Of a stretch of 36,041 nucleotides of DNA, positions 1-36,041 are shown piece after piece. Source of the DNA: Candidatus Latescibacterota bacterium (GTDB lineage Bacteria; Krumholzibacteriota; Krumholzibacteriia; Krumholzibacteriales; Krumholzibacteriaceae). Both the position numbers and the translations under genes were made by a program. Each line of letters starts with the position of its first letter. Positions within the stretch are counted from its first letter, which is position 1. The notes beneath the pieces were generated by a model. It was not told the origin of the DNA. It did no database searches and saw only the letters and a list, made by a program, of their open reading frames with translations. Location: assembly GCA_019038625.1 (NCBI GenBank), contig JAHOYU010000246.1, positions 1-36,041 on the forward strand. Reading direction: 5' to 3'.

Positions 1-1304
1 ATCCATAGCACGCGGCTGTCCGTCCCCATCCTGCCCTTCATCGCCCTGACCGGGTCGATCGAGGACAGGACAAAAGCGGGGTAGATCCCGGAAAGCATCC
101 CCAGCAGAATACCGAATCCGGCCAGTCCCGGAATTATGAGTGGAGATGACAGCAAATCGAATCCGATCTCCCTGCCGACAATATTGCGGTACCCCGGCAA
201 CAGAAGGTATACGAGGCCAATAGCTATGACACAGGCCAGCAAACTCAGGAATACAGACTCACCGAGAAACTGCCTGATGAGCCCCCATCTGCTGGATCCC
301 ACGACCTTCCTTATACTGACTTCCCGAGCCCTGAGGGATGATCTGGCAGTCGAAAGATTCATAAAATTGAAACAGGCGATCACAAGGATCACGACACTTA
401 TAACCATGAACATATAGACGTAATTCCTGTTACCGTTGGCTTCGAACTCACCATTTATGTCGGAGTCGAGATGTATGCCTTGGAGAGGCTGGAGATAATA
501 TTCCCAATAATCCCCACCCGCTCGCCATTCCTTGTAACTTTCCAACCCGAACCGCTCAATATTTCTTTTTTCCAGATAATCGGCGATCTTCTTTTGCAGA
601 ACAGGCGCCTGGGTTCCCTCGGCCAGGAGAAAATATGTAACGAAATTGTTCCATGACCAGCCTGTCCTGTCCACGGCCGCCTGGAAACTGGCCATCGACA
701 GAAGCATGGTAGGATGAAAATGGGAATTTTCCGGAAGATCCTCACAGACCCCTGTGACAGTGAATGAGATGTCTCCATAATTTCTGGCCAGCCCGACTGT
801 TATGAGTTCTCCCCTTACATCAGTCCTGCCGAAATATTTTTGCGCCGCGCTGGCAGTGAGCACCACAGTATTTGGCTCGGTAAGCGCGGATCGGGCATCG
901 CCATGGATCATTGGTTGGGTGAAGATATTGAAGTAAGTCGAATCGACTGCCATACACAAAGGTTCGATGAGGGTCCTGCCGTCTGACTTTATCGTGACCC
1001 CTCCAAACCTGCTGAACTTGACACCGCTTTCGATCTCGGGAAACTCGCTGGTGTATGCCCTGAAGGTCTCTGCAGACGATGAGGTCTGATTGATACTGGT
1101 CCCGCCTATCAATGCTCTCGAAGAAAGCCTGTAGATGCGATCACCCTTTTCGTGGAACCGGTCATAGCTGAGTTCATATCGGGCAAAGAGAAAGATCAGC
1201 AGACTGCAGGCTATTCCTATAGCAAGGCCAGCGATATTGATGAATGAAAAGATCTTGTATTTCAGGATATTTCTGACTGCGACTTTGAAATAGTTATTAA
1301 GCAT
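1..1304 (-). CDS. ABC transporter permease, MacB/FtsX type (3' part off the left edge)
   Basis: Inner-membrane permease of the MacB_PCD plus FtsX architecture, which works with a cytoplasmic ATPase to power efflux, lipoprotein or cell-envelope processes. The reading frame is open from ATG 1304 to the window edge, giving about 434 residues; family members of this two-unit type are usually near 800, so roughly half is missing. It begins MLNNYFKVAVRNILKYK, then a first membrane helix (about 20-42), a periplasmic core domain with the typical GDISFTVTGVCEDLP and HFHPTMLLSM stretches, then a first FtsX block with helices from about residue 285 and the conserved REVSIRKVVGSSRWGLIRQF loop. The start is supported by AAGGTGAG eight bases upstream. 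No ATPase gene is visible; it may lie further left. The family assignment is firm; the substrate cannot be deduced. Confidence 0.88.
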   Translation of the reverse strand, partial: MLNNYFKVAVRNILKYKIFSFINIAGLAIGIACSLLIFLFARYELSYDRFHEKGDRIYRLSSRALIGGTSINQTSSSAETFRAYTSEFPEIESGVKFSRFGGVTIKSDGRTLIEPLCMAVDSTYFNIFTQPMIHGDARSALTEPNTVVLTASAAQKYFGRTDVRGELITVGLARNYGDISFTVTGVCEDLPENSHFHPTMLLSMASFQAAVDRTGWSWNNFVTYFLLAEGTQAPVLQKKIADYLEKRNIERFGLESYKEWRAGGDYWEYYLQPLQGIHLDSDINGEFEANGNRNYVYMFMVISVVILVIACFNFMNLSTARSSLRAREVSIRKVVGSSRWGLIRQFLGESVFLSLLACVIAIGLVYLLLPGYRNIVGREIGFDLLSSPLIIPGLAGFGILLGMLSGIYPAFVLSSIDPVRAMKGRMGTDSRVLW

Positions 1305-1415
1305 GGACTCACCTTGACATAGTTCCACAGAGGACATGATTTAGTGACTGGGTCTCGGGGTCCGGTCTGTCTATTTAACGATTGAGAACATGAATAGTTA
1401 CATGGGGTAGTAAAA

Positions 1416-1446
1416 TTAAATGGTGGAGGCGGTGGGAATCGAACCC
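1416..1446. repeat. Left attachment repeat (partial copy of the ssrA 3' end)
   Basis: These 31 bases are identical to 6475-6505. Read on the minus strand they give the T-loop, the T-stem 3' half, the acceptor stem 3' half and the CCA of tmRNA, followed by TTTAA. Upstream of the repeat, on the minus strand, the sequence does not continue as tmRNA, so this is a 3' fragment and not a second gene. It marks the outer junction of the integrated island. Confidence 0.9.
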
Positions 1447-1538
1447 TATTCGACAGAATTCATAACCTATTGGCAGCGTGCGTCTTGCGTCTTTATCTGC
1501 TGATACAACAAGAGATTATATATTGAAAAGTGCCCCTT

Positions 1539-1565
1539 GGATTCCCCTACAGTCCCCTGGAATCC
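1539..1565. repeat. Small inverted repeat at the island left end
   Basis: GGATTCC (1539-1545) and GGAATCC (1559-1565) are perfect reverse complements separated by 13 bases, inside C-rich sequence. It lies about 95 bases inside the left attachment repeat. Its function is unknown; a recombination protein site is possible but unsupported. Confidence 0.4.
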
Positions 1566-1599
1566 TCCCCAGTCTTGGAGACATTTTGGAGACAGCCTT

Positions 1600-1646
1600 A
1601 AGAAAAACCCGGCTACCAAGTCTTCAAATTACTTAACAACCGGGTT
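1600..1646 (-). terminator. Likely terminator of the island protease operon
   Basis: On the minus strand AACCCGG (1640-1646) pairs perfectly with CCGGGTT (1606-1612), and the second arm runs straight into TTTTTCTT. The loop is long (27 bases), which weakens the call, but the place is right: about 36 bases after the protease stop codon. Confidence 0.5.
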
Positions 1647-1681
1647 CATTAAACCTTTCGATTACCTAATAATGCCACGTA

Positions 1682-4135
1682 CTACTGGAGTAAGATCATT
1701 TTCTTAGTAACAGAAAAAGATGATCCTGCTATATATTTTAAGAAATAGATGCCAGAAGATACTTTTACTCCATTGCTATTTGACCCATCCCAAGAAGTAG
1801 GATAAACGCCCTCGCGCAACCACTCGTTGTTATGGATTGTTTTAATAACCTTCCCACTCACATCATATATTTTCAAGGAGACTATCTCAGGCTCCTTTAA
1901 ACCGAATTCAAAGATAGTCGTAGGATTGAAAGGATTCGGCATAGGTGAAGTCAAGAAATGGTTATCGGGAACTCTTCTTCCACCTTGATTTGGTGTAGGT
2001 TCATCATCGGGTTTTGCCAAAACTTCGACAGTAAAACTTGCATCGGAAATGTCTAGACCTTGTTGTTGGTTTGAGTCCTGCGCAAAAACTCGAATTCTCC
2101 AATCATTCTCTATTCGAGGGAGTCCACTTGGTATCGTGTATATGTATTCTCCATGTCCATTTTCATCTACCGATAAATTACCAGCTATATAAGTCCAAAG
2201 CCCGAAACCTCCAAATTTGTTATAACTTATCCCACATCCTACCCCTGCTAAATACTCATCCTCCACATCCCATTCTATGACCATCTCTTCAGGCGTTCTG
2301 TAGTATTCTCCACCATTCGGATTAACAACCGTGACTGAAGGAGGATTAATATCTTTTATGCCAAGAACAGTGTAATGCCATTCAACCTCAGATGGCGGAC
2401 AAGGATGCCATCCACAATCTTGCCCGGCAAGATTGTAAACACGATAGACATACGTTGTAACATCAAATCCTGTCGAAGTGACGTTCGAAACTCCACAATA
2501 ACCAATACAATAATTCTCATTACTAGCAGAATAACCTTTTGAAGCTACACCCCTTCCCCATACGTTTGGTGTAGTAACGTAAAGATCATTATACTGGATA
2601 GTTTTAGTGACTTTATATTGATGCCCAATCTTAACACCCCATAATCCAGTTTTAAAAAACATTCTTTGAGATTGTCCCAAATCGGTAATCGTTCCTCCAC
2701 CGCTAGAATTCAAATGGTCATAGGAATATGGGGGCAATAGCAATTTGAATGCCTCGTGAACATCAATCAATCCATGCCCAGTGTGCTGGTCCCATCCTGG
2801 AGCCAATAAATCACTTGCTGACAGAATGAGAAGATTCTTCACGTCGTCATTGTAGAGATTAGGATCGTAAGAAAATAGTAAGCTAGCCGCTCCTGTAACG
2901 TGTGGTGCTGCTGCAGAAGTACCTCCAAAATATCGAGTGTAACCATCAGGATATTCCAAGGTTGGTGTCCATATTCCTGGAGCCATTAAGTCTAAAGTGT
3001 TTCCATATGCTGATTCCCAACTTGGATCGATCGGGTCAGTAGTAGTTTCATCTACAGGACCTCCGAAAACATCTGTAGCTCCGACACACAATACATGTTC
3101 GTAACCAGATGGAAAATGAGGCATGTCAGTTCCTCTATTCCCAGCACTAGCAACTACCAATGTATTGTTATTATAGAGGTCAGCAAGCAACCTTCCTTCC
3201 TCGGGGCTCCAACACCAGGAAAAGATCCACCAACTACAATCATCTTCATCAATAAAATTGCCCATACTTATGTTAACAGCATATACATCTCGTTGTGCTA
3301 GTAGACAATACGCATCATCTACACGATTATTCTCATCATTATCCACAGATGATTGGCTGTTTATTATAGCTCCCCAGTTTATCCCAGCTATAAAATCGGT
3401 GTTATCCCCTTTAGCTCCAATAATTCCAGCAACTGATATCCCATGCTGGGTTCTGTAATCAACTCCGATTGGTGCACCAATCACTCTACCTTCTAGGTCC
3501 GTATTGCCTGTAGCGTAAACACCCCGAGGAATATAGGAATCAATGACACCAACTTCTACAGGATATGATTCGCCCGTAAAAAATTGCCAAACAGGATAAA
3601 CATTGATACCTGCAGGACCATTTCTAAGGTTGTTCTGACGATAGAAATATTCATCATCTGGAAAGTCATAAGAAGGGGAAGCTGGGAGCGTTTCTTTTGT
3701 AGTTTCAATAACCTCTTGCAACGGTTCTAATGTCTGGAACTTATAATGAAGGTTAGCAGACAATATATCATCCTGAAGAAGCAATTCTTGGATTAGGTTT
3801 TGTGCAGTACTTTTATCATTTACTTTCAATAGATACCAATCAGATACATCAGTTAGAATAAATGTTTCCCCTGTACGATTCGTGCGCATTCGGTTTTCCG
3901 GATTATAACTTGGGCAAGCTTTCCTGAGCTGAGTAACTCCATGATTATCCAATGTTAGCGACAACATAGGATTGTGAAGAGAAAGGTCGGCTAGTGTCAG
4001 AAATGCCCTCGAATGATTATCAGGTATAACACCCTTGTTAAAGATAACTAGAATTTCAGTGCTGGTGGAATTGGAAGCCGCCATAGCTGGCACGACAAGC
4101 ATAATAAAAGCTATGATAACACTAGTAAATCTCAT
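1682..4135 (-). CDS. Secreted subtilisin-like (S8) serine protease with C-terminal surface/sorting domain
   Basis: An 817-residue exported serine endopeptidase. Residues 1-20 form a signal peptide ending AMAAS. About 30-165 may be an inhibitor-like propeptide. The S8 catalytic core spans roughly 180-475, with the triad Asp199 (GVIDSY), His231 (QHGISVAGIIG) and Ser406 (GGTSAAAPHVTGAA), and oxyanion Asn333 (SAGNRG). An Ig-like segment with NPNGGE lies near residue 620. The last 85 residues begin PNPFNPTT and end SGIYFLKYIAG...KKMILL, the FlgD-Ig or type IX-like C-terminal domain that directs proteins to the cell surface in FCB-group bacteria. AGGGGGGAT precedes the ATG. It follows the lipoprotein gene by 33 bases, so the two are probably cotranscribed. 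It belongs to the ssrA island and is A+T-rich relative to the host genes. Function as a secreted protease is firm; its target is unknown. Confidence 0.93.
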   Translation of the reverse strand: MRFTSVIIAFIMLVVPAMAASNSTSTEILVIFNKGVIPDNHSRAFLTLADLSLHNPMLSLTLDNHGVTQLRKACPSYNPENRMRTNRTGETFILTDVSDWYLLKVNDKSTAQNLIQELLLQDDILSANLHYKFQTLEPLQEVIETTKETLPASPSYDFPDDEYFYRQNNLRNGPAGINVYPVWQFFTGESYPVEVGVIDSYIPRGVYATGNTDLEGRVIGAPIGVDYRTQHGISVAGIIGAKGDNTDFIAGINWGAIINSQSSVDNDENNRVDDAYCLLAQRDVYAVNISMGNFIDEDDCSWWIFSWCWSPEEGRLLADLYNNNTLVVASAGNRGTDMPHFPSGYEHVLCVGATDVFGGPVDETTTDPIDPSWESAYGNTLDLMAPGIWTPTLEYPDGYTRYFGGTSAAAPHVTGAASLLFSYDPNLYNDDVKNLLILSASDLLAPGWDQHTGHGLIDVHEAFKLLLPPYSYDHLNSSGGGTITDLGQSQRMFFKTGLWGVKIGHQYKVTKTIQYNDLYVTTPNVWGRGVASKGYSASNENYCIGYCGVSNVTSTGFDVTTYVYRVYNLAGQDCGWHPCPPSEVEWHYTVLGIKDINPPSVTVVNPNGGEYYRTPEEMVIEWDVEDEYLAGVGCGISYNKFGGFGLWTYIAGNLSVDENGHGEYIYTIPSGLPRIENDWRIRVFAQDSNQQQGLDISDASFTVEVLAKPDDEPTPNQGGRRVPDNHFLTSPMPNPFNPTTIFEFGLKEPEIVSLKIYDVSGKVIKTIHNNEWLREGVYPTSWDGSNSNGVKVSSGIYFLKYIAGSSFSVTKKMILLQ

Positions 4136-4168
4136 TCTATCCCCCCTAAAGAAGAGTGAGTCATTAGG

Positions 4169-5095
4169 TTATTCAGGAATGGGGCCATTCGTCAGTTGTT
4201 TTAGGTCGGAACCATCTAGATTGATTAGCCAGAGAAAACCATGAGTTCCGATAAAACATAACTGATCATTTTGGGGACTCCAGCAAGCAAGACCTCCTTT
4301 GGTTAGTATGTTTTGATCAGATCCATTGGAATTCATTACAAATAGATTTCCTTTTGATAAAAAGCAGATTTTCGTACAATCTGGGGACATTATTGGATAT
4401 CGACAGTATTCTTTTCGATGAGTCAATTGAACTGAGATCTTTGTATTGAGATCCATTGAGAATATTTCTGGATAGCGGTCTCCATCAGGCCCGGCACTCA
4501 TCTGGTACAGGAGGGTTTCACCGTTTTGAGAAATGTGAGGTTGTCTTCCGTATCTCATTACAAGCTGGTTTTCGGTGCCATCAAACTTCATCTTCCAGAT
4601 GCTGTACAAATACGTTCCCAAATCAGCACGATTAGTATCGTAGTAAATCCACTCATCATCAGCCGACCAAGTTGGATTAATATTTATATGATCATGTGTT
4701 AATTGTTCAATATCTAGGCTATCAATACCCTCTTCGGAGAAAGGCGCTTTATAAATATTATAATTCGAAACGTAGACAAGCCATTTCCCATCACGAGACC
4801 AATTGATCATCGAGATAATATTATTTAACAATTGTACTGGGTTGTTGTTATCAGGTTGCGTAATCCAGAGACCAAGTGAATCTGTGTCAATTGTATATCC
4901 GCCATCCAAATGCACGTTTTGTATTCCTGCGTGATAATAAACTATATATTGTCCACTCGGCGACCATGCCGGGTAGGAATCAATAACGGGATAAATAGGA
5001 GTTATCGGGTCAACAGAAACAGGGCTAGAGCATCCGATAATGGCAGCAAAGGTTATTGAGAAAATTAGCTTAGTAATAAATGATATACTCCTCAC
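4169..5095 (-). CDS. TolB-like beta-propeller lipoprotein
   Basis: A 308-residue protein starting at GTG 5095 after GGGGGGAGAAG. The N-terminus is a lipoprotein signal peptide with lipobox AIIGC (Cys22). The rest is a repeated beta-propeller of TolB/PD40 type: blades contain SPSGQYIVYY, SWSRDGKWLVYVS, WSADDEWIYYDTN, SPDCTKICFLSKGNLFVM and SPQNDQLCFIG, about six in all. Such propellers bind proteins or peptides at the envelope; no enzyme motif is present. The gene ends 33 bases before the subtilisin-like protease gene on the same strand, so it could be an outer-membrane partner, anchor or substrate receptor of that protease. That partnership is inferred only from the shared island and operon. 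Confidence 0.82.
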   Translation of the reverse strand: MRSISFITKLIFSITFAAIIGCSSPVSVDPITPIYPVIDSYPAWSPSGQYIVYYHAGIQNVHLDGGYTIDTDSLGLWITQPDNNNPVQLLNNIISMINWSRDGKWLVYVSNYNIYKAPFSEEGIDSLDIEQLTHDHININPTWSADDEWIYYDTNRADLGTYLYSIWKMKFDGTENQLVMRYGRQPHISQNGETLLYQMSAGPDGDRYPEIFSMDLNTKISVQLTHRKEYCRYPIMSPDCTKICFLSKGNLFVMNSNGSDQNILTKGGLACWSPQNDQLCFIGTHGFLWLINLDGSDLKQLTNGPIPE

Positions 5096-5166
5096 CTACT
5101 TCTCCCCCCATACAGAAACATTTGACAGGCTATATTTATAATGAATAGCCGTTTGATTGTATCATC

Positions 5167-6176
5167 TGTAATATCCCGGACCCTACAGGACACATTTGAT
5201 TTTATTCTAACATAGCCCTCAGAGCTTCGTAAGGGGTTTTCCCTTTATGTGCTCCATGCGGTCGATTGAAGTTGTAGAACTCCTCCCATGTGGCCAGCTT
5301 TTTGTTCAGATCAACGTCATCGGTGTAGGTGAGCAACTGATAAAACTCCTCTTGGTCAGATCTATGAGATCTCTCGACTTTTCCGTTCAACTGTGGTGAC
5401 CTTGGTTTGATATAAACATGCCTGATTCCCTTGTCTTCGACATGCCAGTGGAACTGGGCCTGCCATTCATGCCCTCGATCCGAGCGTACCGTATGAATGC
5501 GGAAAGGGAACTTCTCGACAATGTAGTCAATGAAATCAATTGAACTCTTTTGGTTGTGTCTTTGGTAGATCTTTAATGCACGAACCCGTGTTGCATCATC
5601 AATCGCAGTATATTGATATCTGCGGATTTTCCTACCATCCTTGCTCTTAAGTGTCAGGAACTTTACGTCTATCTGGATGTGATGACCTGGGACCTGTTTA
5701 GCGTAACGCCGTGTGTGAATGGCCCTGCGACCCACATTGCGAGGCAGGCGGCCAATCCCATTACGCTTCAGTGTACGATAGACGCTTGAGCAAGAGGTCT
5801 TGAATCCATGATAACGCTCCAGGTACCAGGCAATTCTCTGAGGGCCGAGATGATATTTTGTTCTGAGATGCAGAATCTTCTCTACAAATTCGGGCGGAAT
5901 CTGTCTAGGATGGCTTCTGGCAACAGGTTTCTTGCGGATTAAACCTGCTTTCCCCTCCTTATCGTAGATCTTCTTCCATCTGTAGAATGTTGATCGTGCA
6001 ACCCCAAAATCACGACAAGCCTCTTGGACGTTTCCAATAGTCTCGGCATATCCCAAAGCAGCATATTTTCTACGAGCTGCCAGTACTTCTCGTGCCTCTT
6101 TATTCATAGTCCAGACCTCCTTCAGTGTACTTTAGTTTAGCATCTGAAGTGTCCCACAAGGTCTGGTATTCCTACA
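5167..6176 (-). mobile_element. IS481-family insertion sequence
   Basis: About 1010 bp containing one transposase gene. Both ends read inward from TGTA and share an imperfect terminal repeat with a conserved GGACAC core about 21-22 bases in (left TGTAATATCCCGGACC, right TGTAGGAATACCAGACC). I see no target duplication at the flanks (ATCATC on the left, GGTTG on the right), so either the ends are slightly misplaced or a deletion followed insertion. The right end abuts a tyrosine recombinase fragment whose 5' part is absent. Confidence 0.7.
5202..6107 (-). CDS. IS481-family transposase (DDE integrase fold)
   Basis: A full-length 301-residue transposase. Residues about 20-60 form a helix-turn-helix (GNVQEACRDFGVARSTFYRW), followed by a second winged-helix-like region (QRIAWYLERYHG). 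The RNase H-like rve core carries Asp147 (IQIDVKF), Asp210 (VRSDRGHEW) and Glu245 (NGKVERSH), with the expected DX34E spacing, and ends with the WEEFYNFNRPHGAHKGKTPYEAL signature. The ATG has a strong AAGGAGG eight bases upstream. It appears intact and potentially active. Confidence 0.93.
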   Translation of the reverse strand: MNKEAREVLAARRKYAALGYAETIGNVQEACRDFGVARSTFYRWKKIYDKEGKAGLIRKKPVARSHPRQIPPEFVEKILHLRTKYHLGPQRIAWYLERYHGFKTSCSSVYRTLKRNGIGRLPRNVGRRAIHTRRYAKQVPGHHIQIDVKFLTLKSKDGRKIRRYQYTAIDDATRVRALKIYQRHNQKSSIDFIDYIVEKFPFRIHTVRSDRGHEWQAQFHWHVEDKGIRHVYIKPRSPQLNGKVERSHRSDQEEFYQLLTYTDDVDLNKKLATWEEFYNFNRPHGAHKGKTPYEALRAMLE

Positions 6177-6177
6177 G

Positions 6178-6468
6178 GTTGTTCGGAATTTAGTCTTGAG
6201 AGCAGCACGCATGGCTAATCTTGCTAATGGTGGAGTCCATATCTTGCGCCACACTTTTTGCTCGCATCTGGCAATGAGAGGAGCCCCGGCAAGAGCTATC
6301 CAGGAACTGGCAGGACACAAGAATCTATCAACAACTCAGCGCTATATGCACCTGAGTCCTGCAGCAGTAGAAGCCGCGATCCGACTACTGGAAATGCCCT
6401 CTCCGGCAAAATTTTTTGGAGACATTCTGCAGACGGCCACCCATGCAAAACTTAACTCTATGAATTAA
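6178..6468 (+). pseudogene. Tyrosine recombinase/integrase, C-terminal remnant
   Basis: The frame encodes the C-terminal catalytic end of a phage-type tyrosine recombinase: [20 protein letters not shown], then [19 protein letters not shown]. It contains the HxxR box, the GH histidine and the nucleophilic Tyr (residues 15-18, 41 and 50 counted from TTG 6196). The N-terminal DNA-binding domain and the first catalytic Arg are missing: the frame runs directly into the right end of the IS481 element and no matching 5' half is found on the other side (5096-5166). It ends about seven bases before the right attachment repeat. It was probably the integrase that inserted the island at ssrA, later broken by the IS and an adjacent deletion. 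Confidence 0.82.
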
Positions 6469-6474
6469 AAAGAG

Positions 6475-6505
6475 TTAAATGGTGGAGGCGGTGGGAATCG
6501 AACCC
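6475..6505. repeat. Right attachment repeat (3' end of functional ssrA)
   Basis: Perfect 31-base copy of 1416-1446. It spans the T-loop to CCA of tmRNA plus five further bases. Because integration restores the 3' end of the target gene, tmRNA stays intact. A stem TTAACTC/GAGTTAA (6452-6478 region) sits beside it and could contribute to tmRNA 3' end formation. Confidence 0.9.
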
Positions 6506-6834
6506 ACGTCCGGAAATACTTCCACAGTTCTTCTACGTGCGTAGCCAGTCGATTTTTGTTCGCCGCCCGGTACTTCGACAGGCAAATGATCCGGGAAACT
6601 ATCTCCTCTTTTATTTCGCTATCGTTCCGGGAGAAAAAACGAAGGCTAGCCCTCAGAAATCGACGCCCGGATCAGGACCCTCAAGGCACGGACCTGGCGG
6701 ACGGGTTGCCTGTTCTAGGCAGCCAATGCCAAATTGTCGTTGGCAATTATGGTTTGCCACCTGATTTACGAGGTTGATGGCACCTCGGCACGCTTCTCCT
6801 GCTTCATCCATCCCCGTCGAATCCATTCGCCCCC
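6480..6834 (-). ncRNA. ssrA: tmRNA (transfer-messenger RNA)
   Basis: One-piece tmRNA of 355 nt that rescues stalled ribosomes and tags the nascent peptide. The 5' end GGGGGCGAATGGATTCGACG pairs with the 3' end CGCCTCC-A-CCA to form the acceptor stem (one G-U pair), and the T-arm GTGGG-TTCGATT-CCCAC is perfect. The tag reading frame runs from 6744 to 6715: GCC resume codon, peptide ANDNLALAA, stop TAG. With the alanine delivered by charged tmRNA the tag is AANDNLALAA, one residue shorter than in E. coli and ending in the LAA degron recognised by ClpXP. The 3' end doubles as the island attachment site. Confidence 0.96.
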
Positions 6835-7156
6835 ATCCCTGAAGCTGTAAGCAACACAGTAAATATAGCCGTGTTACAGCGAGTTGTAAAGATATCTGAA
6901 TAATTAAAGACATCAAGAAGTATTTGTGATTCAATGTCAATTCGTCCAGATATGAATAAAATTGCTGCGATCTTTGTATATTTTGTATATTGCGATCACA
7001 ATAGTGCGATTGGACGATTAATTATGAAACTTACGCCTCCCCCGGGGCGTATTGGTATGATGCCGGGAAATTAACAGGCATCCCGACTGTCAATTATTGT
7101 AAGTGAATCAGGAAATTGTGACTTTTTGAATTCAAACCTTTAAAGGAGGTTCGCGC
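6835..7156. other. Divergent intergenic region between ssrA and the S9 peptidase gene
   Basis: Contains the ssrA promoter on the minus strand. Toward the peptidase gene it is A+T-rich, with a tandem TTTGTATAT/TTGTATAT (about 6973-6990), a short G+C stem near 7035-7052 and the strong ribosome site AAAGGAGG at 7142-7149. No coding region is seen, and I cannot assign the peptidase promoter confidently. Confidence 0.55.
6862..6890 (-). promoter_or_regulatory. ssrA promoter (sigma-70 type)
   Basis: Minus-strand -35 TTTACA (6885-6890) and -10 TATATT (6862-6867) with exactly 17 bases between them. The -10 ends 27 bases before the mature tmRNA 5' end, leaving a short leader to be removed, normally by RNase P. 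Confidence 0.78.
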
Positions 7157-9895
7157 ATGCGAAACGCATTGCTGCTTCTACTCGCCATTATGATGCTGGC
7201 GGGTGTCGCGAAGGCGGAAGAGCTCGAGTATCTCGACAAGCTTCCCCCCATTATCGACCGCGAGATCTTTTTCGGTGATCCCGAGATCGCCAGAGTCAAG
7301 ATCTCACCTGACGGAAAGCATATATCTTTCCTGAAGACATTCAAGGGACAGCTCAACATCTGGGTCAAGGGAGTCGACGAGCCCTTCGACGCGGCAGTCC
7401 CGATGACCGCCGACGAGACCAGGCCCGTGATCCGCTATGGATGGACGCAGGACGGCAAATACATCTTCTACATTCAGGACAAGGGTGGAGACGAGAACTT
7501 CCACGCCTATGTGATAGACCCGACCGATTCCCCCGCAGAGGGACAAGAGATTCCCGCGGCAAGAGACCTGACACCGATCGATGGGATCAGGGCTATGTTC
7601 TACTCATTCCCCGAAAAGACACCGGACATCATCTACGTCGGTCTCAACGACCGCGACGAAAGATATCACGACCTTTACCGCCTTCGTATCTCAACGGGCG
7701 AGCGGGAACTGATGTGGGAGAACACACAGGAAATCGCCGGATACGAATTTGATATGGACGGCAACCTCAGAATGGTCACCAGGCAGACTGACGATGGCGG
7801 CTCAGAGTTCTTCCGGATCGACGGTGAAGACCTGATCTCAGTCTATACGACGACAAACGAAGAAATGGCCGCGATCATCTCCTTCACGAAGGAAGGCGAC
7901 AGGGCCTGGATGACGACGAACAAGGGCGATGACATCGACCTTCAGCAGCTCGTCTACTTCGACCCGATAACAGGCGAGACCGAGCTGATCGAGCAGGATC
8001 CGAAGAAAGAAGTCGATTTCGGCGGCCTGATATTCTCAAATGTCACCAAGGAGATCGTCGGCACGACTTATGAGGGATCCCGGCTCAGGATCTACTGGAA
8101 AGACAAGAAATGGAAAAAGGCTTACAATAAGCTGAAAAAGGAACTCAAGAAAGAGATCGGCGACGGGGACATGGTCCTTGGATCCTCTACCAATGACGAC
8201 CGTTATCATATCGTCGTGGTCACCAGCGACACCAACCCCGGTGTCGTATATCTCTACGATATGGAAGAGGGCAAGGTCGAATTCCTCTGCAAGCCGAGAC
8301 CCGACCTGCCGAGCGAATACCTCGCTACGATGAAACCGATAAAATTCAAGAGCCGCGACGGTCTGACGATCCACGGATACCTGACTGTCCCGAAGGGTGT
8401 AAAGGCGAAGAACCTCGCTCTCGTCGTGAACCCTCATGGCGGCCCATGGGCACGTGACAGCTGGGGTTACAACCCCGAGGCCCAGTTCCTCGCGAACAGG
8501 GGATACGCTGTGTTCCAGCTCAACTTCCGCTCCTCGACCGGCTACGGCAAAGCGTTCTTCAACGCCGGAAAGAGAAAATGGGGCGATGAGATGCAGCACG
8601 ACATCACAGATGGCGTGAACTATCTCATAAAAAAGGGAATCGCCGATCCGGACAAGATCGCCATCTACGGTGGCTCCTATGGCGGATACGCTACCCTGGC
8701 AGGACTGGCCTTCACACCGGATATATATTGCTGCGGTGTCGATTATGTGGGTGTATCGAACCTTCTCACCCTTCTCAAATCAATACCACCCTACTGGGAA
8801 ACGGCGAGAAAATTCTTCGACGACCATGTAGGCAACCCCGAAAACCCCGAAGATATCGAGAGACTCACGCGTCAGTCTCCTCTATTCTCGGCCGACAAGA
8901 TCACAGCTCCCCTCCTCGTCGTCCAGGGCGCCAACGATCCGCGCTGCAAGGTCCCCGAGGCCGAGCAGATCGTCGTAGCCATGCGCGACCTCGACAGGGA
9001 CGTCGAGTATCTTCTGGCCGGTGACGAGGGCCATGGATTCATGGGAGTAGAGAACAGGACAGCCTTCCGCGTGGCCCAGGAGAAGTTCTTTGCAAAGCAT
9101 ATGGGAGGCCGCTACCAGGAATCGGTAGAGCCGGATGTCGCCGAACGCCTTGCTGAGATGACCATAGATGTCGAAAGCGTCACAATCACAAAGCCTGAAG
9201 GCGACATGGAAGCGGCAAAGACCGCTCCTCTGCCGGAAGTCGATCCGGCAAAGATAAAGCCTCTCAAGCTGGTTTTCGCGGCGCAGACCGATATGAACGG
9301 TTCGATGATCGATATCGATATAAATGTCGAGATCACGACGGCGAAACATGGCGACAGAGACGTTTTCAGAGTGGCGACACTCCAGTCGAGCCCAATGGGC
9401 TCCGCGACCGACACATTCAAGGTCGACAGCAAGACCCTGCAGCCCGTTTACCGGGGCATCAAGCAGGGAGGCACTACTATCAACATCGATTATTCCGAGA
9501 CCACTATCAGTGGGATGATCAGAATGGGGCCACAGGAGATGCCGCTTTCTAGCGAACTTGAGGGCCCGGTCTTCGGCAGCGACGCCGGGCTGAATATAGC
9601 CCTCTCCGCCCTGCCCCTCAAACCAGGATACAAGACGACTCTCAGGACATTCGACCTGATGTCGCAGTCGCCGATCATACACATCCTGGAAGTGACCGGA
9701 ATAGAGAATGTCACCGTCCCGGCAGGGACTTTCGAGGCCTTCAAGCTCGAACTCAGAAACATGGACGCTTCGCCCGGTGGTGGCACGATCTATATCAGCG
9801 CCGGCGAAAAACGTCATGTGGTCCGCTCGGTCCTGCAGCTTCCCGCGATGATGGGTGGCGGCACGATCACGACCGAACTGAAATCGGTCGAGTAG
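7157..9895 (+). CDS. S9 family (prolyl oligopeptidase-type) serine peptidase with C-terminal DUF3108-like domain
   Basis: A 912-residue exported peptidase resembling dipeptidyl/acylaminoacyl peptidases. Residues 1-20 are a signal peptide ending GVAKA. A seven-bladed type beta-propeller covers about 40-385, then an alpha/beta-hydrolase domain (about 390-655) with Ser507 in GGSYGGYA, Asp594 in QGANDPRC and His626 in DEGHGF; the oxyanion region NPHGGP is also present. S9 enzymes usually end near residue 650-700; here about 220 further residues follow, a beta-rich segment containing VTVPAGTFEAFKLEL, typical of DUF3108-like periplasmic domains. AAAGGAGG lies eight bases before the ATG. It is followed by a strong terminator, so it is probably monocistronic. 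Role: cleavage of short peptides in the periplasm or outside the cell; specificity unknown. Confidence 0.93.
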   Translation: MRNALLLLLAIMMLAGVAKAEELEYLDKLPPIIDREIFFGDPEIARVKISPDGKHISFLKTFKGQLNIWVKGVDEPFDAAVPMTADETRPVIRYGWTQDGKYIFYIQDKGGDENFHAYVIDPTDSPAEGQEIPAARDLTPIDGIRAMFYSFPEKTPDIIYVGLNDRDERYHDLYRLRISTGERELMWENTQEIAGYEFDMDGNLRMVTRQTDDGGSEFFRIDGEDLISVYTTTNEEMAAIISFTKEGDRAWMTTNKGDDIDLQQLVYFDPITGETELIEQDPKKEVDFGGLIFSNVTKEIVGTTYEGSRLRIYWKDKKWKKAYNKLKKELKKEIGDGDMVLGSSTNDDRYHIVVVTSDTNPGVVYLYDMEEGKVEFLCKPRPDLPSEYLATMKPIKFKSRDGLTIHGYLTVPKGVKAKNLALVVNPHGGPWARDSWGYNPEAQFLANRGYAVFQLNFRSSTGYGKAFFNAGKRKWGDEMQHDITDGVNYLIKKGIADPDKIAIYGGSYGGYATLAGLAFTPDIYCCGVDYVGVSNLLTLLKSIPPYWETARKFFDDHVGNPENPEDIERLTRQSPLFSADKITAPLLVVQGANDPRCKVPEAEQIVVAMRDLDRDVEYLLAGDEGHGFMGVENRTAFRVAQEKFFAKHMGGRYQESVEPDVAERLAEMTIDVESVTITKPEGDMEAAKTAPLPEVDPAKIKPLKLVFAAQTDMNGSMIDIDINVEITTAKHGDRDVFRVATLQSSPMGSATDTFKVDSKTLQPVYRGIKQGGTTINIDYSETTISGMIRMGPQEMPLSSELEGPVFGSDAGLNIALSALPLKPGYKTTLRTFDLMSQSPIIHILEVTGIENVTVPAGTFEAFKLELRNMDASPGGGTIYISAGEKRHVVRSVLQLPAMMGGGTITTELKSVE

Positions 9896-9921
9896 ACCAG
9901 GACATACAGCTTGCCAACAGA

Positions 9922-9960
9922 AAAGAGGCTCTTCCCTCGCAGGGAGGAGCCTCTTTCTTT
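9922..9960. terminator. Bidirectional rho-independent terminator
   Basis: AAAGAGGCTC (9922-9931) pairs perfectly with GAGCCTCTTT (9947-9956), with an inner TCCCT/AGGGA stem. T-rich runs follow on both strands. It lies between the converging S9 peptidase and serine hydrolase genes and can serve both. Confidence 0.9.
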
Positions 9961-9985
9961 CGGTTCCACCACGATGCCCGGCTAC

Positions 9986-11977
9986 TTAACGTCTCCGCCA
10001 CTCGTCCCAGCTTATCTCCCTGCCGGGCCAGGCCACACGCTCGAACGACCAATCACTACCTATCCAATCCCTGAGAAAAGAACCGAGCCTGTCCTCGAGG
10101 CCGGTGACAGCCTCGCTGTCCCGGACCCAGTAAAATACCTCAGCATCGTATTCATCCCTGAACGAAGGATTGATATAGACACCACCCAGGACACGCTTCC
10201 CATCCACATCCATGACAGCCCAGGCGAATGAATATCGGTTTTGAAATTCGATCCGGTGCCTGCCCAGCATATCCTTTTCCTGTTCGAGCGTCAGACCCTC
10301 ACGCGGCCAGTAAGGTGAGCCGAAAAGCTCTCTCAGGCTTTCCACACTCGACATGATCGCCTCATATTCAGGGCCTGCCAGCCTCTCGGTCAACATCGCC
10401 AGGCGAAAACCGTCGCCATCCACACTTACGGGAACCGAAAGATCGTCTGGCACGAATCCGAGTCTCTTCAAGGCCCAGAGTCCGCTTCTGCTGTCTCCAC
10501 GCAGTGATATCGATCTTTCGTAATTCTCTCTGGCCGCATCTTTCATCCCGAGTTTCATGAAGGCTTCACCGAGGCTGTCATATACATTGAACGACTCCGG
10601 GAAAAACTCGACATTGAGCCTGAAGAGAGTGACCGCTTCACCTGACCGCCCATCGTACATCAGGCGGTATCCCAGACTGTTGATCAACTGCTCATCAATG
10701 ATCTCGACAGAATCGTTTTCTTTACCGACTCTGAGCTTTCTGATGATCTCGACCGCCTGGTCCACTTCACCGGCAATGGCGGTCCGGATGACTTCCAGGC
10801 TGGGAGAATATCGGTTCCCGTAGTTTTCCATTATTTCCGATTCGAAAAGCGGATTCTCCCCACCAAGAGCTATATTTACGATCTCTTCGGTGATCGCCAG
10901 CCCGTTTTCGCTGTTCGTGAAATATACCAGCCCTGATTTCCACTTCCTGTATCCCAGCACACAACATTTGTATTCGCCGTTATCCCCCCAGTGCCAGATC
11001 GATTCCTCGTTCCTGACATGTTGAAGTCCGAAACCAAGTCCCCAGGACAGGGCACCGGGCGTCTCAGTCACAAGCCCACACTGCTTTGATAACATCTCTT
11101 CGGTACTCTCAGGAGTCAACCCTTCCCCCTTGAGCACAGCGGAAAGAAACCTCGCGAAATCCGCGGCAGTCGTGTAGAGGCTTGCCGCGGCGCTCCCTCG
11201 CCTTCGAATCCTCATTCCTCCAGCGATGCCAGTCATTGCGTGTGGAAAGGCTCCTGACTCATGATAGGCCTCCCTCCAGACAAAACTGCTCTTTTCCATC
11301 TTGAGGGGATCCAAAACAAGTTCACGCATGAGCGGCTCAAGCTTCTTATCCTTGATCTTCTCTACGACGGCCTGGAGCAGGATATAGCCTTCCCCCGAAT
11401 AACTGAAACTGGTGCCTGGATCGAATGAGATCTCTATCGGCATGGCATTTCGCCAGTTTGGAAAACCCGTCATATGAGCAAGAACATGACGGGCCGTAAT
11501 ATCCATTATCCTATCGTCATCACTTTTACGTTTGAGAAATTCCCGTTCGATATATTCAAGCCCCGTATATTCGACGAGCGGCCTGTCGAGATCGATATCA
11601 CCATAGTCGACCATTTTCATCAACGCGTAAGCAAAGACCGGCTTGCTCAGTGAACAGGCTTCGAAGACAGTTTCTTCTGTCACCTTCTCCCCGGTCACTG
11701 TACTCCTCACACCGAACCCTTCCACCCACACGACTTCTCCATCCCTGATGAGCGCGGCCGACAGGCCCGGAATCGAAGCTTGCTCCATAAGTTCCGGCAG
11801 AGTCTCTTTCAATTCCACCACCAGCCTGCTGACCGGAATATAAGTCATTACAGGGGCGCTGCCGATATCCTCAAAATCATCATCGGGCGAGATTCCAGTG
11901 ATGAAGCGATTGCATCCGGCAGCCATCAAAACAAAGATGATCACAATGACGCTAAAAACCCTGAAATCTCTTATCAT
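9986..11977 (-). CDS. Lipoprotein serine hydrolase (beta-lactamase/esterase fold) fused to TPR and GNAT-like domains
   Basis: A 663-residue lipoprotein with lipobox MAAGC (Cys22). Residues about 50-370 are a class C beta-lactamase-related domain (PF00144): Ser109-Leu-Ser-Lys112 is the SxxK nucleophile, Tyr193-Ser-Gly the second motif, and His329-Trp-Gly the third. Family members are mostly D-aminopeptidases, esterases or cell-wall peptidases, so antibiotic hydrolysis should not be assumed. About 390-505 holds TPR-like helices (SFNVYDSLGEAFMKLGMKDAARENYERSI). The last 140 residues, with YSFAWAVMDVDGKRVLGGVY, DAEVFYWVR and VAWPGREISWDEW, resemble a GNAT N-acetyltransferase domain, odd for an exported lipoprotein. 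GGAG precedes the ATG. It converges on the S9 peptidase through a shared terminator. Confidence 0.85.
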   Translation of the reverse strand: MIRDFRVFSVIVIIFVLMAAGCNRFITGISPDDDFEDIGSAPVMTYIPVSRLVVELKETLPELMEQASIPGLSAALIRDGEVVWVEGFGVRSTVTGEKVTEETVFEACSLSKPVFAYALMKMVDYGDIDLDRPLVEYTGLEYIEREFLKRKSDDDRIMDITARHVLAHMTGFPNWRNAMPIEISFDPGTSFSYSGEGYILLQAVVEKIKDKKLEPLMRELVLDPLKMEKSSFVWREAYHESGAFPHAMTGIAGGMRIRRRGSAAASLYTTAADFARFLSAVLKGEGLTPESTEEMLSKQCGLVTETPGALSWGLGFGLQHVRNEESIWHWGDNGEYKCCVLGYRKWKSGLVYFTNSENGLAITEEIVNIALGGENPLFESEIMENYGNRYSPSLEVIRTAIAGEVDQAVEIIRKLRVGKENDSVEIIDEQLINSLGYRLMYDGRSGEAVTLFRLNVEFFPESFNVYDSLGEAFMKLGMKDAARENYERSISLRGDSRSGLWALKRLGFVPDDLSVPVSVDGDGFRLAMLTERLAGPEYEAIMSSVESLRELFGSPYWPREGLTLEQEKDMLGRHRIEFQNRYSFAWAVMDVDGKRVLGGVYINPSFRDEYDAEVFYWVRDSEAVTGLEDRLGSFLRDWIGSDWSFERVAWPGREISWDEWRRR

Positions 11978-12063
11978 TTCACCAATCTCCGTGCTAAAGG
12001 GAACTAATAAGCATTTTACTATGTATATAGTCTTGCCAGGCTCATCCGGGCTTCAACGAGCTT

Positions 12064-12215
12064 TCGGGGTTGGACCATGCCGGCTTTCACGGCCGGTCGG
12101 CCGGGCATTGGACGCACTGCGTGTTCCCGGGAACTCCCAGTACCAATGGCAGAGAAACGCTACAAGACTCTCTTGCCGCACCTCGGTCGGTTCCCTTTCA
12201 TGGCTCCAACCCCGA
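12064..12215. ncRNA. Candidate structured RNA or small inverted-repeat element
   Basis: TCGGGGTTGGACCATG (12064-12079) pairs over all 16 bases with 12199-12215 (CATGG-C-TCCAACCCCGA, one bulged C). Inside lie a CCGGC/GCCGG hairpin (12080-12096), a CATTGG/CCAATG pairing (12106-12111 with 12143-12148), an ACGC/GCGT hairpin (12112-12122) and a 12-base palindrome GTTCCCGGGAAC (12123-12134). It does not match the hallmark sequences of 6S, SRP, RNase P or tmRNA that I know. Either strand could be transcribed. A small non-autonomous inverted-repeat element is the alternative. Confidence 0.45.
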
Positions 12216-12320
12216 TTATCGAAGATCGAATCATATTAAAAGATATTCCCGGAACGTCTGTTGCGCAACTTCCATCGTCAATGACAGTCCATCTCTGACA
12301 AATCTATATCTTTTCAATGG

Positions 12321-12349
12321 TTGACAATGACGATATCGCAGGATATCGT
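12321..12349 (+). promoter_or_regulatory. Predicted promoter of the 48-residue protein gene
   Basis: Consensus -35 TTGACA (12321-12326), 17-base spacer, then TATCGT (12344-12349), a moderate -10. GATATCG is repeated in the spacer and over the -10. The start codon follows 34 bases downstream of the -10. Confidence 0.5.
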
Positions 12350-12382
12350 GAACGGGTACATTCAGCAGGAGGAGGCACAGTC

Positions 12383-12529
12383 ATGAAAAAGTTCCATCTT
12401 TGCAGTGAGGGCAAGTGCTGCCCCGAAGTCATCGTCGATGGAGACAAAATCATCATTACTGATGATGACGGCGGGCAGGTAAAACTCTCGAAGGAGCAGG
12501 TGAAGATCCTCTGGGATAACCTGAAGTAA
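12383..12529 (+). CDS. Small CC-motif protein of unknown function (48 aa)
   Basis: Begins MKKFHLCSEGKCCPEVIVDG and ends VKILWDNLK. ATG 12383 is chosen over the in-frame ATG at 12317 because AGGAGGAGG lies 8-16 bases before it and because the family-like part begins here. The protein is a short beta-rich, acidic domain with Cys7, Cys12 and Cys13. Small proteins with a KCCP motif followed by D-D-G-G-x-V-K-L-x-K-E-Q are, as I remember, common unannotated genes in anaerobic bacteria; a metal- or redox-binding role is conceivable but unproved. The gene stands alone, converging on the HDOD gene. Confidence 0.72.
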   Translation: MKKFHLCSEGKCCPEVIVDGDKIIITDDDGGQVKLSKEQVKILWDNLK

Positions 12530-12550
12530 TTGGGGAACTGACCTGAATTA

Positions 12551-13483
12551 TCACGGCGTCGCGGCTGGTCGCGGCGCCGTTTGACTTCCTGACGCAAGAG
12601 ATATCAGGACTTCGCTTTTCTTCGATTCCTGGATGACACTGTTTATGGTAGAGTCGATCTGTCCCTGATCTATTTGCAGCTCTTCCATTATCGCGGCTGG
12701 CAGTTCCGTTATGCCGAGATTTCCGGCACCGACAAACCCCTTGTAATTGCATATGCAGTCAGCAAGATGGGTCACCTGCACACAATGTCTATATCCCGGA
12801 TCAGCCTTGTCCGGCCTGTGATGCCACGATACTGCCTGTACGATCCGGTGCGGTATCTTCCAGAGTTGTAGAAGCTTTCCTCCGACCTGGCCATGATCCA
12901 TCTTGAAGGCCTCGAATTCCGCATCATGTACGGAAGTCATATTCTTCTTGGCGTCAAGCCAGACCTTGTGGATCGTGTCGGTAAAATACTGCTCGAGGAT
13001 CAAAGTGCCGATATCATGAAGAAGGCCAGCAGTATAAGCTTCGCCACTGAATTCATCCTCGATCACTTTTGACATCCGTACTATATGCTTCGAGGCGTAG
13101 GCGACGATTATACAATGTTTCCAGAACATAGCATGATTTCTGAAGCTTCCGATATTCCTGAAAGTGCCTATGACAGACAGAGTGGAACAGAACTCTCCTA
13201 TCTCTTTCAGCCCGATCTTGACGATAGCATCCGAGATCGTAGATACGGGACCACCGGAAGATGGATACCATGCTGAATTGGCAAGTCTGAGGATATTCGT
13301 ACTGAGCGCGGGGTCATCAGCAATGATCTCGCCGATTCGATCGGCGCTGGAATCGTTGGCAGAAAGCGCACTCTGAAGCAGGAAAACAACAGCCGGGATC
13401 GTAGGCAGGCTGTGGCCATGGCTGAGCACTTCTTTCAATTCTCTGCGGAATGTCTTCATATGATTCCAGTTTATCGGAGGCAA
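12551..13483 (-). CDS. HDOD-domain signalling protein
   Basis: A 310-residue cytoplasmic protein made almost entirely of an HDOD domain. The signature DDPALSTNILRLANSAWY (about 56-73) and the HD pair His156-Asp157 (AGLLHDIGTLIL) are present, but the full metal-binding set of true HD-GYP phosphodiesterases is not, as usual for HDOD proteins, which act as signalling scaffolds in motility, biofilm or stress control. The longest frame starts at TTG 13483; ATG 13459 (MKTFRRELKEVL) is an equally plausible start, as neither has a clear Shine-Dalgarno site. The 3' end overlaps a G+C-rich hairpin. A signalling link to the adjacent PilZ-containing synthase operon is possible but inferred only from proximity. 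Confidence 0.88.
   Translation of the reverse strand: MPPINWNHMKTFRRELKEVLSHGHSLPTIPAVVFLLQSALSANDSSADRIGEIIADDPALSTNILRLANSAWYPSSGGPVSTISDAIVKIGLKEIGEFCSTLSVIGTFRNIGSFRNHAMFWKHCIIVAYASKHIVRMSKVIEDEFSGEAYTAGLLHDIGTLILEQYFTDTIHKVWLDAKKNMTSVHDAEFEAFKMDHGQVGGKLLQLWKIPHRIVQAVSWHHRPDKADPGYRHCVQVTHLADCICNYKGFVGAGNLGITELPAAIMEELQIDQGQIDSTINSVIQESKKSEVLISLASGSQTAPRPAATP
12553..12583 (+). terminator. Possible terminator after the 48-aa gene
   Basis: ACGGCG (12553-12558) pairs with CGCCGT (12575-12580), with further CGCG pairing inside, followed by only three T residues. It lies 24 bases after the stop codon, inside the 3' end of the opposing HDOD gene. A weak candidate. Confidence 0.35.
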
Positions 13484-13756
13484 GACCGTTGTAGTTTCCC
13501 CCCCGGCATCCTTCCGGAATGCGTTGTTTCCACTATTCCTGTTTCAAACAAGGTAAATAATCTATTCCCATCTATCGCTATCTCCTGTTTCTATATATCG
13601 TCTGAAACACACATATTTCTTTAGGAAAATAATTTGTATTTGTATTTACATGGAATCGGAAGTCGAAAGGCATGTGTTTTGCTTTCAGATATGACTGGCT
13701 TGTATACCAGGAGATGGCTATTCCATGATAATATATGTGGATATCGCTTGTAAAAA

Positions 13757-13777
13757 TTTTGGGGTCAGATCCCAAAA
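13757..13777. repeat. REP-like palindrome
   Basis: TTTTGGG-GTCAGAT-CCCAAAA, a perfect 7-bp stem. The GGGGTCAGATCCC core resembles the short palindromes that surround REP-associated (RAYT/IS200-like) transposases in several bacteria. Only one copy is seen in the window and no transposase is next to it. Confidence 0.4.
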
Positions 13778-13810
13778 CCTCTTGATAAAGTATGAAAATA
13801 TACGCTAAAA

Positions 13811-13845
13811 TCTGGCAGCCGGCTTTCCAGGCCGGACCTGTCAGA
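13811..13845 (+). promoter_or_regulatory. 5'-leader hairpin of the cellulose-synthase-like operon
   Basis: TCTGGCAG pairs with CTGTCAGA (8 bp, one G-U) and, inside, CCGGC with GCCGG (5 bp), leaving a 7-base loop. It ends 28 bases before the ATG at 13874 and has no T-run, so it is not a terminator. It may stabilise the transcript or modulate translation. Confidence 0.45.
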
Positions 13846-13873
13846 ACTCTGGGCTTAACAAAAGAGCAGGAAT

Positions 13874-16093
13874 ATGATCCAGTTCAAGGACCTCAAAGCT
13901 GAGCGACTGCGGCGGTTTATTGCCATAATCGCAATTCTCGTGACTCTTTATTATCTGTACTGGAGGGTCACACAGACCTTAAATATGAACGTACCGATAC
14001 TTGCATGGTCCCTCTGGGGTGCTGAAGTATTCGGCGCTTTGACGACTTTTCTGTTTTATTTCACTGTATGGCGCCCATTGAACAGGAAGCAGCCGAAACC
14101 TATAAAAGGCCGCTCTGTGGACGTTCTCATTCCCACCCTGAACGAATCGACAGCTGTGCTCCGAACCACCCTTCTCGCCTGCAACGACATCGAATATCCG
14201 CACAGGACACTGGTCCTTGACGATGGTGACAGGGATGAAGTACGCCAGCTAGCCGAGGAACTCGGATGCGTCTACCTCGCGAGAGACGAACACAAACACG
14301 CCAAGGCCGGTAACCTGAACTTCGGACTCAAACATTCTGAAGCCGAATTCATCGCCGTTTTCGATGCAGACCATGTCCCTCTTCCCTATTTCATCGATCA
14401 CCTTATAGGCTACTTCGAGGACGACAAACTGGCTTTCGCGCAGGCTCCGCAGGAGTTTTACAACATCGACTCGTTCCAGCATCGCACAGATCACAAGAAA
14501 AAATACATCTGGACCGAACAGAATCTTTTCTATTCGCTGATACAGCCGGGGCGAGACAAGTGGAACGCCGCCTATTTCGTCGGGAGCAGCGCCCTGATGA
14601 GAAGAAAGGCTCTCAACGACATCGATGGATTCGCGACAGAATCCATTACAGAAGATATGCTCACGTCGATCAAGCTTCACTCACGCGGATGGAAATCGGT
14701 GTTCCACAACGAGCACCTCGCTTACGGGATAGCAGCCGAGACGATACTACCGTTCCACATCCAGCGTGTACGCTGGGGAATAGGTGGCTGGCAGGTCTTT
14801 TTCAAATCGAACCCCCTGTTCATAAGGGGATTGAGCTTCCCGCAGCGTCTCTGCTACCTGGCCAGCCTGATCTACCCATTTGAGGGATTTCAGAAGTTCA
14901 TCTTTTACATCGTTCCGCCTATAACACTTTTCTCCGGCATCCTCCCGATGAAGGCCATGGACATCCAGTATCTCCTCCACTTCGTTCCCTATTACGCGAT
15001 ATCGATGTTCGCGTTCAACGAGATGGGCCGCGGGTTCGGCGGATCGCTTATGCTCGAACAGTTCTCGATGGGTAAATTCATCACCTATATCCAGACTCTG
15101 GGGATGTTCCTTCTACCCAAGAAAGCAAGACGCTTTAAAGTGACTCCCAAGGGCGAGGGTCGGGCTCCCATGAGATTGATGATACCGCAATACACTGTCA
15201 TCCTCGTATCTGTCGTGGCTATCGTATGGGCACTGGTACAGCTCGTATTCCAGATCAGGGGAGATGAATTCATCATCGCGGTGAACAGCCTCTGGGCCCT
15301 TTACAATACAGGCCTGGGAATCGCCATCATACAATACGCCAGACAGAAGATATCCCAGCGCCGCTCGGATTTCAGGATTCCGGATTCTGTGCCCGTGCTT
15401 TACCGGGAAGAAGGCGCCAGCGAAAAGCAGCAGAAACTCGCAGTCGCCAACAACCTCACGAGGGATGGCATGTCACTGCTTTACGCTGGATCCATACCTC
15501 AGGATCAGGCGCTGAAGCTGGATATCATCCTTCCTAACAGGGTGCTGGAAGTCTCGGGGACTGTCCTTCACGAAAAGACAGTGACCGCTGGGGAAAGAAA
15601 GATATCTCGCTCCGGATTCCAGTTCAATGATGTCGAAGTAAGGAAGGGCGACGATCTTTCACGCTACCTGTTCGAGTCGGCCGTTGGGAAATTCCTGCGT
15701 GACTATTCGAACCGTTACGAAACATATCTCGAGAAAACCTTCCAGGATCCGAAAGAATATAAGAAGAGGGCGAACAGGACTCTATCGTACCTTCCTGCGA
15801 TCATTCCGGGGGAGGACGGGGAATCAACCTTCGGTGTTATCAGGAATATCTCCCCGACCGGCTTCCTGCTTGCCTCTCAGAAAGAATTGCAGACAGGCGA
15901 AGCGCTGGAAATAACTGCTGTACTCGGTGAGGATGCTATCACATTGAAAGGAACGGTCGCGAGGACTCTCGCCAATGAATCTGATGAATTTCCGGTCTAC
16001 ATGGCCGGCATCAGTCTTGACGAACCTCATGCGGAAGAAGTCGACCACCTGATAGGCGTTGCCGAAAAGGCAGACCACCTGTTGAGTCAATAA
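13874..16093 (+). CDS. BcsA-like processive glycosyltransferase (GT2) with two C-terminal PilZ domains
   Basis: A 739-residue inner-membrane synthase that would polymerise a beta-linked polysaccharide from a nucleotide sugar and export it. Two N-terminal helices (about 13-34, 44-66) are followed by the GT2 core: DDGD (116-119), DAD (164-166), TED (259-261) and QRVRW (297-301), the D,D,D,QxxRW set of cellulose synthase-type enzymes. More helices lie between about 325 and 488. The first PilZ domain has RRSDFR (496-501) and NLTRDG (527-532, Thr in place of the usual Ser). A second PilZ-like domain (about 630-735) has NISPTG (658-663) but a less clear arginine motif. BcsA normally has one PilZ. 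AGCAGGA precedes the ATG. c-di-GMP activation is likely; whether the product is cellulose is not shown. Confidence 0.9.
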   Translation: MIQFKDLKAERLRRFIAIIAILVTLYYLYWRVTQTLNMNVPILAWSLWGAEVFGALTTFLFYFTVWRPLNRKQPKPIKGRSVDVLIPTLNESTAVLRTTLLACNDIEYPHRTLVLDDGDRDEVRQLAEELGCVYLARDEHKHAKAGNLNFGLKHSEAEFIAVFDADHVPLPYFIDHLIGYFEDDKLAFAQAPQEFYNIDSFQHRTDHKKKYIWTEQNLFYSLIQPGRDKWNAAYFVGSSALMRRKALNDIDGFATESITEDMLTSIKLHSRGWKSVFHNEHLAYGIAAETILPFHIQRVRWGIGGWQVFFKSNPLFIRGLSFPQRLCYLASLIYPFEGFQKFIFYIVPPITLFSGILPMKAMDIQYLLHFVPYYAISMFAFNEMGRGFGGSLMLEQFSMGKFITYIQTLGMFLLPKKARRFKVTPKGEGRAPMRLMIPQYTVILVSVVAIVWALVQLVFQIRGDEFIIAVNSLWALYNTGLGIAIIQYARQKISQRRSDFRIPDSVPVLYREEGASEKQQKLAVANNLTRDGMSLLYAGSIPQDQALKLDIILPNRVLEVSGTVLHEKTVTAGERKISRSGFQFNDVEVRKGDDLSRYLFESAVGKFLRDYSNRYETYLEKTFQDPKEYKKRANRTLSYLPAIIPGEDGESTFGVIRNISPTGFLLASQKELQTGEALEITAVLGEDAITLKGTVARTLANESDEFPVYMAGISLDEPHAEEVDHLIGVAEKADHLLSQ

Positions 16094-16106
16094 TGAAGTT
16101 GAGTAG

Positions 16107-17519
16107 ATGATAAACAGGACCAACTATAAAAAGCATCTGATATGGGTATTGCTGCTCTACGGGCTGCTCATGACCCTGTTCGACCTCGATTATAACTCGG
16201 TCTTCTTCGATGAGGCCCTGAATATTGTCGTGGGAAGACAGCTTCTCTCGGGGCAGTATTGCCCTGGCTGCCTTTACTTCATGGGTTCGGTGATAGTGCA
16301 TCCCGTCCTTGCGGCTGCAGGCGACGCGATCGGGGGACTTAACGGTGCCAGGATAGTGAGCCTGATTTTTGGAATGGGCATCATCGGCATAGTCTATATG
16401 ACCGGAAGGGTCCTTTTCAACATCAAGACGGGAATAATAGCCGCGACCCTTTTTCTATTTTCCGGAACTACGCAATACCTCATGAAACTGGCCACATACG
16501 ATACCGTAGGAGCCTTCTTTCTGAGCACGGGAGCACTGCTGATCTTCGTTGCAGTCGGCAGGGAAAAAGATGGAAAACAGATCGCAGCCCTTCTTGGCGC
16601 TTCTCTTTTCCTCTTTCTGGCTTCGATCACCAAGTATGTTCTGCCTGTATTTATTCCACCCCTGCTTGTCTATCTCTGGTTCAGGCTCGGGTTCCGAAGG
16701 ACCTTTTTATTCACTGTCCTGCCAATGCTGGGTCTGCTCGTTCTTTTCTTTCTAGTCGCCCCGTATGCTCCCAAGGGCGAAGTACTCGAACACCTTCGTT
16801 CGTCAGAAACGACTGTCCAGGTCGATCTGCTCACACTGGCCGACTGGACATTTCGCTGGATAGCCCTCGCCTACCTGCTATCAGTCTTCGGGATGTTCCA
16901 CGAGAAAAAGGGCAAGACGGCAATACTTCTTTTTGTCCTTTCTACTCCAATAATCCTCCTGCACATGGTTACCCGGGTCGAACAATCAATAAACAAAAAT
17001 GTCATCTATTCCCTTGTCTTCCTCGCCCCCGCCACGGCACTGGGGGTCGATCACATCGGCAACCTGTTCTCGATGCGCAGTGAAAACAAGATCATAAGAA
17101 ACTTCTTCACTATAGCAGTGATAGTCGTCTCCTGGGCATACGGGATGTACAACCTCAGGTGGCTCGAGAGACAGTACCCGGACATGAATCCGGTCATTGA
17201 ATTCTTTCAGGAGAAAGGTTTTGACGAGATGACCATAGCTACCAACGGGTGGGGCGAAGTCATCTACACCTATTCTCTCGGAAATAAATTTCCAAACGCC
17301 TCTTTTGTTCAGATAACCGAGGCTGTCAGAAATGATGGCAATGTGATTACTCTGAACAGAAAGCCGGATTTTATCGTTTGCGAGGATCCTTACTATGGAG
17401 ACCGATGTCCATGTGAGGATTACAGTGATTACATGAAGGATGATTATACCTTACTTAAAGAGTTCGAGTTCGATCATCCCTGGGGAACTTCCATAGGAAT
17501 GATTTTCGGAAGGAGATAG
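16107..17519 (+). CDS. GT-C fold membrane glycosyltransferase (GT39/ArnT-like)
   Basis: A 470-residue polytopic membrane protein of the PMT/ArnT-like class, which moves a sugar from a polyprenyl-phosphate donor to an acceptor on the outer face of the inner membrane. The catalytic Asp-Glu pair is Asp35-Glu36 (SVFFDEALNIVVGRQLL) at the start of the first periplasmic loop. About ten hydrophobic helices follow, then a soluble C-terminal portion from about residue 355 with WLERQYPDMNPVIEFF and a Cys-containing segment. It starts 13 bases after the synthase stop and is followed three bases later by the next gene, so it belongs to the same operon. It may decorate or prime the polymer made by the synthase; that role is inferred from context. 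Confidence 0.82.
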   Translation: MINRTNYKKHLIWVLLLYGLLMTLFDLDYNSVFFDEALNIVVGRQLLSGQYCPGCLYFMGSVIVHPVLAAAGDAIGGLNGARIVSLIFGMGIIGIVYMTGRVLFNIKTGIIAATLFLFSGTTQYLMKLATYDTVGAFFLSTGALLIFVAVGREKDGKQIAALLGASLFLFLASITKYVLPVFIPPLLVYLWFRLGFRRTFLFTVLPMLGLLVLFFLVAPYAPKGEVLEHLRSSETTVQVDLLTLADWTFRWIALAYLLSVFGMFHEKKGKTAILLFVLSTPIILLHMVTRVEQSINKNVIYSLVFLAPATALGVDHIGNLFSMRSENKIIRNFFTIAVIVVSWAYGMYNLRWLERQYPDMNPVIEFFQEKGFDEMTIATNGWGEVIYTYSLGNKFPNASFVQITEAVRNDGNVITLNRKPDFIVCEDPYYGDRCPCEDYSDYMKDDYTLLKEFEFDHPWGTSIGMIFGRR

Positions 17520-17522
17520 ACC

Positions 17523-17963
17523 ATGAGTAAAAGAAGTATGATTTTCCTGTCCCTCATCCTCTCCTGTTGCCTGCTGTCGGTATCGGCCACAGCTTACGAA
17601 ATAGTGGGATTCAGAGGTTCGTCGTGGGGAGAACTCAAGTATGATATTCCCAGAGAGGGAGAAAACAACCTGCTATGGAGCGGTTGGGTCAAGCAGGGTA
17701 TAGACTGGGTGCAGGTCGGTGACAATATCACTCTCAATACCTACGCCAAACTCCACTACAAATGGGACAAGGAAGAACAGGACTGGAACAATATGATCGG
17801 CCCGTGTGTCGGGATCAGCCTTGATGCTTACAGCCCCAAGGGCGTTGTCGCCACAATGGGAGTGGAGTACATGTGGGAAAACCATTTCCTTGATCCCAAT
17901 TACACGGATGAAAAACTGGTGATCTACGTAAACTGGTTCGGGTGGTGGGATCTCAAGAAGTAA
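17523..17963 (+). CDS. Small Trp-rich exported protein of unknown function
   Basis: A 146-residue protein with a clear signal peptide (residues 1-24, ending VSATAYE). The mature part is rich in Trp and Tyr in alternating beta patterns (LLWSGWVKQGIDWVQVGDNI, GVEYMWENHF) and ends VIYVNWFGWWDLKK. I do not recognise the family. A small beta-barrel or lipocalin-like periplasmic or outer-membrane protein would fit. It starts three bases after the GT-C gene and a terminator follows, so it is the last gene of the polysaccharide operon and may act in secretion or anchoring of the polymer. Confidence 0.75.
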   Translation: MSKRSMIFLSLILSCCLLSVSATAYEIVGFRGSSWGELKYDIPREGENNLLWSGWVKQGIDWVQVGDNITLNTYAKLHYKWDKEEQDWNNMIGPCVGISLDAYSPKGVVATMGVEYMWENHFLDPNYTDEKLVIYVNWFGWWDLKK

Positions 17964-18005
17964 GGGTCTATATATAAAGGCTTTTGCCAGATCTGTGACG
18001 ATTTA

Positions 18006-18035
18006 AGCAGCGTGCTGATGCATGCTGCTTTTTTT
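18006..18035 (+). terminator. Rho-independent terminator of the polysaccharide operon
   Basis: AGCAGCGTGC (18006-18015) pairs with GCATGCTGCT (18020-18029; one G-U) around a TGAT loop, followed by seven T residues. It lies 42 bases after the last stop codon and just beyond the stop of the converging regulator gene. Confidence 0.92.
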
Positions 18036-18038
18036 CAG

Positions 18039-19433
18039 TTATTCATCATCTCCATCTTCTGTTATATCGCCGGTCAGACGCTCGACTTCCTCAAGTGATA
18101 TCCCCAGTGCATCAGCCGTCTTTTCCTTCTGTTTCCCAAAATACTCAAAAGTTCCCACGACATGTCGTTCTATGACAGCACGCAATTCCTCGACTACGAA
18201 ATGGGCCGAATCGGAATCGCCTTCCGGCTCTAGTATATCCCTGATATACATCGGCAGATCGTGGAGAGTGATCTCGTCAGTTTCCGCGTTGGCGAGCGCG
18301 CTGGTCACTATCGTTCGCAATTCCTGCACATTGTCGGGAAAACTGTATCCGGCCAGAAGTTTCATCAAGGTATCTGAAAAGCCCTTCACTTTCTTACCGG
18401 TCCTGGCCATCTCCTCGCCAAGGAATATCTCGGAGAAAACCGGAATATCATCCACCCTTTCACGCAGGGGCGGTATTCTTATCGAATTGACCATCAGGTG
18501 GTATAGAAGATCCCTTGAAAAAGAATCCTTATACTGCGGGCTGGTCAGGTCGTCAGTCGAAGATACGATCATTCTGACATCGACCTTCCTGATCTTCGTC
18601 GAATTTTCTCTGTAGAATTCTCCGGTCTGGATCACCCGCTTCAGCCTGACCTGCATGGGAAGGGACAATGCATCGACATTGTTCAAGAAAAGTGTTCCGA
18701 GATTCGACTGCTCGAGAAGACCTGAAGCTTCTTCCCTCGACCCGCTCCAGTCTCTCGCCTGTCCGAAAAGAAATGACGGAAATCTCTCCGGATCGTGGCT
18801 TTCCGCATCCATCGCCAGAAACGGTTTTTCGCTTCTTTCGCTGGCCCGGTGAATCGCCTTCGCGAGAGCTTCCTTCCCCGTACCACTCTCCCCCCATATG
18901 AAGATGGAGAGATCGGTCGAAGCCACCTTCTCGGCCTGATGAAAAAGCTTGATCATCTCAGGATTTCGCGTCGGAAAATGTTGAAAGACCTCTTCGTGAT
19001 CGAGATCGCGCCTGCTCAACTTATCGGGAAGGTCGCTTAAACTCTGCGTGAGAGCACCCTGCTCGATAGAATTTTCCAGGACCTCAAGGAATTTCTCGTC
19101 ATCCACAGGTTTGATAAGATAATCGAACGCGCCCATCTTCATCGCCTTTACAGCAAGATCGACATCACTGACACCGGTAAGGATTATTACAGGAGTCTCG
19201 ATCCCACTGCTTCTCACGTTATTCAATATATCTATCCCGCTGACATTAGGCATATCCATATCGAGGACTATGACATCGAACACTTCACGTTCAAGAAGGG
19301 ATTTCGCCTCTCGGGAATCATTGAGGACAGTCGTATCGAATACTCCTGTCTGCATCAGAAACACTTTGAAATAGTTCGTCACCGCAATATCATCGTCAAT
19401 GATAAGCACTTTTCTCGGGTTACTATTATTCAT
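18039..19433 (-). CDS. NtrC-like response regulator with degenerate sigma-54 AAA+ domain
   Basis: A 464-residue protein with receiver, AAA+ and Fis-like domains. The receiver is intact: DDD at 13-15, phospho-acceptor Asp58 (VLDMDMP), Thr86 and Lys108. The AAA+ domain keeps Walker A GESGTGKE (181-188) and the late IRIPPLRERVDDIP and SFPDNVQEL motifs. The GAFTGA loop that contacts sigma-54 is absent: where ELFGHEKGAFTGA is normal, it reads FLFGQARDWSGSREEA. Walker B, usually LFLDEI, is LFLNNV (Asn251, Asn252), losing both acidic residues needed for ATP hydrolysis. The C-terminal Fis-like helix-turn-helix (KTADALGISLEEVERL) is recognisable. It overlaps the kinase gene by 4 bases, so the pair is cognate. 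It probably acts without ATP-driven sigma-54 activation, as a DNA-binding or protein-binding output. Confidence 0.9.
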   Translation of the reverse strand: MNNSNPRKVLIIDDDIAVTNYFKVFLMQTGVFDTTVLNDSREAKSLLEREVFDVIVLDMDMPNVSGIDILNNVRSSGIETPVIILTGVSDVDLAVKAMKMGAFDYLIKPVDDEKFLEVLENSIEQGALTQSLSDLPDKLSRRDLDHEEVFQHFPTRNPEMIKLFHQAEKVASTDLSIFIWGESGTGKEALAKAIHRASERSEKPFLAMDAESHDPERFPSFLFGQARDWSGSREEASGLLEQSNLGTLFLNNVDALSLPMQVRLKRVIQTGEFYRENSTKIRKVDVRMIVSSTDDLTSPQYKDSFSRDLLYHLMVNSIRIPPLRERVDDIPVFSEIFLGEEMARTGKKVKGFSDTLMKLLAGYSFPDNVQELRTIVTSALANAETDEITLHDLPMYIRDILEPEGDSDSAHFVVEELRAVIERHVVGTFEYFGKQKEKTADALGISLEEVERLTGDITEDGDDE

Positions 19434-21403
19434 TTCTGACTCTTTCCCCTGCCGGCAGGTATCCGGATAGTGAACTTCGTTCCGACACCAGGTTTACTGG
19501 CAACAAATATGGAGCCGCCGTGCTCCTCTATGATCTTATAAGCTATCGCAAGTCCAAGACCGGTCCCTCCCGTGGCACGTTTGGTCGTAAAGAACGGATC
19601 GAATATCTGTTTGACAGTATTCTGGTTCATCCCTTTGCCATTGTCCTCGACTTCGATGATAATCACTTCTTTCCCGCTTTTGGTCCTGATTTTGATGATT
19701 CCTTTTTCAGCATCAGGCATCGCGTCACTGGCGTTGACGATAAGATTTATCAGAACCTGTTCGACCTTCTGCGAGTTTCCTCTAAATGTGGGCAGATCCG
19801 GTTCGAGCTCAAGCTCGATATCCGCTTTCTTGTGTACCTGATTATGCACAAGCCTTGTGCCTGCCTCGATAAGAGTATTGATCTCGACCTTGTCGACCAG
19901 AAGGCCATCGTCCTTCCTGACGAAAGTCCTCAACCCCTCGACGATCCCCTTGATCCGCTCCGAGCCATGAGACATGTCGTCTACAAGGATCATAATGTGT
20001 TCACGGAAGAAATCGTAGTCCAGTCTCGCGACTTTCAACTCCGGATGAGCCTCATGGTATTCGTCAATGATCGGCAGGATATCATCGAGGGCCTGCTTGA
20101 TGATCTTGATATTGCCACGGATGAACTGGTTCGGGTTGTTGATCTCGTGACCGATACCACTGACGAGCTGCCCAAGGGAAGCGAGTTTGTCGGCCTGCTG
20201 AAGCTGCTGGTCCATAGTCTTCTCAAGAGTGACATCCCTGTAGAACTCAAGGATCCCGTCGACTTCGTGGTCCTTGTTGTAAACAGGAATAGCGTGGACC
20301 TGCAGAAAACGGTCCTCGTGTTTCATCGTAAGCATGACCGGCGTCTTTTCCGCAAGGACCCTCTCAAGCCTGCAGTCCTCGCATGCCTTGTCCCTGTGAA
20401 AATAACTTTTGTAGCAAAAAGCTCCAGGCTCGATATAGTCCCTGTTCGACATTACGACTTTATGCTTTTTGTCTATCAGGACAACTTCGTCGGGAATGGC
20501 CTCGAACATCGCCTCAAGCATCCCCTTCGATTCTTCCCAATTCTTGTTCACTCTGTCCAGGTATGAATTCACCACGCTGAGTTTGCTTTTCTGTCCTTCA
20601 AGTTCGGAAGTCCGTGACTCGATCTCATTACTGAGCTTATCGATTCTCCTTGAGTATTCCTCACTCTCTTCCTTTTTCATCGTCAGGATTTCCTTCAGCT
20701 GCTTTCTCTCAAGAGCGAGGTTGAGCGTCCGAGCGATCTCGTCCAGCATCTTCTGCTCACCCGGAAGAAGTTCATGCTTCTCATCATGATAGCCGATCCG
20801 TATCTCGCCCTCTTCCTCATGGTTGACAAAAAGTTTTGCCGAGATGTAGTTCGCTTCGGGCTTTTGCCCGTACTTTACACCCTGGAATACAGAATAGATG
20901 ACAGCCTCTTCGGGAAATACCATCCCGGAACTCATTATATCGGGAAACCTGGAAAAGAAATCCTTCACAGATGCGGATACTTCGATAAGTTCAGCAACTT
21001 CGTAGATACAGGCGAGTTCCTTGATCCTCTCCTCTTTTTCCCATCCATCGACTTTGCTCATCCCCGCAAGCCTGTTCCTGAAAAACAGGAAGATATCACC
21101 GGAATCCGTTTTCACGCATCCGGTCTTCATCGGCAGAGAGCTTGACTCGCCGAGGGCGGGAGTGAAGATAGCAACCCCCCTGATCCCATCACGGGCTTCT
21201 CTCATCGCCGACCGGAATGTATCGAGCGAAAAAGGAGTAAGCACTTTCTCGAGATTCAGGTCGGATTTATCCTTATATCCCGCAAAACAGCCCTTGCGGA
21301 AAAACGCACTTGTATGGATTATATTCTCATTACCATCTGTGACGAGAAGATAGTCGAAATTCCCCTCGACGAAGGAAAACAGGTCTTCAACTTCGATCTT
21401 CAT
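19430..21403 (-). CDS. PAS-domain sensor histidine kinase with Cys-cluster PAS
   Basis: A 657-residue kinase with no obvious membrane helices, so probably cytoplasmic. Residues 1-115 are a PAS-like domain; about 120-232 GAF-like; about 232-295 a coiled coil; about 295-390 a second PAS domain containing Cys330, Cys341 and Cys344 (FCYKSYFHRDKACEDC); then HisKA with His419 (GHEINNPNQF), and a HATPase with Asn557 (NLIVNASDAMP), DNGKGM (587-592) and GTGLGLAI. The Cys set resembles PAS domains proposed to bind iron-sulfur clusters or sense redox, which suits its position directly after genes for an iron-sulfur electron-transfer complex. AAGAGGC precedes the ATG. It phosphorylates, presumably, the regulator whose gene overlaps it by 4 bases. 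Confidence 0.9.
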   Translation of the reverse strand: MKIEVEDLFSFVEGNFDYLLVTDGNENIIHTSAFFRKGCFAGYKDKSDLNLEKVLTPFSLDTFRSAMREARDGIRGVAIFTPALGESSSLPMKTGCVKTDSGDIFLFFRNRLAGMSKVDGWEKEERIKELACIYEVAELIEVSASVKDFFSRFPDIMSSGMVFPEEAVIYSVFQGVKYGQKPEANYISAKLFVNHEEEGEIRIGYHDEKHELLPGEQKMLDEIARTLNLALERKQLKEILTMKKEESEEYSRRIDKLSNEIESRTSELEGQKSKLSVVNSYLDRVNKNWEESKGMLEAMFEAIPDEVVLIDKKHKVVMSNRDYIEPGAFCYKSYFHRDKACEDCRLERVLAEKTPVMLTMKHEDRFLQVHAIPVYNKDHEVDGILEFYRDVTLEKTMDQQLQQADKLASLGQLVSGIGHEINNPNQFIRGNIKIIKQALDDILPIIDEYHEAHPELKVARLDYDFFREHIMILVDDMSHGSERIKGIVEGLRTFVRKDDGLLVDKVEINTLIEAGTRLVHNQVHKKADIELELEPDLPTFRGNSQKVEQVLINLIVNASDAMPDAEKGIIKIRTKSGKEVIIIEVEDNGKGMNQNTVKQIFDPFFTTKRATGGTGLGLAIAYKIIEEHGGSIFVASKPGVGTKFTIRIPAGRGKSQK

Positions 21404-21472
21404 GATGCCTCTTTTCGTCAGCAGGGTCTTTCCGTCATCTTTCGATCAGGATCCAGTCCTTCAGGATCCGGC

Positions 21473-24400
21473 CTAGCGACGCACTCTGAACCTTTCTGTC
21501 CCGACCTCCCTGATCTCTTTCCTGTACTTTTCGCTATGTACAATGGGAAGAGCAATGGGTGATGGCCTCGTCCCGATTTCGGGAACCGAAAGCTTGACCC
21601 TGCCCGATTTTATCCTCTTTTCGCCCATATTCCAGTAGAAAGCAGCAAGGTCCCCAAGCTGTTTTTTCACAATCGAGCCAAGCTCTGCGGAAATATCGTC
21701 AGAGACATCTATCCCGAAGGCCTCACTGATCTCCCTCAACACCTCTACGCTCGTCATACCTGACGGAGGCTCGACAGCCTTGAAATAGTTGACGACTCTG
21801 CCTTCGAAATTGCATCTCGTGCCTTCGGTCTCCAGAAAAGTAGATCCAGGCAGGACAATATCGGCCATCCCGGTTGTTTCCGTCTCGGTCCAGTCCATTA
21901 CGGCCAGGAATTCCGCGTTCTGGAACCATGAACCGGTCCTTCCCCAGGCCATCGGATCCTCACCCAGGATAAGCGCGCCCTTGATATCTCCGGCTTCCAG
22001 CATCTTCGAAAGTTCGCTTCTCGAAATCGCGCCTTCGGTCTCACCGCGATCTTTCGTCCTTCCAGCCGCGAATACAGGGTCAGCACCGGACACTTCAAGC
22101 CCCGCGCTGTTAGACAGGAGCCTCGGCAAAAGGATGTCCGCTTTCTTTCCTGCCGCACGAAGCAGTATGACAAGATTCGCGAAAGTCCTCAGATCACCAG
22201 GAGCCTGGTCCTGGGGCCTGTCGGAACTGTGAATCACCACGATATGTGAAGCCATACTTATGATCCCGGCAGCTTTTCCGATATTGGAAACGTCTACTCC
22301 GGACTGATCGGCGACCTTCGCCTCGGGGAAATCCCTGCCGGCCAGAAATTCGTCGGCACCGCTGGCCGATGCCATGATATCAGCGCTGAAGTAGCCATCA
22401 TCGATCAACCTCTGAATAATGCCGTTCCAGAGAATCGCGGACCTTCCCCTCATCGGATCCATCGCCAGCGTCGAAAGCAGCTGATCGGCCGGATCCAGAG
22501 TGGAATTCGTCACGATTAGCCTTGCTCCGTTCTTGACGGCCTGGATAACTTCTGAAGCCAGAACAAGATGGTCCGATTCCAGGGCGGTGTTGTTACAGAT
22601 TATCAGGTCTGCCCTGGACAGGCAGCTGCGATCGTCTGTCGATGCTGTCAGGCCCATCGAATCGTCCAGACAACCCGATTCCTTACCGTTGGCCAGTATT
22701 GACAATGAGCCGATGTTGCCTGTCCCGATACCTTCCCTTGCTATCCTCCCGGCCAGATACATCTCCTCGCTGGTGGATTCGGGAGAGATAAACACTCCCA
22801 CGCTACCGGCACCATACTTCTCTGCTATTTTCTTCAACCCATCGACTACTCCCGAACAGGCGTCACCGATGGCGGCCGGAGTCCTGGAGCTGCCGGAACG
22901 TACAATCGCTTCCCTGATCCTGTCCTTCTTTATAAATAACTCGTGACCGAATCGTCCGTACCTGCAGAGATACTTGCCGGGCACTCCCGATGAAGTCAGG
23001 TAGTATCGATCTCCACCGAACTTTTTCACCTTCACCGTACATGCCAGCGAACAGAACGCGCAGTTGGTCAGTACTTCTTCTAACGCCAGGCTCGCCCTGC
23101 CGGGGAATGGATATTTAACGGTCAATGCCGCCGTGGGACATGAGTCGACGCAGTTACCGCAGCTCACACAGTTTGTCTCGACCAGCGGGTCGTTCATCGC
23201 GGGGCGCATCTCGGTCTTGAATCCCCTGCCCGTCAGACCCAGCGCCGCGATCGGAAGCACTCTGGCACAGGTCCTTACGCATCTCGCGCATAGCACACAC
23301 TTGTTGGGATCATAGATGATGTATGGGTGTCTTTCGTCGATCTTGTGTTTTCTGACTTGCCCCTTGTAACGTTCCATATCGACGCCGTATTTCTCAGAAT
23401 AGATCCTGAGATCACAATCGTCGAACCTTACGCACCCGCAGGAGAGACATCTATCGCATTCGTGAGTATTGTCTTCGTACTCGAATCCGGTGGCCACTTC
23501 CTGGAAGCTGTTCCTTCGCTCCTCGACATCGATCTGGTGTATTTCGTGGCGTGGACTTTCTTTTATGTCGCCGAGTTCGGCCTTGCCGGGCTTCGACCAG
23601 AATTCCTTGTGAACAGCGAATGGCTTTGCAGGTATTTCTTCGCCCTTCAACCAGGCATCGATACTGCGGGCGGCCCTCTGTCCGTCCCTTATAGCATCGA
23701 TGACCACCGTCGGGCCGTCATCCGCCGCGTCTCCACCAGCGAACACTCCTTCTATATTCGTTACGCATGTATCGTTATCTATTACAAAAGTATCCCATTT
23801 CGTTAGCTCGATCTTTCCACCATCGATTTCTGTAAGCCCGTTCAGCACGGGGGCCTGGCCGATGGAAGGAACAGCGAGATTGCAGGGAAGGTCGAATTCC
23901 GAACCTTCCAGGGGCACGGGCCGCCTTCTTCCTGAATCATCGGGCTCGCCAAGCTTCATCCGTTGACATCGAAGAGCCTTCAGCCTGCCTTCTTCGGCAA
24001 TGATCCCGATCGGCGCGGCCAGCTCCATGATCTCGATGCCTTCCTCGAGACAATCCTCTATTTCCATCCTGTCGGCGGGCATCTCATCCTTCGTCCTTCT
24101 ATATAGGACGATGACCTTGTCAGCTCCGAGCCTCCAGGCGGTCCTTGCGACGTCCATCGCCGTATTACCGCCACCTACTACTACGACCGTACCACTTACA
24201 GGTTCACGGGTAACAGTTTTGTCAGGAAGGAAATCGGCGCCGGTCAGGACACCCTCTGTCTCTTTCTCACCCTCGACCCACATCGGCTTACCTGTCCAGG
24301 CACCCGCTCCAAGGAAAAGAGCATCGTGCTTCCCGCGAAGCTCGTCTATCGTTATATCTGTACCGACCCGGACATTGTAATTGATCTCCGCACCGGCCCT

Positions 24401-25165
24401 GCAAATGAATTCCACTTCCGCGTCAAGAGTCTCGTCGGTAAGCCTGTACTCCGGAATACCGTACCTGAGCATGCCTCCTGAGCGTTCCATCGCCTCATAT
24501 ATAATCGGTTTGTGGCCATTTCTTCCCAGAAACCAGGCCGCCGTCAGACCGGCCGGCCCCGCTCCGATGATCCCCACCGTCTTGCCGGTGGAAGGCTCGC
24601 AGGCAGGCTGACCCTCATAAACACCAGGAGCGTCTGTCACAAATCTTTTAACTGCATTGATACCGACAGGAGAATCAACATCCTGACGCCTGCAGACTAC
24701 TTCACATTTACGGACGCAAACCCTGCCGCATACCGCAGGAAGCGGGTTGGTCTCCCTGATCAGGTCGACTGCCTTCCTGTACTCTCCCATAGCTGAAAGC
24801 GCGATATAGCCCTGGGCGTCGACTCCCGCGGGACACCCCTCCATGCAGGGAGATATGCAATCCGCGTAATGGTTTGAGATCAGAAGTTCAAAAGCAGTTT
24901 TGCGCGACTCCCTGATCCGCTCGTTATTCGTCTCTACTTCCATTCCCTCGGCAATACGCGTCGAACAGGACGGAACGAGATTCCATCTGCCCTTCACTTC
25001 GACGACACAGACGAAACACGAACCATACGGCTCGAGTTCATCGGAGTGACAGAGCGTAGGAATGTCGTCCAGATTGTTTTCCCTCACTACCTCAAGGATA
25101 GTCTTTCCGGGAAACGCCTCGATCTCCTGTCCGTTGATCCTGATTTTTATTTTTTCCACGATCAC
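21473..25165 (-). CDS. NuoG-type ferredoxin / GltD-like flavoprotein / molybdopterin-oxidoreductase-like fusion protein
   Basis: A 1230-residue multi-cofactor subunit. Residues 1-80: plant-type [2Fe-2S] ferredoxin (Cys39, 50, 53, 67). 85-160: NuoG-type and GltD-type cluster region (Cys103, 107, 111; Cys146, 150, 154, 158). 195-510: GltD/NfnB-like flavoprotein with FAD motif GAGPAG (201-206) and NAD(P)H motif GGGNTAMD (331-338). 570-584: extra Cys cluster. 623-633 and 666-676: two [4Fe-4S] motifs. 702-734: the CxxCxxxC...C cluster of FdhF/NuoG proteins. About 740-1215: a molybdopterin-oxidoreductase fold. The region expected to hold the Cys or Sec metal ligand reads NGKESGCLDDSMGL and lacks the usual CHSP motif, so Mo/W catalysis is doubtful. 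No H-cluster motifs are present. GTG 25159 is better spaced from GAGGAG than GTG 25165. With the NuoE/F-like subunits it should form an NAD(P)H/ferredoxin electron-transfer complex. Confidence 0.87.
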   Translation of the reverse strand: MIVEKIKIRINGQEIEAFPGKTILEVVRENNLDDIPTLCHSDELEPYGSCFVCVVEVKGRWNLVPSCSTRIAEGMEVETNNERIRESRKTAFELLISNHYADCISPCMEGCPAGVDAQGYIALSAMGEYRKAVDLIRETNPLPAVCGRVCVRKCEVVCRRQDVDSPVGINAVKRFVTDAPGVYEGQPACEPSTGKTVGIIGAGPAGLTAAWFLGRNGHKPIIYEAMERSGGMLRYGIPEYRLTDETLDAEVEFICRAGAEINYNVRVGTDITIDELRGKHDALFLGAGAWTGKPMWVEGEKETEGVLTGADFLPDKTVTREPVSGTVVVVGGGNTAMDVARTAWRLGADKVIVLYRRTKDEMPADRMEIEDCLEEGIEIMELAAPIGIIAEEGRLKALRCQRMKLGEPDDSGRRRPVPLEGSEFDLPCNLAVPSIGQAPVLNGLTEIDGGKIELTKWDTFVIDNDTCVTNIEGVFAGGDAADDGPTVVIDAIRDGQRAARSIDAWLKGEEIPAKPFAVHKEFWSKPGKAELGDIKESPRHEIHQIDVEERRNSFQEVATGFEYEDNTHECDRCLSCGCVRFDDCDLRIYSEKYGVDMERYKGQVRKHKIDERHPYIIYDPNKCVLCARCVRTCARVLPIAALGLTGRGFKTEMRPAMNDPLVETNCVSCGNCVDSCPTAALTVKYPFPGRASLALEEVLTNCAFCSLACTVKVKKFGGDRYYLTSSGVPGKYLCRYGRFGHELFIKKDRIREAIVRSGSSRTPAAIGDACSGVVDGLKKIAEKYGAGSVGVFISPESTSEEMYLAGRIAREGIGTGNIGSLSILANGKESGCLDDSMGLTASTDDRSCLSRADLIICNNTALESDHLVLASEVIQAVKNGARLIVTNSTLDPADQLLSTLAMDPMRGRSAILWNGIIQRLIDDGYFSADIMASASGADEFLAGRDFPEAKVADQSGVDVSNIGKAAGIISMASHIVVIHSSDRPQDQAPGDLRTFANLVILLRAAGKKADILLPRLLSNSAGLEVSGADPVFAAGRTKDRGETEGAISRSELSKMLEAGDIKGALILGEDPMAWGRTGSWFQNAEFLAVMDWTETETTGMADIVLPGSTFLETEGTRCNFEGRVVNYFKAVEPPSGMTSVEVLREISEAFGIDVSDDISAELGSIVKKQLGDLAAFYWNMGEKRIKSGRVKLSVPEIGTRPSPIALPIVHSEKYRKEIREVGTERFRVRR

Positions 25166-25168
25166 TCC

Positions 25169-26947
25169 TCAACTCTTGTAAACGGCGTCGAAGTTACAGC
25201 TCGAAACACATTTCGCGCACCTCACGCAGATCGAGTTGTCGATGACATGCAGTTTCTTGACCTCGCCGCTGATAGCATCGACCGGGCAATTCTTCGCGCA
25301 GAGCGTACACCCGGTACATTTTTCAGCGTCTATAAAGAAGTCGACCAGCGCGTCGCATCCGCCGGCCGGACATTTCTGAGATTTTATATGAGCCTCGTAT
25401 TCATCGCGGTAGAAACGGATCGTCGAAAGAGCGGGGTTCGGTGCGGACTGACCCAGGCCACAGAGGCTTGCTTCCTTGATCCGTTCGCCCAGTTCGGTCA
25501 GTTTCTCTATATCGCCTTCCCTGCCCTCGCCTTTTGTGATCCTGGTGAGGACCTCGAGCATCCGCAATGTTCCGATCCTGCAGAATGTGCATTTTCCACA
25601 GGATTCGGCCTGTGTGAATTCGAGAAAGAACCTCGCCATCTCCACCATACAGGCAGTGTCGTCAAGCACTACCATTCCGCCGGAACCCATGATGGCCCCC
25701 GTTGCGGGAATCGACTCGAAATCGACCGGTGTATCACTCAGGCTATCGGGGATACATCCTCCTGACGGACCACCCATCTGCACGGCCTTGAACTTTCTTC
25801 CCTCTTTGATGCCGCCGCCGATCTTGAAGACCAGATCTTTTATCGAAGTACCCATGGGGACTTCGGCAAGTCCGCCATGAACGACCTTGCCCGCCAGGGC
25901 GAAGACCTTGGTCCCCCTGCTCTTTTCCGTACCGTACGCGGCATATGCCGGAGCTCCCTGATCTATGATCCAGGGGATGTTGGCGAAAGTCTCGACATTG
26001 TTGTTATTGGTCGGTTTCTTCCAAAGTCCCTTTTCAGCCGGGAAAGGCGGTCTGATCCGCGGCATGCCTCTCTGGCCTTCGATCGAAGCAAACAGAGCGG
26101 TCTCCTCACCACAGACGAAAGCCCCTGCGCCCTGCTTGATCTTAAGATCGAAATCGAAGCCTGACCCGAGGATATTCTTGCCGAGATATCCCTTTTCCCT
26201 GGCAGCGACTATCGCCAGGTCAAGTCTGTGTATGGCCATGGGATACTCGGCCCTGCAATATATGTAACCGAACGAAGCCCCGATGGCCCGTCCGCAGATA
26301 ATCATTCCTTCCAGTACCGAATGAGGATCACCCTCCAGTACCGAGCGGTCCATGAATGCCCCAGGGTCACCTTCGTCAGCATTACAGACCACATATTTCG
26401 TGTCGGAATCATAAGACGCGGCGAACGACCACTTCAATCCGGTCGGAAAACCTGCCCCCCCCCTGCCTCGCAGGCCGGACTCCTTGACTTCCTCGACGAT
26501 CTCTTCGGGAGTCATCTCCAGAAGGGCCTTCCTGATACCGCGATACCCGCCGGACTCTTCGTATTCATCTATCGATTCGGGATCGATCGTGCCACAGTTC
26601 CTCAGTACGATCCTTGTCTGCGCACTGAGAAATTCCGCCTCGCTTCCGGACGGTTCACCCTCACCATCCAGCGAGTAGACTATGTGTTCGTCCAATCGCT
26701 TTCCGTCCCTGACATCTTTTTCGAATATCTCCTCTGCCAACTCGGGAGTGACTCCTCCGTATATCGTTCTCCTGTCACCTTCGCGGACTTCCACAAGTGG
26801 TTCCCTGTAGCACATGCCGATGCAACCGGTCCCGGACAATTCGAAGGATCCGGTATTTTTTGACAATAGCTCGCTGAGACGGTCGTACGTGTTCTGCGCT
26901 CCGGCAGAAAGCCCGCATGTTCCCATCCCGACAATTACTTTTTTCAT
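25169..26947 (-). CDS. NuoF/HydB-like NADH-binding flavoprotein subunit
   Basis: A 592-residue FMN, NADH and Fe-S subunit. From ATG 26947: N-terminal thioredoxin-like [2Fe-2S] domain (GTCG with Cys11; CIGMC with Cys42 and Cys46), then the NuoF core with RGRGGAGFPTGLKW (160-173), CNADEGDPGAFMDRSVLEGD and GAGAFVCGEETAL, an SLBB region, the N3-type [4Fe-4S] ligands Cys450, 453, 456 and 496 (ESCGKCTFC...SLCG), and a C-terminal two-cluster ferredoxin (Cys544-554, 574-584). This is the HydB/HymB layout of bifurcating hydrogenases and formate dehydrogenases rather than the shorter respiratory NuoF. The frame is open to TTG 27001, but ATG 26947 has GGAG upstream and gives a typical MKKVIVGMGTCG start. 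The gene lies between NuoE-like and fusion-protein genes in one operon. Confidence 0.93.
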   Translation of the reverse strand: MKKVIVGMGTCGLSAGAQNTYDRLSELLSKNTGSFELSGTGCIGMCYREPLVEVREGDRRTIYGGVTPELAEEIFEKDVRDGKRLDEHIVYSLDGEGEPSGSEAEFLSAQTRIVLRNCGTIDPESIDEYEESGGYRGIRKALLEMTPEEIVEEVKESGLRGRGGAGFPTGLKWSFAASYDSDTKYVVCNADEGDPGAFMDRSVLEGDPHSVLEGMIICGRAIGASFGYIYCRAEYPMAIHRLDLAIVAAREKGYLGKNILGSGFDFDLKIKQGAGAFVCGEETALFASIEGQRGMPRIRPPFPAEKGLWKKPTNNNNVETFANIPWIIDQGAPAYAAYGTEKSRGTKVFALAGKVVHGGLAEVPMGTSIKDLVFKIGGGIKEGRKFKAVQMGGPSGGCIPDSLSDTPVDFESIPATGAIMGSGGMVVLDDTACMVEMARFFLEFTQAESCGKCTFCRIGTLRMLEVLTRITKGEGREGDIEKLTELGERIKEASLCGLGQSAPNPALSTIRFYRDEYEAHIKSQKCPAGGCDALVDFFIDAEKCTGCTLCAKNCPVDAISGEVKKLHVIDNSICVRCAKCVSSCNFDAVYKS

Positions 26948-27026
26948 CGGAGGACTCCAGTGTTCATTTAGCTCCAGAACTCTATTCCCGATTTCATTCA
27001 ATTACCTGCAAAAGCAGCAATCCCGG

Positions 27027-27542
27027 TCAACCTGCCACGGCAGCATCTCCGCACGCGGCTTTACTGCCGGAGATCTTCACTCTTCTACGGAATGCCCTGA
27101 GAAGTTTTCTCAGAGATGCCGGCGTAAGCTGGCCGTGTGTCTCGTCATCGATCATGATGACCGGAGCCAGCGAACAGCAGCCGATGCAGGCTACCGTGTT
27201 CAGCGTGAACAACCCGTCATCCGTCGTGCCGCCGACCTCTATACCCAGTTCGTCTTCAATAGTCTCTATGATCATCTTCGAACCCGAGACATGACAGGCC
27301 GTGCCAGCGCAGGCCCTGATGACATGTTTACCCATAGGTCGAAGCCTGAACTGACTGTAAAAGGTGATGACGCCGTACACTTCCGATTCAGGGATCCCGG
27401 TGACACCTGCGATATAATTAATCGCTTTTCGAGGTACATAACCGAAATGATCCTGCGCCGACTGAAGCAACGGGATCAATTCCCCCGGAGCCCCGTCATA
27501 GCGCCACAAGCGGTAGCTGAAAGTATCTTCTCTGCCTGCCAT
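27027..27542 (-). CDS. NuoE/HydC-like [2Fe-2S] subunit
   Basis: A 171-residue thioredoxin-fold ferredoxin that partners the NuoF-type flavoprotein. Ligands are Cys78 and Cys83 (ACAGTACHV) and Cys119 and Cys123 (ACIGCCSLAP), in the standard C-x4-C...C-x3-C arrangement. The N-terminal helical domain has the usual LLQSAQDHFGYVP and ITFYSQFRLRP signatures. GGGGGA lies eight bases upstream of the ATG. It is the first structural gene of the NuoE-NuoF-fusion group, preceded by a leader with two hairpins and a Rex-like operator. Confidence 0.94.
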   Translation of the reverse strand: MAGREDTFSYRLWRYDGAPGELIPLLQSAQDHFGYVPRKAINYIAGVTGIPESEVYGVITFYSQFRLRPMGKHVIRACAGTACHVSGSKMIIETIEDELGIEVGGTTDDGLFTLNTVACIGCCSLAPVIMIDDETHGQLTPASLRKLLRAFRRRVKISGSKAACGDAAVAG

Positions 27543-27556
27543 GACAATTCCCCCTT

Positions 27557-27627
27557 CACCGGCATTCGCGCCGGTGTTCGAAGGCCTCTCAAGATACAGG
27601 CTGCCTCACACTGTGGAGAGGCAGCCT
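27557..27627 (-). promoter_or_regulatory. Two leader hairpins before the NuoE-like gene
   Basis: Hairpin 1: CACCGGC (27557-27563) with GCCGGTG (27570-27576), 6-base loop, ending about 14 bases before the start codon. Hairpin 2: AGGCTGCCTC (27598-27607) with GAGGCAGCCT (27618-27627), 10 perfect pairs, 10-base loop. Neither has a T-run in either direction, so they are more likely mRNA-processing or stability elements than terminators. Confidence 0.55.
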
Positions 27628-27645
27628 ATCGAACCCAAGGACTCT

Positions 27646-27663
27646 CTGTAAAAAATTTAACAA
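27646..27663 (-). promoter_or_regulatory. Rex-like operator overlapping a possible promoter
   Basis: The 18 bases CTGTAAA-AAAT-TTAACAA match the Rex consensus TTGTTAA-N4-TTAACAA at 12 of 14 defined positions. Rex is the NADH/NAD+-responsive repressor of many redox genes. On the minus strand the site contains TTTACA, a reasonable -35, with GATAGG about 16 bases on as a poor -10. It lies 104 bases upstream of the NuoE-like start and just beyond the stop codon of the receiver gene. Confidence 0.4.
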
Positions 27664-27666
27664 ACA

Positions 27667-28662
27667 TCAATCTTCTACGAGTTTTATGATCGTCGCCTCA
27701 CGGACTCTGAGGACCCCTTCGATCTCACTCAATTTTTCCATGATCCTGGGCATACGGCCGACTGCTCCGTGCCCCGTTACCATCCCGACAAGCTTGGTGC
27801 CCTCATCGATGACATCGCAGAATACGACGTCGTCGATAAAAAAGACTGTCGTAAAGATCTGCTGTATGGCTTCACTGTCTATATCTACGATGATATAACT
27901 CATCGTTCCCGGTCTCTTCTGCGTGACGGTCGACGTCGTGCCCGACTTGACAGTCTTTGCGTATATTTCTATGAACTCGTCGATGTCACGGTCGAGTTTC
28001 GGCCTCTCGACCCGGGACATGGACAGGACCTCTACATCATCCATCGCCGCGATCCTGTCGAAAACAGTCTGGATCTCGTCCTGCGAACCGGCCTGGGCGA
28101 GAATGATGATATCGAAATCACCCCTGACCGCCTCACAGCTCTGCACGCCTTCCATCTGGTAGAGAGCATTGTATATCTCCATACTTCTGGAAATATCGTC
28201 TATCCTGATCGTCAGATATGCGCTGACCGACTCCTTGATCCTCGATACAGGTTCTTCCTCCCCGGACTCGGGAGCCTTCCCTGTCGATCCGGGTGCCAGC
28301 TTCTCCAGCGCCTCGACCAGATCCGGTATCTCGAAAGGTTTGTCGAGATATCCGGTATTATGCTCGGACAGGGCTGTCGTTTTGAGAGATTCGTCGCCGA
28401 ACCCGGTGATGACCAGTACAGGCAGATCTGGATGCTGGACCTTGATCACCTTCAGGATCTTCAGCCCGTCTATATCAGGCATGAAAATATCGGTTACCAG
28501 ATACTCGTACGCCTGGCCCTTTTCCCTGGCATTCCTTAATTCGTGTATAGCTGAGATGCCATCAGGACACGCAGTCACACTATAATCTTCCTGAGTAAGA
28601 CCGACGGTAAGATTTCGGCGGATTTCAGCTTCATCATCGATTATCAGTACACGACCTTTCAA
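27667..28662 (-). CDS. Response regulator receiver fused to two Lrp/AsnC-type sensor (RAM-like) domains
   Basis: A receiver domain with Asp58 (YLVTDIFMPDIDG), Thr86 and Lys108, numbered from the chosen TTG at 28662, joined by a short acidic linker to two alpha/beta sensor modules of the AsnC_trans_reg type: about 143-220 (SAYLTIRIDD...GDFDIIILAQAGSQDEIQ) and about 250-330 (MSYIIVDIDSEAIQQIF...VGMVTGHGAVGR). Such modules dimerise and bind small ligands, usually amino acids. No helix-turn-helix is present, unlike Lrp proteins. TTG 28662 is chosen because AGGAGG lies six bases upstream and because the product then starts KGRVLIIDDE; the frame extends to 28698 with an ATG at 28686. It lies 124 bases upstream of the NuoE-like gene on the same strand. 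It probably integrates phosphorylation and metabolite sensing. Confidence 0.82.
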   Translation of the reverse strand: MKGRVLIIDDEAEIRRNLTVGLTQEDYSVTACPDGISAIHELRNAREKGQAYEYLVTDIFMPDIDGLKILKVIKVQHPDLPVLVITGFGDESLKTTALSEHNTGYLDKPFEIPDLVEALEKLAPGSTGKAPESGEEEPVSRIKESVSAYLTIRIDDISRSMEIYNALYQMEGVQSCEAVRGDFDIIILAQAGSQDEIQTVFDRIAAMDDVEVLSMSRVERPKLDRDIDEFIEIYAKTVKSGTTSTVTQKRPGTMSYIIVDIDSEAIQQIFTTVFFIDDVVFCDVIDEGTKLVGMVTGHGAVGRMPRIMEKLSEIEGVLRVREATIIKLVED

Positions 28663-28751
28663 GGCAATCCTCCTGTCCTTCCTCATGAGAGAAGACAAAA
28701 AATAGAAACCGGCCGCTTCAATAACTGAAACTACCGTTCTACTTCATACTT

Positions 28752-28780
28752 AAGGTATTATCCTTTTTACATATTGTCAA
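28752..28780 (-). promoter_or_regulatory. Predicted promoter of the redox/signalling block
   Basis: Perfect -35 TTGACA (28775-28780) with a 17-base spacer to TACCTT (28752-28757), a weak -10. The -35 lies inside one arm of a long inverted repeat, which suggests repression by a dimeric regulator. Confidence 0.5.
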
Positions 28781-28812
28781 TAATTTTCGCCAAATCTGAA
28801 AATTACTGACAA
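28774..28812. promoter_or_regulatory. 15-bp inverted repeat, candidate operator
   Basis: TTGTCAATAATTTTC (28774-28788) and GAAAATTACTGACAA (28798-28812) are reverse complements at 14 of 15 positions, separated by 9 bases. There is no T-run after either arm, so a terminator for the upstream beta-propeller gene is unlikely. The overlap with the -35 box of the receiver gene suggests an operator. Confidence 0.6.
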
Positions 28813-28854
28813 CCTCATATTTTACAACAAGATAAACTCAAATAAACCTGCTCC

Positions 28855-31245
28855 TCACCGGTCCTCGAGAATAAATGTCTTCCCCCCCGTAAAGTCGTTT
28901 ATCCACAACCGGTTCCAGCTGTCGACCACTCCACGCGTAAGAGAAAATACAGCATCCCCGAACTGACCTCTCATATAGAACGATACATTCCTCGAATCCA
29001 TTGACGTATCCCCGTACGGGAATGGCTCTTCATGGAGAAGTTCGAATTTCTCCGTGGAAGTATCGAAAAGCATGATCCTGAAAGCGTCCTTACTGTAACT
29101 CGTTATCACCATATCAGTTGAATATTCAAATATATTATCGGGCCTTCCTTCCCAGGGAATCTCCCAGATCCCGTCCTGGCCGGACCGGGAAAGCTTCTCC
29201 CCCTCAGCGCCTGCCAGCCTTAACGTATTATCACCATGACAAATAACATAGATGTTGCCGCGACATCCCTGAAGCCGCAGAGGCTGGCGGCCCGTCTTCA
29301 GATTCCTTGCGCCCCAGGCTGATTTATCCACTATCGTCACATCGTCCGAATCAAAACCCGTCACATATATATTATGTTCATCGAAGGCCAGATCGGTGGC
29401 CGTTATTCCCAGAATGATCCTGTGAACGACCCCGCTACTGTCAGGATCGATCACCTGCAGCACGCTGGGATCCTCGTCCTTTTCCCCCGTCTTGACAAGG
29501 TAGATCAGGTGTTCTCCACTGTCGTACCTCAGTATCCTCTGAGTGATCTCTCTCTCCACATCCTCGCCGAGTCTCAATCGGTCGTTGATATCGAACATCC
29601 TGACCTGATCGCGCATCCTTCCTGCGAACTGTTCCTCTTTTCCCCAGTTGTTCTGGGTGAAATAGAGGATCCCGTCGCGATCCAGCACGATCTCGTGGGC
29701 CTGTCTCGGTATCCTTCTGTCGTAGAATTCGAGAGTCCGCCTGTCGATAGTCATTATTCCGTTCTTCGCGCCCCATATATAGACCGTCGGCCAGTATGAC
29801 TGGTGAGGACCGTACGAAAGATAGATGTCACCTTCAGGACTTTTACAGGCCCTCACCGGATAATCGAAGGGAAGTTCGTGGATATCGAAACTACCGTCCG
29901 GCCTGACCTCGGCAAACCTGTCTTCGGAACCGAACACGAGCACATTACCCCTGCATTCGAGGTCGATAAGATCGATGGGTGCCCAGCCTGTGTATATCTT
30001 TCCGCTTTCTTCTGTCACAGGGTCCAGCCATGTGACGGCAGCCCCGAAGGTCCCGTTCACAGCGCTGGCTCCCTTCGGAAAATACAACCGCCGGCTTCCA
30101 GGATCATAAGCGAGCGTGAACATATGAGGGATGATACCGAGGTCCGTCACCCTCTTAATCAGGCGGCGGCTGGCAAGATCGATCACATCGATCTCTCCAT
30201 AGGCCCAGCTGGCTATATAAAGGATATCATTCTCCAGATCGACGGCACTTCCATCATTACCAAACGCGGGGACCTTTATCTCCGAAAGTGTTCCTCCACT
30301 GCTGAAGTCCACGACATGGACCGAAGCCTGGTTGTCGTAAGGTATGTATACCTCGCCCCGCGATGGATTCCAGATTATGCCGACACCTTCCGTAAAACCG
30401 GGCAATTCGACTATAAGATCGTTCTCGCCGTCCATATCGATCCGGGCCGCTGAAACGACCTCTCTCCCACCGGTCTCTATTACGATATACAGATCATGTC
30501 CGGCCTCATCATACCCGGCCAGATGCCAGCGTCCTCCTGCCGGCAGATCCAGTTCTCTGGACGATTTTTTTCTGCCCTTGCTCCCGGAAAAAAGATAGAC
30601 TGCCGGGTCGAGGCCATCTACAGCTACGATGTCTCCGGTACTGTTGTCAGCTATCACTTTCCTTATCGGAGGGGGCGGAGTCGCGTTCAGATTGATCAAT
30701 GGCTCCTCGCGGTCGAGCCATTTTTTCATCGTCAGCCTGCCCGACGATGCTTTATAGAATCCCAGTTTCCCTGTCTCGCGCCCGGCCAGGAAGACATTTC
30801 CTGTCGCCTCGTCAACGGCGATCGATTCAAACTGGACCTTCGTTTCTACAGTCCTGGCAGCACGCGCCTCAACCCGGACAATATGGAAACAGTTTCTCCC
30901 GATCAGGTATATATCCCCCGTGCGCGAATCCAGTGTCAGAGCTTCCGCCTTGAGGTGTTGAAAGGCCCTGCCGGCAAGAGGAATATTCGTGACTGCTCCA
31001 GTAGAACAGTCTATCACCGATATTGAGGAGCTGAGAGTGTTGACCGAGATCATTCGTCCCCTGGACTCATCGGCCCTCACAAGCATGGGACCTGCTCCGT
31101 TGCAGGCAAACCCCATCCCTGACAGGATGTCCACCTTTCGAACAGAGATTCCCGATTTTTCTGCACTGGCAGCTGACATGAAGGACAAAATGACAACCAT
31201 CAGCAGAACTCCAACGGTCAGAAAATTCTTTCCCGTCATTCTCAT
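28855..31245 (-). CDS. Secreted YVTN/WD40-like double beta-propeller protein
   Basis: A 796-residue exported protein with a signal peptide (1-28, ending SAASA). The rest consists of repeated four-stranded blades of the YVTN/SMP-30-like type, for example LDSRTGDIYLIGRN, VDEATGNVFLAGRE, DLENDILYIASWAYGEIDVI and AFDEHNIYVTGFDSDDVTIV, enough for two propellers. No enzymatic motif is apparent. A GAGGAG site lies just before the first ATG; the ATG two codons later is better spaced from it. It is 47 bases downstream of the outer-membrane barrel gene and on the same strand, so the two are probably cotranscribed. It may be a periplasmic or surface partner of that barrel. A more specific role cannot be given. 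Confidence 0.82.
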   Translation of the reverse strand: MRMTGKNFLTVGVLLMVVILSFMSAASAEKSGISVRKVDILSGMGFACNGAGPMLVRADESRGRMISVNTLSSSISVIDCSTGAVTNIPLAGRAFQHLKAEALTLDSRTGDIYLIGRNCFHIVRVEARAARTVETKVQFESIAVDEATGNVFLAGRETGKLGFYKASSGRLTMKKWLDREEPLINLNATPPPPIRKVIADNSTGDIVAVDGLDPAVYLFSGSKGRKKSSRELDLPAGGRWHLAGYDEAGHDLYIVIETGGREVVSAARIDMDGENDLIVELPGFTEGVGIIWNPSRGEVYIPYDNQASVHVVDFSSGGTLSEIKVPAFGNDGSAVDLENDILYIASWAYGEIDVIDLASRRLIKRVTDLGIIPHMFTLAYDPGSRRLYFPKGASAVNGTFGAAVTWLDPVTEESGKIYTGWAPIDLIDLECRGNVLVFGSEDRFAEVRPDGSFDIHELPFDYPVRACKSPEGDIYLSYGPHQSYWPTVYIWGAKNGIMTIDRRTLEFYDRRIPRQAHEIVLDRDGILYFTQNNWGKEEQFAGRMRDQVRMFDINDRLRLGEDVEREITQRILRYDSGEHLIYLVKTGEKDEDPSVLQVIDPDSSGVVHRIILGITATDLAFDEHNIYVTGFDSDDVTIVDKSAWGARNLKTGRQPLRLQGCRGNIYVICHGDNTLRLAGAEGEKLSRSGQDGIWEIPWEGRPDNIFEYSTDMVITSYSKDAFRIMLFDTSTEKFELLHEEPFPYGDTSMDSRNVSFYMRGQFGDAVFSLTRGVVDSWNRLWINDFTGGKTFILEDR

Positions 31246-31292
31246 ACTCCTCTGTGGATAATGGGAACTCGTTGCCTGAAAGCCGAGCAGAC

Positions 31293-32720
31293 CTAGAACT
31301 CGAACGCACCACTCAACATCACCATCAATGTCCCTGTCTCAAGCAGATACAGAGTAGGATAATGCATGTCCAGGTTCATCCCCCTGTTGGTATGGGTGAT
31401 GTCCAGGGCCACTCCATCAACGGGAACCCACCTGACACCGGCGTTGTAGAACGGATAGATAAAATCATCCTCATTCGACACACTGAGGTGGTTGAAGTCG
31501 AGATCTGCGAGCACAGACAGGCCACTTCCCAGATCGAGGATTCCATCACACCGGAATATCAGTGTATGGACGTCCCTGCCCTCGTATTCCGTATATACGG
31601 CCCATTGACTGAAAGGTCTCAAAAAATACTTCACCGGGTAGAGATAGTCCCCTATCGTCGAAATCGACCCGGAATTGTCACGATACGAATAATTATCGTC
31701 CCCTGATTTGTAATCGAGGTTGAAATACCTTCCGTAATATCGCCTTTCCACCACGATGTCAGCTTTCAGGCGACCTCCCGCATATGAATAACTGCATCCG
31801 GCTACATGCCCCATCCTGAGCGATCCGGACTCGTCAGGGTCGGATACGTTTCTGAATCCGAATTGAGTATAGAACCTCAGTGACGGACCATACTCGACCG
31901 CCGCCGAGAGGTTCAATCCATCATCGGGCCTCTCTCCGTCGACTGAGCTATCGATATAGTATGAATAGTATCCGGCTTCGACATCGGCCCGAAGATCTCC
32001 GCGAATACACAGATCATCCATGCGGATCGACAGATCGTAGAGGTCACCGATACCGAGGCCTATTCCCGCCATGAGATCTGCTATCTGTGTATATGTCACC
32101 CGGATATCGTTCCATCCGACATACATGCTCCCACCCTGAACGTCCATATTGTACACCGTCAGGCCCTCTCCGAGTTTGAAGTCGTCGAAGTTACCGGCTG
32201 ACAGACCGAAGCACAGGTCTGCGCCACCGAGGCTCATGGCCGTATCTATAGCCGCAAGGAATTTCGGGATCACTATAGTGTTGTCCCGTGAGTATACGCC
32301 GTATGAGGCTCCCCTGTGTTCGGCAAGGATCTCCGTCCTGAACGACACTCCGGAATTGCTTGCCTCGATGACAAGATCGGCGAACATCGCACCGTGAAGC
32401 AGGGGGTTGTCAGTGATCCTGGTATTCGACATGTCGAGTAATTTATAACTACTCTCAAGATCGTGTTTCAGGTAGTCGGGGATCCTGACTTTCAGTCTTT
32501 CATTGAGATTATAATCCTGTTTTATATATCCGCTATCCAGGAAAAGTCTCACTTTCCAGCCTGAACAATACGCCGGCAGCCCGGAGGACCTGGCCGGTCC
32601 GGAAGCAAATACCGGGATGATAACCAGTAGAAGACAGATCAGTTGAACAATTGAATGATGATCGCGCATCCTGATGAAGTTCATAGACCTCGTCTTCCGG
32701 TAGAATCTTTCCATTGTCAT
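31293..32720 (-). CDS. Predicted outer-membrane beta-barrel protein
   Basis: Up to 475 residues. A hydrophobic signal segment (about 24-46, VQLICLLLVIIPVFASG) follows an unusually long polar start; Met13 or Met18 are likely true starts, since no clear ribosome site precedes ATG 32720. The mature protein alternates short amphipathic strands with turns (YGPSLRFYTQFGFRNVSD, LKADIVVERRYYGRYFNLDY, GLSVLADLDFNHLSV), is rich in Tyr and ends MVMLSGAFEF, with the terminal Phe that outer-membrane barrels use for assembly. I do not recognise a named family. It is transcribed together with the double-propeller protein, possibly forming a surface complex. Confidence 0.78.
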   Translation of the reverse strand: MTMERFYRKTRSMNFIRMRDHHSIVQLICLLLVIIPVFASGPARSSGLPAYCSGWKVRLFLDSGYIKQDYNLNERLKVRIPDYLKHDLESSYKLLDMSNTRITDNPLLHGAMFADLVIEASNSGVSFRTEILAEHRGASYGVYSRDNTIVIPKFLAAIDTAMSLGGADLCFGLSAGNFDDFKLGEGLTVYNMDVQGGSMYVGWNDIRVTYTQIADLMAGIGLGIGDLYDLSIRMDDLCIRGDLRADVEAGYYSYYIDSSVDGERPDDGLNLSAAVEYGPSLRFYTQFGFRNVSDPDESGSLRMGHVAGCSYSYAGGRLKADIVVERRYYGRYFNLDYKSGDDNYSYRDNSGSISTIGDYLYPVKYFLRPFSQWAVYTEYEGRDVHTLIFRCDGILDLGSGLSVLADLDFNHLSVSNEDDFIYPFYNAGVRWVPVDGVALDITHTNRGMNLDMHYPTLYLLETGTLMVMLSGAFEF

Positions 32721-32995
32721 CGAGAGTCCGGACCTGCCAGACTTCCAGCAGAGTACAGCATCCAGCGATCAAAGACAATCCGATTCTGACGACCAGAGAC
32801 AATCATGCCTGACAATCGAACAGTATCCGATTCTGTCGGCAGGACTGATCGATGGAACTTGAATTACTTCTCGACTGTATATAAGATATCTTTATCGACA
32901 GGGGGGCCAGGAATGACGGAGGCCTCCCCGGGAACGGTCTGGTCGTCAGTCCGAAGTATCCCCGATTCACACTGGTACTCTTCTGGAGGTTTCAA
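32721..32995. other. Divergent intergenic region with repeated motifs
   Basis: GACAATC occurs three times (32774-32780, 32798-32804, 32811-32817) and CCGATTCTG twice (32780-32788, 32827-32835), lying between the divergent barrel and tricorn-like genes. On the minus strand a TTGTCT-17-TACTCT promoter is possible for the barrel gene. No coding region is seen. Confidence 0.45.
32859..32887 (+). promoter_or_regulatory. Predicted promoter of the tricorn-like protease gene
   Basis: TTGAAT (32859-32864), 17 bases, TAAGAT (32882-32887). The overlapping TATAAG two bases earlier is an alternative -10. The untranslated leader would be about 100 bases. Confidence 0.5.
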
Positions 32996-35900
32996 TGAAA
33001 CGTCTTCTGCTGATCCTTCTCGTTCTCATTCCATCCGCGGCATTCTCGGCAGGCCGGGGTTATTACCGGTATCCCGCCATCCATGGTGAGACTCTGATAT
33101 TCACCGCCGAGGGCGACCTGTGGAAGGTACCTCTCTCCGGCGGTACCGCGAGACGGCTCACGACCCACCACGGCATGGAGTCTTCCGCGACGATATCTCC
33201 CGATGGACAGACGATAGCGTTCTGCGGACAGTACGAGGGGCCGAGGGAAGTCTACACACTCCCGATAGATGGTGGAGTACCTCTGAGAAGGACATGGGAG
33301 AGCGGGGCGACAGTCACAGGATGGACTCCCGACGGCAGGATCGCGTACACGACGGATCGGTACTCGACCCTTCCAAATACACAGATGATACTCCTGGACA
33401 TATCGGATGGCACAAAAGAAATGCTCCCACTTGCCCAGATCAGCGATGGAGCCTGGGGTGGCAGGAACAAGGATCTCTTCTTTACGCGCCTTCCGTTCCA
33501 GGGAAGCCAGACTAAAAGATACAAGGGCGGCACGATTCAGCACTTGTGGAAATTCCCTCCGAACGCCACAGAGGCGATCCCCCTTACTGATGATTTCGCG
33601 GGCACGAGCAAGGACCCCATGTGGTGGAAAGACAGATTATACTTTCTCAGCGACCGTGACGGCACGATGAACTTCTGGTCGATGAACCAAGACGGCGGCG
33701 ATATCCGCCAACATACTTTCCACAAAGGACTCGACGCGGCCAACCCTTCCATTTACGAAGGGAAAATCGCCTACCAGTTGATCGCGGACATCCACGTATA
33801 CGACATCGCTTCTGACACTGACAGGAATATCCCCATAGAGCTCTCATCCGATTTTGATCAGATGAGAGAAAAATGGGTGACAGATCCATCGAAATACATC
33901 ACAGCCGTCAACATCTCCCCCGACGGCAGTCGTGTTGCCCTTACGGCAAGGGGACAGGCCTTTACAGTTCCTGTGAAGGAAGGAAGGTTCGTCAGGGTGA
34001 CGAGGAAGGACGGCGTCCGCTACCGGGGAGCGACCTTCATGCCGGACGGCAAGACCCTGGTCGCGCTTAGCGATGAAAGTGGTGAACTCGAATTCCTGAC
34101 CCTGCCTGCCGATGGAACCGGTGAGGAGACAAGGCTGACGGATGACGGAAAGATCCTCAGGTACCAGGGGATTCCATCACCGGACGGAAAGTATATTGCA
34201 TATGCTGACAAGAATTACATTCTCTGGATACTCGATGTCGAAAAGAAGAGCTCCAGAAAGATCGACGAATCCGGTTACTACAACTTCTCCGGAATCACAT
34301 GGTCTCCCGGCAGCAGGTACCTCGCTTTCGATGCCAGGGCGAAAAATCATTTCAACATCATAAAGATCTACGACACCGAGAAAAAACAGTCCGTTACAGT
34401 GACAGGAGAACGGTTCGATTCGTACAATGCTGCATGGAGTCATGATGGAAAATGGCTTTATTTTGTTTCTGACAGGACTTTCAACAGCCTCGTAAGCAGC
34501 CCGTGGGGACTGCGCAACCCGTCACCGTTCTTCGACAGGATGACAAAAATTTATATGATGTCTCTCGTTCCAGGAGAAAGGTCTCCCTTCATTCCGGACG
34601 ACGAGGTCTATCTCGCCGAAAAGAAACTGTCTGATGAAAAAAAGAAACAGGATGAAGAAAAAAAGAAGAAAAACAAGGATAAAAAGGATTCGAAAAAGGG
34701 CAAAGGCAACGACGCAGTCTCGATAGAGTTCGATGGGATCAGATCGAGAGTATACGAAGTGCCTGTGCCGGCAGGAAACTATTCCGGCCTGGAAGCCGGC
34801 GAGGACATCCTCTTTTTCTCAGACAGAAAATTGCGCGGCAGCGGTAGCCGCAGTCTTAAGGCGCTCAAAGTCACAAACACAGACATAGAGATAAAGACTG
34901 TCCTGGATGGAGTATCTTCCTGGACACTTTCCGGAGACTCGAAAAAAATACTCGTAAGGAAGAGTGGCGGAATATACGTCATAGACGCGAGTACCTCCGG
35001 CCCGTCAAAGCTCGGCAAGAATAAAGTCGATCTGGGCGGCTGGGCATTCACTATCGATCCAAAACAGGAATGGCAACAGATATTCGCCGAAGCATGGAGA
35101 CTGGAGAGAGACTACTTTTACGATACGGACATGCACGGCGTGGACTACGACGGACTTTTTAAAAAATATTCGCCCTACGTCGACAGGGTCACCGACCGCT
35201 ACGAACTGAGCGACCTTATCTCCCACCTTGTCGGAGAACTATCCACTCTGCATACATTTGTCGTGCGGGGTGACCTCCGTACTCCACAGCTGAACATCCG
35301 ACAGGGAGCTCTCGGTGCGCTTCTGGAAAAAGACGTTAAGAATAAAGGATACAGGATCGCCCATATCTACAGGGCGGATCCGGACATCCTGAATATAATC
35401 TCTCCTCTCGCTGATCCCGGCTCCAGGATCACCGAGGGTGATGTCATAATGGCTATAGATGGCATCGCGCTTGATACGATCGAGGACTGGTCTCTTCCGC
35501 TGAGAAATACTGCCGGCAAGCAGGTCCTGCTTTCCCTGAGATCGAAGGACGGGACAGAATACAGGGCGATAGTGACTCCCATCTCTACAGGCGCCGAATT
35601 CAATCTCCGTTACAGCCAGTGGGAGAACGAACGAAGGGAAATGGTCGAAGAAAAAAGCAACGGCGATATCGGATACGTCCATCTCAGGGCGATGGGTTCT
35701 GAAAATATTGCGGAATGGACGAGAGAATACTATCCCGCCTTCGACCGGAAGGGATTGATAATAGATGTCAGGAACAACCGCGGGGGCAATATCGACAGCT
35801 GGATCCTCGAAAAACTTCTCCGGCGCGCGTGGTTCTACTGGAAGCCCAGAGTGGGCAACCCGTTCTGGAACATGCAGTACGCGTTCAGGGGCCATCTTGT

Positions 35901-36041
35901 CGTTCTATGTAACGAATCCACAGCGTCAGACGGAGAAGCTTTCGCTGAAGGGTTCCGCCGACTCGGACTTGGTAAAGTGATCGGCACAAGGACCTGGGGC
36001 GGAGAAGTATGGCTTACGTTCAGTAACTGGCTCGTAGACGG
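32996..36041 (+). CDS. Tricorn-like S41 protease (3' end off the right edge)
   Basis: An exported tricorn-type protease; 1015 codons are visible and the C-terminus is cut off. Signal peptide 1-19 (IPSAAFSAG). Residues about 20-530 carry WD40/PD40 propeller blades (ATISPDGQTIAFCG, VNISPDGSRVALTA, WSPGSRYLAFDA, WSHDGKWLYFVS). A very Lys-rich linker occupies 541-570. A second, smaller propeller-like part precedes the C1 domain at about 690, a PDZ domain (about 765-860) and the S41 core (from about 890). Ser978 (NESTASDGEAF) is the nucleophile; His753 (LSTLHTF) matches the catalytic His of tricorn, though the preceding Ser of tricorn is Leu here. The final catalytic Glu would be beyond the edge. 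GGAGG lies eight bases before the ATG. The role is degradation of peptides from secreted proteins. Confidence 0.9.

Follow-up and report, generated by a model that had tools for sequence, protein, structure and literature searches.

A probable and very rare structured RNA encoded upstream of a small protein gene in Krumholzibacteriota

The intergenic region upstream of the small CC protein gene in the analysed window (the whole stretch of 36,041 nucleotides, which forms contig C246 of G000, a genome of 3.78 Mb) contains a folded block of about 150 nt, at 12064-12215, for which a genuine, though very rare, RNA is the probable explanation. Its paired bases have changed together in a homologue located at the same spot in another genus, and for this reason an accidental fold or the debris of a transposon is less likely.

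Results and Discussion

The Folded Block and Its Intergenic Setting

The block is flanked by a serine hydrolase gene (9986-11977, minus strand), which has a Pfam Beta-lactamase match, and by the CC protein gene, and the stretch between the two holds no conserved genes. The neighbouring genes scanned with Pfam include these two and one for an HDOD protein (12551-13483, minus strand). The preliminary description of this DNA, made from its letters, had called the region gene-free, and this still stands: the two ORFs that overlap the block have no Pfam match, and two of the three forward frames of the homologue contain stops. A coding reading was rejected on these observations, and also on two others: the homologue has a TAG immediately 5' of the stretch that corresponds to hairpin P5, in the frame where the window reads ATG, and the changes within P5 are not concentrated at third codon positions.

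No known housekeeping RNA had been recognized in the block, and the Rfam 15 search is in agreement with this. The only gathering match in the window is the tmRNA gene (RF00023, 203.7 bits; 6480-6834, minus strand), nothing credible is found at E up to 10 in the block and nothing at E up to 10 in the region of the homologue, and no family reaches gathering for either copy. At the level of titles and searches, no paper was found on noncoding or small RNA in Krumholzibacteriota, and a query of GCUACAAG with "hairpin" returned none on bacterial RNA by title.

Fold prediction, together with a search for palindromes and helices, recovered all the features described beforehand, i.e., a closing helix, nested hairpins (predicted) and a 12-base palindrome (GTTCCCGGGAAC, 12123-12134) located inside P4. 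The closing helix P1 comprises 16 bp and includes 11 uninterrupted Watson-Crick pairs. The features of the element and its surroundings are collected in Table 1.

Table 1. Features of the candidate RNA element and its surroundings (positions in the window)
Feature	Positions	Strand	Remarks
Possible promoter GGAAC-N18-GTATA	12000..12027	+	Also 5' of the homologue; kept in a sister species without the element
P1 left arm, closing helix	12064..12079	+	16 nt; 14/14 modelled pairs kept in the homologue, 3 changed on both sides
Segment missing from same-genus genome G001	12068..12311	+	Flanks 11997-12067 and 12312-12591 align at 86-87%
P2 small hairpin	12080..12096	+	In the minimum free energy fold of the window copy only; absent from the fold of the homologue
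P3 left arm UCGGCCGGG	12097..12105	+	Predicted fold and structure-guided alignment
P4 hairpin	12117..12140	+	Contains the 12-base palindrome; apex UCCCGGG common to the homologue
P5 hairpin GGCAGAGAAACGCUACAAGACUCUCUUGCC	12148..12177	+	30 nt; 27/30 letters match the homologue
P3 right arm CUCGGUCGG	12182..12190	+	Predicted fold and structure-guided alignment
P1 right arm, closing helix	12199..12215	+	One bulged C
Sigma-70-like CC-gene promoter TTGACA-17-TATCGT	12321..12349	+	3' of the element
Small CC protein gene	12383..12529	+	48 aa; the next gene 3' of the element in the window and in G015

The window block folds at -67.6 kcal/mol (z -3.31), a stability equalled by 2 of 200 dinucleotide shuffles. 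When the intergenic region (11978-12382) was shuffled 300 times, six of the resulting sequences contained an uninterrupted helix of at least 11 bp. The window sequence taken alone is moderately unusual, that is, suggestive and short of conclusive. The earlier claim that these features lie far beyond chance does not hold for the single sequence; it does hold once the homologue is counted, because models built from each copy separately recover the other. The modest single-sequence statistics, and a z of just -1.9 for the plus strand of the homologue, would fit a chance fold or a neutral spacer, but the reciprocal matches and the co-varying pairs described below make that reading very improbable.

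A Single Homologue in Another Genus

The first trace of the homologue was a short match at locus L042, seen when the CC-gene loci were compared. It belongs to contig JAFGBF010000024.1 of a Candidatus Krumholzibacteriota MAG (G015) of the same family and another genus, where it has the same orientation and is also located upstream of the CC gene, as in the window. The 30-nt pattern of P5, allowing up to three mismatches, occurs in 2 of 80 genomes of the class, namely the window's own and G015.

To avoid circularity, one model was built from the window copy alone (R2) and another from the G015 copy alone (R3), separately from the joint model (R1). R2, searched against 78 genomes of the class, matched only itself and G015 (E 2.0e-8, 61.4 bits), and the window copy was the sole match of R3 besides its own source (E 4.8e-10), both matches being full length and all model E-values being rough because of a short calibration. 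The joint model, run against 98 genomes, returned the same two copies and a weak match in G076 (E 0.016, 23.9 bits). We read the latter as chance because its alignment contains several non-standard pairs and the ORF translations of that stretch presumably resemble tRNA-derived sequence. With laxer filters, R1 yielded extra matches in 25 genomes only at E of at least 0.12, and a P5-like stretch in G009 (R1, E 1.4) appears to be coding sequence. Searching the 98 genomes with the window block as DNA produced hits (E up to 1) in 68, which, besides the window itself, were short pieces only (best E 0.001, 31 nt).

The two copies are about 60% identical (91/147 letters in the MAFFT alignment and 88/146 in the structure-guided one). 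By parts, the identity reaches the value given in Table 1 for P5 and 61/116 for the remainder.

Covariation and the Likely Strand

The search for compensatory changes in relatives, which the preliminary description had proposed, gave a positive answer with the single homologue, whose paired columns co-vary with those of the window copy in the structure-guided alignment (two sequences, hand-made and fitted to the plus strand). All the modelled pairs of P1 are standard in both copies. Two-sided changes affect 6 of 31 pairs, three in P1 and three in P4, a count that is limited since it comes from one homologue; one simulation gives it a P of 0.003, and in a second one 12 of 500 shuffles attained it. 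Two cells of P4 are non-standard in the window copy, and the pairs of P3 are standard in 9/9 cases in the window copy and in 7/9 in the homologue. Over the whole structure, 96.8% of the cells are paired, whereas sliding the partners by 1-3 columns leaves 35-53%. When P3 is included, the standard cells number 77 out of 82 paired ones; the null mean is 62.4, and none of 100,000 simulations reached 77. These co-varying pairs, together with reciprocal single-sequence models that match only each other, argue for the new structured RNA that had been put forward as one option for this block.

The plus strand is the likely reading, favoured by the G-U pairs, the alifold z and the possible promoter, although two sequences cannot fully settle either the strand or the fold. 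The column-shuffled alifold z is -7.0 for the plus strand versus -5.7 for the minus strand, and the plus reading has seven G-U cells, which become A-C on the minus strand, versus a single A-C cell in the opposite direction. The alternative of a minus-strand structured RNA would be compatible with the minus-strand alifold z and with folding energies, since in neither copy does the minus strand fold less stably than the plus strand: the two strands of the window copy fold about equally well, and in the homologue the minus strand reaches -69.1 kcal/mol (z -4.6) and the plus strand -62.7 kcal/mol. Nevertheless, this reading turns the G-U pairs of P3 and P4 into A-C, the possible promoter points to the plus strand, and the transcript of the homologue would head towards the 3' end of a prolyl-oligopeptidase gene. 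We therefore regard a minus-strand RNA as quite improbable.

Promoters and the Relation to the CC Gene

Upstream of the element there is a GGAAC-N18-GTATA motif, found also at position 1131 of L042 and at position 1356 of L033. In 577 kb of loci (both strands, many of them overlapping), this motif, which was chosen after being seen, occurs at this locus only, in these three genomes. The longer form GGAAC-N18-GTATAWA appears five times in the own genome, two of them in the 36-kb window, and not at all in a reversed control. From its letters, the motif would be an alternative-sigma-like promoter, with a transcription start near 12036. The second window copy of GGAAC-N18-GTATAWA is located at 32854-32883 on the plus strand, upstream of a gene-start ATG at 32996, and the reading frame from this ATG begins like a signal peptide.

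The CC gene is present in 18 of the 98 genomes searched, all of the same family and order. Its product carries a CSEGKCCP motif, has no Pfam or NCBIfam match and is a conserved small protein. The main rival to an independent RNA is a structured leader of this gene: transcription from the upstream promoter would yield a long RNA with the element in its 5' UTR, where it would sense something and control the CC gene. That the block might be such a leader had been suggested earlier, and its position is in accordance with this, as it lies just upstream of the CC gene in the same orientation in both genomes. In addition, G001, of the same genus, has a counterpart of 11997-12067 with 86% identity, located directly 5' of the CC promoter, and no terminator was found after the element and before the CC gene. 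The leader reading is nonetheless not favoured because a sigma-70-like -35/-10 pair lies between the element and the gene, and a promoter-like site is found there in G015 too, with about one such site expected in the shuffled region (mean 0.9). Transcription from the distal promoter would still be possible with this intervening site. Furthermore, the element ends about 170 nt 5' of the start codon, no expression platform is seen, and 16 of the 18 genomes with the CC gene do without the element. Thus, we consider a CC-gene leader unlikely.

On the other side of the block, the homologue has a prolyl-oligopeptidase gene on the plus strand as its upstream neighbour. The position upstream of the serine hydrolase gene, to which attention had also been drawn, is consequently unlikely to matter.

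Copy Number, Empty Sites and History of the Element

The exact 18-base core of P5, GAGAAANGCTACAAGNNTCTC, occurs at 12 loci of the genome_contigs collection (84,980 species), and one of them, the G015 contig, is real. The other 11 have no full-length match, about seven being expected by chance (an estimate). This exact pattern would miss more diverged relatives outside the class, and the covariance models covered up to 98 genomes. Two viral_contigs loci of a shorter pattern, GCTACAAGNNTCTCTTGCC, gave no model match, three further patterns were not found in viral_contigs, and neither copy had a match among phage and plasmid records.

Each of the two genomes, G000 and G015, has one copy. The alternative of a small inverted-repeat element, which had been offered with many genomic copies as the sign of a transposon remnant, does not agree with this single copy in the own genome, and both the dispersed-element and the chance readings are disfavoured.

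In G001, only a few bases separate the aligned flanks, and the element and about 90 nt 3' of it are missing. In G009, of the genus of G015, a terminator-like repeat comes after the prolyl-oligopeptidase gene, the CC promoter is next, and the element is absent. No credible model match was found in either of these sister species, and this absence shows that the element is dispensable. G001 also lacks the serine hydrolase and HDOD genes at this locus, which is therefore a fluid one: gain or loss takes place between the genes for the prolyl-oligopeptidase and the glycosyltransferase.

A DNA element, i.e., a hairpin-forming insertion or a recombination or protein-binding site, for instance a MITE-like relic lacking its enzyme, would account for the terminal inverted repeats, for the presence and absence between sister species, and for the left edge of the segment missing from G001, which coincides with the left arm of P1. 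Its right edge, by contrast, falls about 90 nt beyond P1, and no target-site duplication is seen in the alignment with the empty site of G001. The single copy per genome at the same site in two genera, the symmetric changes in both arms and the lack of matches in phages or plasmids also stand against a DNA element, which we find rather unlikely.

The flanks of the two copies are weakly similar in global alignment, where the upstream similarity was equalled by 19 of 1000 shuffles and the downstream one by 75 of 1000. In local alignment their similarity was not above chance, and homology upstream of the two copies was rejected on that basis. Descent with losses would fit the same site and orientation and the strong divergence of the copies better than two independent insertions.

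Proposed Role of the RNA

Judging from the two sequences, the best explanation is an accessory structured RNA gene on the plus strand, predicted to be mainly independent, to which we give an even chance. After initiating near the start proposed above, the RNA would fold by way of the long closing helix P1, through P3, to two hairpins, P4 and P5. The CCCGGG apex of P4 could form dimers. Recognition of a protein, or of another RNA by base pairing, would probably fall to P5, whose stem and loop are almost invariant. For the most part the molecule would work independently, with the downstream CC gene keeping its own promoter, and the patchy presence would fit a common ancestor of the two genera followed by repeated loss. 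These functions are suggested by the anatomy of the molecule alone. A more daring proposal, which we hold as doubtful, is that the element is a new class of independent RNA of a few Krumholzibacteriota lineages that self-associates via the CCCGGG-tipped hairpin and offers its invariant AANGCUACAAGNN loop to a protein or RNA partner, as an accessory gene repeatedly lost.

Comparison with the empty sites of the sister species offers a test of loss and function, and hairpin P5, being nearly invariant, is a specific probe for metatranscriptomes.

Comparison With Known RNAs and Elements

Integron attC sites are formed by imperfect inverted repeats. The element has such repeats too, and the left arm of the window copy reads GTTGGAC; however, the core letters run in the opposite order, and the homologue does not preserve them (GCTGGAC). 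The msr-msd RNA of retrons is closed by long inverted repeats, as this element is, but the genes around it that were scanned with Pfam include no reverse transcriptase. HEARO, or omega RNA, and other transposon-linked RNAs have about 150 nt, a closing helix and a patchy presence. The element shares these three traits and differs from those RNAs in that the scan of the neighbouring genes showed neither nuclease nor transposase, in the lack of an Rfam match and in being single copy.

Orphan bacterial structured RNAs have been described by comparative genomics of intergenic regions (PMC2864571, PMC11109978). Unlike those RNAs, as outlined in these reports, the element has two known members, in one family of one phylum, and no Rfam 15 match. 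Like them, again as the reports outline them, it is intergenic, with a conserved fold, strongly conserved loop letters and no known function (PMC2864571, PMC11109978). With it, an uncultured phylum gains a candidate RNA family, which for now joins many other orphan RNA candidates and has unusually few members.
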